From positions 1,426,001 to 1,490,000 of the forward strand of contig NZ_JBGCUO010000001.1 of the NCBI RefSeq assembly GCF_041102775.1: DNA of 64,000 nt. The letters run 5' to 3'. The notes beneath the pieces are model-generated. The model was not told the origin of the DNA. It saw only the letters and a program-made list of their open reading frames with translations, and searched no databases. The stretch is from Alcanivorax sp. REN37 (GTDB taxonomy: Bacteria; Pseudomonadota; Gammaproteobacteria; Pseudomonadales; Alcanivoracaceae). A program made the position numbers and the translations under genes. The number at the start of each line of letters is the position of its first letter. The first letter of the stretch is position 1. Of this stretch, positions 1 through 64,000 are shown piece after piece.

Positions 1-376
1 TCATGCCGGCCCACGTTGTGTACGACGCGGTGGACAGCCAGCCGGCCGGATTCTCCCGTATATGGCTGGAGTTACTGCGCCGGCAACTGGGTTTCGCCGG
101 CGTGATCTTCAGCGATGACCTGACCATGGAAGGCGCCGCCGCCGCTGGCGATTACGCCGCCCGTACCGCTGCCGCGTTGGACGCCGGCTGCGACATGGTG
201 CTGGTGTGCAACCAGCGCGCGGCGGCACTGCAAGTGCTGGATGCGGTCACCGCGTTGCAACCGTCCGCACGGGTGCCGGCCAGTGGCTTGCGCGCCGCCC
301 CACAGTCGCCGATGACGGCGGCACAACGGCAGCAAGCGCAAGCGCTGGCTGCCCGACTCATTGAAACGTTCAACCA

Positions 377-380
<4 letters not shown>
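1..380 (+). CDS. nagZ: beta-N-acetylhexosaminidase NagZ, C-terminal part
   Basis: The start lies before the window; about 126 C-terminal codons are present in the frame of position 3. The segment [10 protein letters not shown] is the conserved GH3 NagZ motif that contains the catalytic aspartate, and [12 protein letters not shown] is a further NagZ block. NagZ is a cytoplasmic enzyme that removes GlcNAc from anhydro-muropeptides during peptidoglycan recycling. Its product is also tied to AmpC beta-lactamase induction in many Gram-negative bacteria (family knowledge). The stop codon overlaps the possible GTG start of the next gene, so it probably leads an operon with the purine-salvage genes. 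The same neighbourhood is seen in Pseudomonas. Confidence 0.93.
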
Positions 381-1686
<1,306 letters not shown>

Positions 1687-1696
1687 AGGCTGGCTG

Positions 1697-2881
1697 ATGG
1701 CATCTTCGGTTGATGTGGTGGTCGTGGGTGCCGGCGCCGCCGGGCTGATGTGTGCCGCTACCGCCGCCTACCGCGGGCGGCGGGTGCGGGTGCTCGACCA
1801 TGCCAACCGGCCGGGCAAGAAAATCTTGATGTCCGGCGGAGGCCGCTGCAACTTCACCAATCTCAACAGCACGCCTCAGCACTTCCTATCCGCTAACCCC
1901 CATTTCTGCATCTCAGCGCTGAAGCGCTACACCCCGCAGCACTTTTTTGAGCTGGCAGAGCGCCATGGCGTGGACTGGTGCGAAAAGGGGCCGGGCCAAT
2001 TGTTCTGCGTGCATAGCAGCCAGCCGATTCTTGATCTGTTGCTGACCGAGTGCGAATGGGCCGGTGCCGAAGTGCAGGTGAATACCTCGATCCAGCGCAT
2101 TGAGCAGCACGGGCAGGGGTTTCGGCTGCACACCAGCAGCGGCGTAATCAGCTGCGAGTCGCTGGTGATAGCCACTGGCGGCCTGTCGATTCCGACCTTG
2201 GGCGCCAGCGGCTTCGGTTACCAGGTCGCCGAACAGTTCGGTCTGACGGTCTTGCCGACCCGTGCTGGGCTGGTGCCGTTTACGCTGCAGCCGCAGGAAA
2301 AAGAGCATCTGACGCCGCTATCAGGGGTGGCGGTGCCGGTGTCGGTGCAGGCCGGCGGGCAGACCTTCCGTGAGCCAATGCTGTTCACCCATCGCGGTTT
2401 GTCTGGGCCGGCGATGTTGCAGTTGTCCAACTACTGGCAGCCGGGTGAGGCGCTGCAGATTAATTTACTGCCGGAGGCAGGGTTGGATCTGGCCGCTTGG
2501 CAGCAGCTGCGACGCCAGCGCCCGGAAGCCAGAGTAGAGCAGGTGCTACAGCAGTATTGGCCGAAGCGCATGGCGCAGCAGTTTTGCGCGTGGCAGCAAT
2601 GGGACCAGCCGCTGCAGCACTTTTCCCAGATGGCGTTGGAGCAGCTCGACAGCAGCTTGCGTCAGTGGACCGTCAAGCCGTCCGGCACCGAAGGGTACCG
2701 GACCGCCGAGGTCACCCTCGGCGGTGTCGATACCCGGCAGGTGTCGTCGCGTAATTTTCAGGCAAATACGGTACCGGGACTGTATTTTATCGGCGAAGTG
2801 CTGGATGTGACCGGGCAGCTGGGCGGTCATAACTTCCAGTGGGCGTGGTCGTCCGGCTACTGCGCCGGTGAGGTGGTGTAG
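1697..2881 (+). CDS. NAD(P)/FAD-dependent oxidoreductase, HI0933/YhiN family
   Basis: A 394-residue flavoprotein. The N-terminus (residues 6-40) has the Rossmann motif VVGAGAAGLM followed by the family-typical segment PGKKILMSGGGRCNFTN. The C-terminus ends with GLYFIGEVLDVTGQLGGHNFQWAW, which holds the second FAD contact. Members of the HI0933 (BaiN-like) family bind FAD, but most have no assigned substrate, so no reaction is claimed. The gene starts 10 bases after the phosphorylase gene and is convergent with mfd. A more distant relative occurs at 62090-63319 in this window. The length is normal and no damage is seen. Confidence 0.85.
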   Translation: MASSVDVVVVGAGAAGLMCAATAAYRGRRVRVLDHANRPGKKILMSGGGRCNFTNLNSTPQHFLSANPHFCISALKRYTPQHFFELAERHGVDWCEKGPGQLFCVHSSQPILDLLLTECEWAGAEVQVNTSIQRIEQHGQGFRLHTSSGVISCESLVIATGGLSIPTLGASGFGYQVAEQFGLTVLPTRAGLVPFTLQPQEKEHLTPLSGVAVPVSVQAGGQTFREPMLFTHRGLSGPAMLQLSNYWQPGEALQINLLPEAGLDLAAWQQLRRQRPEARVEQVLQQYWPKRMAQQFCAWQQWDQPLQHFSQMALEQLDSSLRQWTVKPSGTEGYRTAEVTLGGVDTRQVSSRNFQANTVPGLYFIGEVLDVTGQLGGHNFQWAWSSGYCAGEVV

Positions 2882-2930
2882 CCGCCGGCAGCCCGCGTCA
2901 GGGCGCGCCGCCTGGTGCCCGCTTCAATGA

Positions 2931-5900
2931 TCACGCCAGCGACGCCAGCAACTTTTCCACTTCTTCGAAGCGCTTTTCCACTTCCTCCGATACCACTTCA
3001 AAGCGCAGCATGTTGCCCCCTTGCAGCTTGTAGCGGCCGCTGAAGGTCTGTACCAGTCGCACCAGTTTTAGCGGGTCCACTTGGGTGCGCTCGGCAAACT
3101 CGATACGGCCAGACTCGGCGCCGGCATCGATGCGGGCAATGCCGAGCCGTTCTGCTTGCTGGCGCAGGGCAGTGAGCCGGAACAGGTTCTTCACCTGTGG
3201 CGGCAGCAGCCCAAAGCGGTCGATCATTTCCACTTTCAGCTCGTCGAGGCCGTCGCTGCTCTTGCAACTGGCGATGCGCTTGTACAGCGTCAGGCGCGAG
3301 AACACATCCGGCAAGTAGTCGTCCGGAATCAGTGCCGGCACCCGCAGGTTGATCTCCGGGCCGCCGGACAGCGGTTTCTGGGTGTCCGGCTGCTCGCCGC
3401 GTTTGAGCGCGTCCACCGCCTGCTCCAGCATTTCCATGTACAGCGTAAAGCCGATGGTCTCGATGTGGCCGTGCTGCTCTTCGCCCAACAGTTCGCCGGC
3501 GCCACGAATTTCCAGATCGTGGCTGGCGAGGGTGAAGCCGGCACCGAGTTCGGAGGCTTGCTCGATCGCTTCCAGCCGTTTCACCGCATCCTTGGTCAAT
3601 GTTTTTGGCGAGGGCGTCATCAGGAAGGCATACGCCTGATGGTGGGAGCGGCCGACGCGGCCACGCAGTTGGTGCAGCTGCGCCAGGCCGAACTTGTCGG
3701 CGCGCTCGATCAAAATGGTGTTGGCCGACGGCACGTCGATGCCGGTTTCGATAATGGTGGTGCACAGCAGTACGTTGAAGCGGCGGTGGTAAAACTCCGA
3801 CATCACCTGTTCCAAATCGCGCTCGCGCATCTGGCCGTGGGCGATGCCGATGCGGGCATCCGGCACCAACGCTTGCAGTTCCTCGGCGGTGCGCGCCATG
3901 CGTTCGATATCGTTGTGCAGGTAGTACACCTGGCCGCCGCGCAGCAGCTCGCGCAGTACTGCTTCCTTGATCAGTGCCGGGTCTTTCTGCTGCACGAAGG
4001 TTTTTACCGACAGCCGCTTTTCCGGTGGGGTGGCGATGATGGAGATATCGCGCATGCCGGACATCGCCATATTCAGCGTGCGCGGAATCGGCGTCGCCGT
4101 CAGCGTGAGGATGTCGGCCTCGGCGCGCATTTCTTTCAGGCGCTCTTTGTGCTTGACGCCGAAGCGGTGCTCTTCATCGACGATCACCAACCCCAGGTCG
4201 CGAAATTGCACCGACTCCTGCAGTAGCTGGTGGGTGCCAACCACGATGTCCACCTTGCCCTCGCGCAACCGTTCCAACACCGCGGTTTTTTCCTTTTGGC
4301 TGCGGAAGCGGCTGAGCACCTCGATGGTCACCGGCCAATCGGCAAAGCGGTCACAGAACGACTCATGGTGCTGCTGGGCCAGCAAGGTGGTCGGCACCAG
4401 CACAGCCACTTGGGTGTTGTTCTGGGCGGCGACAAAGGCGGCGCGCATGGCCACCTCGGTCTTGCCAAAGCCGACGTCGCCGCACACCAGTCGGTCCATC
4501 GGCCGGTCAGCTTGCAGATCGCGCAGCACCGCGGCAATGGCGGCGGCCTGATCTGGTGTTTCCTCGAAATTGAAGCCGTCAGCGAAGCGCGCGTAGTCCT
4601 CTGCCGGCAGCGTGAAGGCGCGGCCGACGCGAGCTTCGCGGCGGGCATAGGTATTGAGCAACTCGGCGGCCACGTCGGTGATTTTTTCCGCCGCTTTCTG
4701 CCGGGCTTTAGCCCACTGATCAGACCCGAGTCGGGTCAGTGGGGCATGTTCCGGATCGCTGCCGCCGTAGCGGCTGATCAGGTGTAGTGAGGAGACCGGC
4801 AGGTAGATCTTGTCGCCGCCGGCGTACTCCAGCAGCAAGAACTCATGTTGCTGGCCGTCCACCTTCATGTGAGTCAGGCCCTGATAGCGGCCCACACCAT
4901 GGTCGATGTGTACCACCGGCGTGCCTGGGGTCAGCTCGCCCAGTGAGCGGAAGGCTTGCTCGGCAGAGGTTTCCTGACCGCTGCGGCGAAGTCGGCGCTG
5001 CATGATGCGCTCGCCGTACAATTGGCTTTCGGCCACTACCAGCCAGCCGTTGGCCGGTGACCAGAATCCCAGGTCCAGCTCGCCGACGGTCAAATTCCAG
5101 TCGGCATCGTCTTGCTGGAACGCATCCCAGTCGGCCACCAGCCTCGGCTGAATGCCTTGCTTTTGCATGAGTTCCAGCAGCGCTTCGCGCCGGCCGGGGG
5201 TTTCCGCACAGACCAGCACCCGGGGTGCGGGTTGTTCCAGGCCGACCTGCTGTTTGAGCGCGGCGAACGGGTTGTTGTCGCGGCCAGCGGCCAGCGGCGG
5301 CAGGGCGCGGAAACCGAAATCGACCCCTTCGCTGCCGTTCAGGCGTGCTAGCGGCAGCGTGCGCAACTGCTGATTCAATTGTTCCACCGGCAGGAACAAT
5401 TCGGTCGGCGCCAAAATGGGCCGGCGGATATCGTGGCGACGGTCTTCGTGACGGGCTTGGATCTCTTGCCAATATTGGGTGGCGGCGTCAGCGCAGCCGG
5501 GCAGCTGCACCGCCCGCACCACCTCGGGCAGGTAGTCGAACAGTGACGCAGTGTCGTCGAAGAACAGCGGCAGGTAGTACTCCAAGCCAGGACTGGCGAT
5601 ACCATCCGACACGTCCTGGTAAAGGCTGCACTGCCGATGGTCAACATCGAAGCGATCGCGGAATGCCTGCTTGAAATGGCGAATGCCGGCTTCGCTGAGC
5701 GGGAATTCCGCCGCCGGCAGCAGGTTCACCTGCTCTAGCGTGGTGGTGGAGCGTTGGCTTTCGGCATCGAACAGCCGCAGCGACTCGATTTCATCGTCGA
5801 ACAGCTCAATGCGCAGCGGCTGCTCAGCCCCCATCGGATAGATGTCCATGATCGCGCCGCGCACTGCGAACTCGCCATGCTCGTAGACGTTGTCGCGTTG

Positions 5901-6368
5901 GCGGTAGCCGCTGGCCACCAGCTGCTGGCGCGTCAGCTCCATGTCGAAACGCTGGCCCGGCTTCAGCGCAAAGTGGCTGGCGGCCAAGTGCGCGCGCGGC
6001 GCCAGTCGCTGCATCAAGGTGCTGACTGGCGTGATCAGCAGCCCACTGCGTGTGGTTGGCAGTCGGTGCAGTACATCGATGCGCTCGCTGATGATGTCCT
6101 GGTGCGGCGAGAACAGGTCGTAGGGCAGCGTTTCCCAGCCGGGAAAGTTCAGCACCGGCACCTGCTCGGTATCGGGCAGGTAGAACGCCACGCTGTGCGC
6201 CAGCTGGCGCGCCTCGGCGGAGCTGCGGGTGACCACCAGCAGCAGCCCTTGTTGCTGGCGCGCGAGTTCGGCCAGCACCGGCGCCAGGGCGCCGGTATCG
6301 AGGCCGCACCACAGGCGGTAATGATCGGGGCCGGTGGGAAACAGCGGCGAAGCAGGCAATAGCGTCAT
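2931..6368 (-). CDS. mfd: transcription-repair coupling factor Mfd
   Basis: At 1145 residues this is the usual Mfd length. An N-terminal UvrB-like region is followed by the RNA polymerase interaction domain (around residues 475-545) and then the RecG-type translocase motor. In the motor, Walker A is GDVGFGKTEVA with Lys636, motif II is VDEEHRFG, and TATPIPRTLNM is motif III. A C-terminal TRCF domain that regulates UvrA binding ends the protein. Mfd removes RNA polymerase stalled at lesions and recruits UvrA. The gene is transcribed alone toward the flavoprotein gene. A -10-like TACAAT on the minus strand at 6399-6404 lies 30 bases upstream of the ATG. Confidence 0.98.
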   Translation of the reverse strand: MTLLPASPLFPTGPDHYRLWCGLDTGALAPVLAELARQQQGLLLVVTRSSAEARQLAHSVAFYLPDTEQVPVLNFPGWETLPYDLFSPHQDIISERIDVLHRLPTTRSGLLITPVSTLMQRLAPRAHLAASHFALKPGQRFDMELTRQQLVASGYRQRDNVYEHGEFAVRGAIMDIYPMGAEQPLRIELFDDEIESLRLFDAESQRSTTTLEQVNLLPAAEFPLSEAGIRHFKQAFRDRFDVDHRQCSLYQDVSDGIASPGLEYYLPLFFDDTASLFDYLPEVVRAVQLPGCADAATQYWQEIQARHEDRRHDIRRPILAPTELFLPVEQLNQQLRTLPLARLNGSEGVDFGFRALPPLAAGRDNNPFAALKQQVGLEQPAPRVLVCAETPGRREALLELMQKQGIQPRLVADWDAFQQDDADWNLTVGELDLGFWSPANGWLVVAESQLYGERIMQRRLRRSGQETSAEQAFRSLGELTPGTPVVHIDHGVGRYQGLTHMKVDGQQHEFLLLEYAGGDKIYLPVSSLHLISRYGGSDPEHAPLTRLGSDQWAKARQKAAEKITDVAAELLNTYARREARVGRAFTLPAEDYARFADGFNFEETPDQAAAIAAVLRDLQADRPMDRLVCGDVGFGKTEVAMRAAFVAAQNNTQVAVLVPTTLLAQQHHESFCDRFADWPVTIEVLSRFRSQKEKTAVLERLREGKVDIVVGTHQLLQESVQFRDLGLVIVDEEHRFGVKHKERLKEMRAEADILTLTATPIPRTLNMAMSGMRDISIIATPPEKRLSVKTFVQQKDPALIKEAVLRELLRGGQVYYLHNDIERMARTAEELQALVPDARIGIAHGQMRERDLEQVMSEFYHRRFNVLLCTTIIETGIDVPSANTILIERADKFGLAQLHQLRGRVGRSHHQAYAFLMTPSPKTLTKDAVKRLEAIEQASELGAGFTLASHDLEIRGAGELLGEEQHGHIETIGFTLYMEMLEQAVDALKRGEQPDTQKPLSGGPEINLRVPALIPDDYLPDVFSRLTLYKRIASCKSSDGLDELKVEMIDRFGLLPPQVKNLFRLTALRQQAERLGIARIDAGAESGRIEFAERTQVDPLKLVRLVQTFSGRYKLQGGNMLRFEVVSEEVEKRFEEVEKLLASLA

Positions 6369-6398
6369 GATGAGGGTCTGTACGTTGCGACGGACGGC

Positions 6399-6404
6399 AT
6401 TGTA
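6399..6404 (-). promoter_or_regulatory. candidate -10 element of mfd
   Basis: The minus strand reads CTACAATGCCG, a five-of-six match to TATAAT followed by a GC-rich discriminator. It lies 30 bases before the mfd start. No -35 match is visible. It belongs to a recurring TANNATGC pattern in this window. Confidence 0.4.
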
Positions 6405-6465
6405 GCGGCCCGGTGGCGGACGGGCGAGGCGACGTTTGCAATGGGTGCCCGCCAGTGGATGGCGC

Positions 6466-6474
6466 TGCTATGAT
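6466..6474 (+). promoter_or_regulatory. candidate extended -10 element of tesB
   Basis: TGC followed by TATGAT is an extended -10 pattern (TGn plus a five-of-six -10 hexamer), then GCTGCG. It lies 33 bases before the chosen ATG at 6508, which supports that start over the upstream in-frame ATG at 6436. Confidence 0.45.
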
Positions 6475-6507
6475 GCTGCGTTTGCAGCGGCCCGAGTATC
6501 AAAGTTC

Positions 6508-7377
6508 ATGAAGGATATCGTACGAGATTTGCTGGAAGTGATTGCGCTGGAACGGCTGGAACAGAACCTGTTCCGTGGCCCCAGCCGCAACACCCACCAG
6601 CGCGGTATTTTCGGCGGTCTGGTGGCCGGGCAGGCGTTGATGGCTGCCAGCCGCACCGTCGACGACGACCGGCTTGCCCATTCCCTGCACGGTTACTTTT
6701 TGCGTCCCGGCGATCACACCGTGCCGGTGATTTATGACGTTGACCGCATCCGCGATGGGGCCAGCTTCACCACCCGGCGGGTGACAGCGATCCAGCATGG
6801 TCGCGCTATTTTCTGCTTGGAAGCGTCGTTCCAGGTTGCTGAGCGGGGCATGGAACATCAGGCACCGATGCCGGAGGCGCCGGCGGCAGGAAGCCTGCAG
6901 TCGGAACAAGAGCTGCGTGAAGTCTGGCGCGACCGCTTCCCGATCGGCAAGGTCGATGCGTTCATGCAGGAGCGACCGGTGGAAATCCGTCCGGTGCGCC
7001 AGGATGATCCGTTCGACTTCAATGCCAAGCCGGCCCACCGCGCGTTCTGGTTCCGGGTGCCGGGCGAGTTTGACGTCGATGCTGCCATGCACCGCGCGCT
7101 GCTGGCCTACTGCTCCGACTGCTGGCTGCTGGGCACCAGTGCTTTGCCCCACGGCGTAAACTATTTCTCGCCGGGGGTGATGATGGCGAGCATCGACCAT
7201 GCCATGTGGTTCCATCGGCCATTTAAGGTCAACGAATGGCTGTTGTATGACATGTACAGCCCGTCTGCATCCGGCGCTCGGGGTCTCAGCCGCGGCAGCA
7301 TCTACACCGCAGATGGCCAATTGGTGGCCTCAGTGATGCAGGAAGGTCTGGTGCGGGTCAGCGAACTGGGCGACTGA
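6508..7377 (+). CDS. tesB: acyl-CoA thioesterase II (TesB)
   Basis: A 289-residue double hot-dog thioesterase. The N-terminal half has QNLFRGPSR, GGLVAGQALMAA and HSLHGYFLRPGD, all characteristic of TesB. The C-terminal half ends with ASIDHAMWFHRPF and YDMYSPSASGARGLSRG, including the Asp of the D-Q-S/T catalytic set. It hydrolyses medium- and long-chain acyl-CoAs to free acids and CoA in the cytoplasm. An in-frame ATG exists 72 bases upstream at 6436, but the protein family starts near MKDIVRDLL and a promoter-like element lies between the two. The gene stands alone, divergent from mfd and convergent with the MarR gene. Confidence 0.93.
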   Translation: MKDIVRDLLEVIALERLEQNLFRGPSRNTHQRGIFGGLVAGQALMAASRTVDDDRLAHSLHGYFLRPGDHTVPVIYDVDRIRDGASFTTRRVTAIQHGRAIFCLEASFQVAERGMEHQAPMPEAPAAGSLQSEQELREVWRDRFPIGKVDAFMQERPVEIRPVRQDDPFDFNAKPAHRAFWFRVPGEFDVDAAMHRALLAYCSDCWLLGTSALPHGVNYFSPGVMMASIDHAMWFHRPFKVNEWLLYDMYSPSASGARGLSRGSIYTADGQLVASVMQEGLVRVSELGD

Positions 7378-7385
7378 GCCGTCGC

Positions 7386-7820
7386 TTACCAGTGGCGGGC
7401 GAGGGCGAGGTTCACTTCCAGCCAGCCCGCCACGGCGCTGTCATCCAGCTGTTCAAAACATTGGCGTAGCAAACGGATCTGTTCCTTGCGCAGCGCTGCT
7501 TCTAGCTTCAGTCCATCGGCGGTCAGTACCAGCAGGCGCTTGCGCTTGTCGTCGGCGTCGGTGCGGCTGTCCACCAACCGCATTTGCACCAGCTGTCGCA
7601 GCGGCACGTTAAGTGCCTGCTTGCTGACTTTCAGCCGCGCCAGCAACTCTGACACCGACAGCTCCGGTGAGCGGGCAATGAAGAACAGGATGCGGTGGTG
7701 TACCCGCGACAAGCCGCGCCGGGCCAACATGTCGTCCGGGCGCGCAGTGAAGGCCTGGTAGGCCTTGAAGAAGGCGGCCAGTGCTTCGTGTTGGGTGGCG
7801 GGGGATGAAAAGTCAATCAT
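7386..7820 (-). CDS. MarR-family transcriptional regulator
   Basis: A 144-residue protein with the MarR winged helix: helices around residues 55-85 (SVSELLARLKVSKQALNVPL) and the wing segment DSRTDADDKRKRLLVLT. MarR proteins bind palindromic operators as dimers and usually respond to small phenolic or lipophilic ligands. The gene is divergent from an aminotransferase gene. Two 15-base dyads of identical pattern lie between the two starts, and one spans its own ATG, so autorepression and control of the aminotransferase are likely. The predicted transcription start is only a few bases from the ATG, suggesting an almost leaderless message. The ligand is unknown. Confidence 0.88.
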   Translation of the reverse strand: MIDFSSPATQHEALAAFFKAYQAFTARPDDMLARRGLSRVHHRILFFIARSPELSVSELLARLKVSKQALNVPLRQLVQMRLVDSRTDADDKRKRLLVLTADGLKLEAALRKEQIRLLRQCFEQLDDSAVAGWLEVNLALARHW

Positions 7821-7826
7821 ATTGAC
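7812..7826. promoter_or_regulatory. operator-like dyad 1 (GTCAA-N5-TTGAC)
   Basis: GTCAATCATATTGAC is a near-perfect palindrome whose centre contains the marR start codon. Its right half overlaps TTGACG (7822-7827), a candidate -35 for the rightward aminotransferase promoter (TAACGT at 7845-7850, 17-base spacer). It is probably a MarR binding site. Confidence 0.6.
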
Positions 7827-7828
7827 GC

Positions 7829-7857
7829 ATCTAACCGGGCCGCGTAACGTGAGTCAA
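7829..7857 (-). promoter_or_regulatory. candidate marR promoter
   Basis: On the minus strand TTGACT (five of six -35 bases, 7857-7852) is followed after exactly 17 bases by TTAGAT (7834-7829). The -10 is a weak match. The -35 is the left part of operator dyad 2. Confidence 0.4.
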
Positions 7858-7867
7858 CCTTTTTGAC
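7853..7867. promoter_or_regulatory. operator-like dyad 2 (GTCAA-N5-TTGAC)
   Basis: GTCAACCTTTTTGAC repeats the half-sites and spacing of dyad 1, 41 bases (about four helical turns) away. It covers the -35 of the leftward marR promoter and the likely start of the rightward transcript. Confidence 0.6.
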
Positions 7868-7901
7868 GTATCTCTGCCCGCGCCCGAGGTCTGCACCATT
7901 C

Positions 7902-9119
7902 ATGGCATTTTCCGAACGTGTTGCCCGTCTGAAGAGCTCTCTGATCCGTGAAATCCTGGCCGCTGCCCAGCGTCCGGGGGTGATGTCATTTGCCGGCGGA
8001 CTGCCGGCGGAAAGCATGTTGCCGGCGGTGGACTGGTCGGCGTTGCCGGCCGGTTTCGGCCAATACGGCATGAGTGAAGGCGAGCCGGAGCTGCGCCAGC
8101 GCATTGCCGCCGAGGCCCGCGCGCTGGGTATTGAGTGCAGTGCCGAACAGGTATTGGTGACGGCGGGCTCCCAGCAAGCGCTGGATCTGGTGGCGAAGCT
8201 GTTCATTGATCCCGGCACCCCGGTGTTGGTGGAATCGCCGACCTACCTTGCCGCGCTGCAATCGTTCCAGCTGTTCGGCGCCCGCTGTGTGACGGTGTCA
8301 CTGAACGACGATGGCCCGGATTTGGAGCAGCTGGCAGCGCGGCTGGAGCAAGAGCGTCCGGCGTTCGCTTACCTGATCCCGACCTTCCAAAATCCGTCGG
8401 CGGTACGCTACAGCGCCGAGGTCCGTACCCGCGTCGCCGAATTGCTTGATCGCCATAATGTGGTGTTGGTGGAAGACGAACCGTACCGCGAGTTGGTCTA
8501 CGACGACCAACTGGCGCAGCCGTTGGTGGCTCAGCTGCGCAGCGCCGACTGGGTGTACACCGGTACGCTGTCGAAAACGCTGCTGCCGGGGCTGCGCATC
8601 GGCTATCTGATTGCCAGCCCCAAGCTGTTCCCGTACCTACTGCGGCTGAAGCAAGCGGCGGATCTGCACACCAACCGCATCGGCCAATGGCAGGCGCTGC
8701 AATGGTTGGGTACGCCGGCGCTGGCGGCGCACATCGCCGAATTGCAAGTGTTCTACCGCGACCGTCGCGATGCCATGGACGCCGCGTTACGCCGCCACTT
8801 CGGCGACCTAGCGGAGTGGCAGACGCCGGCCGGCGGCTTGTTCTTCTGGTTGCGGCTGCGTCAGCCGGTGGATACCCGTACACTTTTGCCGCAGGCACTG
8901 GCGCAGGACGTGGCATTCATGCCGGGCGAGGCGTTCTTCGTCGATCCCGATGCCCACCCCGGTTATGTGCGTCTGAATTTCAGCCACGTACCGCCCGAGC
9001 TGATGGAAGAGGGCGTGGCGCGGTTGGCGGGTGTATTCCGCGCCGCTGCCGAGGGAGGCAAGAGTGACCGATCCACTGATACCGCTGCTGGAGCAAGTGC
9101 GCGCCTGCCGGCTGTGTGA
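7902..9119 (+). CDS. PLP-dependent class I/II aminotransferase
   Basis: About 405 residues with fold-type I features. SFAGGLPAES lies near the N-terminus, GSQQALDL around the phosphate site, PTFQNPSA and EDEPYRELVYD follow, and the Schiff-base lysine is Lys225 in GTLSKTLLPGLRIGYL. The sequence resembles the 2-aminoadipate/LysN or MocR-type aminotransferase domain without a DNA-binding domain; the amino donor cannot be told. The ATG at 7902 is chosen because conserved sequence starts there, although the frame is open to 7863. The gene is divergent from a MarR gene with shared operators. Its last 56 bases overlap the glycosylase gene, whose ribosome site lies inside this coding region. Confidence 0.85.
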   Translation: MAFSERVARLKSSLIREILAAAQRPGVMSFAGGLPAESMLPAVDWSALPAGFGQYGMSEGEPELRQRIAAEARALGIECSAEQVLVTAGSQQALDLVAKLFIDPGTPVLVESPTYLAALQSFQLFGARCVTVSLNDDGPDLEQLAARLEQERPAFAYLIPTFQNPSAVRYSAEVRTRVAELLDRHNVVLVEDEPYRELVYDDQLAQPLVAQLRSADWVYTGTLSKTLLPGLRIGYLIASPKLFPYLLRLKQAADLHTNRIGQWQALQWLGTPALAAHIAELQVFYRDRRDAMDAALRRHFGDLAEWQTPAGGLFFWLRLRQPVDTRTLLPQALAQDVAFMPGEAFFVDPDAHPGYVRLNFSHVPPELMEEGVARLAGVFRAAAEGGKSDRSTDTAAGASARLPAV

Positions 9120-9663
9120 AGACCAGTTGCCGCTTGGGCCACGGCCAGTGATCCGTGGTCTGAGCACCGCCACGCTGTTGATCATCGGACAGGCGCCCGG
9201 CACCAAGGTGCACGCCAGTGGCGTGCCTTGGGATGACCCCTCCGGCCGCCGTCTGCGCCAGTGGCTGGCCATCACTGACCAGCAGTTCTATGACGAGGCC
9301 CGCATTGCCATCATGCCAATGGGGCTGTGTTATCCCGGTCGTGGCAACGGCGGCGACCTGCCACCGATGCCGCGCTGCGCGCCGACCTGGCATCCGCCGG
9401 TGTTGGCGCATCTGCAAGCAGTGCAATTGGTGCTGCTGATCGGTGACCATGCCCAGCGCTACTACCTGAAAGACCGACAGACGCTGTCGCAGCGGGTGGC
9501 ACAATGGCCGCAATACGGGCCGCGCTACTTCCCGCTGCCGCATCCAAGTCCACGCAACCAGCGCTGGCTGCGCGAGCGCCCTTGGTTCGAGCAGGAGGTG
9601 GTGCCGGCGCTGCGTGACCGGGTCGCCACGGCGCTGGCTGCGGCGCCCGGGTCCGGTGGATAA
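9064..9663 (+). CDS. uracil-DNA glycosylase family protein with four-cysteine motif
   Basis: A 199-residue protein starting at GTG 9064 behind GGGAGG. GQAPG (residues 42-46) and HPSPRN (160-165) are the two active-site motifs of the uracil-DNA glycosylase superfamily. Cys15, Cys18, Cys89 and Cys105 form a C-x2-C...C-x15-C arrangement like the [4Fe-4S] site of family 4 and 5 enzymes. The product likely excises uracil or related bases from DNA. The start is embedded in the end of the aminotransferase gene (56-base overlap), so the two are probably cotranscribed although no shared pathway is evident. Substrate range and actual cluster binding are inference. Confidence 0.78.
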   Translation: MTDPLIPLLEQVRACRLCEDQLPLGPRPVIRGLSTATLLIIGQAPGTKVHASGVPWDDPSGRRLRQWLAITDQQFYDEARIAIMPMGLCYPGRGNGGDLPPMPRCAPTWHPPVLAHLQAVQLVLLIGDHAQRYYLKDRQTLSQRVAQWPQYGPRYFPLPHPSPRNQRWLRERPWFEQEVVPALRDRVATALAAAPGSGG

Positions 9664-9679
9664 AGCGCGGCCGAGCGGC

Positions 9680-9685
9680 TAGAAT
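9680..9685 (+). promoter_or_regulatory. candidate -10 element of gap
   Basis: CTAGAATGCGCGC contains TAGAAT, a five-of-six -10 match with a GC discriminator. It lies 48 bases before the gap start. No clear -35 is visible. Confidence 0.42.
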
Positions 9686-9733
9686 GCGCGCGCCAATTTT
9701 GCCTTAACACGCCACCCTAGAGGGCCTTATCCC

Positions 9734-11173
9734 GTGAGTAAGCAGGAAGACCACTTCGGACGTTGGAAGAACCGCGAAGAACTCGCCGAATCCATGATCC
9801 CCATGATCGGCAAGCTGTACCGTGAGAAGAACGTGACCACCACGGTCTACAGCCGTTCCCTGGTGAACAAGTCAGTGATCCAGATCCTCAAAAGCCACCG
9901 CTTTGTGAAGCAGATCGAAGACACTGAGCTGTCTGTCGTGGACACCTTCCCGATCCTGGAAGAGGTTACCCGTCTGGATCTGGGCCCGTGCCGCATTGAT
10001 ATCGGCAAGCTGGCGGTGGACTACAAGAACGACAGCCGTGGCTTGTCCGTGGCGGACTACGTCAAGGCCGAGCTGGCCGAAGCGCTGACCAACAAGGTTG
10101 CCGATCCGCAGCCCACCGATGTGGTGCTGTACGGCTTCGGTCGCATTGGCCGCATCTTGGCACGCCTGTTGATCGAGAAAGCCGGTTCCGGCAACGGTCT
10201 GCGTCTGCGTGCCATCGTGGTGCGTGAGTCTGGCAAGGGCGACCTGCAAAAGCGCGCCAGCCTGTTGCGCCGTGATTCCGTGCATGGCGCCTTCGCCGGC
10301 ACCATCGCGGTGGATGAAGACGACAACGCCATCATCGCCAACGGCAACTTCATCAACGTGATCTACTCCAACGATCCTGCCACCGTTGATTACACCGCTT
10401 ACGGCATCAACAACGCGGTGCTGATCGACAACACCGGCAAATGGCGCGACAGCGAAGGCCTCGGCCAGCACCTGAAGGCCAAAGGCATCCAGCGCGTGAT
10501 TCTGACGGCGCCGGGTAAGGGTGAGCTGAAGAACATCGTTCACGGTGTGAACAACGGCCTGATCGAAGACAGCGACCTGATTTTGTCTGCAGCCAGCTGC
10601 ACCACCAACGCCATCGTGCCGCCGCTGAAGGCGCTGAATGATAAGTTCGGCATCGAGAATGGCCACGTTGAGACGGTGCACTCTTACACCAACGACCAGA
10701 ACTTGCTGGATAACTTCCATAAGGGTCCGCGTCGTGGCCGTGCCGCACCGCTGAACATGGTGATCACCGAAACCGGTGCCGCCACTGCTGCCGCCAAAGC
10801 ACTGCCGGAACTGGCCGGTAAGCTCACCGGCAACTCGATTCGGGTGCCGACGCCGAACGTGTCAATGGCGATTTTGAACATCACGCTGCAGAAAGAAACC
10901 ACGCTGGAAGAGATCAACGACTACCTGCGCTGGGTGTCCCTGCATTCCCCGCTGCAGCGCCAGATCGACTTCATCAGCTCCCCGGATGCGGTCTCCACAG
11001 ACTTTGTCGGTTCCCGCCATGCCTCGGTGATCGATGCGGAAGCAACAATTGTAAATGGTCGCCATTGCGTTCTGTACGTGTGGTATGACAATGAGTTCGG
11101 CTATAGCTGTCAGGTAATGCGGATCCTGCAGCAGATCTCCGGGGTGGAATTCCCGGTGTATCCAAAGCAGTGA
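9734..11173 (+). CDS. gap: glyceraldehyde-3-phosphate dehydrogenase, long form
   Basis: A 479-residue GAPDH, about 140 residues longer than the classical enzyme. Residues 1-128 are an extra N-terminal region. The NAD-binding fold begins at VVLYGFGRIGRIL (130-142), and the catalytic cysteine is Cys289 in SAASCTTNAIVPP, where classical enzymes have SCTTNCLAP. SYTNDQNLLDNFHKGPRRGRA and RVPTPNVSM follow, and WYDNEFGYS is near the end. It interconverts glyceraldehyde-3-phosphate and 1,3-bisphosphoglycerate. The same long form next to mfd and nqr is known from Pseudomonas. The role of the N-terminal part is not known to me. Transcription ends at an intrinsic terminator 8 bases after the stop. Confidence 0.94.
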   Translation: MSKQEDHFGRWKNREELAESMIPMIGKLYREKNVTTTVYSRSLVNKSVIQILKSHRFVKQIEDTELSVVDTFPILEEVTRLDLGPCRIDIGKLAVDYKNDSRGLSVADYVKAELAEALTNKVADPQPTDVVLYGFGRIGRILARLLIEKAGSGNGLRLRAIVVRESGKGDLQKRASLLRRDSVHGAFAGTIAVDEDDNAIIANGNFINVIYSNDPATVDYTAYGINNAVLIDNTGKWRDSEGLGQHLKAKGIQRVILTAPGKGELKNIVHGVNNGLIEDSDLILSAASCTTNAIVPPLKALNDKFGIENGHVETVHSYTNDQNLLDNFHKGPRRGRAAPLNMVITETGAATAAAKALPELAGKLTGNSIRVPTPNVSMAILNITLQKETTLEEINDYLRWVSLHSPLQRQIDFISSPDAVSTDFVGSRHASVIDAEATIVNGRHCVLYVWYDNEFGYSCQVMRILQQISGVEFPVYPKQ

Positions 11174-11180
11174 TAACACT

Positions 11181-11204
11181 GGCCCGCCTCGCGCGGGCCT
11201 TTTG
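11181..11204 (+). terminator. intrinsic terminator of gap
   Basis: GGCCCGC (11181-11187) pairs with GCGGGCC (11193-11199) around a 5-base loop and is followed by TTTT. Confidence 0.8.
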
Positions 11205-11264
11205 CTGGTAGGGAAACCTCCTCTTCGGGGTGCCGCATACGCGGGGTACCACCAAGGACGGGCA

Positions 11265-11320
11265 CAGCGGCCCAGCGTTGTGCGGCCATCACGCGGTGAC
11301 GCGGTTGGACAGGGCCGCTG
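11265..11320 (+). other. large inverted repeat in the nqrA leader
   Basis: CAGCGGCCC (11265-11273) and GGGCCGCTG (11312-11320) are perfect 9-base complements around 38 bases that contain a smaller TCAC-GCG-GTGA hairpin. The structure ends 60 bases before the nqrA start. It could be a structured leader or simply a stem in the untranslated region. Confidence 0.45.
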
Positions 11321-11380
11321 CGCATGCTTTCACTGGTGCACAGATGCCGGGGAAGAGGTTCCGAACGTGGGCGAGAGACT

Positions 11381-12730
11381 ATGATCAGAATCAAACGGGG
11401 ACTCGACCTGCCCATCACGGGCGCGCCGCGCCAAGACATCGACGGCGGCGCTCCGGTGACCCGCGTGGCGGTGCTCGGCCCGGACTATGTCGGCATGAAA
11501 CCGACCATGGAAGTCCAAGAGGGCGACCGGGTACGTAAAGGCCAGGTCCTGTTCACCGATAAGAAGACCGATGGTGTGCGCTACACCGCGCCGGCATCCG
11601 GTACTGTCATCGCCATCAACCGCGGCGCGCGCCGTGTGTTGCAATCGGTGGTGATCGAGATCGCAGCGTCAGAAGATGATGCGCTGCGTTTTGCTGCCCA
11701 CCCGGCTGCCGCGTTGGCAACCCTGGACCGTGCTGCTGTGCAGGCCCAGTTGGTGGAGTCCGGTCTCTGGACCGCGCTGCGTACCCGTCCCTATGGCAAG
11801 GTGCCGCTGCCAGGCAGCGTGCCGAGCTCTATTTTTGTAACTGCCATCGATACCAATCCGCTTAGTGCAGATCCGGCGCCGGTGATTGCCGAGCAGCCGC
11901 AGGCGTTTGAGGCGGGCATTAGCGTGCTCAGCCGTCTCACCGACGGCAAGCTGTTCGTGTGCCAGGCGGAGGGCGTCAAGCTGCCGCTGCCGTCGTTGCC
12001 GCAGGTCAGTGTGCACACGTTCGGTGGGCTACATCCCGCCGGTAACCCCAGTACCCACGTACACCACCTCGATCCGGTGGGCATGGGCAAGACGGTCTGG
12101 GTGCTGAACTATCAGGACGTGATCGCGTTTGGCCAGCTGTTCCTCACCGGTGAGCTGTACACCGACCGGGTGGTGGCCCTTGGCGGCCCGCAGGTCCGTG
12201 CGCCGCGCCTGGTGCGAACCCGTGTCGGCGCCTGCTTGTCCGAGTTGCTGCAAGGTGAGCTGAAGGACGGCGAAACCCGAGTGCTGTCTGGCTCGGTCTG
12301 GAATGGCCACAAGGCTGCCGGCCCTTACGACTTCCTCAGCCGCACGGCAGTGCAGGTGACCGCGCTGCGCGAAGGCCGTGAGCGGCCAATGTTCGGTTAC
12401 CTGTCGCCGGGACTGAAGCGCCACTCGGTGATGAATATCTACCTGTCCAAGCTGCTGCCGGGCCGTAAGTTCGATTTCACCACCACCACCAACGGCAGCC
12501 CGCGCGCCATGGTGCCGCTCGGCAACTATGAGCGGGTGATGCCGCTCGACATCCTTGCCACTCAGTTGCTGCGTGCACTGACGGTGGGTGATACCGATTC
12601 CGCGGTGGCCCTGGGCGCACTGGAACTGGTGGAAGAAGATCTGGCGCTGTGCACCTACGTCTGCGTGGGCAAGTACGAGTACGGTCCGATCCTGCGTGAC
12701 AACCTGACCCGCATCGAACTGGAGGGCTGA
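11381..12730 (+). CDS. nqrA: Na+-translocating NADH:quinone oxidoreductase subunit A
   Basis: A 449-residue NqrA starting [12 protein letters not shown], the typical NqrA opening. Next comes the Rnf/Nqr barrel-sandwich region (residues about 30-80, [14 protein letters not shown]) and the C-terminal part with [13 protein letters not shown] and [16 protein letters not shown]. NqrA is the peripheral cytoplasmic subunit that lies by the quinone site. The ATG at 11381 is chosen because conserved sequence starts there, although the frame is open from 11324. It heads an eight-gene operon with nqrBCDEF, apbE and nqrM. A 175-base untranslated stretch with a large inverted repeat precedes it. Confidence 0.97.
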
Positions 12731-12732
12731 GC

Positions 12733-13980
12733 ATGGGCTTGAGGCATTACCTTGACCGCAAGGTGGCCCCGCACTTCCACGAAGGCGGGCGGCTGCAGAA
12801 TTACTACGTGTTTTACGAAATGTTCGACACCATGCTGTATTCGCCGGATTCGGTGACCAATACAGCCTCCCACGTGCGCGATGGCATCGACCTCAAGCGC
12901 GTGATGATGACGGTGTGGTTCGCCACCTTCCCGGCGATTTTGTTCGGGCTCTACAACACCGGTTACCAGGCCAACCTGCAAATCGCCGAGTTTGGCCATG
13001 CGCCGATCGAAGGCTGGCGCACGGCGCTGGTGGCGATGCTGGCCGGATTTGATCCCGGCAGCCTGTGGTCGAACATGCTCCACGGCGCGGTGTTCTACGT
13101 GCCGATCCTGATTACCGTCTATGTCGGCGGCTTCATCTGGGAAGGGCTGTTCGCCTGGCGCCGTGGCCATGAGGTCAACGAGGGCTTCTTCGTGACCGGC
13201 ATTCTGTTCACGCTGATCGTGCCGCCTACCATTCCGTTGTGGCAGGTGTTCCTCGGCATCTCGTTCGGGGTGGTGATCGGCAAAGAAGTATTTGGCGGCA
13301 CCGGCAAAAACTTCCTCAATCCGGCGCTAGTGGGCCGTGCCTTCCTGTTCTTCGCCTACCCGGCGCAAATGTCCGGTGACCTGGTGTGGACGGCGGTGGA
13401 CAACTTCTCCGGCGCGACGCCGCTATCGCTGGCAGCGTCCGGGCAGTTGGACTTCAGCGCCGCGCTGGGCGCCAATGCCGGTATCGGTGACGTCAACCTG
13501 AGCTGGATGCAGACCTTCCTCGGCGGCATCCAAGGTTCGATCGGTGAAACCTCAACGCTGGCAATCCTGCTTGGCGCCGCTTTGTTACTGATCACCCGCA
13601 TTGCTTCCTGGCGCATTATGGCCGGGGTGCTGGTCGGGGTGGTGGCGCTGTCGGCGCTGTTCAATGCCGTGGGCAGCGATACCAATGCCATGTTCGCCAT
13701 GCCCTGGTACTGGCACCTGACCCTGGGTGGTCTGGCGTTCGGTCTGGTGTTCATGGCCACCGATCCGGTGTCGGCGGCGATGACCGATGTCGGTAAGTGG
13801 ATTTTCGGCATCCTGATCGGCGTGATGGTGGTGCTGATCCGCGTGGTCAACCCGGCATTCCCGGAAGGCATGATGTTAGCGATTTTGTTCGGCAACCTGT
13901 GTGCACCGCTGATCGACCACTTTGTGGTGCAGGCCAACATCCGCCGCCGTGAGCGGCGTCTGGCAGGAGGGAAGCGCTGA
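12733..13980 (+). CDS. nqrB: Na+-NQR subunit B
   Basis: A 415-residue integral membrane subunit with about ten hydrophobic segments. The motif SGATPL contains Thr229, the expected site of covalent FMN attachment by ApbE (SGAT consensus). NqrB also carries riboflavin and the Na+ path in the characterised Vibrio complex (family knowledge). It begins two bases after nqrA and overlaps nqrC (TGATG). The full complex oxidises NADH, reduces ubiquinone and pumps Na+ out of the cell. Confidence 0.97.
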
Positions 13981-14753
13981 TGGCGTTCAATAAAGACAGC
14001 ACCGGCGGCACCCTGCTGGCCGCCTTCATTATCTGCTTAGTGTGCGGCGTGATCGTCGCGGTGGCCGCGGTGATGCTGCGCCCGATGCAGAACGAAAACC
14101 GCGCGCTGGACCGGCAAAAAAACGTGCTCATCGCCGCCAATGCTTACCAGCCTGGTATGGACGTGAAACAGGCGTTCGAGCGCGTCGAGCGCCGCTTTGT
14201 CGAACTTGCCAGTGGCACCGAGGTGGAACGCCCGGACAGCTACGATCAGGCCAAGGCCGCCGCGGACCCGGAGCAGAGCACTGCGTTGGCGGTGGATCCT
14301 GCAGGCATTCGCCGACTGCCGGATGTGGCGGAAGTGTTCTTCCTGCGCAATGACGATGGCAGCTTGCGCTCCATCGTGTTGCCGGTGAGCGGTTATGGGC
14401 TGTGGTCCACGCTTTACGGCTATTTGGCGCTGGAGCCGGATGCCAACACGGTGGCCGGTTTGGTGTTCTACGATCACGGCGAAACACCGGGTCTGGGGGG
14501 CGAGGTCGACAATCCTGCCTGGCGCGCCCAGTGGGTTGGAAAAACGCTCACTGACAGTAATGGTCGAGTGCAGATCGAAGTGGTGAAGGGCAGTGTCGAT
14601 GCTTCCTCCAGCACTGCGCAATACAAAGTGGATGGCCTGTCCGGCGCCACCCTCACCAGCCAGGGCGTCAGCCAGCTGGTGCGTTTTTGGGTGGGTGAGC
14701 AGGCGTTCGGTCCCTATCTGTCACGGCTGCGCAGTGGCGCGGTGAGCGAATAA
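13980..14753 (+). CDS. nqrC: Na+-NQR subunit C
   Basis: A 257-residue protein with one N-terminal membrane helix (residues 11-35) and an FMN-binding domain. The segment [11 protein letters not shown] contains Thr224, the covalent FMN site modified by ApbE (Thr225 in Vibrio). [15 protein letters not shown] and [10 protein letters not shown] are conserved family blocks. It anchors the electron path between NqrF/NqrD-E and NqrB. The start codon overlaps the nqrB stop. Confidence 0.97.
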
Positions 14754-14764
14754 GGAGCCCCAGC

Positions 14765-15433
<669 letters not shown>

Positions 15434-15446
15434 GGGAGAGCACGCA

Positions 15447-16055
15447 ATGGAACATTACATCAGCCTATTCGTGCGCGCGGTGTTCGTTGAGAACATGGCG
15501 CTGGCGTTCTTCCTCGGCATGTGCACCTTCTTGGCGATTTCCAAGAAGGTGTCCACCGCCGTCAACCTCGGTATTGCGGTGGTGGTGATCCAAGCCATCA
15601 CGGTGCCGCTTAACAACCTGCTGTACAGCTATTTCCTCAAAGATGGCGCGCTGGCGTGGATGGGCTATCCCGATGTCGACCTGAGCTTCCTCGGCTTTGT
15701 CGCCTATATCGGTGTCATTGCTGCGGTGGTGCAGATCCTTGAGATGGTGCTCGATAAGTACGTGCCGGCACTCTACAACGTGCTTGGCATTTACCTGCCC
15801 TTGATCACCGTAAACTGCGCCATTTTCGGTGGCTCGCTGTTCATGATGCAGCGCGACTACGACTTCACGGAAAGTGTGGTCTACGGCGTCGGCTCCGGCG
15901 TGTCCTGGGCGCTGGCGATCGCGTTGCTGGCGGCAATCCGTGAAAAGCTGAAGTACAGCGATGTGCCCGGCGGTCTGGAAGGCTTGGGGGTGACCTTTGT
16001 CACTGTCGGCCTGATGTCACTGGGGTTCATGTCGTTTTCCGGCGTGCAGCTGTAA
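15447..16055 (+). CDS. nqrE: Na+-NQR subunit E
   Basis: A 202-residue membrane subunit homologous to NqrD. It starts [19 protein letters not shown]; the frame is open from 15333, but that would overlap nqrD heavily. The segments [15 protein letters not shown] and VNCAIFGGS contain the two cysteines expected to complete the iron site between NqrD and NqrE. A GGGAG ribosome site lies upstream of the ATG. Confidence 0.96.
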
Positions 16056-16070
16056 TCGAGGGGAAAGCGC

Positions 16071-17294
16071 ATGGCATTCGAGATAGTCATTGCAGTGGTG
16101 GTGCTGACCGCCCTGATGTTGCTGATGGTGGCCACCATCCTACTGGCCCGCGCCAAGCTGGTGTCGGCCGGTGATGTGACCATCGAAATCAACGGTGAAA
16201 AGAAACTGGTGGTGCCAGCGGGTGGCAAGCTGCTCGGTACGCTGGCCTCACAAGGCGTGTTCCTGTCTTCTGCCTGCGGCGGCGGCGGCACCTGTGCACA
16301 GTGCAAGTGTCAGGTGATGGAGGGCGGTGGCGACATCCTTGCCACCGAGGAATCCCATTTCACTAAGGGCGAGGTGCGGGCTGGTTACCGGCTGTCGTGC
16401 CAGACGCCGGTTAAGCAAGACATGAAGATCCAGGTGCCGGAGGAGGTGTTCGGCGTCAAGAAGTGGGTCTGTGAAGTGGTGTCCAACCCTAACGTCGCCA
16501 CCTTTATCAAAGAGCTGACGCTGAAGCTGCCCGAAGGTGAGAACGTGGCGTTCCGCGCCGGTGGTTATGTGCAGCTGGAAGCGCCGCCGTACACCATTAA
16601 TTACGCTGACTTCGACATCCCTGAGCGCTTCCGCGACGACTGGGAGCGGTTCAAGTTCTTCGACATCCAGGCAGTGAACAAGGAGGAGGTGATCCGTGCC
16701 TATTCCATGGCCAACTATCCGGAAGAGATGGGCATCCTCAAGTTCAATATCCGTATCGCCACACCACCGCCAGGGCGCACCGACATTCCGGCCGGCCTGA
16801 TGTCGAGCTATGTATTCAACCTCAAACCCGGCGACCAAGTGACGGTGTACGGCCCGTTCGGTGATTTCTTTGCCAAGGACACCGACGCCGAAATGATCTT
16901 CATCGGCGGTGGTGCCGGTATGGCGCCGATGCGCTCGCACCTGTTTGATCAGCTCAAGCGGCTCGACTCCAAGCGCAAGATCAGCTTCTGGTATGGCGCC
17001 CGCTCCATGCGCGAGGCGTTCTACGTCGATGAGTACGACCAGTTGGCGGCCGATCATGACAACTTCGAGTGGCATTTGGCGTTGTCCGATCCGCTGCCGG
17101 AGGATAACTGGAGCGGCAAAACCGGCTTCATCCACCAGGTGCTGTTCGACAACTACCTGAAGAACCACCCGGCGCCGGAGGACTGCGAGTTCTACATGTG
17201 CGGTCCGCCGATGATGAACGCATCGGTGATCAAGATGCTCGAAGACCTGGGTGTGGAACGCGAGAACATCATGCTGGACGACTTCGGTGGCTGA
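16071..17294 (+). CDS. nqrF: Na+-NQR subunit F, NADH-oxidising
   Basis: A 407-residue protein with an N-terminal membrane helix (residues 3-25) and a 2Fe-2S ferredoxin domain with Cys69, Cys75, Cys78 and Cys110. These are one position off the Vibrio ligands Cys70/76/79/111. A ferredoxin-reductase domain follows: RAYSMANYP binds FAD, while [12 protein letters not shown] and FYMCGPPMM form the NADH site. It is the entry point of electrons. The end overlaps the GTG start of apbE by 8 bases. Confidence 0.97.
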
Positions 17295-18339
17295 TCTGCG
17301 CCACTCACCACTTTCACAGGGCCTTCGTGCCCTGTGTCTTTTTGGGCTGCTGGCATTGCTGCTCTCTTGCAGTCCGGCGCCGCAGGTGCACAGCCTGAGC
17401 GGGCCGACCATGGGCACGCTGTGGACGGTGCGGCTGGCGGAGCTGCCGGACGGCGTGAAGCTGGAGCAAGTCCAGCACGGCATCGAGCAGCGGCTGCTGG
17501 AGATCAACCAGCTGATGAGTACCTACATCAGCGACTCCGCTATTTCGCGCTTTAATCAGGCGCCTGCTGGCACGCGTTTCGAGGTGCCGGAAGAGTTTTC
17601 ACAGGTGCTGCGCTCGGCGTTGGTGATGGCGAGTGAAAGTGGTGGCATGTTCGATCCCACCGTCGGACCGCTGGTCAACTTGTGGGGCTTCGGCCCGGCG
17701 GCGCGCAGCGGCACCCCCCCTTCGGCGGCGGATCTGGAGCAGGCTCGCGCCCGTATTGGTTACCGCAAGTTGGAGGCCAGCGTAGACGCCGATCTGATCG
17801 TCCAGCCTGGTGGCCTGTATCTGGACCTGTCTGCCATCGCCAAGGGCTATGCGGTGGATGCGCTGGGTGCTTACTTGGATCAACTCGGCATCCACAACTG
17901 GCTGGTGGACATCGGCGGTGACCTGCGTGCGCGGGGCAGCAAGCCCGGCGGTGTGCCGTGGCGGATTGCCATCGAGCGGCCGTTGGCTGGGCGCCGTGAA
18001 ATTGACAGCGTGCTGGAAATCCACGATCTGGCGGTGGCCACCTCTGGCGACTATCGCAACTTTTTTGAAGCAGACGGCCAACGGTTTTCTCACACCATAG
18101 ACCCGCGTACCGGCCGACCGGTGTCGCACCAGTTAGCGTCAGTGTCGGTGCTGCACCAAGAGTGTATGGAAGCCGATGGTCTCGCCACACTGCTGACGGT
18201 GATGGGCGCGGAAGAAGGCATGGCGTTTGCTGAGGCGCGTAACCTGGCGGTACTCTTCATCGTGCACGAGGGCGATGGCTTCAAGGAGTTGATGACCTCC
18301 GCCTTCCGCCACCATTTGATGCAAGGGAGAGATCAATAA
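17287..18339 (+). CDS. apbE: FAD:protein FMN transferase ApbE (lipoprotein)
   Basis: About 350 residues from a GTG start at 17287. A hydrophobic signal ends in the lipobox LLSC with Cys28, so the enzyme is likely a periplasmic lipoprotein. [26 protein letters not shown] and [11 protein letters not shown] are ApbE family motifs for Mg2+ and FAD binding. ApbE attaches FMN through a phosphodiester bond to the threonine of SGAT motifs, here expected to be NqrB Thr229 and NqrC Thr224. The overlap with nqrF and nqrM supports this role. The alternative start at 17251 would lie deeper in nqrF and is less likely. Confidence 0.94.
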
Positions 18340-18575
18340 TGCTGCCCACCATTGTGCTGTCAGTTGCTGTGCTGCTGGTGCTCAGTGCCGCCATGGCGGT
18401 CGGCGTGATCCTTGCCAATAAGCCGATCAAGGGCTCCTGCGGCGGTCTCGCTGCACTGGGCATGAAAGAAGGCTGCGACATCTGCGGCGGCGACCGCGGC
18501 AAGTGCGAGGAAAACAGTCGCAACGGTGGGTCGGCTCGCGCAGCCGAGCTGGGCCGCGACGCGCTGCGGCGCTGA
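18339..18575 (+). CDS. nqrM: Na+-NQR maturation protein NqrM
   Basis: A 78-residue protein with one membrane helix (residues 5-25) and four conserved cysteines: Cys34, Cys46, Cys49 (CDIC) and Cys56. This is the DUF539/NqrM signature. NqrM is needed for building the iron site of NqrD/NqrE in Vibrio. The start codon overlaps the apbE stop (TAATG), so the operon supplies all six subunits and both known maturation factors. Confidence 0.93.
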   Translation: MLPTIVLSVAVLLVLSAAMAVGVILANKPIKGSCGGLAALGMKEGCDICGGDRGKCEENSRNGGSARAAELGRDALRR

Positions 18576-18582
18576 GTCGGCC

Positions 18583-19839
18583 ATGGGGCCGAGCCAGTGG
18601 TGGTCCGGGCTGCGCTGGGGCCACACTAATCCCAGTAACCCGGATGCCGGTACCGCGTTGATTCTATCCGGTGGCGGCGCGCGCGCCGCTTATCAGGTGG
18701 GTGTACTGATGGCGGTAGCGAACCTGCTGCCGCGCGGTGCCCCCAATCCGTTCCCAGTGATTTGCGGTACCTCAGCCGGTGCCCTCAACGCCACGGCGCT
18801 GGCAGTCAATGCCCACCATTTCCGCTTTGCCGTCCGCGCCCTGGAGCGGGTCTGGCGCAACCTCACGCCAAGCCAGGTGTACCGCACTGACTTCCGCGCT
18901 TTTATTACTTCCATCCTGCGCTGGGCGCTGCCCGCTTATCTGACCGCCTCGACGCCGGTGCGCAGCGCGCTGCTGGATAACCGGCCGCTGTGCAAGCTGT
19001 TGTCCGTGGTGTTTGATTTCGACCGTATTCAACAGTCGCTGGATGCCGGCCATCTGCGTGCCCTGAGCATTACCGCATCGTCCTACGGCACCGGTGAATC
19101 GGTGGCGTTTTTCCAAGCGCTGGAAGAGGTGCAGGAGTGGCAGCGCGCTCGGCGGCGCGGGCAGCGTAGCCGCATCGGCTTAGAGCACCTGCTGGCGTCG
19201 TCAGCGATCCCGATCCTGTTTCCGGCGCAGAAAGTCGGGGGACGCTACTTCGGCGATGGGGCGGTACGGCAATTGGCGCCGATCAGCCCGGCGCTGCATC
19301 TCGGTGCCCAGCGGGTGCTGGTGGTCGGTGTGGCAGAAGCGCGGCCGGGTGGTCCGGATGACCGTGGCGCTCAGTACCCGTCCATGGCGCAGGTGCTTGG
19401 GCACGTGATGAACAGCGTGTTCGTCGACACGTTGGAAGTGGATTTGGAGCGCTTGCAGCGGATTAACAGCACGCTGGAAGTGATGACTCCCGCTCAGCGC
19501 AGCCGAGCCGGGATCGGTTTGCGACCGGTGGAGGTGCTGCACATCGCGCCGTCAGCGTCCATTGATGGCCTCGCCGCGGAGTACGCCCACCGTCTGCCGC
19601 GCACCTTGCGGGCACTGCTGCGTGGGCCTGGTGGCGGTGGCGCGGGGGCCTCCGCGCTCAGTTACCTGCTGTTTGACCCGGAGTTCTGCAAGGCACTAAT
19701 GGATCTTGGCTACAAAGATGCCATGGCCCGCAGCGATGAGCTGCGGGAGTTCCTGGCGCCGGCGCTGGAGGAGGTTAGTCGCCGCGTCGCTGCATGCGCG
19801 CCGCAAAATGGGCCGCAAAGCCACTGGCAAAATCGGTGA
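18583..19839 (+). CDS. patatin-like phospholipase
   Basis: A 418-residue patatin-domain protein. GGGARAAYQVG forms the oxyanion hole, GTSAG carries nucleophile Ser64, and GDGA carries Asp225 of the Ser-Asp dyad. The rest, including the C-terminal 120 residues, shows no further motif I recognise. Members hydrolyse acyl ester bonds of phospholipids; no signal peptide is visible, so a cytoplasmic or membrane-face role is likely. It starts 8 bases after nqrM but has no evident ribosome site. Its last 65 bases overlap the convergent glycerophosphodiester phosphodiesterase gene, an unusual amount. Confidence 0.85.
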   Translation: MGPSQWWSGLRWGHTNPSNPDAGTALILSGGGARAAYQVGVLMAVANLLPRGAPNPFPVICGTSAGALNATALAVNAHHFRFAVRALERVWRNLTPSQVYRTDFRAFITSILRWALPAYLTASTPVRSALLDNRPLCKLLSVVFDFDRIQQSLDAGHLRALSITASSYGTGESVAFFQALEEVQEWQRARRRGQRSRIGLEHLLASSAIPILFPAQKVGGRYFGDGAVRQLAPISPALHLGAQRVLVVGVAEARPGGPDDRGAQYPSMAQVLGHVMNSVFVDTLEVDLERLQRINSTLEVMTPAQRSRAGIGLRPVEVLHIAPSASIDGLAAEYAHRLPRTLRALLRGPGGGGAGASALSYLLFDPEFCKALMDLGYKDAMARSDELREFLAPALEEVSRRVAACAPQNGPQSHWQNR

Positions 19840-20536
19840 TCAGGCTGTCCACACCTAACCCTGCCAAGCGTTCTGCCTCTACTAGGTCATTCACCGTCCA
19901 GACCGAGACTCTCAGTCCGGCGTCACGGGCACGGCGCATCAGTCCTGCTTTCACAAGCGAGTAATGCGGAATCAGCCACTGGCAGCCCAACGCACGGGTG
20001 CGGCCTACCGGGTTAAACGAGCGTGCTTCGCACACCAGCCCCCGGCTTTGTCGTGGCGATACCTGCGCCATCAGCCGTAGGAACTGGCTGTCGCTGGAGG
20101 TAACAATAGTGCGCGCCGCCATACTGTGGCGCTGAATCAGGTCGGTCAGATTTTCTGCCACCCGAGATAGATAGGCGCTGGATTCGCCGCCTTTCACCTC
20201 AAACTGGAATTCGGTATCCGGATGGCACTGTGCCACGACTTGGTCCAGCGTTGGGATTTTCACGGGCACCGACCAGCCCGGTCCGCCTTGGCGGGCGTCC
20301 AACTGTTCGAGTGCGGCATATTCCAGATTGCGAACCAGCCCGGCAGCGCCAGTGGTGCGCTGCAGACTAGCGTCGTGCAGCACAACCAGTGTGCCGTCGC
20401 GGGTCAGCCTTACGTCCAACTCGATGGCCCGCAAGCCAGCATCCATAGCGATCTGGAAGCTGGGCAGGGTGTTCTCCGGGGCCTCGCCGCGGGCGCCGCG
20501 GTGGCCGACAAGATAGGGCAGGGCAGTGCGGTTCAT
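19775..20536 (-). CDS. glycerophosphodiester phosphodiesterase
   Basis: A 253-residue GDPD domain protein. LVGHRGARGEAPENTLPSF contains the first catalytic His and Glu, ELDVRLTRDGTLVVLHD the metal-binding Glu/Asp and second His, and FQFEVKGG a further acidic ligand. WTVNDL and VDSLITDFA end the barrel. It hydrolyses glycerophosphodiesters, such as glycerophosphocholine, to glycerol-3-phosphate and an alcohol. No signal peptide is seen, so it looks like the cytoplasmic UgpQ type. It faces the patatin gene tail to tail with a 65-base overlap. The two enzymes could act in sequence in phospholipid breakdown (inference). Confidence 0.92.
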   Translation of the reverse strand: MNRTALPYLVGHRGARGEAPENTLPSFQIAMDAGLRAIELDVRLTRDGTLVVLHDASLQRTTGAAGLVRNLEYAALEQLDARQGGPGWSVPVKIPTLDQVVAQCHPDTEFQFEVKGGESSAYLSRVAENLTDLIQRHSMAARTIVTSSDSQFLRLMAQVSPRQSRGLVCEARSFNPVGRTRALGCQWLIPHYSLVKAGLMRRARDAGLRVSVWTVNDLVEAERLAGLGVDSLITDFASGFAAHFAARMQRRGD

Positions 20537-20649
20537 GCGTGGTTTCCGACACGGGTGAAAGGGCGGGCAACACTATGGAACCGAACCCGGAACGGGTCCA
20601 GTGCCCTGCAAAGGGTGACAGTGCAGGATGACATTATTGAGGAGAGTGG

Positions 20650-20672
20650 AAAAAAACCCGCCGGGGGGCGGG
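20650..20672 (-). terminator. intrinsic terminator on the minus strand
   Basis: CCCGCC and GGCGGG pair around a four-base loop and are followed by seven T on the minus strand. It ends either the LysR transcript (290 bases upstream) or the candidate small RNA. Confidence 0.8.
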
Positions 20673-20750
20673 ACTGATGTAGCACACACCAAAATATCAG
20701 GAAACGCATAGAAATATGCGCGAGCGCTCGTCGTGACAACGAGCACTCGG
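20650..20750 (-). ncRNA. candidate small RNA or processed 3' UTR
   Basis: Read on the minus strand, a -10-like TAATAT (20761-20756) is followed by a hairpin at 20749-20721 (GCTCGT/ACGAGC core, flanked by CGAG/CTCG). Directly after it comes a perfect hairpin at 20720-20705 (CGCATA-TTTC-TATGCG), then a 32-base single-stranded, U-rich linker. A strong intrinsic terminator ends the run (CCCGCC, CCCC loop, GGCGGG, seven T). Total length is about 100 bases, typical of a trans-acting regulatory RNA. The -35 is weak (TTCAAA with 16-base spacing). It could instead be the 3' end of the upstream LysR transcript. No known RNA family is recognised. Confidence 0.42.
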
Positions 20751-20939
20751 GTCCAATATTAGTCATCTTTTGCAGAATTTGAAAGTGAAGGCTACGAAAA
20801 GCTGTGTTTCAAGATATACACTTTTCTCGATTTGTGATTCTGGTCAAGCGTCGTGCTGTTGCACGCCGAGCGATACGCATTCTCTTTCAATAATGTCCCA
20901 TTGTTCAATGGCTTGGATCCGGGGGCGCAATCGGTTGCC

Positions 20940-21830
20940 TCAAGCGGTAAGAATATTTTCTTCGATGAAATCCACAAAACTGCGTGTCTTGGCCGGCAGG
21001 TTTTTGCGGCTGCCGTAGATCACATAGAAGTCCATGTTCGGCACCGTATAACCCTCTAGGAGTGTCACCAGACGACCGTTGTGGAGTTCTGCTTGGACAT
21101 CCCATTCGCTCTTGATGGCGATGCCATAACCGCTCAAAACCCAATTGCGCAGCGTTTCGCTGTTGTCGGTCACCAAACTGCCGGAGACGCGCACCATTTC
21201 ACGATGGTTGGGCCCCACCAACGGCCACAGATCACGGAAGGAGCCGGCGGTATCAAGAATCAAACAGTCGTGTTTCTTGAGGTCAGCCGGCTTACGGATC
21301 GGTGGTCGGTTGGCCAAGTACTCCGGTGAGGCACACACGTAGCAGCGGTTCTTCATCAACCGCTTGGCAATCATGGTGGAGTCGGACGGCTGCCCGATGG
21401 TGATGGCCACGTCAAACCCTTCGCGGATGAAGTCCGTCTGATGGTCACCGAGGTACAGCTGGATCATCAGGTCTGGGTGGTAGGTGGCAAATTCGGCGAT
21501 TAGGGTAGCAATGCGGCTTTTTCCAAGTCCGCTGGTGGAGGCGATTTTTAGCGTGCCGCGGGCGTTATCGCCAGCATTGGAAACGGACGCCACGGCATCA
21601 TCGAGATCATCGAGGATCACCAGCAGCTTCTGGTACAGGGTTTTGCCTTCTTCGGTAAGGCTCATGGCGCGCGAGCTGCGGTTGACCAGTCGGACGCCAA
21701 TATCTTCTTCAAGTCGAGCCAGGCGTTTACTGATTGACGCTGGCGAAAGTCCCAAGCGGCGCGAGGCACCTGAAATGGTGCCTGCCTTGACCACACCCAC
21801 AAAAATGTTCAGGTCTGTTACCGAGTTCAT
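20940..21830 (-). CDS. LysR-family transcriptional regulator
   Basis: A 296-residue LysR regulator. The winged helix-turn-helix covers residues 1-60 (GTISGASRRLGLSPASISKRL), and a periplasmic-binding-like effector domain runs from about 90 to 290. Its form (SVTDLNIFVGVVKAGT and the signature in the recognition helix) is that of the CrgA/DmlR subgroup. The gene stands alone between the GDPD gene and an XRE gene, so no target is adjacent. A 13-base dyad 46 bases upstream of its start may be an autoregulatory site. The ligand is unknown. Confidence 0.9.
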   Translation of the reverse strand: MNSVTDLNIFVGVVKAGTISGASRRLGLSPASISKRLARLEEDIGVRLVNRSSRAMSLTEEGKTLYQKLLVILDDLDDAVASVSNAGDNARGTLKIASTSGLGKSRIATLIAEFATYHPDLMIQLYLGDHQTDFIREGFDVAITIGQPSDSTMIAKRLMKNRCYVCASPEYLANRPPIRKPADLKKHDCLILDTAGSFRDLWPLVGPNHREMVRVSGSLVTDNSETLRNWVLSGYGIAIKSEWDVQAELHNGRLVTLLEGYTVPNMDFYVIYGSRKNLPAKTRSFVDFIEENILTA

Positions 21831-22153
21831 CGCGTGCTTTTCCCATCCTGATGGAGAACGCTTTATTTTTTTCTAGACGTTGAACGTCAGAAGGGGACAG
21901 GCGGGTACATCCTTACCGCGCCAACTGCCGACCCACTCTGGAACCGACGTTCGTATATTAAAGCTATGATTTTATTCCTATTTTATATGCCATCCAGACA
22001 TGGCTGTAACACTATTACGCCTTTGCTTGGGCTTTGCCAAGTGCTGGCAGAATGCCATCACCCGGCCGCGTCAATGTGGGACGCAACCGGGCCGATGAGG
22101 ACAGCGCATTGGCACCTGCGGACGCAAGGTGGGGCCGAGGGCTAGTGCCGAGA
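21831..22153. other. 323-base intergenic region, AT-rich in part
   Basis: The stretch around 21945-21995 is clearly AT-richer than the neighbouring genes and could carry the LysR promoter. No gene or known RNA is seen. Confidence 0.4.
21876..21888. promoter_or_regulatory. dyad upstream of the LysR gene
   Basis: GACGTTGAACGTC is a palindrome with one central base, 46 bases upstream of the LysR start. It could be a regulator binding site. The assignment is only by position. Confidence 0.3.
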
Positions 22154-22510
22154 CTAAAGGCCCGCTTTGTGGGCCTGGCGGTAACGGCGACGCAATATCT
22201 GGGTCATTTCCAGAACCACAGTGCGGTCTTCCGAGCTCAGCTGGCGGAAATAGCGCTGCATTTTGGCCATGTCACTGAACAGCGGGTCGGCTGGGTCGCC
22301 GGGGCGGCCGGATTCCAGCTCGCGATAGATCTCCGACACTGTGGTATTCAGTGCGCGGGCGAGGTTCTGCAGCAGCAGGACTGAAGGTTGTTGCATGCCC
22401 CGCTCGATGCGGGAGAGGTTGCTGGCATCCGTGTCAGCGCGGTAGGCCACTTCTTCCAGAGTGTCTCCGCGTGCTTCGCGACGGCGCTTCAATGCTTGTC
22501 CGATATCCAT
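22154..22510 (-). CDS. XRE-family helix-turn-helix regulator
   Basis: A 118-residue protein from ATG at 22510. Residues 5-60 form the lambda-repressor-like HTH: IGQALKRRREARG, TLEEVAYRADTD, ASNLSRIERGMQQPSV and LQNLARALN. The C-terminal half (residues 65-118) is charged and helical with no known sensor domain. The frame is open to 22594, but the added residues are not HTH-like. The gene stands alone; on its upstream side a 510-base gap separates it from a divergent gene, with a 28-base dyad midway. Its targets cannot be told. Confidence 0.82.
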   Translation of the reverse strand: MDIGQALKRRREARGDTLEEVAYRADTDASNLSRIERGMQQPSVLLLQNLARALNTTVSEIYRELESGRPGDPADPLFSDMAKMQRYFRQLSSEDRTVVLEMTQILRRRYRQAHKAGL

Positions 22511-23020
22511 GGGAATCCATCTTTGTTTTTTGCAGTGGAAACGGCTGCTCCGATGCGCGGTCCATGCTGCCGCCTTGCGTGGCGTTCCTGCCAAATCCTG
22601 CGCAAGTGGTGAAAACTGTGCGCCGGTGCAAGGGGGAAGCGGCGATCGGTGCGGTACAGGAGTGCGATGTTAATCAAAAATGACAGAAGAATATATTTGC
22701 CGGGAAGACAAAAAAGCAGGAAATCCTCCTGAGTGGTGATGAATAAGTGGCATTAACCGCGCCAATGGCGTTAATGCAAATGAAAAGGGTCTGATCAATG
22801 CTAGTGGAGAGCAGAAGAGCCGGCCTGCGTCGAAAGCGTAAATCGTTGTCAGATAATCGCGCTAAGTAGCTGACGCACTTGCAAAATTATTTATGGACGC
22901 TATGGTCATAGACATCGCTGCAAAAAAATGTAAGCCGGTTGCGACAATGCCTACCTTGCGGGGCGCCGGCGGCAAGGATTGTGGCGGTGAGTGTTCACCC
23001 TGTTACGCGAGGAGGCGATT
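22511..23020. other. 510-base divergent intergenic region
   Basis: No coding sequence is credible here. The middle (22670-22920) is AT-rich. It contains the dyad at 22750-22777 and a weak promoter-like pair on the plus strand (TTGCAA at 22879-22884 and TATGGT at 22901-22906, spacer 16). Confidence 0.45.
22750..22777. promoter_or_regulatory. 28-base inverted repeat, operator-like
   Basis: GCATTAAC and GTTAATGC are perfect 8-base complements separated by 12 bases. A second small palindrome, GCCAATGGC, lies inside the spacer. The site is midway between the divergent XRE gene and the GreA/B-domain gene. Confidence 0.45.
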
Positions 23021-23401
23021 ATGGCTGATGTACGCGCGACCGGGGTGGCTGTAGCAAGGCCGTCCCGGTTCTCATTTTTTATGTTGACGGCACCCTGGTT
23101 TGTTCCACCGGGGGTCAAATCACTGTGGTCGCTGGTGACGAAGCTGGATGATGTCCAGCCCCAGGATCAAGCCCTGCGTGCCGGCGTGGGTGATGTTGTC
23201 GAGGTTAAGGCAGCGGGCTCCGCAGTGGAGCTCTCCTTAACGTTGTGCGAGCCCGGCGATGCCCGACCGGCACGCGGTCGCATCTCGGTCTATTCACCCT
23301 TGGGGTTGGCGCTGTTGGGCGCTGCAGAGGGCGAGCAGGTGATTGCCAAAACGCTGTTCATCGAAGAGCCGATGCAGGTCGTGCGTATCCGACGCGCCTG
23401 A
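23021..23401 (+). CDS. GreA/GreB C-terminal-domain protein, Rnk-like
   Basis: A 126-residue protein from ATG 23021 with the ribosome site GAGGAGG 6 bases upstream. Residues 55-126 match the FKBP-like C-terminal domain of GreA, GreB and Rnk: VGDVVEV, then GRISVYSPLGLALLGAAEGEQV. Residues 1-54 are not like the GreA coiled coil and not clearly like the short Rnk helix hairpin; they include an unusual aromatic and proline segment (FFMLTAPWFVPPG). It may bind RNA polymerase, but without the acidic coiled-coil tip it would not stimulate transcript cleavage. It is a single-gene unit with its own strong terminator, divergent from an XRE regulator. Confidence 0.72.
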   Translation: MADVRATGVAVARPSRFSFFMLTAPWFVPPGVKSLWSLVTKLDDVQPQDQALRAGVGDVVEVKAAGSAVELSLTLCEPGDARPARGRISVYSPLGLALLGAAEGEQVIAKTLFIEEPMQVVRIRRA

Positions 23402-23421
23402 TCGGCACTTGGCAGCCAATG

Positions 23422-23458
23422 AAAACGCCCCGGCATTAACGATGCCGGGGCGTTTTTT
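23422..23458. terminator. bidirectional intrinsic terminator
   Basis: AACGCCCCGGCAT and ATGCCGGGGCGTT form a 13-base perfect stem with a 5-base loop, T-run on the right and A-run on the left. It ends the GreA/B-domain gene and also lies at the end of aguB on the other strand. Confidence 0.9.
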
Positions 23459-23476
23459 GTTGCGCGGGCGCCATAG

Positions 23477-24370
23477 TCAGTCGCGGTAGCGCTTGGTCAA
23501 GTCGCCGTAGGCATCCACGCGGCGATCGCGCAGGTAAGGCCAAATGCGGCGCACATTCTCGCTGCGCTCCATGTCGATGTCCGCCAGCAGAACTTGTTCG
23601 GTGTCGGCATCGGCGAGGGCTAGGAATTCACCTTGCGGGCCGGCGATAAAGCTGTGGCCCCAGAACTGGATGCCCACATCGCCCTCTGGCGGCGCTTCGT
23701 AGCCGGTGCGGTTGGCAACGATGACCGGCACACCGTTAGCAATCGCATGGGCGCGCTGCACCGTGATCCAGGCGTCGCATTGGCGCTGCTTTTCGCCTTC
23801 ATCATCACGGCGGTCCCAGCCGATGGCGGTGGGGTAGAGCAGCAACTCGGCGCCGGCCAGCGCCATCAGCCGCGCGGCTTCCGGGTACCACTGGTCCCAG
23901 CACACCAGCAGGCCTAGTTTGCCCACTGAGGTCTGGATCGGCGTGAAACCGCAGCGACCGTCGTTGAACTGGGCATCGCCAGGGGTGAAGTAGAACTTCT
24001 CGTAGAAGCCCGGATCGTCCGGGATGTGCATCTTGCGGTAACAGCCGACCAAGCTGCCGTCACGTTCCAGCACGACCGCGGTGTTGTGATAAAGGCCGGT
24101 GGCACGCTTTTCAAACAGGCTGCCGACAATCACTACCGACAGTTCAGCGGCCAGCTTGCCGAGCCAGTCGGTGGACGGGCCGGGGATGGTTTCCGCCAGG
24201 TCAAAGCAGTTCACGTCTTCGCTCTGACAGAAGTACAGGCTGTTGTGCAGCTCCTGCAGCATGATCAGTTCAGCGCCTTCAGCGGCAGCTTGTCGGATCA
24301 GCGTTTCGGAGCGCGCCTGGTTGGCACGGAGGTCGGCACTGTTGGCCTGCTGGATCACAGCAACACGCAT
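23477..24370 (-). CDS. aguB: N-carbamoylputrescine amidohydrolase AguB
   Basis: A 297-residue nitrilase-superfamily hydrolase. The catalytic triad is visible as Glu40 (MLQELHNS), Lys113 (YRKMHIPDD) and Cys157 (LLVCWDQWYPEA). It converts N-carbamoylputrescine to putrescine, CO2 and ammonia. ATG 24370 is chosen over an in-frame TTG at 24376 because AGGAGA lies 6 bases before the ATG. It follows aguA, 15 bases after its stop, forming the two-step agmatine-to-putrescine pathway. No AguR-type regulator is adjacent. Confidence 0.95.
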   Translation of the reverse strand: MRVAVIQQANSADLRANQARSETLIRQAAAEGAELIMLQELHNSLYFCQSEDVNCFDLAETIPGPSTDWLGKLAAELSVVIVGSLFEKRATGLYHNTAVVLERDGSLVGCYRKMHIPDDPGFYEKFYFTPGDAQFNDGRCGFTPIQTSVGKLGLLVCWDQWYPEAARLMALAGAELLLYPTAIGWDRRDDEGEKQRQCDAWITVQRAHAIANGVPVIVANRTGYEAPPEGDVGIQFWGHSFIAGPQGEFLALADADTEQVLLADIDMERSENVRRIWPYLRDRRVDAYGDLTKRYRD

Positions 24371-24385
24371 GGTCAATCTCCTAGG

Positions 24386-25408
24386 TCAAACCGGCACCGA
24401 GCCGGTGGGCAGCTGCATGGTGACGCAGTGCAGGCTGCCGTGTTGGACGATTAGCGGCAGACAATGGATGCCAATCACGTCGTGGTTCGGGAACGCGGCA
24501 TCCAGCTGTGCCAGCGCAGCGGCATCAGTGTCGCAGCCATAGGTGGGCACCAGTACCGCGCCATTGATGATGAGGAAGTTTGCGTAGGTGGCCGGCATGC
24601 GCGCGCCGTCGTCGTCGAACAGCGGCGGTGTCATCGGCAACGGTACCAACTTGAGCTGTTCGCGTGCGGCCAATTGTTCCAGCTCCTGCTCCATTGCACG
24701 CAGCTCGGTGTAATGCACATCGTCCCGGTCGGTGCACTGCACATAAGCAATGGTGCGCTCATCGCAGAAGCGGGCGAGGGTATCCACATGTGCGTCGGTG
24801 TCGTCACCTTCCAGATAGCCGTGCTCCAGCCACCAGATATTGCGCAGCCCGAACGCCTCTTTCAGTTGCGCTTCCACCGCCGCGCGGTCGAGTTGCGGGT
24901 TACGGTTCGGGTTGAGCAGGCAGTTGCTGGTAGTGAGCAGGTTGCCGCGGCCATCAGTGTCGATGGCGCCACCTTCCAGAATCAGATCGAAACGGCGCAG
25001 CGGCACATCCCAAGGCAATTGCTGGTTGAGAGCGTCGTCGGCGTCAGCGGCGAACTTTCCACCCCAACCGTTGAAGCGCCAGTCCTGCAGCGTCAGCGCA
25101 CCATTCTCGGTGACCGCGATCGGGCCGAAGTCGCGCGCCCAGGTATCGTTGTAGGGGCGTTCCAGCAACTCCAGCCGGGCGAGCTCGGCGCCAGCTTGGG
25201 TGAGCAGAGTGCGGATATGGGCGCTGTGCTCTGCATCGCGGCAAATGACGCGCAGGTGCTGGCGCGCCAAGATGGCGCAGGCTAATGCCACATAGGTGGC
25301 TTCAGCGTCATCCAGCAAATCACACCAGTCGGTGTCCGCATGGGGCCATGCCAAAAGTACGCCCCACTGCGGGGTCCATTCGGGCAGCAGCACTCGCTCC
25401 AGCGCCAT
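24386..25408 (-). CDS. aguA: agmatine deiminase AguA
   Basis: A 340-residue porphyromonas-type peptidylarginine deiminase fold protein. WPHADTDWCDLLDDAE, WARDFGPI, EGGAIDTDGRGN and the terminal GSLHCVTMQLP with nucleophile Cys328 are agmatine deiminase motifs. It converts agmatine to N-carbamoylputrescine, the substrate of AguB encoded next. The ATG is preceded by a short leader of about 80 bases with no strong promoter match. Confidence 0.95.
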   Translation of the reverse strand: MALERVLLPEWTPQWGVLLAWPHADTDWCDLLDDAEATYVALACAILARQHLRVICRDAEHSAHIRTLLTQAGAELARLELLERPYNDTWARDFGPIAVTENGALTLQDWRFNGWGGKFAADADDALNQQLPWDVPLRRFDLILEGGAIDTDGRGNLLTTSNCLLNPNRNPQLDRAAVEAQLKEAFGLRNIWWLEHGYLEGDDTDAHVDTLARFCDERTIAYVQCTDRDDVHYTELRAMEQELEQLAAREQLKLVPLPMTPPLFDDDGARMPATYANFLIINGAVLVPTYGCDTDAAALAQLDAAFPNHDVIGIHCLPLIVQHGSLHCVTMQLPTGSVPV

Positions 25409-25491
25409 TGTCGATCCTCATCCAGGCCAGGGTTTTGCAGGCGGCAAGCATAAGGCAACAGGGCGCTGGCGCAAGGGCTGCGCCGCCGCCC

Positions 25492-25932
25492 TCAGCGGTC
25501 GAGCACAATGCGCCCCTTGGCGCCGTCAAAGCGCAGCGCTGGGTCGCTGTTTGGTGACGGAGGTGTGGCCTCGGCAGCGGCGTCAATCGTTGCGTCTTCG
25601 GCGGCATCGGTAACAGGCTCCGCCGCCACTTGCACCGCTGCGCGCACGGTGTGACCCGACTGGATCGCCAACTCACCGAGCGGCTGGTCATGGGGCACGG
25701 CGTGAAGGGTGTGCTGGTGCTCAAAGTAGACTGAGAACTCAGCGTAATCCCAGCGTGTGATCGGTGGCTGGCCGACCGCGGCATGGCGGGTCAGCGGCTC
25801 ACCGAATTGCTGTGCCACCATGGCTTGGGTTTGGCCGCGCACAGGCAGTTCCAGGGCGTGGGCGGCAGCGGCGGTGGCCAGGACGGCGATTGGAAGCAGG
25901 CGCGCCAAGCGGCGCCAAGACAAAGATGACAT
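25492..25932 (-). CDS. putative periplasmic protein of unknown function
   Basis: A 146-residue protein from ATG 25932 with GGGGGA upstream. The first 27 residues are a signal peptide (arginines, hydrophobic core, AHA before the likely cleavage). The mature part begins with GQTQAMVAQQFGEP and continues with PITRWDYAEFSVYFEH. The first pattern loosely recalls the opening of SmpA/BamE-like modules, but the similarity is too short to assign a fold. The centre to C-terminus is rich in Ala, Glu and Pro, and it ends in a short FDGAKGRIVLDR segment. It is divergent from the lipoprotein-release genes. No function is claimed. Confidence 0.72.
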   Translation of the reverse strand: MSSLSWRRLARLLPIAVLATAAAAHALELPVRGQTQAMVAQQFGEPLTRHAAVGQPPITRWDYAEFSVYFEHQHTLHAVPHDQPLGELAIQSGHTVRAAVQVAAEPVTDAAEDATIDAAAEATPPSPNSDPALRFDGAKGRIVLDR

Positions 25933-26074
25933 GAGCAAATCCCCCGATGTTGCTGCAGTTATAGTTGGGTGCGGATGGTAGAAATCCCCGACAGCGGATT
26001 CAATCATGACACTGAACCCTGTGCCTGGGCCGTGGTCACAAAGGCCTAGCTCCCGATCCGAGATTGATGCTTAA

Positions 26075-27319
26075 ATGCGCGCCATGTTCAGACCTCTTTC
26101 CCTCTTTATAGGTGTGCGGTACACCGGCGCCCGGTCCCGCAACAGCTTCATTTCCGTCATTACCCTGATTTCCGCGCTGGGCCTGATGTTGGGCGTGGCA
26201 GTGCTGATCACGGTGTTGTCAGTCATGAACGGCTTCGAGCGCGAATTGCAGACCCGCATCCTCGGCATGGTGACCCACCTGTCGGTGCACGGGCGCGAGC
26301 CGGTGGACGACTGGCAGGCGCTGGCCGACCGGGTGCAGCAACAGCCCGGCGTGCTAGGCGTGGCCCCGTTCGTGGAATTGCAGGGCATGCTCACCCATCG
26401 CGGCGCGGTGACCGGGGTGATGGTCAACGGCGTGGATCCGCAAGCGGAGCGCAATGTGTCGATCGTCGGCGACTACATTTGGGAAGGGGACTTCGACAGT
26501 CTCACCCCCGGCAGCTTCAATCTGGTGCTCGGTTATGGCCTGGCGCGTAAGCTCGGTGCCGAGGTGGGGAGTCAGGTGATTTTGGTATTGCCGGAGGCGA
26601 CCGTATCGCCGGCGGGTGTCACACCCCGCTTCAAACGCTTTACGGTGAGCGGCATCTTCCGAGTACGGGCTGAGGTGGACAGCATGTTCGCCTACGTCAA
26701 TGTGGACGATGGCGCGCGTCTGGCCCGCATGGCCGGGCGGGTGGAAGGGCTCCGCTTGCGGCTCGATGACCTGTTCAGCGCGCCGCGCACCTCACAGCAG
26801 TTGCTCGACCGTATCGGCGCTGGTTACTACACCACCGATTGGACCCGTACCCACGGCAGCCTGTTCCAAGCCATCCGCATGGAAAAGACCATGATGGGGC
26901 TGTTGCTGTCGTTCATCGTGGCGGTGGCAGCGTTCAATATTGTGTCCAGTCAGGTGATGCTGGTCACCGAAAAGCGCGCCAATATTGCCGTGCTGCGCAC
27001 CCTGGGTGCGTCGCCGGGCACCATCATGCGCATCTTCATGGTGCAAGGGATGCTGATCGGCGCTATCGGTACCGCGGTGGGCGTACTGCTCGGGGTATTG
27101 CTGTCGCTGAATATTTCCGACATTGGCCACTTCATCGAACGGGTGTTGAACCGTGACCTGCTGCAGGCCTACTTCGTCAATTACCTGCCGTCTGCGTTGC
27201 AGTGGCGTGATGTGGCGATGATTGCCGCCATGGCGATGCTGATCAGTTTCAGCGCCACGCTGTACCCGTCGTTCCGGGCCAGCCGTGTGCAGCCGGCGGA
27301 GGCACTGCGCTATGAATAA
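26075..27319 (+). CDS. lolC: lipoprotein-releasing ABC permease, LolF-like hybrid of LolC and LolE
   Basis: A 414-residue MacB-type permease with one N-terminal and three C-terminal membrane segments and a large periplasmic domain between. [19 protein letters not shown] and [11 protein letters not shown] match E. coli Lol[10 protein letters not shown] and the late [11 protein letters not shown] resemble E. coli LolE. Only one permease gene precedes lolD and no second one follows, as expected for a LolF homodimer in a LolDF exporter. It would extract outer-membrane lipoproteins from the inner membrane and hand them to LolA. The stop overlaps the lolD start by 8 bases. Confidence 0.9.
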
Positions 27320-28004
27320 TGATGTGCCAGTATTGCACGCCCGCGGGCTGACCAAAGTGTATGAGGACGGGGCCGCTCGCGTTGAAGTGCTGCGCGGCAT
27401 CGATCTGACGCTGGCCCGGGGGCGGACGCTATCGATTGTCGGTACCTCTGGTTCCGGCAAGAGCACGTTGCTGAACCTGCTCGGTGGCCTTGATGTGCCC
27501 AGCAGCGGTGAGGTCGCTGTGAGCGGTGTGCCGTTGTCGTCCGCCAGCGAGAGTCAGCGCGGCAAGCTGCGCAATGCCAAGTTAGGCTTTGTTTATCAGT
27601 TCCACCATTTGCTGCCGGAGTTCACCGCGCTTGAAAACGTGGCGATGCCGCTGCTGATCCGTAACACCCATCCCCGCGATGCCACGGAGCGTGCAACCAC
27701 CATGCTGGAGGCGGTGGGGCTGGGGCATCGGCTGACCCACAAGCCGGCTGCCTTGAGCGGTGGCGAACGTCAGCGGGTGGCGATTGCCCGGGCCTTGGTG
27801 ACGGAACCGGCGCTGGTGATGGCTGATGAGCCCACCGGTAACCTCGACGAGCGCACCGGCGCTCAAGTGCAGGAACTGATGCTGTCGCTCAACCAGCGCC
27901 TCGGCATTGCCTTGTTGATTGTGACTCACGACCTGCGTTTCGCTGATGTGTGCCAGCAACAGTTGGAACTGCATGACGGGCAGCTGCGTTCACGCGGTGC
28001 CTAG
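27312..28004 (+). CDS. lolD: lipoprotein-releasing ABC ATPase LolD
   Basis: A 230-residue ABC ATPase. Walker A is [11 protein letters not shown], the Q-loop region is [18 protein letters not shown], the signature is [15 protein letters not shown], Walker B is [11 protein letters not shown], and the switch His is in [17 protein letters not shown] is diagnostic of LolD. It powers the permease encoded just upstream. It starts inside the permease gene and ends at a bidirectional terminator, so the operon contains one permease and one ATPase only. Confidence 0.96.
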
Positions 28005-28018
28005 ATGAGGACAGAGCA

Positions 28019-28050
28019 TAAAAAAAGCGGGCTGAGGCCCGCTTTTTTTA
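28019..28050. terminator. bidirectional intrinsic terminator
   Basis: AAAAGCGGGC, TGAG loop and GCCCGCTTTT with long A and T runs on both sides, between convergent lolD and the DUF2062 gene; it overlaps the DUF2062 stop codon. Confidence 0.9.
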
Positions 28051-28596
28051 TGCTGGTGAATCCGGGTCCGACCCAGCGTTCTTGGCCGCTTTGCGGGCGC
28101 GGCGGAGTTCACGACGGCGCTGCAGGGCACGCACGATGGAGTAGCGCCACAACAACCGCGTAATCAGCATCCCCGCCAATCCGAATACCAAACCGCACAA
28201 CACCGAGCCGAACCACAACGGCACCATCTGTTCTGCCAGCCAGGTGAAGGTCACCGGGCTGGGCGGTGACACCGGCGTTCCCAGCAGCGTCGCTCCGACC
28301 CGATAGGTGAAATAGAACACCGGCACGTAAGTAAACGGGTTGGTGAGCCAGACAATCACCAGCGTCAGCGGCAAGTTGCAGCGGAAATACACCGACAGCA
28401 GCAATGCCGGCAGCATCTGGAATGGCATTGGCAGCAAGGCACAGAAAATACCGATGAACATGGCGCCGGACAGCGCACGACGGTTTACGTGCCACAGATG
28501 GGGATTGCCCAGGATCTCGGCGAAGGCGCCCAACCCCTTGGTTTGGCGGATCTTTTCCGGTGACGGCAAATACTTTTTGAAAAGTCTTTTGGGCAT
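28048..28596 (-). CDS. DUF2062 membrane protein
   Basis: A 182-residue protein from ATG 28596, with an upstream GTG possible. A basic N-terminus (MPKRLFKKYLPSPEKIRQTKGL) is followed by two or three membrane segments (FIGIFCALLPMPFQMLPALLL, LTLVIVWLTNPFTYVPVFYFTY). These are DUF2062 hallmarks. The C-terminus is strongly basic. Its function is unknown. The same gene sits between lol and comEC in Pseudomonas. It is divergent from comEC with a -10-like CATAAT on the minus strand. Confidence 0.88.
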   Translation of the reverse strand: MPKRLFKKYLPSPEKIRQTKGLGAFAEILGNPHLWHVNRRALSGAMFIGIFCALLPMPFQMLPALLLSVYFRCNLPLTLVIVWLTNPFTYVPVFYFTYRVGATLLGTPVSPPSPVTFTWLAEQMVPLWFGSVLCGLVFGLAGMLITRLLWRYSIVRALQRRRELRRARKAAKNAGSDPDSPA

Positions 28597-28631
28597 CGGT
28601 AAGGCGGGCACACGACGGAAAACGAGAGCGC

Positions 28632-28637
28632 ATTATG
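28632..28637 (-). promoter_or_regulatory. candidate -10 element of the DUF2062 gene
   Basis: The minus strand reads CATAATGCGCTC, a five-of-six match to TATAAT with a GC discriminator, 35 bases before the ATG. It lies within a GCGCAT-T-ATGCGC palindrome (28628-28640). Confidence 0.4.
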
Positions 28638-28754
28638 CGCGATATGCGTGACAGTGCTACCTCGGTCCGCCTTCGCTTACGGTTTCTTCAGCCATGGCCC
28701 GATGACGCGCCACCCCGTCAGCCGCGACCCTGAACTGTGCGCAAGGAGGCGGCA

Positions 28755-30974
28755 ATGGCGGTATGGAGCCTGGTGGCGGGGCTACTGTGCGGTGCTTGGC
28801 TTGGTGGGCCCGGCCATTGGTCTTGGCAGTTATCGACGGCGGCCGGGGCGGTAACGGTGTGGCTGCTGTGGCGGCGTCAAGGGTGGTTGCTGGCAGCAAT
28901 CGTAGCGGGCCTGTGCTGGTCGGCGCTGGATTGGCACCACTATCTGCAGGCGCGCTGGCCGCCACAGCAGGACGGGGCGGTGGTGGCGGTGAGTGGCACC
29001 ATTGCGCTGTGGCCAGAGCATCTGCCCGGCACGCCACCGGTGACTCGGCTGGTGTTGGAGCAGGCGCGCTCCTCGGCGTGGCGGGGTACCCGGCGACTAC
29101 AGCTGACGTCCTACCAACCCCTAGAGCTGGTGGGCGGTGAGCTGCTGCATGGCAGCGTCCGGTTGCGCTCACCGCGTGGGCGCGTCAATGCCGGCAGCCG
29201 CGATAGCGCTCAGCTGGATGCCGCGCGCAACATCCATGCGCGTGGCACCTTGCTGACGGTGACGGCAGTGGAGCCTGGTAAACACCTTGCTGCCCGAGCG
29301 CAGTTGGCAGCCCAACTCAGGCAGCGCTCCGGCATTAGTTTCGGTGAGCGTATCTTGCCGGCGTTAGTGGTGGCAGATCGCCGCGCGCTGACCGAGGCCG
29401 ACTGGTTGTTGATGCAGCGCACCGGCACCGCCCATCTGCTCGCGATCTCCGGGCTGCATGTGGGCTGGATTGCCGGTGCGGTGTGGTGGCTGGCACGGCG
29501 CTTGGCCAGTGTACGCGCTGGCCGGGGAGAACTGGCTCAGCACTGGGCGGTGTGGCCAGCGGCATTAGCAGCGTGGATGTATGCCGATTTGGCCGGCTAT
29601 GCGGTGCCGGTGACCCGTGCCGTATTGATGGGGATGGCGCTGTGGGGCACCCAGCTACTGCGGCTGCGCGCGTCGTCGTGGCAGGTGCTCGGCGGCGCAG
29701 CGGCGTTGGTGCTGCTGTGGCATCCGCGCGCCGGCCTTGAATATGGCTTCTGGTTGTCGTTCGGCGCAGTGGCGTTGCTGCTGCAAAGCCACGCGCTGGG
29801 GGTGCGGCGGTTGGTGGCGCTGCAATGGCAGTTGTCTTGGGGCGTAGGTGCGCTGGCGGCATGGCTGTTCGCCGAATGGGGGTTGGTCGCGCCGTTGGCG
29901 AATTTGGTGGCAGTGCCGGTGTTCACCATGTTGGTGGTGCCCTTGGCCTTGCTGGGCAGCCTGGTGCCCGGGGCGGAGTCGCTGCTGGGGGCGGCAGCCG
30001 GGGTGTTGGATTTACTTGAGTGGCTGCTGCAGGGGCTCGACCGCGCCAACGTGCTGCTGCCGGCACCAGTGCGGGCATCGCAGCTGCTGGCACTGATAGC
30101 GGCAGGGTTGGTGCTGTGGGCACCGCCCGGCCCAGTGGCGCGTTACTGGTCGCTGTGCTTGTTACTGCCTTGGTGGTGGCCAGCGCTGTCGCGCCCGGCA
30201 CCGGGAGACTTCGACTTGATCGTGTTTGATGTGGGGCAGGGGCAAGCGGTGGCAATCCGCACCGCCTCGGGCGCGGTGCTCTACGATGCCGGACCGGGTG
30301 GGCCGTGGGGCAGTCTGGGTGCGCAAGTGGTGGCGCCCTGGCTGCGACAACAGCGCTTGTCGCTGACCGCCGCTTGGATCAGCCACGCCGATTTGGATCA
30401 TGCCGGTGGCTGGCCGGCGCTGGCGCCGCGGCTGCACGGGCCACTGTGGGGCGGCAACCCGGAACAGCTGCCTGGCAGTCGGCGGTGCGAGGCAGGGCAA
30501 CGTTGGCAACAAGATGGTGTTCGCTTTGAGGTGTTCTGGCCACCGCCGGGTTGGCTTCCCGATAGCACCAACAGTGCCAGCTGTGTGGTACGCGTGCGTG
30601 GTCGTCATGGCGATGCTTGGCTTACCGGCGATATCCCCAAACCAGTGGAGTACCAGTTGGCGGCGCTGCTTGCATCACACACTCGGTCGGTATTTTCGGT
30701 ACTTCTGGTGCCGCATCACGGCAGTACCACCAGCTCCAGCTATACACTGCTGCGGGCGCTGGCGCCGCAGGCTGCGGTGGTCAGCGCCGGTCATCGCAAC
30801 CGCTATGGCCATCCGGCTGCGAAGGTGCAACAACGCTACCATCAGCTGGGCATACCGCTGTGGAATACCGCCGACCACGGCATGATTGAGTTTCGATTAC
30901 GCGGCTCCCATAATCCGGCGCCATTGCTGTGGCGGTCGCTGTCCGCCCCGCCGTGGCGCCTGCCGGAGTCGTGA
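28755..30974 (+). CDS. comEC: DNA internalisation competence protein ComEC/Rec2
   Basis: About 739 residues from ATG 28755 behind AAGGAGG. An N-terminal membrane pair and a soluble domain (to about residue 200) lead to the multi-helix Competence domain (about 210-470, including AISGLHVGWIAG). A metallo-beta-lactamase-like domain follows with FDVGQGQAVAI, SHADLDHAGG (Asp546, Asp548, His549) and VPHHGSTTSSS. ComEC forms the inner-membrane channel for single-stranded DNA in natural transformation. The gene precedes exbB by 70 bases. Confidence 0.95.
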   Translation: MAVWSLVAGLLCGAWLGGPGHWSWQLSTAAGAVTVWLLWRRQGWLLAAIVAGLCWSALDWHHYLQARWPPQQDGAVVAVSGTIALWPEHLPGTPPVTRLVLEQARSSAWRGTRRLQLTSYQPLELVGGELLHGSVRLRSPRGRVNAGSRDSAQLDAARNIHARGTLLTVTAVEPGKHLAARAQLAAQLRQRSGISFGERILPALVVADRRALTEADWLLMQRTGTAHLLAISGLHVGWIAGAVWWLARRLASVRAGRGELAQHWAVWPAALAAWMYADLAGYAVPVTRAVLMGMALWGTQLLRLRASSWQVLGGAAALVLLWHPRAGLEYGFWLSFGAVALLLQSHALGVRRLVALQWQLSWGVGALAAWLFAEWGLVAPLANLVAVPVFTMLVVPLALLGSLVPGAESLLGAAAGVLDLLEWLLQGLDRANVLLPAPVRASQLLALIAAGLVLWAPPGPVARYWSLCLLLPWWWPALSRPAPGDFDLIVFDVGQGQAVAIRTASGAVLYDAGPGGPWGSLGAQVVAPWLRQQRLSLTAAWISHADLDHAGGWPALAPRLHGPLWGGNPEQLPGSRRCEAGQRWQQDGVRFEVFWPPPGWLPDSTNSASCVVRVRGRHGDAWLTGDIPKPVEYQLAALLASHTRSVFSVLLVPHHGSTTSSSYTLLRALAPQAAVVSAGHRNRYGHPAAKVQQRYHQLGIPLWNTADHGMIEFRLRGSHNPAPLLWRSLSAPPWRLPES

Positions 30975-31043
30975 TCGTCTCTGCATGTCGGGATGCGACC
31001 GGGTTGCCACGGCAGCGCACACGCATGACAAAGGGGGATGCAC

Positions 31044-31667
31044 GTGCTGGAGATCGTCATTGCCGGGGGCTGGATGATGGCCCCCATTCTGTTGTCCATG
31101 GCGCTGGCCATGGCCATTGTCGGGGAACGGTTCTGGAGTTTGCGGCCGGGCCAGTTGGCACCGGCTGGCTTACTTGGGGAAGTACAGGCCAGCTGGCGAC
31201 CGGAGTCCGGTGCTCAGTACCTGCAGGCACTGCGCAGCAACTCGGCCCTCGGCCGGGTATTGGCGGCAGCGCTGGCGTCGCCGCAGGCGGACCGTCAGCA
31301 GCGCAAGGAACGCATGGAGGAGGCCGCCAGCCAAGAAATCCATGACATGGAAAAATTCCTCAACGTGCTCGGTACTGTGGCTAACATTGCGCCCTTGCTT
31401 GGTTTGCTGGGCACCGTGTTCGGCATGATCGCGGTGTTTTCTGCGATCATGCTCCACGGTAGCGGTGACACCGGGCAACTGGCTGGTGGCATTTCTGAAG
31501 CGCTGATCACTACCGCTGCTGGCCTGATCGTGGCAATTCCGGCGATGTTCTTCTACCGCTTCTTTCTACGCCGAGTGGATGAAATTGCGGTGCGCATGGA
31601 GCAGAATGCCGTCGCGCTGCTGGATTGGCTTGATCGCTCCGGGCCGGAGCACGGGGCCGCATCATGA
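31044..31667 (+). CDS. exbB: ExbB/TolQ/MotA-type proton channel protein
   Basis: A 207-residue membrane protein. Three membrane segments lie near residues 8-25, 110-130 and 150-172, with ILLSMALAMAIVGERFW, LLGLLGTVFGMI and LITTAAGLIVAIPAMFFYRFF, typical of ExbB. The start GTG 31044 is preferred to ATG 31038 because AAGGGGG lies six bases before the GTG and touches the ATG. It pairs with ExbD to use the proton gradient and energise TonB-type or related envelope processes. No tonB gene is adjacent. Its last bases overlap exbD (ATGA). Confidence 0.92.
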   Translation: MLEIVIAGGWMMAPILLSMALAMAIVGERFWSLRPGQLAPAGLLGEVQASWRPESGAQYLQALRSNSALGRVLAAALASPQADRQQRKERMEEAASQEIHDMEKFLNVLGTVANIAPLLGLLGTVFGMIAVFSAIMLHGSGDTGQLAGGISEALITTAAGLIVAIPAMFFYRFFLRRVDEIAVRMEQNAVALLDWLDRSGPEHGAAS

Positions 31668-32086
31668 GGTTCCGCCGCCAACGGGCGGACGAGGTGTCGA
31701 TCAACTTGACGCCTTTGATCGACGTGGTGTTTCTGCTGTTGATCTTTTTCATGGTGGCCACCACCTTCACCCGCGAAACACGGCTCGGCGTGATCCTGCC
31801 GGAAGCCGATGGCCAAGCTGCTACGGCGGACGTGGAGGGCATTGAAGTGGTGGTGACCGCCAATGGCCAGTACCGGCTTGACGGCGAAACCTTGCCACAA
31901 TCGGACCGTGGTGCCCTGCGTAACGCACTGGCGCGCCATGTGCAGGAGGGCGCGGTGCCGCCGGCGCTGACGCTCACCGCGGACGCCGAAGCCAGCCACC
32001 AAGCGGTAGTGTGGGTGATGGATGTGGCCGGCCAGCTCGGCTTCACACGCCTGCGCATCACCACTCAGGAACCATCCGGGGAGTAA
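31664..32086 (+). CDS. exbD: ExbD/TolR biopolymer transport protein
   Basis: A 140-residue protein with a short cytoplasmic N-terminus and one membrane helix (residues 17-37). The helix carries the key aspartate in VSINLTPLIDVVFLLLIFFM. A periplasmic domain follows (about 45-135). Together with ExbB it forms the proton-driven stator. The start overlaps exbB. It is followed after 9 bases by msbA, so energy and envelope transport genes appear cotranscribed. Confidence 0.94.
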   Translation: MRFRRQRADEVSINLTPLIDVVFLLLIFFMVATTFTRETRLGVILPEADGQAATADVEGIEVVVTANGQYRLDGETLPQSDRGALRNALARHVQEGAVPPALTLTADAEASHQAVVWVMDVAGQLGFTRLRITTQEPSGE

Positions 32087-32095
32087 CCCAGATCA

Positions 32096-33835
32096 ATGAG
32101 CGATTCACAGGACACCACCTGGCAGACCTATAAACGGCTGCTGCAGTACACCCGTCGGCATTGGTGGATCATGCTCGGCAGTGTGGTCGGCTACGCGCTC
32201 TATTCCGCCATGAACCCGTTGATGGCGGAAATGATGCGTGTGATCACCGAGACCATCAGCAATCCGACGCCGGTGATGGTGTTGGTGATCTGTGTCGCGC
32301 CCGTGTGCTTCACGGTGATCCAAGGCATTGGCCAGTTCCTCGGCAACTACTGCCTCACTTGGGTGGGGCAGCGCATTGTCTACGACCTGCGCAACGAAAC
32401 CTTCCAGCATGTGCTGCGGCTGCCCACCCGCGACTTCCAGAAGTCCTCATCTGGCCACTTATTGTCGAAGATCACCTATGACGCGCAACAGGTCACGGCG
32501 GCTGCCACAGATGCGGTGACCGTGATCCTGCGTGAAGGGCTGACGGTGGTCGGGCTACTGGCGTACTTGTTCTACAGCAACTGGAAGTTGACGCTGATCC
32601 TGTTCACCGTCGGGCCCATCATTGGGTTGCTGGTGAACTACATGAGCCGGCGGTTCCGTGCCATCAGCCGCCGCATCCAGACCAGCATGGGCAGTATCAC
32701 TCAGTTCCTTAGCGAAGCCATCGAAGGCAACCAGGCGGTGAAGATTTTCTCCGGCCAAAAGCTGGAAGAAGAGCGCTTCGAGTACGCCAGTCGCCGGTTC
32801 CAGAAGCAGCACGTGAAGCTGGAAGTGAGCAAGGTCACCAGCACCGTCACCGTGCAGTTCGTGGTGTCGATGGGCATTGGCGTCATCACTTATCTCTACA
32901 TCCGCGTTATGGGTGAGGCCATTTCGGTGGGTGAATTCCTCGCCTTCATCGCGGCGGTCGCCTTGATTCAGAAACCGATCAAGCAGCTCACTGACGTCAA
33001 TGCCAAGATTCAGCGCGGCGTCACCGGTGCGGCGTCCACCTTTGAGCTGATGGACCGCCCGCTAGAGCCGGATACCGGCACGCGGCCGCTGGAACGTGCC
33101 CAAGGCGCGCTGGAATTTCGCAACGTCACCTTCGGCTACAGCCCGGATGCGCCGGTGGTGCAGGACCTGTCGTTTACCGTCAAACCCGGTGAAACCGTGG
33201 CGCTGGTCGGGCGTTCCGGGGCCGGCAAGAGCACCATCGCCACCTTGATCCCACGTTTCTATGACCCCGACCAGGGCGAGATCTTGCTGGATGGTCAGCC
33301 GCTCACTGACTACCGATTGCAGGACTTGCGCCGCCAGATTGCGATGGTCACGCAGAAGGTGGTGTTGTTTAACGACAACGTGCGCAACAACATTGCCTAC
33401 GGCGAGCTGCGCGGCATCAGTGACGAGCAGATCATCGCTGCCGCCCGTGACGCCTATGCCTGGAACTTCATTGAAGAACTGGAGCAAGGGCTTGATACCC
33501 AGATCGGACAGGATGGCACCCAGCTTTCTGGCGGTCAGCGCCAGCGCTTGGCGATTGCTCGCGCGCTGCTCAAAGATGCGCCGCTGCTAATTATGGACGA
33601 GGCCACCTCGGCGCTGGACAACGAGTCCGAGCACTACATCCAGCAGGCGCTGGAGCAGGTGATGGCCAACCGCACCACGCTGGTAATCGCGCATCGGTTG
33701 TCCACTATTGAAAAAGCCGACCGCATCCTGGTACTGGATCAAGGTCGCTTGGTGGAAAGCGGCACCCACGACGAGCTGCTGGCCCGTGGCGGCCTCTACA
33801 GCCAATTGCACAGCATGAACTTCGCAGGCTCCTGA
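32096..33835 (+). CDS. msbA: lipid A export ATP-binding/permease protein MsbA
   Basis: A 579-residue ABC half-transporter (E. coli MsbA has 582). Six membrane helices occupy about residues 15-310. The nucleotide-binding domain has Walker A GRSGAGKST, signature LSGGQRQRLAIARALL, Walker B LLIMDEATSALD and the H-loop AHRLST. It flips lipid A-core across the inner membrane. The gene lies directly before lpxK, as in Enterobacterales, whereas the surrounding block follows the Pseudomonas order. Confidence 0.95.
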   Translation: MSDSQDTTWQTYKRLLQYTRRHWWIMLGSVVGYALYSAMNPLMAEMMRVITETISNPTPVMVLVICVAPVCFTVIQGIGQFLGNYCLTWVGQRIVYDLRNETFQHVLRLPTRDFQKSSSGHLLSKITYDAQQVTAAATDAVTVILREGLTVVGLLAYLFYSNWKLTLILFTVGPIIGLLVNYMSRRFRAISRRIQTSMGSITQFLSEAIEGNQAVKIFSGQKLEEERFEYASRRFQKQHVKLEVSKVTSTVTVQFVVSMGIGVITYLYIRVMGEAISVGEFLAFIAAVALIQKPIKQLTDVNAKIQRGVTGAASTFELMDRPLEPDTGTRPLERAQGALEFRNVTFGYSPDAPVVQDLSFTVKPGETVALVGRSGAGKSTIATLIPRFYDPDQGEILLDGQPLTDYRLQDLRRQIAMVTQKVVLFNDNVRNNIAYGELRGISDEQIIAAARDAYAWNFIEELEQGLDTQIGQDGTQLSGGQRQRLAIARALLKDAPLLIMDEATSALDNESEHYIQQALEQVMANRTTLVIAHRLSTIEKADRILVLDQGRLVESGTHDELLARGGLYSQLHSMNFAGS

Positions 33836-33837
33836 CG

Positions 33838-34833
33838 GTGAAAGCGCGTCTGTCCCGGTATCTTGATGCGGTCTGGTACCAAGGCCGTCCGGGGCTGACC
33901 TGGCTGCGTCCGCTGTCGTGGCTCACCGCCAAGGTGGCCGCGCGGCGGCTAAGACGCTTCCGCGTCGCCGCCCAGCGCCCGCCGCTACCAGTGCTGGTGG
34001 TGGGCAACGTTACAGTCGGTGGCACCGGCAAGACACCTATGGTCACCGCCTTGTGCGCGGAAGCCGCCGCCCGGCAACTAAAAGTAGTGATCATTTCCCG
34101 TGGCTACGGCGCCCAGCCGCCGGCGTGGCCGTGGATCGTAACATCAGAGCAGGATGCTGCTGCCTGCGGCGATGAGCCGTTGATGTTGGCACAGCTCACC
34201 GGCGTGCCGGTGATCATTGACCCGCAGCGCGCCCGCGCATTGGCGGCGGCGCAGGCGCTACAGCCGGATCTGGTGATCAGCGACGACGGCCTGCAGCACT
34301 ATGCGTTGCCGCGCAGTGCCGAGCTGGTAATGCTGGACGGCGCCCGTGGACTCGGTAACGGGCGCTGCCTGCCGTGCGGGCCGCTGCGCGAGCCGGCCAC
34401 ACGCCTACAGCAGGTTGACTGGATTGTCAGCAACGGGCCGTTACGGCAGCCGCTAGCGCTGCCGGTGCAGACTTTAGCGCTCGAATTTTCTGGATTCCGC
34501 CATAGCAGCACGGGTGAGTGCTTGTCGCCGACGGAGTTTGCCGCCCGGCATCCCCGTGTACATGCGGTGGCGGGTATCGGCAATCCGCAGCGCTTTTTCA
34601 GTCAGCTGCGCACGCTGGGACTGGACGTCCTAGAACACCCCTTTGCCGACCATCACCAGTACCGCGCCGAGGACTTGCCGCGGGAACCGGCGTTGCCGTG
34701 CGTGGTCACGGAAAAAGACGCGGTTAAATTGGCGGCGATAGCGGAAGTGTGGGTAGCGCCGGTGATCGCGCGCCTACCGCAGGGCCTCGCCGGCATCATC
34801 ATCGACACCACGCTGGCCCGTGCGGCCGGCTGA
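33838..34833 (+). CDS. lpxK: tetraacyldisaccharide 4'-kinase LpxK
   Basis: A 331-residue LpxK starting at GTG two bases after msbA. GGTGKT at residues 61-66 is the P-loop, and PVLVVGNVTVG, RGYG and ISDDGLQHY are family motifs. It phosphorylates the disaccharide at the 4' position in lipid A synthesis at the inner membrane. Its coupling to msbA suits coordinated lipid A production and export. The next gene is kdsB after only 28 bases. The small Trm112-like gene often found between lpxK and kdsB is missing. Confidence 0.95.
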   Translation: MKARLSRYLDAVWYQGRPGLTWLRPLSWLTAKVAARRLRRFRVAAQRPPLPVLVVGNVTVGGTGKTPMVTALCAEAAARQLKVVIISRGYGAQPPAWPWIVTSEQDAAACGDEPLMLAQLTGVPVIIDPQRARALAAAQALQPDLVISDDGLQHYALPRSAELVMLDGARGLGNGRCLPCGPLREPATRLQQVDWIVSNGPLRQPLALPVQTLALEFSGFRHSSTGECLSPTEFAARHPRVHAVAGIGNPQRFFSQLRTLGLDVLEHPFADHHQYRAEDLPREPALPCVVTEKDAVKLAAIAEVWVAPVIARLPQGLAGIIIDTTLARAAG

Positions 34834-34861
34834 TTTCCACCCCTGAACAGTGAGCACTGCG

Positions 34862-35632
34862 ATGAGTTTCAAGGTCGTGATTCCCGCCCGTTTCAGCGCC
34901 AGCCGGCTGCCCGGCAAGCCGTTGGCCGACATCGGCGGGCTGCCGATGGTGGAACGCGTGCGGCGCCAATGTTTGCTCAGTGGCGCTGATGAAGTGTGGG
35001 TGGCCACCGATGACCAGCGCATCTATGACGTAGTCGCCGCTGCGGGTGGCCAGGTGCTGATGACCCGTGGCGATCATCCATCCGGCACCGACCGGCTGCA
35101 GGAAGTGGCGCAGCTGCTGGGCTGCGGCGACCAAGACATCCTCGTTAACGTGCAGGGCGATGAACCGCTGATTCCGCCGGCGGTGATCGACCAAGTGGCC
35201 GGCAACTTGGCCGCCCACGAAGGATTTGGTATTGCCACGCTGTGTGAGCCGATCGAACGTCGCGCTGATCTGTTCAATGCCAACATCGTCAAGACGGTGT
35301 TCGACGTGCACGGGCGCGCGCTGTATTTCAGCCGTGCGCCGATCGCTTGGGATCGCAGTGAATTCGGCACCCCGGCGGCGGCCGATGCGCCGCTCAAAAC
35401 AGGCCAGTGGTGGCGTCACATTGGCATTTATGCCTATCGTGTCAGCCTGCTTAATCGTTATGTCGACTGGCCGCCGGCGCCGCTGGAGCAACTGGAATCG
35501 CTGGAACAACTGCGTGCCATGTATCACGGCGTGCCGATCCATGTGGCTCCGGCCTGCGCTGAAGTACCTGGCGGCGTCGACACCCCCGAGGACCTGGCAC
35601 GTATGCGTGCCCTGATTGGAGACAAGCCATGA
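34862..35632 (+). CDS. kdsB: 3-deoxy-manno-octulosonate cytidylyltransferase KdsB
   Basis: A 256-residue nucleotidyltransferase. The N-terminal PARFSASRLPGKPLADIGG forms the CTP-binding loop, and VATDDQRI, LVNVQGDEPLI and LYFSRAPIAWDR follow. It activates KDO as CMP-KDO for the lipopolysaccharide inner core. The ATG at 34862 is chosen because homologues begin at SFKVVIPAR; a GTG at 34850 is in frame. It overlaps the phosphatase gene by ATGA. Confidence 0.95.
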   Translation: MSFKVVIPARFSASRLPGKPLADIGGLPMVERVRRQCLLSGADEVWVATDDQRIYDVVAAAGGQVLMTRGDHPSGTDRLQEVAQLLGCGDQDILVNVQGDEPLIPPAVIDQVAGNLAAHEGFGIATLCEPIERRADLFNANIVKTVFDVHGRALYFSRAPIAWDRSEFGTPAAADAPLKTGQWWRHIGIYAYRVSLLNRYVDWPPAPLEQLESLEQLRAMYHGVPIHVAPACAEVPGGVDTPEDLARMRALIGDKP

Positions 35633-36132
35633 CGGTATCGGTGTTGTTTGTATGCCTGGGGAATATCTGTCGCTCACCCACCGCTGATGGCGTATTGCGC
35701 CAACGTATCGCGGAAGCCGGGTGGGCCGATGTGGTGCGCGTGGACAGTGCCGGAACCGGCGACTGGCATCTGGGTAAAGGCCCGGATCCGCGTTCTACCG
35801 CTGCCGCCCGCGAACGCGGCTATGACCTCAGCAGCCTGCGTGCGCGTCAAGTCAGTGCCGAGGATTTCGCCGCGTTTGATTACGTGCTGGCGATGGACCG
35901 CAGCAACCTGGATGCCTTGCGCGCCATGTGTCCGGCCCAGTACACCGGCCACTTGAGTCTGTTCCTCGATTTTCACCCGCGCCGCGGTGCGGACGGCATT
36001 CCGGAAGAGGTGCCGGATCCTTACTACGGCGACGAGCACGGTTTCCCGCAGGTGCTGGACTTGGTCGAGGCCGCTTGCGACGGGCTGCTGGCTCATCTGG
36101 CCGACCGCTACCGGTTGCCCGCGCGTCCATGA
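35629..36132 (+). CDS. low-molecular-weight protein-tyrosine phosphatase
   Basis: A 167-residue phosphatase with the P-loop CLGNICRS (nucleophile Cys9, Arg15) and the general acid Asp130 in DPYYGDE. Family members dephosphorylate tyrosine residues, and some act with tyrosine kinases controlling polysaccharide export. No such kinase is in this window. It is translationally coupled to kdsB and murB (ATGA overlaps at both ends), as in Pseudomonas. Its physiological target is unknown. Confidence 0.93.
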   Translation: MTVSVLFVCLGNICRSPTADGVLRQRIAEAGWADVVRVDSAGTGDWHLGKGPDPRSTAAARERGYDLSSLRARQVSAEDFAAFDYVLAMDRSNLDALRAMCPAQYTGHLSLFLDFHPRRGADGIPEEVPDPYYGDEHGFPQVLDLVEAACDGLLAHLADRYRLPARP

Positions 36133-37184
36133 AGGTCACCGCCGACCACGATCTGACCGCACACAACACCTTGCGCTTGCCGGCGCGCGCGCAGTGGTGG
36201 GCGCAGCCGGCGTCAGTGGCGGCGCTGCAAGCGCTGGTGCAGGACCCAGCATGGCAGGGACTGCCGCGCACCGTCATCGGTGGTGGCAGCAATTTGGTGC
36301 TTGAAGGCACGCTGCCGGGGTTGGTGATCCAACCGCAACTGCGCGGTATCAGGGTGGAGCAGGACGACGGCAGCGGCCTGCATGTGACGGTGGGCGCCGG
36401 TGAGGACTGGGACCACTTAGTGGCCTATACCGTCGCTCAGGGCTGGTCCGGCTTGGAAAATCTGTCACTGATTCCTGGCACTGTGGGTGCCGCGCCGGTG
36501 CAGAACATTGGCGCCTATGGCGTGGAATTGTGCGAGCGGCTGGTGTCGTTGGAGGCAGTGGATCTGCGCACCGGCACGCTGCAGTCGTTCGACAACGCTG
36601 CGTGCCATTTCGGTTACCGCGACAGCTACTTCAAGCGTGAAGCGCCGGGGCGGTTCGCTATCGTCAGTGTGCGTCTGGCGCTGCGGCGGCAGGCGGAACC
36701 GGTGCTGCACTATGCCGATCTGGCCGCCCGCTTTGCCGCCTTGCCGAGCGCTCAGCAGAACGCCGCCGGCGTGCGCGAACTGGTGTGCGCATTGCGCCGC
36801 AGTAAGCTGCCAGACCCGGCGCAGCTGCCCAATGCTGGCAGTTTCTTCAAGAATCCGTTGGTCAGTGCGGCACGCTTTGATGCCTTGCAAGCCGAATACC
36901 CGGGTGTTCCCGGTCACCGCCAGGCCGACGGCAGCGTTAAGCTGGCGGCAGGCTGGTTGATCGAACAGGCCGGGTGGAAAGGGCGCGCGCTGGGTGCGGT
37001 GGGCATGCATGACCGCCAAGCGTTGGTGCTGGTGAACCATGGCGGCGCGGATGGCGCGGCGGTGCGCCGGTTGGCAGCACAGGTGGCCGCCGATGTAATG
37101 GCCCGTTTCGGCGTGGGGCTGGAGCAAGAGCCGATCGCGTTGGGGCAGGTGCTCAGCCCAGATGCTGTTTCAACACCCGCCTGA
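36129..37184 (+). CDS. murB: UDP-N-acetylenolpyruvoylglucosamine reductase MurB
   Basis: A 351-residue type I MurB. The N-terminal FAD-binding part has NTLRLPARA and GGGSNLVL, and LIPGTVGAAPVQNIGAYGVE follows. The catalytic serine is Ser238 in NAGSFFKNP (Ser229 in E. coli), and the C-terminal LEQEP supplies the acid residue. It reduces the enolpyruvyl group to form UDP-MurNAc for peptidoglycan. The ATG at 36129 overlaps the phosphatase stop. The last 32 bases overlap the convergent EamA gene. Confidence 0.95.
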   Translation: MKVTADHDLTAHNTLRLPARAQWWAQPASVAALQALVQDPAWQGLPRTVIGGGSNLVLEGTLPGLVIQPQLRGIRVEQDDGSGLHVTVGAGEDWDHLVAYTVAQGWSGLENLSLIPGTVGAAPVQNIGAYGVELCERLVSLEAVDLRTGTLQSFDNAACHFGYRDSYFKREAPGRFAIVSVRLALRRQAEPVLHYADLAARFAALPSAQQNAAGVRELVCALRRSKLPDPAQLPNAGSFFKNPLVSAARFDALQAEYPGVPGHRQADGSVKLAAGWLIEQAGWKGRALGAVGMHDRQALVLVNHGGADGAAVRRLAAQVAADVMARFGVGLEQEPIALGQVLSPDAVSTPA

Positions 37185-38103
37185 TCAGCTGCCAGCGGTT
37201 GATCAACAGTGATGCGAAAATCAGGCTGCAGCCGAGTATCTGGGCGCCATTCAGATACTCGCTGAACCAATAGGCGGCAAACAGCGTCACCCACAACGGC
37301 TCGAGGATCAGAATCACCGCGCCGTTGCTCTGCGCCGCCATGCTTTGCGACACCGTTTGCAGCAGAAAACGCGCGGCGGTGGCAATCACCACGCTGGCGA
37401 CAATCCAGCCGAACAGCGCCAGCGACATAGTGTCGAGCGTCGGTTGCCAGCGCTCGCCGTACAGCACCGACAGCAACGTGGTGCACACCCCCACCATCGC
37501 CAGCGCAATGGCGGTCAAGCCGATCACCGGCACCCGTGCGGCACCGGCCCGCCCATCGCGGCGTGGCCGACTGTCTTGGCTGGCGGCGCGGGTGTTGAGG
37601 TTAAAGAACACCGCAAAGCACGCTGCTGAAGCCAGGTAATACAGCTGTCCACCGGACAGGCGCACACCGTTGGCAAACGCCAAGAACGCCAGCCCAGTAA
37701 TGGCCACCGGAATAGCCACCCAAGTGCTGGTTGGCACCGTTTCCCGGAACACCGTGCGCGCGATCACCGGCACCATCACCACCGACAGGCTGGCAATGAA
37801 GGCCCCTTCCGCCAATGGCGTACCGGAACGCAGGCCCAATACCCACAACGTCATGCCGATGCCGAATACCGCGCCGACGCCGAGACTGCGGCTGAACTGG
37901 CCGGCACTCATGCGCCGCAACTGACGCCAACCCACCAGCGCCAACAGTAAGCTGGCGGTGAAGAAGCGGATCGACATGAACATTAGCGCGGGCATGTCTG
38001 TCACCGCCTCGCGGGAGAAGATCCAGCCGAGGGCGGCGCACAGCGTCACCAGCACCATGATCAGGTCGGCTTGAGCGGAGCGGGAAAGAGGCAAGAGACA
38101 CAT
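37153..38103 (-). CDS. EamA/DMT-family exporter
   Basis: A 316-residue protein from ATG 38103 with ten hydrophobic segments in two halves, the EamA repeat architecture (for example LFGIGMTLWVLGLRSGTPLA in the first half and VILILEPLWVTLFAAYWFSEY in the second). Members are drug/metabolite transporters of uncertain substrate, often amino acids or their derivatives. The frame stays open upstream to 38598, but that part has no hydrophobic or family character. The gene stands alone and ends inside the tail of murB. Confidence 0.86.
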   Translation of the reverse strand: MCLLPLSRSAQADLIMVLVTLCAALGWIFSREAVTDMPALMFMSIRFFTASLLLALVGWRQLRRMSAGQFSRSLGVGAVFGIGMTLWVLGLRSGTPLAEGAFIASLSVVMVPVIARTVFRETVPTSTWVAIPVAITGLAFLAFANGVRLSGGQLYYLASAACFAVFFNLNTRAASQDSRPRRDGRAGAARVPVIGLTAIALAMVGVCTTLLSVLYGERWQPTLDTMSLALFGWIVASVVIATAARFLLQTVSQSMAAQSNGAVILILEPLWVTLFAAYWFSEYLNGAQILGCSLIFASLLINRWQLIRRVLKQHLG

Positions 38104-38812
38104 CCTGGCTGGCGGGGAAGGAAGCTTGACCGAGCGGTCTTGACGGCTTGCCATGCTAGCACAGCGCCTGCTGAAAACGACCCCGGTAGCTATCGGCACA
38201 GTGCGTCGACGAGGGGCTCGGGAAATGGGAGGGGTGCATTTGAACAGCTGAAGCGGTTGGCGCTCGCGCCATGGAACGGTTGGACATAAAAACCGTGAAC
38301 GATCAGGTGGTTGGGTTTCCCAGACAGTTCTTGCAGTGCGACGGCTAGAGGGCTGCGGCAGGCGCCACGGCTGGATAAAACCGGCACCGCGAGCTACTTG
38401 AGCCGCTGTGCGGCGGGCAGCCGGCAGGGCGTGGTGGTTTTGGTTTCCAACAAGGCGGACGGCGGCCTGCTCTTGCCTGCACTGCATTTGGGTGTGCTGA
38501 GCTGATCTCAGGGAAGGCGTGAAAGAAGTGGTCTGAACATCGGCAGAATATTGTTGTGGACGTTCTTTATAGTGCGGGACGGGCCGTGAGCCGGCCACGA
38601 AACCTGTGCGCCCGGATGGCCGAGGAACGGCGGCAGCGGAGGAGGGCGCTCCACCATGTTGTTAGGGTGTCCTTACCGGCTTGCTGGGCTAAGAGGTTCC
38701 GGCTCTTCGACTCATCGGCCCATCGCACCACACTACTAACCCTCTAACCCTCTAACCCTCTAATCCGCAGCCCACGTCGCCTTTTCAAGCACGGCTGCCA
38801 AGCCCGCGCACC
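38104..38812. other. 709-base gap without a recognised gene
   Basis: I see no coding sequence with family similarity, no tRNA and no clear promoter. There are several small hairpins, for example CTGAG-CTGAT-CTCAG at 38497-38511, and a tandem repeat near its right end. The base composition is a little less GC-rich than neighbouring genes. It could be a decayed gene. Confidence 0.45.
38737..38760. repeat. tandem repeat of three 8-base units
   Basis: Three perfect copies of TAACCCTC in a row, followed by a partial unit TAAT. They lie 52 bases beyond the end of the AraC gene. Confidence 0.8.
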
Positions 38813-39805
38813 TCAGGGCCCGGACAGGCGGCGCCGGTACACCGCCGGGGTAGTGCCGTTGGCCTTCAGGAACGCGCGGTAGAACGCACTGGGCTCGTCG
38901 TAACCGAGCCGGGTGGCAATCTCCGCCACACTCAGATCAGTGGTTTGCAGTAGCTGCTGGGCTTGCGCCAGCCGTAGCCCGGCGCGGATGGCGGCGTAGC
39001 CTTGGCCCTCACTGCGCAGCCGTCGGCGCAGGGTGGTGGGAGACAACTCCAAATCCTGCGCCAGCTGCTCGAACGACGGCCAAGCATCGGGGCTGACACG
39101 TCGCAGACGCTCACGGATCTGCAGCGACAGCACTTGGTCGTGGCGGTAGCCAAGCAGGATATTGGCTGGCGCCCCGCGCAGGAAGCCCGCCAGTGCTTTG
39201 TCACTGCGGATGGTCGGCAACGCCAGATGGTTGGCGGCGAAGCGCAGGCAGCTGCGCGGCTGGTCGAAATGTACCGGAGCGCCAAAGAACTGGTGGTAGT
39301 CGCGGCGGTTGGCCGGTGCCGGGCAGGCGAAGTCCACCCGCGTCAGCGGAATCCGCCGGCCGATCAACCAGCACAAGACGCCGAGCAAGATCAGCCAGTA
39401 GGTGCGGTAAGCAAAGGCGCTGTGCGGCTGGCCGCGGTCGTGCAACAGAATCTCCGCCTGGCCGTCGCGCAGCCGCAACTCGCCAGCTGGGCTATCGAGC
39501 ACGACTGTGAGAAACCGCAGTGCCCGCTGTAATGCCCGCTCCAGATTGTCGGTGTGCAGCACCACTTGGCACAGCAGTTTGAAACTGCCGGGCCGCATCG
39601 GCCGTGCCGCTTCCCCAAAGAATTCATCATCAATCTGCTGCGCAATCGCCAACCACAGGCGGCCGTATTGGAGGTGGGTGACCGGCGTCTCCAGCGCCGG
39701 ATCGATGCCCGCCTGACGCAGTACCGGCGCCGGGTCGAAACCCTGTCGATGCAGGCATTGCAGCGCATCTTCGACAAATCCGGGCGTGATGGTCGGGCGC
39801 TCCAT
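38813..39805 (-). CDS. AraC-family regulator with arabinose-binding-like domain
   Basis: A 330-residue regulator. The N-terminal domain (about 20-205) is of the type seen in OruR/ArgR-like AraC proteins. The double HTH is at the C-terminus, with SFEQLAQDLELSPTTLRRRL and DLSVAEIATRLGYDEPSAFYRAF. It is divergent from the acyl-CoA ligase operon, with dyads in the 135-base gap, so it is the likely activator of that operon, responding perhaps to a fatty acid or acyl-CoA. The link is inferred from position only. Confidence 0.9.
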   Translation of the reverse strand: MERPTITPGFVEDALQCLHRQGFDPAPVLRQAGIDPALETPVTHLQYGRLWLAIAQQIDDEFFGEAARPMRPGSFKLLCQVVLHTDNLERALQRALRFLTVVLDSPAGELRLRDGQAEILLHDRGQPHSAFAYRTYWLILLGVLCWLIGRRIPLTRVDFACPAPANRRDYHQFFGAPVHFDQPRSCLRFAANHLALPTIRSDKALAGFLRGAPANILLGYRHDQVLSLQIRERLRRVSPDAWPSFEQLAQDLELSPTTLRRRLRSEGQGYAAIRAGLRLAQAQQLLQTTDLSVAEIATRLGYDEPSAFYRAFLKANGTTPAVYRRRLSGP

Positions 39806-39852
39806 AATGGGCCTCTATGGCAAAAACAGCCGTCGATTTTGGCGTTCGATGG

Positions 39853-39866
39853 CATTGTTTGCAATG
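39853..39866. promoter_or_regulatory. dyad in the AraC/acyl-CoA ligase gap
   Basis: CATTG-TTTG-CAATG is a palindrome between the divergent genes, 48 bases from the AraC start. It could be a regulator site. Confidence 0.35.
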
Positions 39867-39881
39867 TTGCCGGCGCTACCC

Positions 39882-39927
39882 TAATCGTCGATGCCAATCA
39901 GAAACGCCGCAGTGCCGGCGACGATTA
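39882..39927 (+). promoter_or_regulatory. leader inverted repeat next to the ribosome site
   Basis: TAATCGTCG (39882-39890) and CGACGATTA (39919-39927) are perfect 9-base complements around 28 bases. The right arm touches the ribosome site AAGGAG (39927-39932) of the acyl-CoA ligase gene. Confidence 0.4.
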
Positions 39928-39940
39928 AGGAGAACAAGGC

Positions 39941-41608
39941 ATGACTGACAACCCGCGCTCGGTGGCGCGCCCGAGCTATGAGCAGTTCCTGTCCGGCTTC
40001 CGCATGGCGGATCTGCTGTCCCGCTTGCAGGGCGATCTCACCACCGGGCTGAACGCCTGCGTGGAATGTTGCGACCGCCATTGCGGCAGCAACAAGGTGG
40101 CGCTGCAGTGCGTCGCCGAAGACGAAACCCTCACCGAATACACCTTTGAGCAACTGCGCGAGCTGTCCGCGCGCGCCGCCAACGTGTTCCGCCAGTGCGG
40201 TGTCGGCCCCGGCGATGTGGTGGCGGGGTTGCTGCCGCGGCGTCTGGAGTTGGTGGTCACGGTACTCGGGGCTTGGCGTTTGGGTGCGGTATATCAGCCG
40301 CTGTTCACCGCCTTCGGTCCGAAGGCCATCGAGTACCGGTTGCAGACCAGCGGCGCCAAGCTGGTGGTCACCAATGTGGCGCAGCGCAGCAAGCTGGACG
40401 AGATTGCCGACTGCCCAGTGGTGGTCACTGTCGGCGGTGCTGGCGACCCGCAGCACCCCGACGATGTGGATTTCGAGACGGCGTTAGCGGCCGCGTCTGA
40501 TCAGTGCGAGCCGGTACTACGTCGCGGCACCGACCTGTTCATGATGATGTCCACCTCTGGCACCACTGGGTTGCCAAAGGGCGTGCCGGTGCCACTGCGG
40601 GCGTTGTTGGCGTTCGACACCTACATGCGGCTGGCGGTGGACCTGCGCCCAGACGATGTATTTTGGAATCTGGCTGATCCGGGCTGGGCTTACGGCCTGT
40701 ACTACGCCGTCACCGGGCCGCTGTTCCAAGGCCACGCCACGCTGTTCTTCGAGGGCGGTTTTAACGCTGACACCACCTGCCGTGTGATCCGCAAACTCGG
40801 AGTCACCAGCTTGGCCGGCTCGCCCACGGCCTACCGCTTGCTGATGGCTGCTGGCCCCGAGGTGGCGCAGCAACTGCGCGGCCAGTTGCGCTTGGTCAGC
40901 TCCGCCGGTGAGCCGCTGAACCCGGAGATTATTCGTTGGTTCGACGAGCAGCTGGATGTGCCGATCTATGACCATTACGGCCAAACCGAAATGGGCATGT
41001 GCGTCAACAATCACCACGGCCTGATGCATCCGTTCCATCCTGGCTCTGCCGGCTTGGCAATGCCCGGTTACCGGGTGGCGGTGCTCGATGAGCAGGGCAA
41101 CGAACTCGGCGCCAACCAGCCCGGCGTGCTCGCCATCGACATGAACAACTCGCCACTGATGTGGTTCCACGGCTACTTGAATCAGGGCGACGACATCCTG
41201 GCCGACGGTTACTACCGTACCGGCGACAGCGTGGAGCTAGAGCCGGACGGCTCGGTCAGCTTCATCGGCCGCGCCGATGATGTCATTACCTCATCGGGCT
41301 ACCGCATTGGTCCGTTCGATGTGGAAAGCGCGCTGCTGGAACATCCGGCGGTGATTGAGGCGGCGGTGGTGGGAGTACCCGATCCGGAGCGCACCGAGGT
41401 GGTGAAAGCCTTTGTGGTGCTGGCGGCAGGCACTGAGGGCGACGACACGCTAGCAGAAACTCTGCGTCAGCATGTCAAAAAACGGCTGTCCGCCCACGCC
41501 TATCCGCGTCTGGTGGAATTCGTCAGTGAACTGCCGAAAACACCCAGCGGCAAGATTCAGCGTTTCATCCTCCGCCAAGCGGAAATCAACAAACAAAGCG
41601 GGAAGTGA
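39941..41608 (+). CDS. AMP-dependent acyl-CoA synthetase
   Basis: A 555-residue adenylate-forming enzyme. [15 protein letters not shown] is the phosphate-binding A3 motif, YGQTEMGM the A5, and YRTGDSV the A7. [16 protein letters not shown] is the A8 hinge, and PSGKIQR has the catalytic lysine near the end. It resembles acetyl/medium-chain acyl-CoA synthetases of the MACS type more than FadD, so short, medium or branched acids are the likely substrates (inference). It is the first gene of a four-gene operon and has a ribosome site AAGGAG 8 bases upstream. The stop overlaps a GTG of the next gene. Confidence 0.9.
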
Positions 41609-41616
41609 CCAGCACC

Positions 41617-42384
41617 ATGAAGATGGAAGGCAAAGTATTTCTGATCACCGGGGGCGGCTCCGGCCTGGGTGCGGCGGTGGCCAGCATGGCGGTCAATGCC
41701 GGCGCTAAAGCAGTGCTGCTCGATATCAATCCGGAAGCGGGCCGCGCCATGGCCGCGTCGCTAGGCGCCGCTGCGCTGTTTGTGCAGACCGACGTCACCA
41801 GCGCCGAGCAGGGCGAAGCGGCGCTGCAGGCGGCGATCGAGCAGTTCGGTCAAGTGGATGTGATGGTCAACTGCGCCGGCATCGCACCGGGCGAAAAAAT
41901 CCTGGGCAAGAATGGTCCGCACCAGCTGGACAGCTTCAGCCGCGCGGTGCAGATCAACCTGATTGGTACTTTCAACATGCTGCGGCTGGCGGCGGCGGCC
42001 ATGGACCGCAATGCGCCCGGCGACAGCGGTGAGCGCGGCGTCATCATCAACACCGCCTCGATCGCTGCCTACGACGGCCAGATTGGTCAGGCCGCTTATG
42101 CTGCCGCCAAAGGCGGAGTGGTGGCGCTGACGCTGCCGGCGGCCCGCGAATTGGCGCGCCATGGCGTGCGTGTGGTGACCATTGCGCCGGGTATTTTTGC
42201 CACGCCGATGATGGCCGGCATGCCGCAACCGGTGCAGGACAGCCTGGCGGCCACGGTGCCGTTCCCGTCGCGGCTGGGTGAGCCGGAAGAATACGCTGCG
42301 CTGGTACGCCACGTGGTGGAGAACAGCATGCTCAATGGCGAAGTGATCCGTCTCGACGGCGCACTGCGCATGGCCCCCCGCTGA
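41617..42384 (+). CDS. short-chain dehydrogenase, HSD10-like 3-hydroxyacyl-CoA dehydrogenase
   Basis: A 255-residue [16 protein letters not shown] binds NAD, NCAGIA follows, and [23 protein letters not shown] contains the Ser and Tyr-x3-Lys catalytic residues. The segment [14 protein letters not shown] and the late [15 protein letters not shown] resemble HSD17B10-type 3-hydroxyacyl-CoA dehydrogenases, which act on 2-methyl-3-hydroxybutyryl-CoA and similar. The ATG at 41617 is preferred to GTG 41605 for its position relative to GGGAAG. The operon context supports the hydroxyacyl-CoA oxidation step. Confidence 0.85.
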
Positions 42385-42391
42385 GGAACAG

Positions 42392-43573
42392 ATGATGGAA
42401 CAAGATCCGATTGTCATCACCGGTTATGCCCGCACGCCAATGGGCGGTTTCCAGGGCGCGTTGTCGTCGGTGGACGCGTCAGTATTGGGCGCCACCGCCA
42501 TCCGTGCCGCGCTGGGTGAACTGCCGGCCGAGGCGGTGCAGGAAGTGATCATGGGTTGCGTGCTCAGCGCTGGCCAAGGCCAGGCGCCGGCGCGGCAGGC
42601 CGCGCTGGGCGCTGGGCTGTCGCTGTCGGCCGGTGCCACCACCATCAACAAAATGTGCGGTTCCGGGCTCAAAGCGGTGATGTTCGCCCACGACCTGCTG
42701 CACGCCGGCTCTGCCGAGGTGATGGTGGCCGGCGGTATGGAAAGCATGTCGTTGGCGCCGTACCTGCTGCCGAAGGCCCGTGCCGGTATGCGCATGGGCC
42801 ACGGCAGTGTGCTGGACCACATGTTCCTCGACGGCCTCGAAGACGCTTACGACAAAGGCCGCCTGATGGGCACCTTTGCCGAAGACTGCGCGCAAGCCTA
42901 CGGCTTCACCCGTGAGCAGCAGGATGCCTTCGCGGTGGAGTCACTGCTACGGGCGCAAAAAGCGATTGCAGCGGGCTATTTCAACAGCGAAATCACTCCG
43001 GTGACTGTCAGCGATCGCCGTGGCGAACACCAAGTGAGCATTGATGAGCAACCGGGCAAAGCTCAGCTCGACAAGATCCCGACCCTGCGCCCGGCGTTTC
43101 GCGCCGACGGTACCGTGACCGCCGCCAATAGCTCGTCGATTTCCGATGGCGCCGCGGCACTGGTGCTGATGCGGGCCTCGGAAGCGGCACGGCGCGGTCT
43201 GGTGCCGCGTGCGCGCATCATCGGCCACGCCACCCACGCCCACCAGCCGAGCCAGTTTGCCACCGCACCGATCGGTGCCATCCGCAACTTGCTGACCCGT
43301 ACCGGTAGCGCGCTGTCGGATTATGACCTGTTCGAAGTCAACGAAGCCTTCGCCGTGGTGGCGATGGCGGCGATGCGTGATTTGGGGCTTTCCCATGAAC
43401 AGGTGAACATCCACGGCGGCGCCTGTGCGCTGGGCCACCCGATCGGCGCTTCCGGCGCGCGGGTGCTGGTGACGCTGCTGGCGGCACTGGAAACCCACGG
43501 TCTCAAGCGCGGCATCGCCACGCTTTGCATTGGCGGCGGTGAAGCCACCGCGCTGGCGGTGGAGCGGTTGTGA
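42392..43573 (+). CDS. acetyl-CoA C-acyltransferase (thiolase)
   Basis: A 393-residue thiolase with nucleophile Cys89 in [12 protein letters not shown], His349 in [15 protein letters not shown] and Cys379 in [12 protein letters not shown]. It performs thiolytic cleavage of 3-ketoacyl-CoA, or condensation in reverse. The glutamate of GGGEATAL replaces the more common Gln/Met-Gly; this is minor. It is 7 bases after the dehydrogenase gene and its stop overlaps the acyl-CoA dehydrogenase start. It supplies the last step of the beta-oxidation cassette. Confidence 0.92.
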
Positions 43574-44697
43574 TGTTGACCGAAGAACAGCAGCAGATCC
43601 GCGACGCCGCTCGCCAGTTCGCTCGCGAGCGGTTGGCGCCCGGCGCCGCGCAGCGCGATCGCGACCATGCGTTTCCGGCCGCCGAACTGGCGGAATTGGG
43701 TGCGCTCGGTTTTCTCGGCATGCTGGTGCCGGAGCAATATGGCGGTTCCGACACTGGCATGGTGGCTTATGCGCTGGCACTGGAAGAAATTGCCGCCGCT
43801 GAAGGCGCGACCAGCACCATTGTGTCGGTGCACAGTTCGGTGGGTTGCGTGCCGATCCTGCGCTTTGGCAACGAAGATCAGAGAGCGCGTTTTCTGCCGC
43901 AGATGGCACGCGGAGAGTGGATTGGCGGCTTTGCGCTGACCGAACCCGGCGCCGGCTCCGATGCGTCTAGCTTGCGCACCCGTGCGCGCCGTGACGGCGA
44001 CCATTACGTTATTGATGGGGCCAAGCAGTTCATCACCAGCGGCAAACACGGCCAGGTGGTGATCGTGTTTGCAGTGACCGATCCGGCGGCGGGCAAGAAA
44101 GGCATCAGCGCGTTTATCGTGCCCACCGACACGCCCGGCTACGAGGTGACCACGGTGGAGCAGAAGCTCGGCCAACACGCCTCGGACACCTGTGCCTTGG
44201 CGTTCACCGATATGCGCGTGCCGGCGGCCAACCGGCTGGGTGAGGAGGGCGAGGGTTACCGCATCGCGCTGTCGAACCTGGAAGGCGGGCGCATCGGCAT
44301 TGCCGCCCAAGCAGTGGGCATGGCCCGGGGCGCTTATGAGGCGGCGCTTGCCTATGCGCGCGAACGGGTGACCTTCGGCCGGCCGATCATCGAGCACCAG
44401 GCGGTGGCGTTCCAGCTGGCGGACATGGCCACCCGCATTGATGCAGCACGGGAAATGGTGCTGCGCGCGGCGCGCCTGCGTGAAGCCGGTCAGAGCTGTC
44501 TGGTGGAAGCCAGCATGGCCAAGCTGTTCGCATCGGAAATGGCCGAGCAGGTGTGCTCAAGCGCCATTCAGATTCACGGCGGCTATGGTTACCTGTCTGA
44601 CTACCCGGTGGAGCGTATTTACCGCGATGTGCGGGTGTGCCAGATCTACGAAGGCACCAGCGAAGTGCAGCGGTTGGTCATCGCGCGTCATCTTTGA
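43573..44697 (+). CDS. acyl-CoA dehydrogenase
   Basis: A 374-residue flavoenzyme of the short/branched-chain type. [15 protein letters not shown] and the later [22 protein letters not shown] are ACAD signatures, and the catalytic base is Glu360 in [16 protein letters not shown]. It introduces the alpha-beta double bond using FAD and passes electrons to ETF. It overlaps the thiolase stop (TGATG; GTG 43570 is an alternative). It closes the cassette; no enoyl-CoA hydratase gene is in the operon. Confidence 0.92.
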
Positions 44698-44706
44698 ACT
44701 CGGTAC

Positions 44707-44726
44707 CCCGGGCGCTACCGCCCGGG
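44707..44726. terminator. GC-rich hairpin between convergent genes
   Basis: CCCGGGCG, CTAC loop and CGCCCGGG form a perfect 8-base stem between the acyl-CoA dehydrogenase and YchJ genes. No T-run follows, so intrinsic termination is uncertain. Confidence 0.45.
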
Positions 44727-44727
44727 C

Positions 44728-45171
44728 TTAGCCGCAACACTGCTTGAACTTGCGCCCGCTGCCACAGGGGCAGGGCAGGTTGCGGCCGGGCTTCACCGGG
44801 TGGTCCTGCACGGCGCCATCGACATAGCGCCAGTGGCCGTGGTCGCGACGGAAACGGGACTGCTCTTCTAACACGCCCCAGTGCGTGCCGTGGCGATAGT
44901 GCGCGCGGTAATGCACTTGGCCTTGGTCGCCCTCTTCGTGCTGCGACAACAGCTCCAGCCGCAACCATTGCAGCGCCGGTTCCAGCGTCAGTTCCAGTGG
45001 CCGTGTGCTGGCATCCCAACTGGCCAGCAGATACGGCACCAGCCCCAGCACATACGCACTGTAGCGAGAGCGCATCAGCGCTTGCGGATCGGCGGCGGCA
45101 GCGCCGTGGTGCAATGGTTGGCAGCAGCTGGCGTAGGTGTGGGCCGGGTTGCACGGGCAGGGCTGGGACAT
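44728..45171 (-). CDS. ychJ: SEC-C motif protein, YchJ/UPF0225 family
   Basis: A 147-residue protein with a SEC-C-like zinc motif at each end: CPCNPAHTYASCC at residues 5-17 and CPCGSGRKFKQCC at the C-terminus. MRSRYSAYVLGLVPYLLASW between them is characteristic of YchJ. Its function is unknown; SEC-C motifs bind zinc and are found in SecA and other proteins. It is transcribed alone, facing the acyl-CoA dehydrogenase gene. Confidence 0.92.
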   Translation of the reverse strand: MSQPCPCNPAHTYASCCQPLHHGAAAADPQALMRSRYSAYVLGLVPYLLASWDASTRPLELTLEPALQWLRLELLSQHEEGDQGQVHYRAHYRHGTHWGVLEEQSRFRRDHGHWRYVDGAVQDHPVKPGRNLPCPCGSGRKFKQCCG

Positions 45172-45275
45172 GGTCGAGCTCGATCAGCAGGGGCAGGGCG
45201 TCGGTTGTACGCCACAAATCACCGGCTGTTAAGAGTTGTGGCGTCACAGAGGTTTCGCGGCTGCGGTGGATGCTC

Positions 45276-45281
45276 TATAAC
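45276..45281 (+). promoter_or_regulatory. candidate -10 element of the class V aminotransferase gene
   Basis: TATAAC (five of six bases) followed by ACAGCGC, 40 bases before the chosen GTG start. No convincing -35 is seen. Confidence 0.35.
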
Positions 45282-45321
45282 ACAGCGCAGGCAATTCCCC
45301 TCCAGCGTTGGGAGATCACCC

Positions 45322-46455
45322 GTGTCCACAAGCATTTCTGCCGTCGATCCGGACGGGCTGGCCGAGTTCTCGGTGGTGTTCACCGATCGGTCCCTGAACC
45401 ACATGTCACAACGTTTTCAGCAAGTGATGCGGGATATCTCCCGCGTCCTGCGCACGCTTTACAACGCCGACGGCGTGGCGCTGGTGCCCGGTGGCGGCAC
45501 CTTCGGCATGGAAGCGGTGGCGCGCCAGTTCGGCAGCGGCCAGCGCTGTCTGGTGGTGCGCAACGGCTTCTTCAGCTTCCGCTGGAGTGAGATTTTTGCC
45601 GCCGGCGGTATCCCGTCGGAGGAAGTTGTGTTGAAAGCCGCGCAGCTGTCCGACGCGCCCAAAGCGCCGTTCGCGCCGTTGCCGGCGGCTGAGGTGGCGG
45701 CCCGCATCCGCGCCGAGCGACCGGCGTTGGTGTGCATGCCGCACGTGGAGACTGCCTCCGGCATTCTGCTGCCGGATGACTACCTGCGCGAAGTCAGTGC
45801 GGCGGTGAAAGAAGTGGGCGGTCTGTTGGTGCTCGACTGCATCGCCTCCGGTGCATTGTGGGTCGACATGCGCGCCACCGGCGTAGACGTGCTGATCAGC
45901 GCGCCGCAGAAAGGCTGGAGCGCGTCCCCCTGTGCCGCATTGGTGATGCTCGGTGAGCGCGCCATGGCGCGGCTGGCGGAGACTCGCAGCACCAGCTTCG
46001 CCTGTGATCTGGCGCGTTGGCAGCAGATCATGGCGGCCTATGAACAAGGCGGCCACGCCTACCACGCCACGCTGCCCACCGATGCGTTGGTGACGTTGCG
46101 TGATGCGATGCTGGAGACCGAACAATTCGGCTTTGAGCGAGCCCGCGAGCAGCAATGGGCATTGGGGCGCGCAGTGCGCGCGCTGCTTGAAAGCAAGGGG
46201 CTGCCGAGTGTGGCGGCCACTGGTTTCCAAGCGCCCTGTGTGATTGTCAGCTACACCGATGAACTGGATCTGCACAACACCCGGCGCCTGATGGCTGAGG
46301 GCGTGCAGACCGCGTCCGGGGTGCCGCTGCAGTGTGACGAGCGGCCGGAGTTCCGCACCTTCCGCATCGGCCTGTTCGGGCTCGACAAACTGTCCGACGT
46401 GGACGGCACCGTGGCGGTGCTGACGCAAGCGCTGGACAGCGCGCTGGCGGGCTGA
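45322..46455 (+). CDS. class V aminotransferase, alanine-glyoxylate type
   Basis: A 377-residue PLP enzyme. GGGTFGMEAVARQF lies in the N-terminal phosphate region, and ETASGILLP and DCIASGAL follow. The PLP lysine is Lys197 in SAPQKGWSASP. The C-terminal FRIGLFGLD is a common fold-type V end. The family includes alanine-glyoxylate, serine-glyoxylate and aminoethylphosphonate aminotransferases, and the substrate cannot be chosen here. GTG 45322 is the likely start (GGGAGA six bases upstream). The frame is open back to 44881, but that would run through the YchJ gene. It precedes the trp operon by 220 bases and has its own promoter-like element. Confidence 0.82.
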   Translation: MSTSISAVDPDGLAEFSVVFTDRSLNHMSQRFQQVMRDISRVLRTLYNADGVALVPGGGTFGMEAVARQFGSGQRCLVVRNGFFSFRWSEIFAAGGIPSEEVVLKAAQLSDAPKAPFAPLPAAEVAARIRAERPALVCMPHVETASGILLPDDYLREVSAAVKEVGGLLVLDCIASGALWVDMRATGVDVLISAPQKGWSASPCAALVMLGERAMARLAETRSTSFACDLARWQQIMAAYEQGGHAYHATLPTDALVTLRDAMLETEQFGFERAREQQWALGRAVRALLESKGLPSVAATGFQAPCVIVSYTDELDLHNTRRLMAEGVQTASGVPLQCDERPEFRTFRIGLFGLDKLSDVDGTVAVLTQALDSALAG

Positions 46456-46580
46456 ACCAAGAACCCGTCGCCACCGTTGTCAAGCGGCGGAGGCGGGAGT
46501 AGGGTGAACCATTCGTTTCCCAATTTCCTGCGACTGCAACGCGCGGGGGCTTTACGGCCTCACGCGTGGGCAGCGTTGTT

Positions 46581-46589
46581 TGCTAGGAT
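46581..46589 (+). promoter_or_regulatory. candidate extended -10 element of trpF
   Basis: TGC plus TAGGAT is an extended -10 pattern followed by GCGCC. It lies 87 bases before the trpF start. No Trp-rich leader peptide follows it. Confidence 0.42.
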
Positions 46590-46676
46590 GCGCCTTCACT
46601 TTTTGTCTTCGCCGCTGCCGGCCGCAAACACTGTTGCGCTGTCGGCTGTTGGCAATGCGGTCTGGAGCCGGCTGCT

Positions 46677-47321
46677 GTGTCCGTACGCGTGAAAATCTGT
46701 GGCCTGACCCAAGTGGACGATGCCCTCGCGGCAGCGCGTTTGGGTGCGGACGCCATCGGGCTGGTGTTTTATGCGCCGAGCCCGCGTGCGGTGACCGTTG
46801 CGCAGGCGCGCGCCATTGTGGCGGCCCTGCCGCCGATGGTGACCACGGTGGGACTGTTCGTAGACGCTGCTGCGACAGAGGTGCAGCAGGTGCTGGGGCA
46901 GGTGCCGCTGGATGTTCTGCAATTCCACGGCGACGAAAGCGCTGACTATTGCGCCCGCTTCGGCCGGCCCTGGTGGAAGGCGCTGCGGGTGCGGCCGGGG
47001 CTGGATTTGTCGGCGGCCGCTGCACACTACGCTGCCGCCCAGGCGCTGCTGCTGGACGCCTATGTGCCCGGTGTGCCGGGCGGCACCGGCGAACGATTCG
47101 ACTGGTCATTGATCCCGCCGGCGCTGCCGTTGCCGGTGATCCTGGCCGGTGGGCTCACGCCCGACAATGTGCGCACTGCCATCGACAGCGCTGCGCCCTG
47201 GGGCGTGGATGTCAGCGGCGGTGTGGAAGCCATCGATGACCAGGGCCGTAAACGGCCCGGAATCAAATCAGCCGCCGCCATGGCGGCATTGATCGAGCAT
47301 GTACGCAACTTGAGGAGCTGA
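46677..47321 (+). CDS. trpF: phosphoribosylanthranilate isomerase TrpF
   Basis: A 214-residue (beta/alpha)8 isomerase. VKICGLTQ carries the catalytic cysteine (Cys8), LFVD and LQFHGDE follow, and [10 protein letters not shown] includes the catalytic aspartate. It isomerises phosphoribosylanthranilate in tryptophan synthesis. GTG 46677 is used with GGAG nine bases upstream. It is followed after 2 bases by trpB. No attenuator is apparent. Confidence 0.95.
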
Positions 47322-47323
47322 GG

Positions 47324-48535
47324 GTGTCAGACCGTCCCGATTATGCTGCGTTTCCGGACGCACGCGGCCACTTTGGCGCGTTTGGCGGACGCTTCGTGTC
47401 CGAAACACTGATGGCCGCACTGGAGGATCTGGAACAGACCTACCGTGCCCTGCGCGATGACCCGGCGTTCTGGGCCGAGTTCGACCAGGACCTGGCCCAA
47501 TATGTGGGTCGCCCCTCACCGCTTTACCTAGCCGAACGATGGAGCCGTGAATTGGGCGGTGCCCAGGTGTTCTTCAAGCGCGAAGACCTGAACCACACCG
47601 GCTCCCACAAAGTGAACAACACCATTGGTCAGGCGTTGCTGGCCAAGCGCATGGGCAAGCGCCGCATCATCGCTGAAACCGGGGCCGGCCAGCACGGCGT
47701 GGCCACCGCCACGGTGGCGGCGCGGTTGGGCCTGGAATGCCAGGTCTACATGGGTGCCGAGGACGTGGCGCGGCAGAAGCTCAACGTGTACCGCATGCAC
47801 CTGCTGGGCGCGGAAGTGATTCCAGTGCACGCCGGTTCTGCCACGCTTAAAGACGCCATGAACGAAGCGATGCGCGACTGGGTCACCAACGTCGACCGCA
47901 CCTTCTACATCATTGGCACTGTGGCCGGTCCGCACCCGTATCCGATGATGGTGCGTGACTTCCAGCGCGTGATCGGCCGCGAAGCCCGCGCCCAGCATCT
48001 GGCGCAAACCGGTAAGCTGCCGGACGCGCTGGTGGCCTGTGTCGGCGGCGGCTCCAACGCCATCGGCCTGTTCCATCCGTTCCTCGATGATGACGGCGTG
48101 GCGATGTACGGCGTCGAAGCCGGTGGTCATGGCATCGACACCGGTCGTCATGCGGCGCCGATTGCCGCCGGTCGCCCCGGTGTGCTGCACGGCAACCGCA
48201 CCTTCCTGATGGAAACCGACGACGGCCAAATCATCGAGACTCACTCGGTGTCTGCCGGCCTCGACTACCCGGGCGTGGGCCCAGAGCACGCCTGGTTGAG
48301 CAGCGTCGGCCGTGCGCAGTACGTCAATATCACCGACGACGAGGCACTGGCTGCGTTCCGCGAGTTGACGCTAGTGGAGGGCATCATGCCGGCACTGGAG
48401 TCGTCCCATGCGGTGGCCTACGCCAAGAAGCTGGCACCGACGCTGTCGCCGGAGCAGAGCATCATCGTCAACCTGTCCGGACGCGGCGACAAGGACATCC
48501 ATACTGTGGCCGCCATCGACGGCATCGAATTCTGA
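47324..48535 (+). CDS. trpB: tryptophan synthase beta subunit
   Basis: A 403-residue PLP enzyme. The Schiff-base lysine is Lys96 in [11 protein letters not shown], and [21 protein letters not shown] and NLSGRGDKD are the PLP and substrate motifs. It condenses indole with serine. The GTG start has GAGGAG upstream. It lies between trpF and trpA, and the two synthase subunits are expected to form the alpha2beta2 complex. Confidence 0.97.
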
Positions 48536-48544
48536 GGAGCCGCT

Positions 48545-49354
48545 GTGAGCCGTATTGCAGAGACGTTCAAAAACCTGGCCGCCCAGGGCCGCAAGGCACT
48601 GATCCCGTTCGTCACCGCCGGTGATCCGTCACCGGCGGTGACGGTGCCGCTGATGCACGCCATGGTCGAGGCTGGGGTCGACCTGATCGAGTTGGGCGTA
48701 CCGTTTTCCGACCCGATGGCTGACGGCCCGGTGATCCAACTGGCTTGTGAGCGCGCGCTGGCCGCCGGCACCTCGCTGAGCGTGGTGTTCGACATCGTGC
48801 GTGAATTCCGCACCCGTAACGCCACCACCCCGGTGGTATTGATGGGCTACCTGAACCCGGTGGAAGCCATGGGTTACGAGGCGTTTGCCGAACGTGCCGC
48901 CGCCGCCGGCGTGGACGGTGTGCTGTTGGTGGATCTGCCGCCGGAGGAAAGTGAACCGGTGGCGGATATCTTCCGCAGCCACGGTGTAGATCAAGTGTTC
49001 TTGATCGCGCCGACCACCACTGAAGCCCGTATGGCGCGCATTGCTGCCGCCGGCAGTGGCTTCCTCTACTACGTGTCGCTGAAGGGCGTCACCGGCGCCG
49101 CCACCCTCGATACGGAGGAAGTGCGCGCCAAGGTGGAAACAATTCGCAAACATGCGCAATTGCCGATCGGTGTGGGCTTTGGTATCAAAGACGCCGAGTC
49201 CGCCCGGGCCGTTTCTCGGGTGGCGGATGCGGTGGTGGTGGGCAGCGCGCTGGTACAGCGCGTGGCCGACAATGCCTCGCAGCCGGACAACATTCCCACA
49301 CAGGTGGCGCAGGTTCTGTCCGAAATGCGCGCCGCCATGGACGAGAGCGACTGA
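48545..49354 (+). CDS. trpA: tryptophan synthase alpha subunit
   Basis: A 269-residue barrel enzyme with catalytic Glu49 ([11 protein letters not shown]) and Asp60 (PMADGP), the same numbers as in E. coli. [11 protein letters not shown] binds the phosphate. It cleaves indole-3-glycerol phosphate to indole for TrpB. It starts with GTG after GAGGAG, and accD begins two bases after it. Confidence 0.97.
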
Positions 49355-49356
49355 GC

Positions 49357-50244
49357 ATGAGCAGTAACAGCAGCTGGCTGGAAAAGATTCTCCCGGCCAT
49401 TCGCCGCAGCGAGGAACGCAAGTCCTCCGTACCGGAAGGACTATGGCGTAAGTGCCCGCGGTGTGACGGAGTGCTTTACCTGCCGGAGCTGGAGCGCAAT
49501 CTCGAAGTGTGCCCCAAGTGCGAGCATCACCTGCGCATCGGGGCGCGCAAGCGCCTCAAACTGTTCCTCGACGAGGGCAGTCAGGCCGAAATCGGTGCCG
49601 ACATCGGTCCGGTGGATATCCTCAAGTTCCGTGACTCGAAAAAGTACAAAGACCGCTTGGCGGCGGCGCAGAAAGACACCGGCGAGCAGGATGCACTGGT
49701 GGTGATGCGTGGCAGCCTCAAGCAGCTACCGCTGGTGGCTGCGGCGTTCGAGTTCAACTTCATTGGTGGTTCCATGGGTTCGGTGGTGGGCGAGCGTTTT
49801 GTGCGCGCCACCGACATGGCGCTCGAGCAGCGCATTCCGCTGGTGTGCTTTGCTGCCAGTGGTGGCGCGCGCATGCAAGAAGGCCTGTTCTCGCTGATGC
49901 AGATGGCCAAGACCAGCGCCGCCTTGCAGCGCCTGCGTGCTGCCGGCGTGCCGTTCATTTCGGTGCTGACCGATCCGGTCTACGGCGGCGTTTCCGCGTC
50001 GCTGGCGATGCTGGGCGACATCAATCTGGCCGAGCCCCATGCGCTGGTGGGCTTCGCCGGCCCGCGTGTGATCGAGCAAACGGTGCGCCAGAAACTGCCG
50101 GAAGGCTTCCAGCGCAGTGAGTTCCTGCTGGAGCACGGCGCCATCGATCAGATCGTTCACCGCCATGAGATGCGCGACACCGTGCACCGGATGCTGGCCT
50201 GCCTGACCCGCACCCCGGTCGAGCCGGAAGACGAATCCGCCTGA
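49357..50244 (+). CDS. accD: acetyl-CoA carboxylase carboxyltransferase beta subunit
   Basis: A 295-residue protein with an N-terminal zinc finger (Cys33, Cys36, Cys52, Cys55) and the crotonase-type carboxyltransferase domain ([41 protein letters not shown]). With AccA it transfers the carboxyl group from biotin to acetyl-CoA, the first committed step of fatty acid synthesis. It is joined to trpA in the same unit. A strong GC hairpin follows. Confidence 0.97.
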
Positions 50245-50253
50245 CCCCATGCG

Positions 50254-50279
50254 CCCCCGGGTGAAGCTTGGCCCGGGGG
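50254..50279 (+). terminator. GC-rich hairpin between accD and folC
   Basis: CCCCCGGG and CCCGGGGG form a perfect 8-base stem around a 10-base loop. No T-run follows. It may be a partial terminator or mRNA-stabilising stem before the folC promoter-like element. Confidence 0.5.
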
Positions 50280-50283
50280 CCGC

Positions 50284-50289
50284 TATCAT
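50284..50289 (+). promoter_or_regulatory. candidate -10 element of folC
   Basis: CTATCATGCGC has TATCAT (five of six) with a GC discriminator, 32 bases before the folC ATG. It would allow folC to be transcribed separately from accD. Confidence 0.42.
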
Positions 50290-50321
50290 GCGCTCCTTCC
50301 TTACGGTCCGGGGTGCCCTGC

Positions 50322-51566
50322 ATGGCTCGTTCCCTCGCGCAATGGCTTGCGCACATCGAATCCCTCCATCCTGCTGAAATCGAGCTGGGGCTGGAGCGCC
50401 TCGCTACTGTGGCCGACCGTTTGGCGCTACGTCCGTGGCCAGGGCCGGTGATCACCGTGGCCGGCACCAACGGCAAAGGCTCCACCGTCACCTTGCTCGA
50501 CACCCTGGCGCGCGCCGATGGTGTGCGCACCGGGCTCTATACGTCGCCGCACCTGCTGCGTTTTAACGAGCGGGTGCGCATCGACGGCGCGGAAGCGGAG
50601 GATGCCGCCTTGGTGGAGGCGTTCGAAGCGGTCGATGCCGCCCGTTGCCGCAGCCCTGAGGTGGCGCTGACTTATTTTGAGTTCACCACACTGGCCGGAT
50701 TGTGGCTGTTCTGCCGTGCGGGGCTGGATCTGTTGATTCTGGAAGTGGGCCTCGGTGGTCGGCTGGATGCGGTCAACTTGATTGATCCGACCGTGGCGGT
50801 GATCACGTCGGTGGGGCTTGATCACACCGATTGGTTGGGCGACACCCGTGAGCTGATCGCCATGGAAAAGGCCGGCATTCGTCGCGCTGGGCGGCCGCTG
50901 CTGTATGGCGAGATCGATGTGCCGCACAGCATCGCCGCGCTGGACAACGGCGAGCTACCACTGCTGCGGCAGGGCCGCGAATTCGGCAGTCGCGCCGGCG
51001 AGCTGTATTGGCAGGGTGGCGCGTGGCCATTGCCGGCGACGGTCGCGCTGGGCGAAGACAACCTCGCCACCGCGGTGCAGGCGCTGACGTTGGCGCTGCG
51101 AGCGCCGTCTGCCGCCGCGCTGGCGCAGGCCGCCGCCCGCACCTTGCCAGGACGCTGTGAACATCACCGCCGCAACGGCGTCGACTGGTATCTGGATGTG
51201 GGCCACAACCGCGAGGCCATGGCGCGCTTCGCTCGCCGGGTGCCCGCCAGCGCCGGGCGCACCTTTGCGGTGTGCGCCATGCTCGGCGACAAGCCCGCCG
51301 AGGCCATCTTGGCGCTGGTGCCTCAGGTGCAGCGGTGGTTGCTGGCGCCCCTCAGCGCCGGGCAGCGGCCGGGTAATGCCGAGCGCCTGGCAGCGCTGCT
51401 GGCGCCGGGCAGTTTCGACGCCTATCCTTGCGTGCAGACCGCGCTGGCCGCTGCAGCCGCCGCTGCCCAGCCCGGTGATCGGGTGCTGGTGTGTGGCTCT
51501 TTCTACACCGTGGCCGATGCCCAGAACTTCCTGACCGGCGGGGACGAGTGTGAACAAAACCGTTAA
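50322..51566 (+). CDS. folC: bifunctional folylpolyglutamate/dihydrofolate synthase FolC
   Basis: A 414-residue Mur-ligase-type enzyme. ITVAGTNGKGSTV is the ATP loop, TSPHLLRFNERVRI the pterin region, LEVGLGGRLDAVN and HTDWLGDT are family motifs, and YLDVGHNREAM begins the C-terminal domain. It adds glutamate to dihydropteroate and folates. The ATG at 50322 fits homologues; the frame is open from 50268. The end overlaps the GTG start of the SPOR gene by 17 bases. Confidence 0.94.
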   Translation: MARSLAQWLAHIESLHPAEIELGLERLATVADRLALRPWPGPVITVAGTNGKGSTVTLLDTLARADGVRTGLYTSPHLLRFNERVRIDGAEAEDAALVEAFEAVDAARCRSPEVALTYFEFTTLAGLWLFCRAGLDLLILEVGLGGRLDAVNLIDPTVAVITSVGLDHTDWLGDTRELIAMEKAGIRRAGRPLLYGEIDVPHSIAALDNGELPLLRQGREFGSRAGELYWQGGAWPLPATVALGEDNLATAVQALTLALRAPSAAALAQAAARTLPGRCEHHRRNGVDWYLDVGHNREAMARFARRVPASAGRTFAVCAMLGDKPAEAILALVPQVQRWLLAPLSAGQRPGNAERLAALLAPGSFDAYPCVQTALAAAAAAAQPGDRVLVCGSFYTVADAQNFLTGGDECEQNR

Positions 51567-52182
51567 ACAGCGTCTGGTGGGCGCATTGCTGTTGCTGCTG
51601 GTGGCCGCAATTTTGGTGCCGCTGACCCTGCGCACCCCGGACCAAGTGCGGGTGGCGCTGGATCTGGAGGTGCCGCCGGCGCCGGAGTCTACACAGATGG
51701 TGTTGGAGCCGGTGATCACCAGCGGCCAACAGCAAGCAGTGACCGAGCAGATTGAGCACGACCGCGCCACACTGGCCGCTGCCGGCGAGCGTTATAACGA
51801 GCAGGCGGGGCAGGACGAACCGCCCAGCGTAGTGGCCACGCCCGCCCCGGAACCGGCGCCGGCGCCGACCCCAGCGCCCGCTCCCGCACCCGAACCGAAG
51901 CCTGCTCCGGCGCCAGAGCCCGCGCTGTCGGGGTGGGCGGTGCAAATCGGCAGCTTCAGCCAGCCCGACCGTGCCGCCAGCGAAGCCCAGCGGCTACGCG
52001 ACCAGGGCTACCGTGCCTTTACCCGTGCCGCCGTCAGCGGCGACGGCAAACCGCTGCACCGGGTCTATGCCGGGCCGGACGTGCAGCGCGCTGATGCCAT
52101 CGCGCTGCGTGACCGGCTGGCGGCCGATACCCGCCTCGGTGCCAACGGCGTATCCGGCCTAGTGGTGTCACTGGCGCCGTGA
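51550..52182 (+). CDS. SPOR-domain protein, DedD-like
   Basis: A 210-residue inner-membrane protein with one helix (residues 8-27), a disordered linker rich in Pro, Ala and Glu (96-126) and a SPOR domain (128-210, GWAVQIGSFSQ). SPOR domains bind denuded peptidoglycan glycan strands at the septum, so a role in cell division is likely. It lies between folC and cvpA, the standard position of dedD. The start GTG lies inside folC. The stop codon is inside a hairpin (52178-52203). Confidence 0.88.
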   Translation: MNKTVKQRLVGALLLLLVAAILVPLTLRTPDQVRVALDLEVPPAPESTQMVLEPVITSGQQQAVTEQIEHDRATLAAAGERYNEQAGQDEPPSVVATPAPEPAPAPTPAPAPAPEPKPAPAPEPALSGWAVQIGSFSQPDRAASEAQRLRDQGYRAFTRAAVSGDGKPLHRVYAGPDVQRADAIALRDRLAADTRLGANGVSGLVVSLAP

Positions 52183-52203
52183 CCGGGATTTTTTTCGGTC
52201 ACG
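52178..52203 (+). other. hairpin spanning the dedD stop codon
   Basis: CGTGACCG and CGGTCACG pair around a 10-base loop that contains a run of seven T. The T-run is in the loop rather than after the stem, so this is not a standard terminator. Confidence 0.4.
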
Positions 52204-52237
52204 CCGGGGGCGGTGGTGGCGGGGCGGGGAGACGCTC

Positions 52238-52246
52238 TGTTACCAT
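52238..52246 (+). promoter_or_regulatory. candidate extended -10 element of cvpA
   Basis: TGT plus TACCAT followed by GCGCCCC, 26 bases before the cvpA ATG. Confidence 0.4.
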
Positions 52247-52272
52247 GCGCCCCCTCATCTTTTGGTAGGCCT

Positions 52273-52773
52273 ATGAATCCCGCAGACGGCGCGATCTTGT
52301 TCATTATTGCCGTGTCGGCGCTGATCAGCGTGCGGCGCGGATTCATGCGCGAGGCGTTGTCGCTGGTTACCTGGGTCGCTGCCTTTGTGGTGGCGCGTCT
52401 GTTCGGCCCCGGCCTTGAAGTGATGCTGGAGCCCTCCATTGAAATGCCGAGCGTGCGCCTGGCGGTGGCGTTCGGTGCGTTATTTTTGGCCACCCTGATC
52501 GTGGGTGCCTTGCTCGGCCATGTGCTGGGCGAATTGATTCGTGTCACCGGCCTGAGCGGCACCGATCGCCTGCTCGGTATGGTGTTTGGCGCCGTGCGTG
52601 GCGCGCTGCTGGTGTTGGTGCTGGTGGTGCTGTCGCGGCCGATCTTCGAAGAAGATCTGTGGTGGCAAACCTCGTTGCTGGTGCCGGAATTTTCCATGAT
52701 GGAAGACTGGTCACGGGATGTGGCGCACGACATTTTCGTCTGGATCATGGGCGTCGGCGACGCGGACGTCTGA
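52273..52773 (+). CDS. cvpA: CvpA family membrane protein
   Basis: A 166-residue protein with four hydrophobic segments. [20 protein letters not shown] and [21 protein letters not shown] are CvpA hallmarks. CvpA is linked to colicin V secretion and envelope integrity in E. coli; its biochemical role is unknown. It precedes purF by 38 bases, a very common arrangement. Its stop codon begins a 16-base palindrome. Confidence 0.92.
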
Positions 52774-52786
52774 TCAGATCTGATCA
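52771..52786. promoter_or_regulatory. perfect 16-base palindrome before purF
   Basis: TGATCAGATCTGATCA is perfectly self-complementary. It begins at the cvpA stop and ends 25 bases before the purF start. It does not resemble the PurR operator. Confidence 0.4.
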
Positions 52787-52811
52787 TTGCAGAAACCGAG
52801 AGGTACCGAGC

Positions 52812-54341
52812 ATGTGCGGCATCGTGGGCATCGTTGGGCGCTCCAACGTCAACCAGAGCATCTATGATGCACTGACAGTGCTTCAGCACCGCGGGCAGGA
52901 CGCGGCCGGCATTGTGACCTGCGATGGCGATCGCCTGTTCATGCGCAAGGACAACGGCATGGTGCGCGACGTGTTCCGCACCCGCCACATGCGCCGCATG
53001 ATCGGTCACATGGGCATCGGCCATGTGCGCTATCCCACCGCCGGCTCGGCCAGTTCCGCCGAAGCGCAGCCGTTCTACGTCAACTCGCCCTACGGCATCA
53101 CGCTGGCGCACAACGGCAACCTGACTAACTCCGAATCGCTGGCGGAAGACATCTACCGCGCTGACCTGCGCCACATCAACACCAACTCTGATTCCGAAGT
53201 GCTGCTGAACGTGTTTGCCCACGAGCTGCAAAGCCTCGGCAAACTGCTGCCGCAGCCGCAGGATATTTTCGAAGCAGTACGCCGCGTGCACCGCCGGGTG
53301 GAGGGCGCCTACGCGGTGGTGGCGATGATCACCGGCTACGGCATCCTTGCCTTCCGCGACCCCCATGGCGTGCGCCCGGTGTGCTTCGGCCGCCGCGAGA
53401 CGCCGAACGGCCCGGAATACATGGTGGCTTCCGAAAGCGTGGCGTTGTCCGGCCTCGGTTTTCATCTGGAGCGCGATCTGGCGCCCGGTGAAGCGTTGTA
53501 TATTTCTGCCGAAGGCGAGCTGTTCACCCAGCAGTGCGCGGATAATCCGCAGTTGAACCCGTGCATCTTCGAGCATGTTTACCTGGCGCGTCCGGACTCG
53601 ATTATGGACGGCATCTCGGTCTACAAAGCGCGGCTGCGCATGGGCGAGAAGCTGGCGGATAAGATCCTGCGCGAGTGGCCGGATCACGACATCGATGTGG
53701 TGATCCCAATTCCCGATACCAGCCGCACTTCGGCGCTGGAGCTGGCCAACCGGTTGGATGTGAAGTACCGCGAAGGTTTCATCAAGAACCGCTACATCGG
53801 CCGCACCTTCATCATGCCGGGGCAGCAGCAACGCAAAAAATCGGTGCGCCAGAAACTCAACGCCATCGAGCTGGAGTTCAGCGGTAAGAACGTGCTGCTG
53901 GTGGACGACTCCATTGTGCGCGGCACCACCTGCAACGAGATCATCCAGATGGCGCGCGACTGCGGCGCCGCCAAGGTCTACTTCGCTTCAGCTGCGCCCG
54001 CGGTGACCCATCCCAACGTTTATGGTATTGATATGCCCGCTGCGTCGGAGCTGATTGCCCACGGCCGCAGCGTTGAAGAGATCTGCCGCATCATCGGCGC
54101 CGACCGCCTGATTTACCAAGACTTGGACGATCTGGTGGACGCCTGCCGTGAAGGCAATGCCGACATTTCCCGCTTCGAGTGTTCCGTGTTTGATGGCCAG
54201 TACGTGGCCGGCCACATCGACGCCGCCTACCTGGGCGATCTCGAGCGCTCGCGCAGTGATGCGGTGCAGCGCAGCAACGACATGGAGCGCCTCGCAGCGC
54301 TGGCTGAAAACGAAGTGATCGACCTGCATAACGCGGAGTAA
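52812..54341 (+). CDS. purF: amidophosphoribosyltransferase PurF
   Basis: A 509-residue enzyme. After Met removal Cys2 (MCGIVGIVG) is the glutaminase nucleophile, and RGQDAAGI and [10 protein letters not shown] are in the same domain. The phosphoribosyltransferase part has the PRPP motif [13 protein letters not shown]. It makes phosphoribosylamine, the first step of purine synthesis. The frame is open further upstream, but the Cys2 requirement fixes the ATG at 52812. metZ follows after 33 bases. Confidence 0.97.
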
Positions 54342-54374
54342 TCCGCTGCTGACTTTTTCAGGAGTGACAGAGTA

Positions 54375-55589
54375 ATGAGTGAACGGCAGTTGCCGGCCGA
54401 CCTGGACATCGAGAGTCTTGCCATCCGCGCCGGCGAATTGCGTACCGAGCAGATGACCCACTCGGAACCACTCTTCCTGACCTCCAGCTTCGTCTATGAA
54501 AACGCCGCCCAGGCGGCGGCGCGCTTTGCCGGTGAAGAGCCCGGCAACGTCTACTCGCGGTTCACTAACCCGACGGTGCGCATTTTTGAGCAGCGGCTGG
54601 CCGCGCTGGAAGGGGGGGAGCGCTGTGTGGCGTTCGCGTCCGGCATGGCGGCCATCACTGCCACCTTCTTTGCCTTGCTCAAGCCCGGCGATCATGTGGT
54701 CAGCTCGCGCAGCTTGTTCGGCACCACCAACGTCATCTTTGACCGTTACCTGAAGAAGTTCGGGGTGCTCAGCACGCTGGTGGATTTGGCTGATCTCGAT
54801 GCGTGGCGTGCGGCCATCCGTCCCGAAACGCGCTTCTTGTATCTGGAAACGCCGTCCAATCCGCTCGCCGAAGTTGGCGACATCGCCGCGCTGGCGGCGT
54901 TGGCTCATGAGCACGGTGCCGAGCTGATCGTCGACAACTGCCTGTGTACCCCGGCGCTGCAACGGCCATTGGCGCTGGGTGCCGATTACGTGATTCACAG
55001 CGCGACCAAGTACCTGGACGGGCAGGGTCGCTGCCTCGGCGGGGCGGTGGTTGGCCGTGACCAGCCGCTGGAAGAAATCTTCGCTTTCCTGCGCTCCACC
55101 GGCGCCACCCTCAGTCCATTCAACGCCTGGGTGTTCCTGAAAGGGCTGGAAACGCTGCCGCTGCGCATGAAAGCCCACTCCGACAACGCGCTGGCGCTGG
55201 CGCAATGGGCCGCCGCCCAAGCCGGCGTTGCGCGGGTGCATTATGCCGGTCTCGATGACCATCCCCAGCATGCACTGGCTGCTGCCCAGCAATCCGGTTA
55301 TGGTCCGGTGCTGTCACTGGAGCTGGTGGATGCCGATGGCAACGCCGATCGCCAAGCGGCGTGGCGTTTCATTGATGCCATGCAGCTGCTGTCGATCACC
55401 GCCAACCTCGGTGACGTGAAAACCACCATTACCCACCCGGCCAGCACCACCCACGGACGTGTCGCGGCTGAAGAAAAGCAGCGCGCTGGCATTACCGAGA
55501 ACCTGGTGCGGATTGCGGTGGGGCTGGAAAGCTTGGCGGATCTGAAAGCGGACTTGCAGCGGGGGCTGCAGGCGCTAGGTCACCGCTGA
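54375..55589 (+). CDS. metZ: O-succinylhomoserine sulfhydrylase MetZ
   Basis: A 404-residue Cys/Met metabolism PLP enzyme. YSRFTNPTVRIFEQRLAALE is the N-terminal substrate region, FASGMAAI the phosphate loop, and VDNCLCTPALQ follows. Lys212 in HSATKYLDGQG is the PLP lysine. It forms homocysteine from O-succinylhomoserine and sulfide, the direct sulfhydrylation route. Its position after purF is the same as in Pseudomonas. Relatives such as MetB differ little, so the assignment rests on both sequence and context. Confidence 0.9.
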   Translation: MSERQLPADLDIESLAIRAGELRTEQMTHSEPLFLTSSFVYENAAQAAARFAGEEPGNVYSRFTNPTVRIFEQRLAALEGGERCVAFASGMAAITATFFALLKPGDHVVSSRSLFGTTNVIFDRYLKKFGVLSTLVDLADLDAWRAAIRPETRFLYLETPSNPLAEVGDIAALAALAHEHGAELIVDNCLCTPALQRPLALGADYVIHSATKYLDGQGRCLGGAVVGRDQPLEEIFAFLRSTGATLSPFNAWVFLKGLETLPLRMKAHSDNALALAQWAAAQAGVARVHYAGLDDHPQHALAAAQQSGYGPVLSLELVDADGNADRQAAWRFIDAMQLLSITANLGDVKTTITHPASTTHGRVAAEEKQRAGITENLVRIAVGLESLADLKADLQRGLQALGHR

Positions 55590-55633
55590 GTGCCTGCTCC
55601 GGGGGGAGCACTCATGTCGTCGGGGGACCATTG

Positions 55634-56542
55634 ATGCACTCACTTCAGGCGGTGTTAGCTGCCTTGGATTCGGTGGTGTTGGGCAAGAGCGCCAGCACCC
55701 GTCTCGCACTCACCGGCCTGTTGGCCGGTGGCCATCTATTGATCGAAGACGTGCCGGGTCTGGGCAAGACTACGCTCGCCCATGCGCTGGCGCGGGTGCT
55801 GTCGCTGTCGTTCCAACGACTGCAATGCACCAGCGATCTGCTGCCGGCGGACGTGGTCGGCGTCAATCTGTTCGATGCCGAACGCCAGCAATTCGTGCTG
55901 CGTAAGGGACCGGTGTTCACCCAGCTGCTGCTGGCGGACGAACTCAACCGCGCCTCGCCGCGCACTCAGAGCGCGCTGTTGGAAGCCATGGAAGAGCGGC
56001 AGGTTACGCTCGATGGCACCACCCACGCGTTGCCGCAGCCATTCTTCGTGATTGCCACCCAGAACCCGCTGGAGCAGGGCGGCACCTTCCCGCTGCCGGA
56101 GTCGCAACTGGATCGGTTTCTGATGCGCCTCAGCCTCGGCTATCCCTCCGACGAGGTGGAGCGGGCACTACTGGCTGCCGGCGACCGTCGTCCGGCGGTG
56201 GCGGCGCTGGCATCCAGCATGGATGGTGCCGGGCTGCTGGCCGCGATGGAGCAGGTGTCGCAGGTGCGCGCCAGCAGCGAGTTAATCGCTTACGTGCAAC
56301 GGCTGCTGGCCCACAGCCGCCAGTGCGGCCGCTTCGTGGCCGGGCTGTCGCCCCGCGCTGGCCTCGGGCTGCTGCGCGCTGCACGGGCTTGGGCGTTACT
56401 GGAAGGCCGAGATTATGTGATCCCCGATGATGTGCAGGCGGTGTTCTGCGCGGTGGTGGAGCACCGTTTGCAGCCGGTGTCCGGCAGCGGGTTGACCGCG
56501 CCGGGACGCTGGTTGCTGGATGCGGTGGCGGTGGTGCCGTGA
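55634..56542 (+). CDS. MoxR-family AAA+ ATPase
   Basis: A 302-residue AAA ATPase. The Walker A is EDVPGLGKTTL, LLADELNRASPRTQSALLEAMEERQVT is the Walker B and MoxR-specific segment, and IATQNPLEQGGTFPLPESQLDRFL is sensor 1. MoxR proteins act as chaperone-like partners of DUF58 or von Willebrand domain proteins. ATG 55634 is preferred over a TTG three bases earlier. It leads a three-gene set with overlapping DUF58 and transglutaminase genes. Its target is unknown. Confidence 0.93.
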   Translation: MHSLQAVLAALDSVVLGKSASTRLALTGLLAGGHLLIEDVPGLGKTTLAHALARVLSLSFQRLQCTSDLLPADVVGVNLFDAERQQFVLRKGPVFTQLLLADELNRASPRTQSALLEAMEERQVTLDGTTHALPQPFFVIATQNPLEQGGTFPLPESQLDRFLMRLSLGYPSDEVERALLAAGDRRPAVAALASSMDGAGLLAAMEQVSQVRASSELIAYVQRLLAHSRQCGRFVAGLSPRAGLGLLRAARAWALLEGRDYVIPDDVQAVFCAVVEHRLQPVSGSGLTAPGRWLLDAVAVVP

Positions 56543-57504
56543 GCCGCCGCCGGCCCCACGCACTGCAGCAGAGGTGGCAGGCGTGGCAGGCCCGCCGCTT
56601 TCCCGCCCGTACCGAACAGCAACTCAACCAGCGCCGTATTTTCATCTTGCCGACCCGGCTCGGGGGCCTGTTCCTCGGCGTGGCGCTGCTGATTTTCCTC
56701 GGCGGTATCAACTACGAAAACAACCTCATGCTGGGGCTGGCGTTCCTGCTGGTGAGCCTGTTCGTGGTGGCCATCGTTCACACCTACCGCAACTTGGCCG
56801 GCCTGACGCTGCGCAATGGCGGCAGCCAATCTGGCTTTGCCCACGCTAGCGGCGCGTTCGGCGTGCAGCTGCAGGCCGGTGATCGCCGTGCTCACTGGAG
56901 TCTGGAGCTGGTCAGCACCGCCGGTGCGCCGGTGACGCTGTCGCTGCCCGCCGGCAGTCAACAGACTGCGTGGCTGCCGATGGCGCTCCCACGGCGCGGC
57001 TGGCACCCGGTGCCGAGGCTGCGCGTCAGCAGCCGTTACCCACTCGGGTTGCTGCAAGCCTGGAGCTGGATACGGCTGGAGCAGCGCTGCTTGGCCTGGC
57101 CACAACCGCTGGCCGGTTCCGATTACCCCGGCGCCGGCGGCGGCCAGCGCGAGGACGCCACTCAGCGCGCGGACGCCAATGAGCTGTTTGCCGGTCACCG
57201 CCGCTACCGCGAGGGCGACCGCTTGCGCGATGTGGACTGGCGCGCCTATGCCCGGGGCCGGGGCCTGCTGGTGATGGAGCGCGAGGCACCGGACAGCGGT
57301 GGTGAGTGGCTCGACTGGGACGCGCTGGCCGGGCTGGATACCGAGCTGCGGCTGTCGCGGCTGGCCCATTGGGTGTTGGTGCTGCGCGATCGCGGCCAGC
57401 GGTTCGGCCTGCGTCTGCCGGATGGTGAGCTGCCGTTGGGGCAAGGTCCACAGCATGCCGAGGCGGCTCTGACCCGGCTGGCAGAATTTGGAGCGCCATC
57501 ATGA
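56539..57504 (+). CDS. DUF58 domain protein
   Basis: A 321-residue protein starting with GTG that overlaps the MoxR stop. Two membrane helices (residues about 38-75) follow a basic N-terminus. The DUF58 signature is YREGDRLRDVDWRAYARGRGLLV (about 220-242), a von Willebrand-like fold. No enzymatic role is known. It overlaps the transglutaminase gene by ATGA. Such trios are thought to function in envelope-linked protein maturation. Confidence 0.88.
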   Translation: MSRRRPHALQQRWQAWQARRFPARTEQQLNQRRIFILPTRLGGLFLGVALLIFLGGINYENNLMLGLAFLLVSLFVVAIVHTYRNLAGLTLRNGGSQSGFAHASGAFGVQLQAGDRRAHWSLELVSTAGAPVTLSLPAGSQQTAWLPMALPRRGWHPVPRLRVSSRYPLGLLQAWSWIRLEQRCLAWPQPLAGSDYPGAGGGQREDATQRADANELFAGHRRYREGDRLRDVDWRAYARGRGLLVMEREAPDSGGEWLDWDALAGLDTELRLSRLAHWVLVLRDRGQRFGLRLPDGELPLGQGPQHAEAALTRLAEFGAPS

Positions 57505-59414
57505 GTGGCTACCAAGTCCCTCACCATGGCGTCGGCCTGCTGTTGGCTGGGGCGGTGTCAGCGTCGGCGTCGTTAGCGTGGTTTGCACCGCTGTGGCTGC
57601 AGTTGTTGTTGCCGGTGGTGGTGGTGTGGCGGCTGCTGATCCAGCGTCGGCGACTGCCGGCGCCGGGCCGCTGGCTGCGTGCCGCGCTGGCGTTGGTCGC
57701 GCTGGCCGGCACTCTCGCCAGTCACCGCACCGTGCTTGGCCCTGAAGCCGGTACTACGCTGCTGCTGGCCGCGTTTGCGGTGAAATTGTTGGAAATGCAG
57801 CGCCAGCGCGATGCCTATGTGGTGCTGGTGATGGGCTACTTCGTCACCGCTGCTGGTTTTCTGTTTGCCAAGGGGCTGCTGGGCGCGGGTGGGGCGCTGC
57901 TGGCGCTGGTGCTACTCACCGCTGCGCTGGTGGCGCTGCAACGTCCGGAACCTTTGGCGCGCGCGCGTGACCATCTGCGGCTGTCCGTGCTGATGCTGCT
58001 GCAGGCGCTGCCGCTGCTGGTGGTGTTGTTTGTGCTGGTGCCGCGGCTGGGTCCACTTTGGGGGCTGCCGCAACCGGAGAGCGCGCGTACCGGTATGACT
58101 GACCATCTAGCGCCGGGCGACGTCAGTCAGCTGTCGCAATCCGCGGCGCTGGCGTTCCGGGTGGAGTTCGATGGCCCGCCGCCGCCGGCGTCGCAGCAGT
58201 ATTGGCGCGGTCTCACCTACAGCCAGTTCGACGGCCGCGGCTGGCGGCCAGGGCCGAGCCGGCCATTGCGGCCGGCCGGGCCGGACAGTGGCGCGCCCGG
58301 CTACCACGTCACCATGGAGCCAAGTGGCCAAAGCTGGCTCTATAGCCTTGATCACGCCGCCAGTACCACCTCCGGAGTGCGCCACTGGGATGACCGCCGG
58401 CTGGAATACCGCATGCCGCTGCAGGATGTACTGCGTTACCAAGTCCGCACCACAGTGGCCGCCCCGGGCGCGTTGTCGGAGGGCGAGCGCCGTCATTACC
58501 TGGCGCTACCGCCGCACTACAACCCACGCACCGAAGCGCTCGCCCAGCAGTGGAGCGCTGACCGCACCCCGGCGCAGTTGGTGGCGCTGATGGCCGCCTG
58601 GCTGCGCGAGCAACCTTTCCATTACAGCTTGGCGCCGCCGGCCTTGGGGCGGCACAGCGTGGATGAGTTCCTGTTCGACCAGCGCAGCGGCTACTGCGAG
58701 CACTACGCCTCGGCGGCGGCGGTGCTGCTGCGGTTTGCCGGCATTCCGACGCGAGTGGTGGGGGGTTATCAAGGCAGTGATCCGAGCCCGCAAGGCGGCC
58801 ACCTGCGGGTGCGCCAGTACCACGCTCATGCCTGGGTGGAGTATTGGGATGACGCGCAGCGGCGCTGGGTGCTGTTCGATCCCACCGCAGCGGTAGCGCC
58901 GGACCGTATCGAGATGGGCGCTATCAGTCTACAACAGCAGCCGCAGGCGGCGCTGATGCTGCAGGCCGGCGCGCGGTTGCCGGGTTTGAAGGCGTTGCTG
59001 GACAGCGCTGAACACCTGCAATACTTGTGGCAGAAATGGGTGCTCAACTACCGCACTGAGCAGCAGGAAGCACTGCTGCAGCGCTGGTTCGGTGATCTGG
59101 ATTTGCGCAAGTGGGCACTGATCATCGGTGTCAGTGGGTTGTTGGTGTTGCTGCCGATGGTGTTGTGGCTACGTCGCGGAGCACCGCGGCCGGCGCCGCT
59201 GCAGCGCGAAGCGCAGCGCCTCAAACGGCGTTTACGACGCCATGGCGTGACCATCGCTGATGGGCTGCCGGTGCGGCAGTGGCCGGCACAGATGCCGGAC
59301 ACCGCCGCGGCAGCGCGGTTGCAGCGCTGGGTGGCGCACTATGAAGCACTCGCCTACGGCGACGATAGCGCGGTCGAACTGGCCACCTTGCGCCGGTTAC
59401 GGCGCCGGATCTAG
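57501..59414 (+). CDS. tgpA: membrane-anchored transglutaminase-like protein TgpA
   Basis: A 637-residue protein with about five N-terminal membrane helices (DUF3488 region, residues 10-190) and a periplasmic transglutaminase core. The core has the catalytic triad Cys399 (SGYCEHYASAA), His443 (HAHAWVEYW) and Asp460 (LFDPTA). A further helix (about 535-558) and a C-terminal DUF4129-type segment follow. The Pseudomonas homologue TgpA is essential in that species and thought to act on cell wall or proteins. It is coupled to the MoxR and DUF58 genes. Confidence 0.92.
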   Translation: MSGYQVPHHGVGLLLAGAVSASASLAWFAPLWLQLLLPVVVVWRLLIQRRRLPAPGRWLRAALALVALAGTLASHRTVLGPEAGTTLLLAAFAVKLLEMQRQRDAYVVLVMGYFVTAAGFLFAKGLLGAGGALLALVLLTAALVALQRPEPLARARDHLRLSVLMLLQALPLLVVLFVLVPRLGPLWGLPQPESARTGMTDHLAPGDVSQLSQSAALAFRVEFDGPPPPASQQYWRGLTYSQFDGRGWRPGPSRPLRPAGPDSGAPGYHVTMEPSGQSWLYSLDHAASTTSGVRHWDDRRLEYRMPLQDVLRYQVRTTVAAPGALSEGERRHYLALPPHYNPRTEALAQQWSADRTPAQLVALMAAWLREQPFHYSLAPPALGRHSVDEFLFDQRSGYCEHYASAAAVLLRFAGIPTRVVGGYQGSDPSPQGGHLRVRQYHAHAWVEYWDDAQRRWVLFDPTAAVAPDRIEMGAISLQQQPQAALMLQAGARLPGLKALLDSAEHLQYLWQKWVLNYRTEQQEALLQRWFGDLDLRKWALIIGVSGLLVLLPMVLWLRRGAPRPAPLQREAQRLKRRLRRHGVTIADGLPVRQWPAQMPDTAAAARLQRWVAHYEALAYGDDSAVELATLRRLRRRI

Positions 59415-59428
59415 GCGCCGCAACCGCC

Positions 59429-60049
59429 TTAGCTGGAGGCGCGCTGGTAGCCGTGGATCAGGTTGCGGTAGTCGGGGATGTGGTTGGAGAACAGCTGTCC
59501 GAGACCTTCCACATCATTGCGCCAGTCGCGATGCAATTCGCAGGCAGCGCCGAACCAGGTCAGCATCTGGGCACCGGCGGCGCTCATGCGCTCCCAGGCC
59601 GCGTCGCGGGTCATCGGATTGAAGGTGCCAGAGGCATCGGCGATCACGAACACTTCATAACCTTCCTCCAGCGCTGACAGCACTGGGAACGCCACGCACA
59701 CCTCGGTGACCACCCCGGCCACCACCAGCTGTTTGCGGCCGGTGGCTTTCACTGCGGCGAGGAAATCCTCGTTGTCCCAGGCGTTGATCTGGCCCGGGCG
59801 GGCAATGTAGGGCGCATCCGGGAAGATCTCTTTCAGTTCCGGCACCAGCGGGCCGTTGGGGCCGTCTTCAAAACTGGTAGTGAGGATGGTCGGCAGGTTG
59901 AAGTACTTCGCCAAGTCCGCCAGCGCCAGCACGTTGTTCTTGAACTTGTCCGGGTCGATGTCGCGCACCAGTGACAGCAGGCCGGTTTGGTGGTCGACCA
60001 GTAGTACGGCGGCTTGGTCTTTGTCGAGTCGGTTATAGCGATAGCTCAT
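59429..60049 (-). CDS. YcaC-like isochorismatase-family hydrolase
   Basis: A 206-residue cysteine hydrolase. Asp19 (LLVDHQTG) and Cys118 (VVTEVCVAFP) match the YcaC catalytic residues, and the usual lysine position near residue 84 is occupied by ARPGQINAW, as in YcaC. The substrate of YcaC is unknown. It overlaps the pirin gene (ATGA) and is cotranscribed with it, away from a LysR gene. A stress or aromatic-compound role is possible by association only. Confidence 0.88.
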   Translation of the reverse strand: MSYRYNRLDKDQAAVLLVDHQTGLLSLVRDIDPDKFKNNVLALADLAKYFNLPTILTTSFEDGPNGPLVPELKEIFPDAPYIARPGQINAWDNEDFLAAVKATGRKQLVVAGVVTEVCVAFPVLSALEEGYEVFVIADASGTFNPMTRDAAWERMSAAGAQMLTWFGAACELHRDWRNDVEGLGQLFSNHIPDYRNLIHGYQRASS

Positions 60050-60981
60050 GGTGATACCTCATTGGGGGTCAGTGGGGGGAGGGCGTCCTTGCCGACGCCG
60101 GTGGAGCCTTGCGGTGAGCGCGGGGGCCAGCGGCCGAAGCGGCCTTGGCGCAGGTCCAGTTCGGCCTGATCCAATTCACTGGCGTGATTCATCACGAACG
60201 GGCCGCGGCCAGCCACGGGTTCGTTGAGTGGGGCGCCGCTGAGTACCAGCAGCCGGCTGTCCTGGTCGGCTTGCAGCAGCAGCTGCTCGCCAGCACGACC
60301 GAGCTGGGCCACCTGGCCATCGGTCAGCAGTGTGCCTTGCACTCGCACCGCGCCGCGCAGCAGCACTGCTAGTGTGGTCCAGCCGGCTGGCAGCGCTAAT
60401 TGCGGGCGCGCGCCGGCTATCAGCTGCATATCGTAGAGCGCCAGAGGGCTGTGGGTACGGGCTGGCCCGTAAGCGCCGCCAGCGTTGCCTGCAATGACCC
60501 GCAGCGTGCTGCCGAGCGGGTCGAGCTGTTGCAGCGGGATATCAGCAGCGCGCAGCGCTTGGTAACGCGGTGTAGTGAGCTTGGCGGCACGCGGTAAGTT
60601 CACCCATAACTGCACCATCTCGAAGCGGCCGCCATGGTCGGAGAGCTGCGGACCGTGGAACTCGTCGTGCAGGATGCCGGCGCCGGCGGTCATCCACTGC
60701 ACATCGCCGGCACCGATTAAGCCGCCACCGCCGCTGGAGTCGCGGTGCGCTACATCGCCGTCGTACACCAAAGTGACGGTCTCAAAGCCACGATGTGGGT
60801 GCACGCCGACACCGCGTGGCGGGGTCTGCGGCGGAAAGTCCAGCGGCCCGGCGTGGTCGAGTAACAAGAACGGACTGATGGCCTCGGCATCAGCCTGGTA
60901 GCTGAACAGCGTGCGCACCGGAAAACCGTTGCCAACCCAATGCGGGGCAGGCGCCGAGTGGATGGAACGCAACGCTTTCAT
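60046..60981 (-). CDS. pirin family protein
   Basis: A 311-residue bicupin. The N-terminal cupin has the metal ligands His61, His63 (GVHPHRGFETVTLV), His105 and Glu107 (GILHDEFH). Some bacterial pirins have quercetin dioxygenase activity; others regulate metabolic enzymes. It is the first gene of a two-gene unit with the YcaC-like hydrolase and is divergent from a LysR regulator, which probably controls it. The C-terminal cupin has no obvious metal site. Confidence 0.9.
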   Translation of the reverse strand: MKALRSIHSAPAPHWVGNGFPVRTLFSYQADAEAISPFLLLDHAGPLDFPPQTPPRGVGVHPHRGFETVTLVYDGDVAHRDSSGGGGLIGAGDVQWMTAGAGILHDEFHGPQLSDHGGRFEMVQLWVNLPRAAKLTTPRYQALRAADIPLQQLDPLGSTLRVIAGNAGGAYGPARTHSPLALYDMQLIAGARPQLALPAGWTTLAVLLRGAVRVQGTLLTDGQVAQLGRAGEQLLLQADQDSRLLVLSGAPLNEPVAGRGPFVMNHASELDQAELDLRQGRFGRWPPRSPQGSTGVGKDALPPLTPNEVSP

Positions 60982-61064
60982 GCCGTCTCCAGATCAGGCC
61001 GAGAGTAGGAGCAGGTTATCGTTGCAATGAAGACCGCAGTAGACGGTAAAAATGCAGTACTCTT

Positions 61065-61078
61065 TTCCACTGGTGGAA
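61065..61078. promoter_or_regulatory. inverted repeat in the pirin/LysR gap
   Basis: TTCCAC-TG-GTGGAA is a symmetric 14-base site 15 bases upstream of the chosen LysR start. It could be the LysR operator for both genes. Confidence 0.4.
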
Positions 61079-61093
61079 CAATGGAGCGCTGAA

Positions 61094-62023
61094 ATGCCCG
61101 AACTGCGTTTGCATGGTTTGGACCTGAATGACCTGCGTTACTTTGCCGAGGTGGTGCGTCATCGCGGTTTTGCTGCCGCCGGGCGCGCGTTGGGAGTGCC
61201 CACGTCCACCCTCAGCCGGCGCGTAGCCAAGCTCGAACAGCAGTTGGATGCCCGGCTGTTACAGCGCTCCACCCGCAGCTTTCACGTCACCGATGTCGGC
61301 GAGCTGTTCTACCGCCATTGTCACGCCATGCTGGTGGAAGCGGAGGCGGCGCGCGATGCGGTAGACAGCCTGCGCGCTGCGCCGCGCGGCCAAGTGCGGC
61401 TGTCATGCCCGATCACACTGCTCAATGCCCATGTCGGCGCCATGCTGGCGGCGTTTTTGCAGCGTCACCCGCAGGTGTCGATCCAGCTCGATGCCACCAA
61501 CCGCCGCGTCGATGTACTCAGCGAGGGGCTGGATCTGGCGATTCGGGTGCGGCCGCCGCCGCTGGAAGACAGTGACCTCGTGCTCAAGGTGCTGGCCGAT
61601 CGCGGCCAGTGCCTAGTGGCCAGTCCTGAGTTGCTGGCGGAGCGCGGCATGCCGAGCCATCCGCAGGCGTTGGCGGATTGGCCGGGACTGGCGCGCGCCC
61701 ACCCCGGCCAGACTGAGTTTGAATGGCAGCTGTTGCATCAGGATGGCCGCCGTTGTCAGGTGCGTTTCGAGCCGCGCCTGGTGACCACCGACCAGATTGC
61801 ACTGCGACGTGCGGCAGAAGCAGGGCTTGGGGTGGTGCAGTTGCCACGGTTGCTGGTCAGCGAACAGTTTGCCGAGCGCCGCTTGGTGCCGGTGTTAGAG
61901 CAGTGGGAACCACGCCGCGAGCTGATCCATGTGGTATTCCCGTCGCGGCGTGGACAGTTGCCGGCGGTACGAGAGCTGATCGATTTCCTTGCCGCCGAGT
62001 TCGCCGCCATTGATGAAGACTGA
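61094..62023 (+). CDS. LysR-family transcriptional regulator
   Basis: A 309-residue LysR protein. LDLNDLRYFAEVVRHRGF and ALGVPTSTLSRRVAKLEQQL form the HTH (about residues 8-65), and the effector domain follows from about 90. The 'PTSTLSRRVA' helix is typical of the subgroup that acts on quinone or aromatic-stress genes. ATG 61094 has GGAG seven bases upstream; an in-frame ATG at 61052 would run through the inverted repeat. It is divergent from pirin-ycaC, its likely targets. Confidence 0.9.
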   Translation: MPELRLHGLDLNDLRYFAEVVRHRGFAAAGRALGVPTSTLSRRVAKLEQQLDARLLQRSTRSFHVTDVGELFYRHCHAMLVEAEAARDAVDSLRAAPRGQVRLSCPITLLNAHVGAMLAAFLQRHPQVSIQLDATNRRVDVLSEGLDLAIRVRPPPLEDSDLVLKVLADRGQCLVASPELLAERGMPSHPQALADWPGLARAHPGQTEFEWQLLHQDGRRCQVRFEPRLVTTDQIALRRAAEAGLGVVQLPRLLVSEQFAERRLVPVLEQWEPRRELIHVVFPSRRGQLPAVRELIDFLAAEFAAIDED

Positions 62024-62044
62024 AGCAATGGACAACCACAAAGC

Positions 62045-62070
62045 CGGGCGCCGAGAATGGCGCCCGTTTT
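62045..62070 (+). terminator. intrinsic terminator after the LysR gene
   Basis: CGGGCGCC, GAGAAT loop and GGCGCCCG followed by TTTT. It also contains the alternative ATG at 62057 for the next gene, which is therefore unlikely to be used. Confidence 0.75.
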
Positions 62071-62089
62071 GATTGCCAGCGAGAACCCC

Positions 62090-63319
62090 ATGGAGCAGCA
62101 GCCCACGTCACCCTGGGTGGCGGTGATCGGCGCCGGGCCGGCCGGCCTGAAAGCAGCGGAGCACCTCAGTGCCGCCGGTGTGCCCGTGGTGCTGTACGAC
62201 CGCATGCCCAGTTTCGGTCGTAAATTCCTGATGGCCGGCGTCGGCGGCATGAACATCACCCATTCCGAGCCGTTGCCGCAGTTCATCGAGCGCTACCGCG
62301 AGGCCGCGCCGTGGGTGGCGCATTGGCTAGCGGCGTTACCGCCCTCAACCTTGCAGCCGTGGATGCAGTCGTTGGGCATCGACAGTTTTGTGGGCAGCTC
62401 TGGCCGCGTATTTCCGCAGCAGATGAAAGCCGCGCCGCTACTGCGCGCTTGGTTGCAGCAATTGCGGCGGCAGGGGGTACGCACCCAAGTGCGTCACCGT
62501 TGGAGTGGCTGGGACGCAGAGGGCGCGCTGCGGTTCGAAACGCCGACCGGCGCACTGCAATGCCGCCCTAGTGCCACAGTGCTGGCGTTGGGGGCTGCGA
62601 GTTGGCCGCAACTCGGCGCCGATGGCAGCTGGGTGCCGTGGTTGCAGCAGCGCGGTGTGACACTGGCGCCGTGGCAGCCGGCTAACTGTGGCTTCCGGGT
62701 GCCGTGGAGTGCGGGGTTCCGCGACCAGCATGCCGGTGCGCCGCTGAAGCATGTGGCCGCACTGTGGCAGGATTACGCCGGTCAGCCTCAGCGTCGCCTC
62801 GGTGAAGCCGTGGTCAGTGCCGACGGTATTGAGGGATCGCTGGTTTATGCCGCTTCTGCGGATCTGCGTCGTCAGCTGCCCGGCATCCTGACGCTGGATC
62901 TATTGCCGCACCTGACGCGGGAGCAGCTGGTGGGAAAGCTGGCGGCGCCGCGCGGCAAGCGCTCTTGGAGCACCCATCTGCGCAAAGTGCTGCAAGGCGA
63001 TGCGGTGAAGGCGGCACTGCTGCGTGAGCTGACGCCGCCCAGCACCGACCCACTGACGGTGGCTACCGCCCTTAAAGCACTGCCGGTGCCATTGCAGCAA
63101 CCGGCACCGCTGGAGCAGGCGATCAGCTGCGCCGGTGGTGTGCCGCGCGCGGCGCTGACTCCGCAGCTGATGCTCAGCGCCTGCCCGGGTGTGTTCTGCG
63201 CTGGCGAAATGCTCGACTGGGAAGCCCCCACCGGCGGCTACCTGCTCAGTGCCTGCCTTGCCAGCGGCGCGGTGGCCGCGGCCGGCGTATTGGCGTGGCT
63301 GACTGACCATGCGCGCTGA
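62090..63319 (+). CDS. TIGR03862-like flavoprotein, HI0933 superfamily
   Basis: A 409-residue FAD protein. VAVIGAGPAGLKAAEHL and RMPSFGRKFLMAGVGGMNITH bind FAD at the N-terminus, and CAGEMLDWEAPTGGYLLSACLASG closes the fold. It is the same superfamily as the protein at 1697-2881 but of the TIGR03862 subgroup (MAGVGGMN instead of MSGGGRCN). The substrate is unknown. ATG 62090 is chosen because 62057 lies in a terminator hairpin. The end overlaps hrpB by 11 bases. Confidence 0.85.
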   Translation: MEQQPTSPWVAVIGAGPAGLKAAEHLSAAGVPVVLYDRMPSFGRKFLMAGVGGMNITHSEPLPQFIERYREAAPWVAHWLAALPPSTLQPWMQSLGIDSFVGSSGRVFPQQMKAAPLLRAWLQQLRRQGVRTQVRHRWSGWDAEGALRFETPTGALQCRPSATVLALGAASWPQLGADGSWVPWLQQRGVTLAPWQPANCGFRVPWSAGFRDQHAGAPLKHVAALWQDYAGQPQRRLGEAVVSADGIEGSLVYAASADLRRQLPGILTLDLLPHLTREQLVGKLAAPRGKRSWSTHLRKVLQGDAVKAALLRELTPPSTDPLTVATALKALPVPLQQPAPLEQAISCAGGVPRAALTPQLMLSACPGVFCAGEMLDWEAPTGGYLLSACLASGAVAAAGVLAWLTDHAR

Positions 63320-64000
63320 ATCGAACTTGCCGCCGGCGCCGATTGACGCGGTATTGCCGCAGTTGCTGGCCGCGCTGGCCGACCACAACACCGTGATCCT
63401 CGAAGCACCGCCCGGTGCGGGCAAGACCACCCGCGTACCGCTGGCACTGCGTAGCGCTGACTGGTTGGCGGCACGCCGCATCCTCATGCTGGAGCCGCGC
63501 CGAGTGGCGGCGCGCAGTGCCGCCCGTTACATGGCCCAGTGCCTCGGCGAGCCGGTGGGGAAAACGGTGGGCTACCGCACCCGCATGGACACCAAGGTGT
63601 CGGCAGCCACCCGCATCGAAGTGGTCACCGAAGGGGTGCTGACACGTTTGCTGCAAGCCGACCCAGAGTTGGCCGACTACGGCGCGGTACTGTTTGACGA
63701 ATTCCATGAGCGTTCGCTGCATGGCGATCTGGGCCTGGCGCTGGCGCGTGAAAGCCAGCAGGCGTTGCGCCCGGATCTGCGCTTGCTGCTGATGTCGGCC
63801 ACGCTTGACGGCGAACGGTTGGCGCAGCGGTTGGCGCCGGCGCCAGTGATCCGCAGCGCCGGCCGCCAATACCCGGTCACAGTCCACTATCGCGCGCCCG
63901 GCAGTCAGCCGTGGCTCGGGCAGGTGGCGCCGGCGGTGTTACAGGCCCTCGCCGCCCATGCGGGGTCGCTGCTGGTGTTCTTGCCCGGCCAGCGGGAAAT
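63309..64000 (+). CDS. hrpB: ATP-dependent helicase HrpB, N-terminal part
   Basis: About 230 codons are present before the window ends. Starting at ATG 63309, the protein begins MRAESNLPPAPIDAVLP. APPGAGKTTRVPLAL is motif I, LEPRRVAARSAA is Ia, VTEGVLTRLL follows, DEFHERS is the HrpB-type DExH box, and LMSATLDGERLA is motif III. HrpB is a DEAH/RHA-family RNA helicase of unclear role. The gene starts inside the end of the flavoprotein gene. Confidence 0.93.
   Translation, partial: MRAESNLPPAPIDAVLPQLLAALADHNTVILEAPPGAGKTTRVPLALRSADWLAARRILMLEPRRVAARSAARYMAQCLGEPVGKTVGYRTRMDTKVSAATRIEVVTEGVLTRLLQADPELADYGAVLFDEFHERSLHGDLGLALARESQQALRPDLRLLLMSATLDGERLAQRLAPAPVIRSAGRQYPVTVHYRAPGSQPWLGQVAPAVLQALAAHAGSLLVFLPGQRE

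Follow-up and report, generated by a model that had tools for sequence, protein, structure and literature searches.

RyhB, OmrA and CyaR are Hfq-dependent trans-acting small RNAs of Gammaproteobacteria, and an unpaired invariant segment near a terminator with a long U tail is the usual anatomy of an Hfq-dependent pairing RNA. The window, by which we mean the whole stretch of 64,000 nucleotides that was analysed, contains a candidate of this kind on the minus strand of the interval between a LysR-type gene (21830-20940, minus strand) and a GDPD gene (20536-19775, minus strand), about 190 nt past the LysR stop; both gene families were confirmed. With the Hfq-dependent class it shares a length of about 100 nt, an intergenic position, promoter-like elements, a conserved and predictedly single-stranded seed beside a U-tailed terminator, and the presence of hfq, which was found in all seven genomes of the genus (the window's own genome G000 of 3.02 Mb and six relatives, G001-G006). 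Unlike the RNAs named above, the candidate has no Rfam match above the gathering score, and matches below that score are of chance level only.

A dRNA-seq study of Alcanivorax dieselolei B-5, a member of the same bacterial family, reported 549 small-RNA candidates, most of them confined to close species (PMC9788540). The main text of this study contains neither 'LysR' nor 'glycerophosph'. By comparison, full matches to the core of the present candidate occur in the seven genus genomes only, out of 46 family genomes that may not include A. dieselolei. No description of this RNA was found among the papers listed on Alcanivorax and Isoalcanivorax small RNAs, outside subscription journals and supplements. 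It is probably a new small RNA of a known kind, apparently restricted to its genus. If real, it would represent a small RNA family absent from Rfam and restricted, as far as searched, to one genus of marine hydrocarbon degraders, in which the 5′ half of the RNA turns over while a 54-nt unit of seed and terminator stays fixed; a palindrome common to the promoters would offer a direct handle on the regulator and the physiological role. Otherwise it would be one more lineage-specific small RNA on a long list.

In our preferred reading, to which we assign a probability of about 0.75, positions 20750-20650 of the minus strand form an independently transcribed candidate gene for a small regulatory RNA of this Alcanivorax-like genus. 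The elements considered are the following.

20796 to 20810, minus strand: degenerate copy GAAACACAGCTTTTC of the palindromic operator-like sequence GAAAAGCAGCTTTTC, aligned with the copies of the relatives
20779 to 20784, minus strand: weak -35-like TTTCAA at a distance of 17 nt from the -10; TTTTCA or a similar stretch stands close to this place in relatives
20756 to 20761, minus strand: -10-like hexamer TAATAT; at the same place TAATCT in G002, G004 and G005 and TACTCT in G001
20650 to 20750, minus strand: proposed small RNA of about 100 nt, 5′ end placed from the -10 and 3′ end from the terminator; fold z -6.13
20721 to 20749, minus strand: 5′ hairpin 1, 13 pairs and a loop of 3; not found in the relatives
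20705 to 20720, minus strand: 5′ hairpin 2, 6 pairs and a loop of 4; not found in the relatives
20650 to 20703, minus strand: 3′ core made up of seed, small hairpin and terminator; conserved in all seven genus genomes, where it precedes the GDPD gene
20692 to 20703, minus strand: TTCCTGATATTT, identical in seven of seven rows, putative seed
20674 to 20692, minus strand: small hairpin UUGGUG/CAUCAG (UUGAUG/CAUCAG in relatives), from the window fold and the consensus fold
20650 to 20672, minus strand: intrinsic terminator with stem CCCGCC-CCCC-GGCGGG (20672-20657, six G-C pairs) and seven T (20656-20650; seven or eight in relatives); stem and loop invariant in the seven genomes
20572 to 20577, minus strand: CATAGT behind the terminator, likely the -10 of a separate GDPD promoter; aligned in all seven genomes (TAAAGT in G002)

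The hexamer TAATAT, the hairpins at 20749-20721 and 20720-20705, the linker behind them and the terminator with seven T had all been named by a sequence-only reading of this DNA, and each was verified at its coordinates. The linker had been described as U-rich and single-stranded, but it contains an overlooked third small hairpin (about 20692-20674), whose pairing also appears in the relatives. The stretch 20751-20650 folds at -44.4 kcal/mol, compared with a mean of -25.3 kcal/mol (sd 3.1) for shuffled sequences, none of 200 being as good. A chance palindrome was ruled out by these shuffles and by the conservation of the core. Of TTCCTGATATTT, the first 9 bases in the consensus fold and the first 11 in the window fold are predicted to be unpaired; in a longer fold of 110 nt, which starts a few bases earlier, part of the linker and seed pairs with upstream sequence.

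When the region was searched against 57 genomes, of which one is the window's own and 56 are relatives, the 3′ part turned up in two further genomes of the genus, and direct reading of the spacers upstream of the GDPD gene revealed the core in all seven. This core of 54-56 nt, composed of the invariant UUCCUGAUAUUU, the small hairpin and the terminator, lies between the LysR and GDPD genes in every genus genome. It reads TTCCTGATATTTGATGnnnnATTGCATCAGACCCGCCCCCCGGCGGGC followed by seven or eight T in the six relatives and TTCCTGATATTTTGGTGTGTGCTACATCAGTCCCGCCCCCCGGCGGG followed by seven T in the window. In six pairs from four genomes, of the 21 pairs possible among the seven, core identity over alignment columns was 77-96%, compared with 58-79% for the GDPD gene, 65-76% for the LysR gene and 22-52% for the flanking spacers. 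The core was highest in each pair, its margin over a neighbouring gene being just one point in the pair G000-G006 (77 vs 76). Because the core exceeds both neighbouring genes while both spacers stay at 22-52%, these alignments provide good evidence that selection acts on it.

The two 5′ hairpins behave differently from the core. In none of the six relatives was a counterpart of either seen. In the window, the 59 nt that precede the core have a z of -4.9; in G004 and G005 they form a different stem-loop with a z of about -2, and the other four relatives show weak or no excess structure (z about -1.3 to +0.2). The sequence-only reading had held that loss of the hairpin arms beside conserved flanking genes would speak against a small RNA, and this is the situation for hairpins 1 and 2, but not for the 3′ core. 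Its emphasis on the two hairpins was therefore misplaced, since nothing like them occurs in the relatives; a small RNA nevertheless is the best reading, as linker, third hairpin and terminator are kept. A 5′ stem may still serve stability. Hairpin 1 was also considered as a repeat element and rejected: the window holds no other copy, and one site with three mismatches lies elsewhere in the genome.

As to the origin of the transcript, the palindrome GAAAAGCAGCTTTTC is perfect in G002, G004 and G005, has one change in G001 and two mismatches in the window. In these five of the seven genomes it lies exactly 34 nt upstream of the -10-like hexamer (TAATAT, TAATCT or TACTCT). Among five near-matches in the window, this copy is the sole one with two mismatches, the others having three. 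A consensus promoter scan reported no minus-strand promoter at this position, the -35 being poor, and a scan of 19500-22000 found one terminator-like site, where shuffles of the region average 2.7. Because the scan misses the promoter and the terminator count is below the shuffle mean, both elements rest on conservation. The promoter model covers five of seven genomes, since G003 and G006 have no such palindrome before the core. A palindrome was observed in these two genomes at another place, around positions 1501-1515 of the extracted loci (L126 from G006, L127 from G003) and about 500 bp upstream of the LysR gene, which may mark a second regulated unit there.

The sequence-only reading had itself named a competitor, in which the feature belongs to the LysR message as its 3′ untranslated end, perhaps processed; RNase E could in that case release it as a small RNA derived from the 3′ UTR. 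We consider this unlikely, although it is the best placed of the alternatives: in each of the seven genomes the feature follows the LysR gene on the strand of that gene, and in the window no other terminator-like site stands between that gene and the RNA. It is weakened by a terminator-like hairpin with a T run, located after the LysR gene and before the small-RNA promoter in G001 and G002, by the long distance between LysR gene and core in G006 (about 0.9 kb with just short unnamed frames) and G003 (about 1 kb), and by the promoter-like elements kept right before the RNA in five of seven genomes.

A clearly less probable possibility is that the feature acts in cis on the GDPD gene, as an attenuator-bearing 5′ leader. 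The core does precede this gene on a common strand in every case, with 88-188 nt between the end of the core and the aligned GDPD start. However, both this distance and the sequence of the interval vary freely (22-43% identity), and each of the seven genomes has, behind the terminator, a -10-like block (CATAGT or TAAAGT) that is likely the GDPD promoter. The spacing of palindrome and promoter, the hairpins behind the LysR gene, the distance between LysR gene and core and the GDPD block thus favour an independent RNA gene over both a 3′ UTR and a GDPD leader, and the candidate small RNA is probably a transcript of its own.

Consensus folding of the seven genomes yielded the small hairpin and the terminator. 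Between TTCCTGATATTT and the terminator stem, the six relatives differ only in the hairpin loop, while seed, stem arms and terminator stem are invariant. The hairpin arm of the window differs, yet it remains paired: one A-U has become G-U, and the helix has moved by one base. This shift was scored as broken pairs because the alignment gives the window row no gap. Compensatory changes, to which the sequence-only reading had looked for confirmation, are absent from the core: none of 13 pairs changed on both sides in the seven-genome alignment, and a shuffle control on covariation gave no support (500 of 500 shuffles equal). A control in which the pairing partners were slid favoured the core structure, with 95.6% of cells paired vs 29-47% after sliding. 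According to these predictions the secondary structure of the core is plausible.

A covariance model was built from the seven genus cores and run on 46 family genomes (seven of the genus and 39 others). By construction, it recovered one full-scoring copy per genus genome (61-92 bits). The best match outside the genus reached 32.7 bits, and among the matches listed for the 46 genomes nothing besides the core copies exceeded 33.2 bits. With the stricter filters applied above 40 genomes, some match at E ≤0.1 was listed in at least 43 of the 46. The matches listed for the other 39 family genomes were weak and of the terminator type; 23 loci inspected outside the genus were terminators without the seed, as was a 33-bit match in G001. 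Among the matches listed for 244 genomes of the order, G000, G003 and a weak match at a porin terminator in G008 passed E 1e-6; in the rows shown 22 candidates per genome were scored, and two of the seven genus members were listed. A pattern scan of a contig collection of 84,980 species matched four genus members and one contig labelled Kuenenia, which was rejected as a chance match with no T run behind it. The silence of this collection is incomplete, because G000, G005 and G006 gave no match there. A plasmid search gave no match.

The 23 inspected loci would also fit the view that the feature is just a well-kept terminator and the rest chance. This is very improbable, because the invariant 12-nt segment and the hairpin upstream of the terminator are kept as well and the core identity exceeds that of neighbouring coding DNA.

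Known Rfam families were likewise rejected: there were no matches in the window above the gathering cut-off and none above threshold in four relatives. The sole sub-threshold match of the window interval (E ≤10) was the Betaproteobacteria toxic small RNA (RF02278), which covers the core with 14.7 bits and E 2.2. Its gathering score is 50, it is absent from the matches up to E 5 in the four relatives, and it is thus at chance level. These relatives gave two sub-threshold matches at E up to 5. The Tryptophan operon leader (RF00513) matched the G002 core with 21.1 bits and E 2.3, mainly on the terminator; with a gathering score of 41 and no such match in the window or the other three relatives tested, it is also at chance level.

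A similar stretch was noticed in two other genera of the Alcanivoracaceae. In the loci L073 (about 1501-1556, minus strand) and L091 (about 1501-1552, plus strand), porin-like frames are closely followed by GCTTTTCCTCGACGC and then a CCCGCC/GGCGGG terminator. This stretch is possibly a small RNA derived from a porin 3′ UTR.

Concerning coding potential, the sequence-only reading had stated that no protein-coding frame explains the feature. A frame of 77 codons with an ATG start (20766-20533, minus strand) does cross it and also overlaps the GDPD start, but its start is not conserved. Read from the seed, this frame, which in the window has the ATG and the 77 codons, stays open across the core in each of the seven genomes; in G004 it begins with a GTG and continues into the GDPD frame. 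In G005, G006 and G003 neither ATG nor GTG nor TTG precedes the core in this frame, and a TTG within the core is its only start codon. The remaining two frames are interrupted within the core in each of the six relatives; in the window one of the two is open (GTG, 57 codons) and spans the core. No conserved coding frame across the core was found in the seven genomes. That the core encodes a small protein is barely credible, despite the frame open in all seven, because an upstream start is missing in three genomes, the other two frames are closed in the relatives, frame start, length and end vary between genomes, and the changes in the hairpin loop fall mostly on first and second codon positions.

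For the small-RNA gene, the following course of events is proposed. Transcription would start near 20750 from a regulated promoter with the operator-like palindrome at 20810-20796 and the -10 at 20761-20756, and would stop at the terminator at 20650. The species-variable 5′ stem-loop would protect the RNA, and the poly-U tail together with the terminator would bind Hfq. The invariant, predictedly single-stranded UUCCUGAUAUUU could then pair with ribosome-binding sites of the AGGA type and lower translation of the targets; UUCCU is complementary to AGGA ribosome-binding sites. From its anatomy, we infer that the feature is likely an Hfq-type pairing RNA.

Targets were searched with two site patterns, the second of which was examined in the places of the window genome. 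The 9-base complement ATATCAGGA followed by ATG occurs at 22 places in the genus, none of them in G000. Those that begin long frames (L102, L103, L112, L118 and, with 122 codons, L101) are each found in one genome only, and the single frame common to two genomes (L110, L115) has 57 codons; this pattern marks no long gene start common to genomes. The 8-base ATCAGGAA followed by ATG was found at 24 places in G000, five of which begin frames of more than 100 codons (L169, L173, L182, L183 and L191). L169, encoding a periplasmic binding protein (Peripla_BP_2), and L182, of the LysR type, were taken as real gene starts. L173 presumably lies inside a DNA polymerase gene, and L183 and L191 were judged unlikely to be real starts. 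The duplex at L169 was the best found (-25.6 kcal/mol) but is unexceptional, with 18 of 499 mechanically chosen background start sites as good, and no ortholog of L169 was detected in the other six genomes at E 0.001. At L182 the complement is partly kept, in G005 only, among the five of six orthologs that were read (the G002 ortholog not being among them). Neither site pattern yielded a conserved target.

The pattern GAAARGCAGCTTTTC occurs at 14 sites in the seven genomes, and a reversed control gave none. Four of the 14 are the small-RNA promoter; this number does not include the window's copy, which has two mismatches. The remaining ten comprise four sites with a TAnnnT hexamer at 34 nt (L123, L125, L130, L135), one with AATAAT (L124) and five with no hexamer (L126, L127, L133, L134, L136); the 34-nt spacing was spotted by eye at the small RNA and the other genes jointly, so that the sites were counted post hoc and the sample is small, some sites being the same gene in two species. 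At L123 (positions 1501-1515; contig C1 of G000, 1176635-1176649) the palindrome stands 34 nt before TAACCT, upstream of a gene for an AupA-like FadL/TodX outer-membrane protein that may take up alkanes. The product scores 538 bits against the NCBIfam alkane-uptake protein AupA, which is less than the equivalog cut-off (840), and 42 bits against Pfam Toluene_X/FadL, which is above the cut-off. The products of L124, L125 and L130 had no family match in Pfam or NCBIfam, and that of L133 matched a transporter model below threshold only. L136, where the palindrome lacks the 34-nt spacing, encodes an MMPL-type transporter above the Pfam cut-off.

These sites tie the small-RNA promoter loosely to the uptake of hydrophobic substrates, as a lead only. 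Speculatively, and with low probability, the RNA could be the RNA arm of an undescribed regulon in this alkane-degrading genus. A regulator that binds TTATGAAAAGCAGCTTTTCATAA-like palindromes at the fixed distance of 34 nt from the -10 would govern the RNA together with other genes, among which is the AupA-like FadL transporter gene of the window's genome, the RNA lowering translation of other envelope or uptake proteins on hydrophobic substrates.

Two of the sites were also compared with each other. At L125 (1536-2816, G002) and L135 (1536-2750, G001), open frames of 426 and 404 codons, respectively, lie behind a palindrome that has the 34-nt spacing, and by eye these frames look alike.
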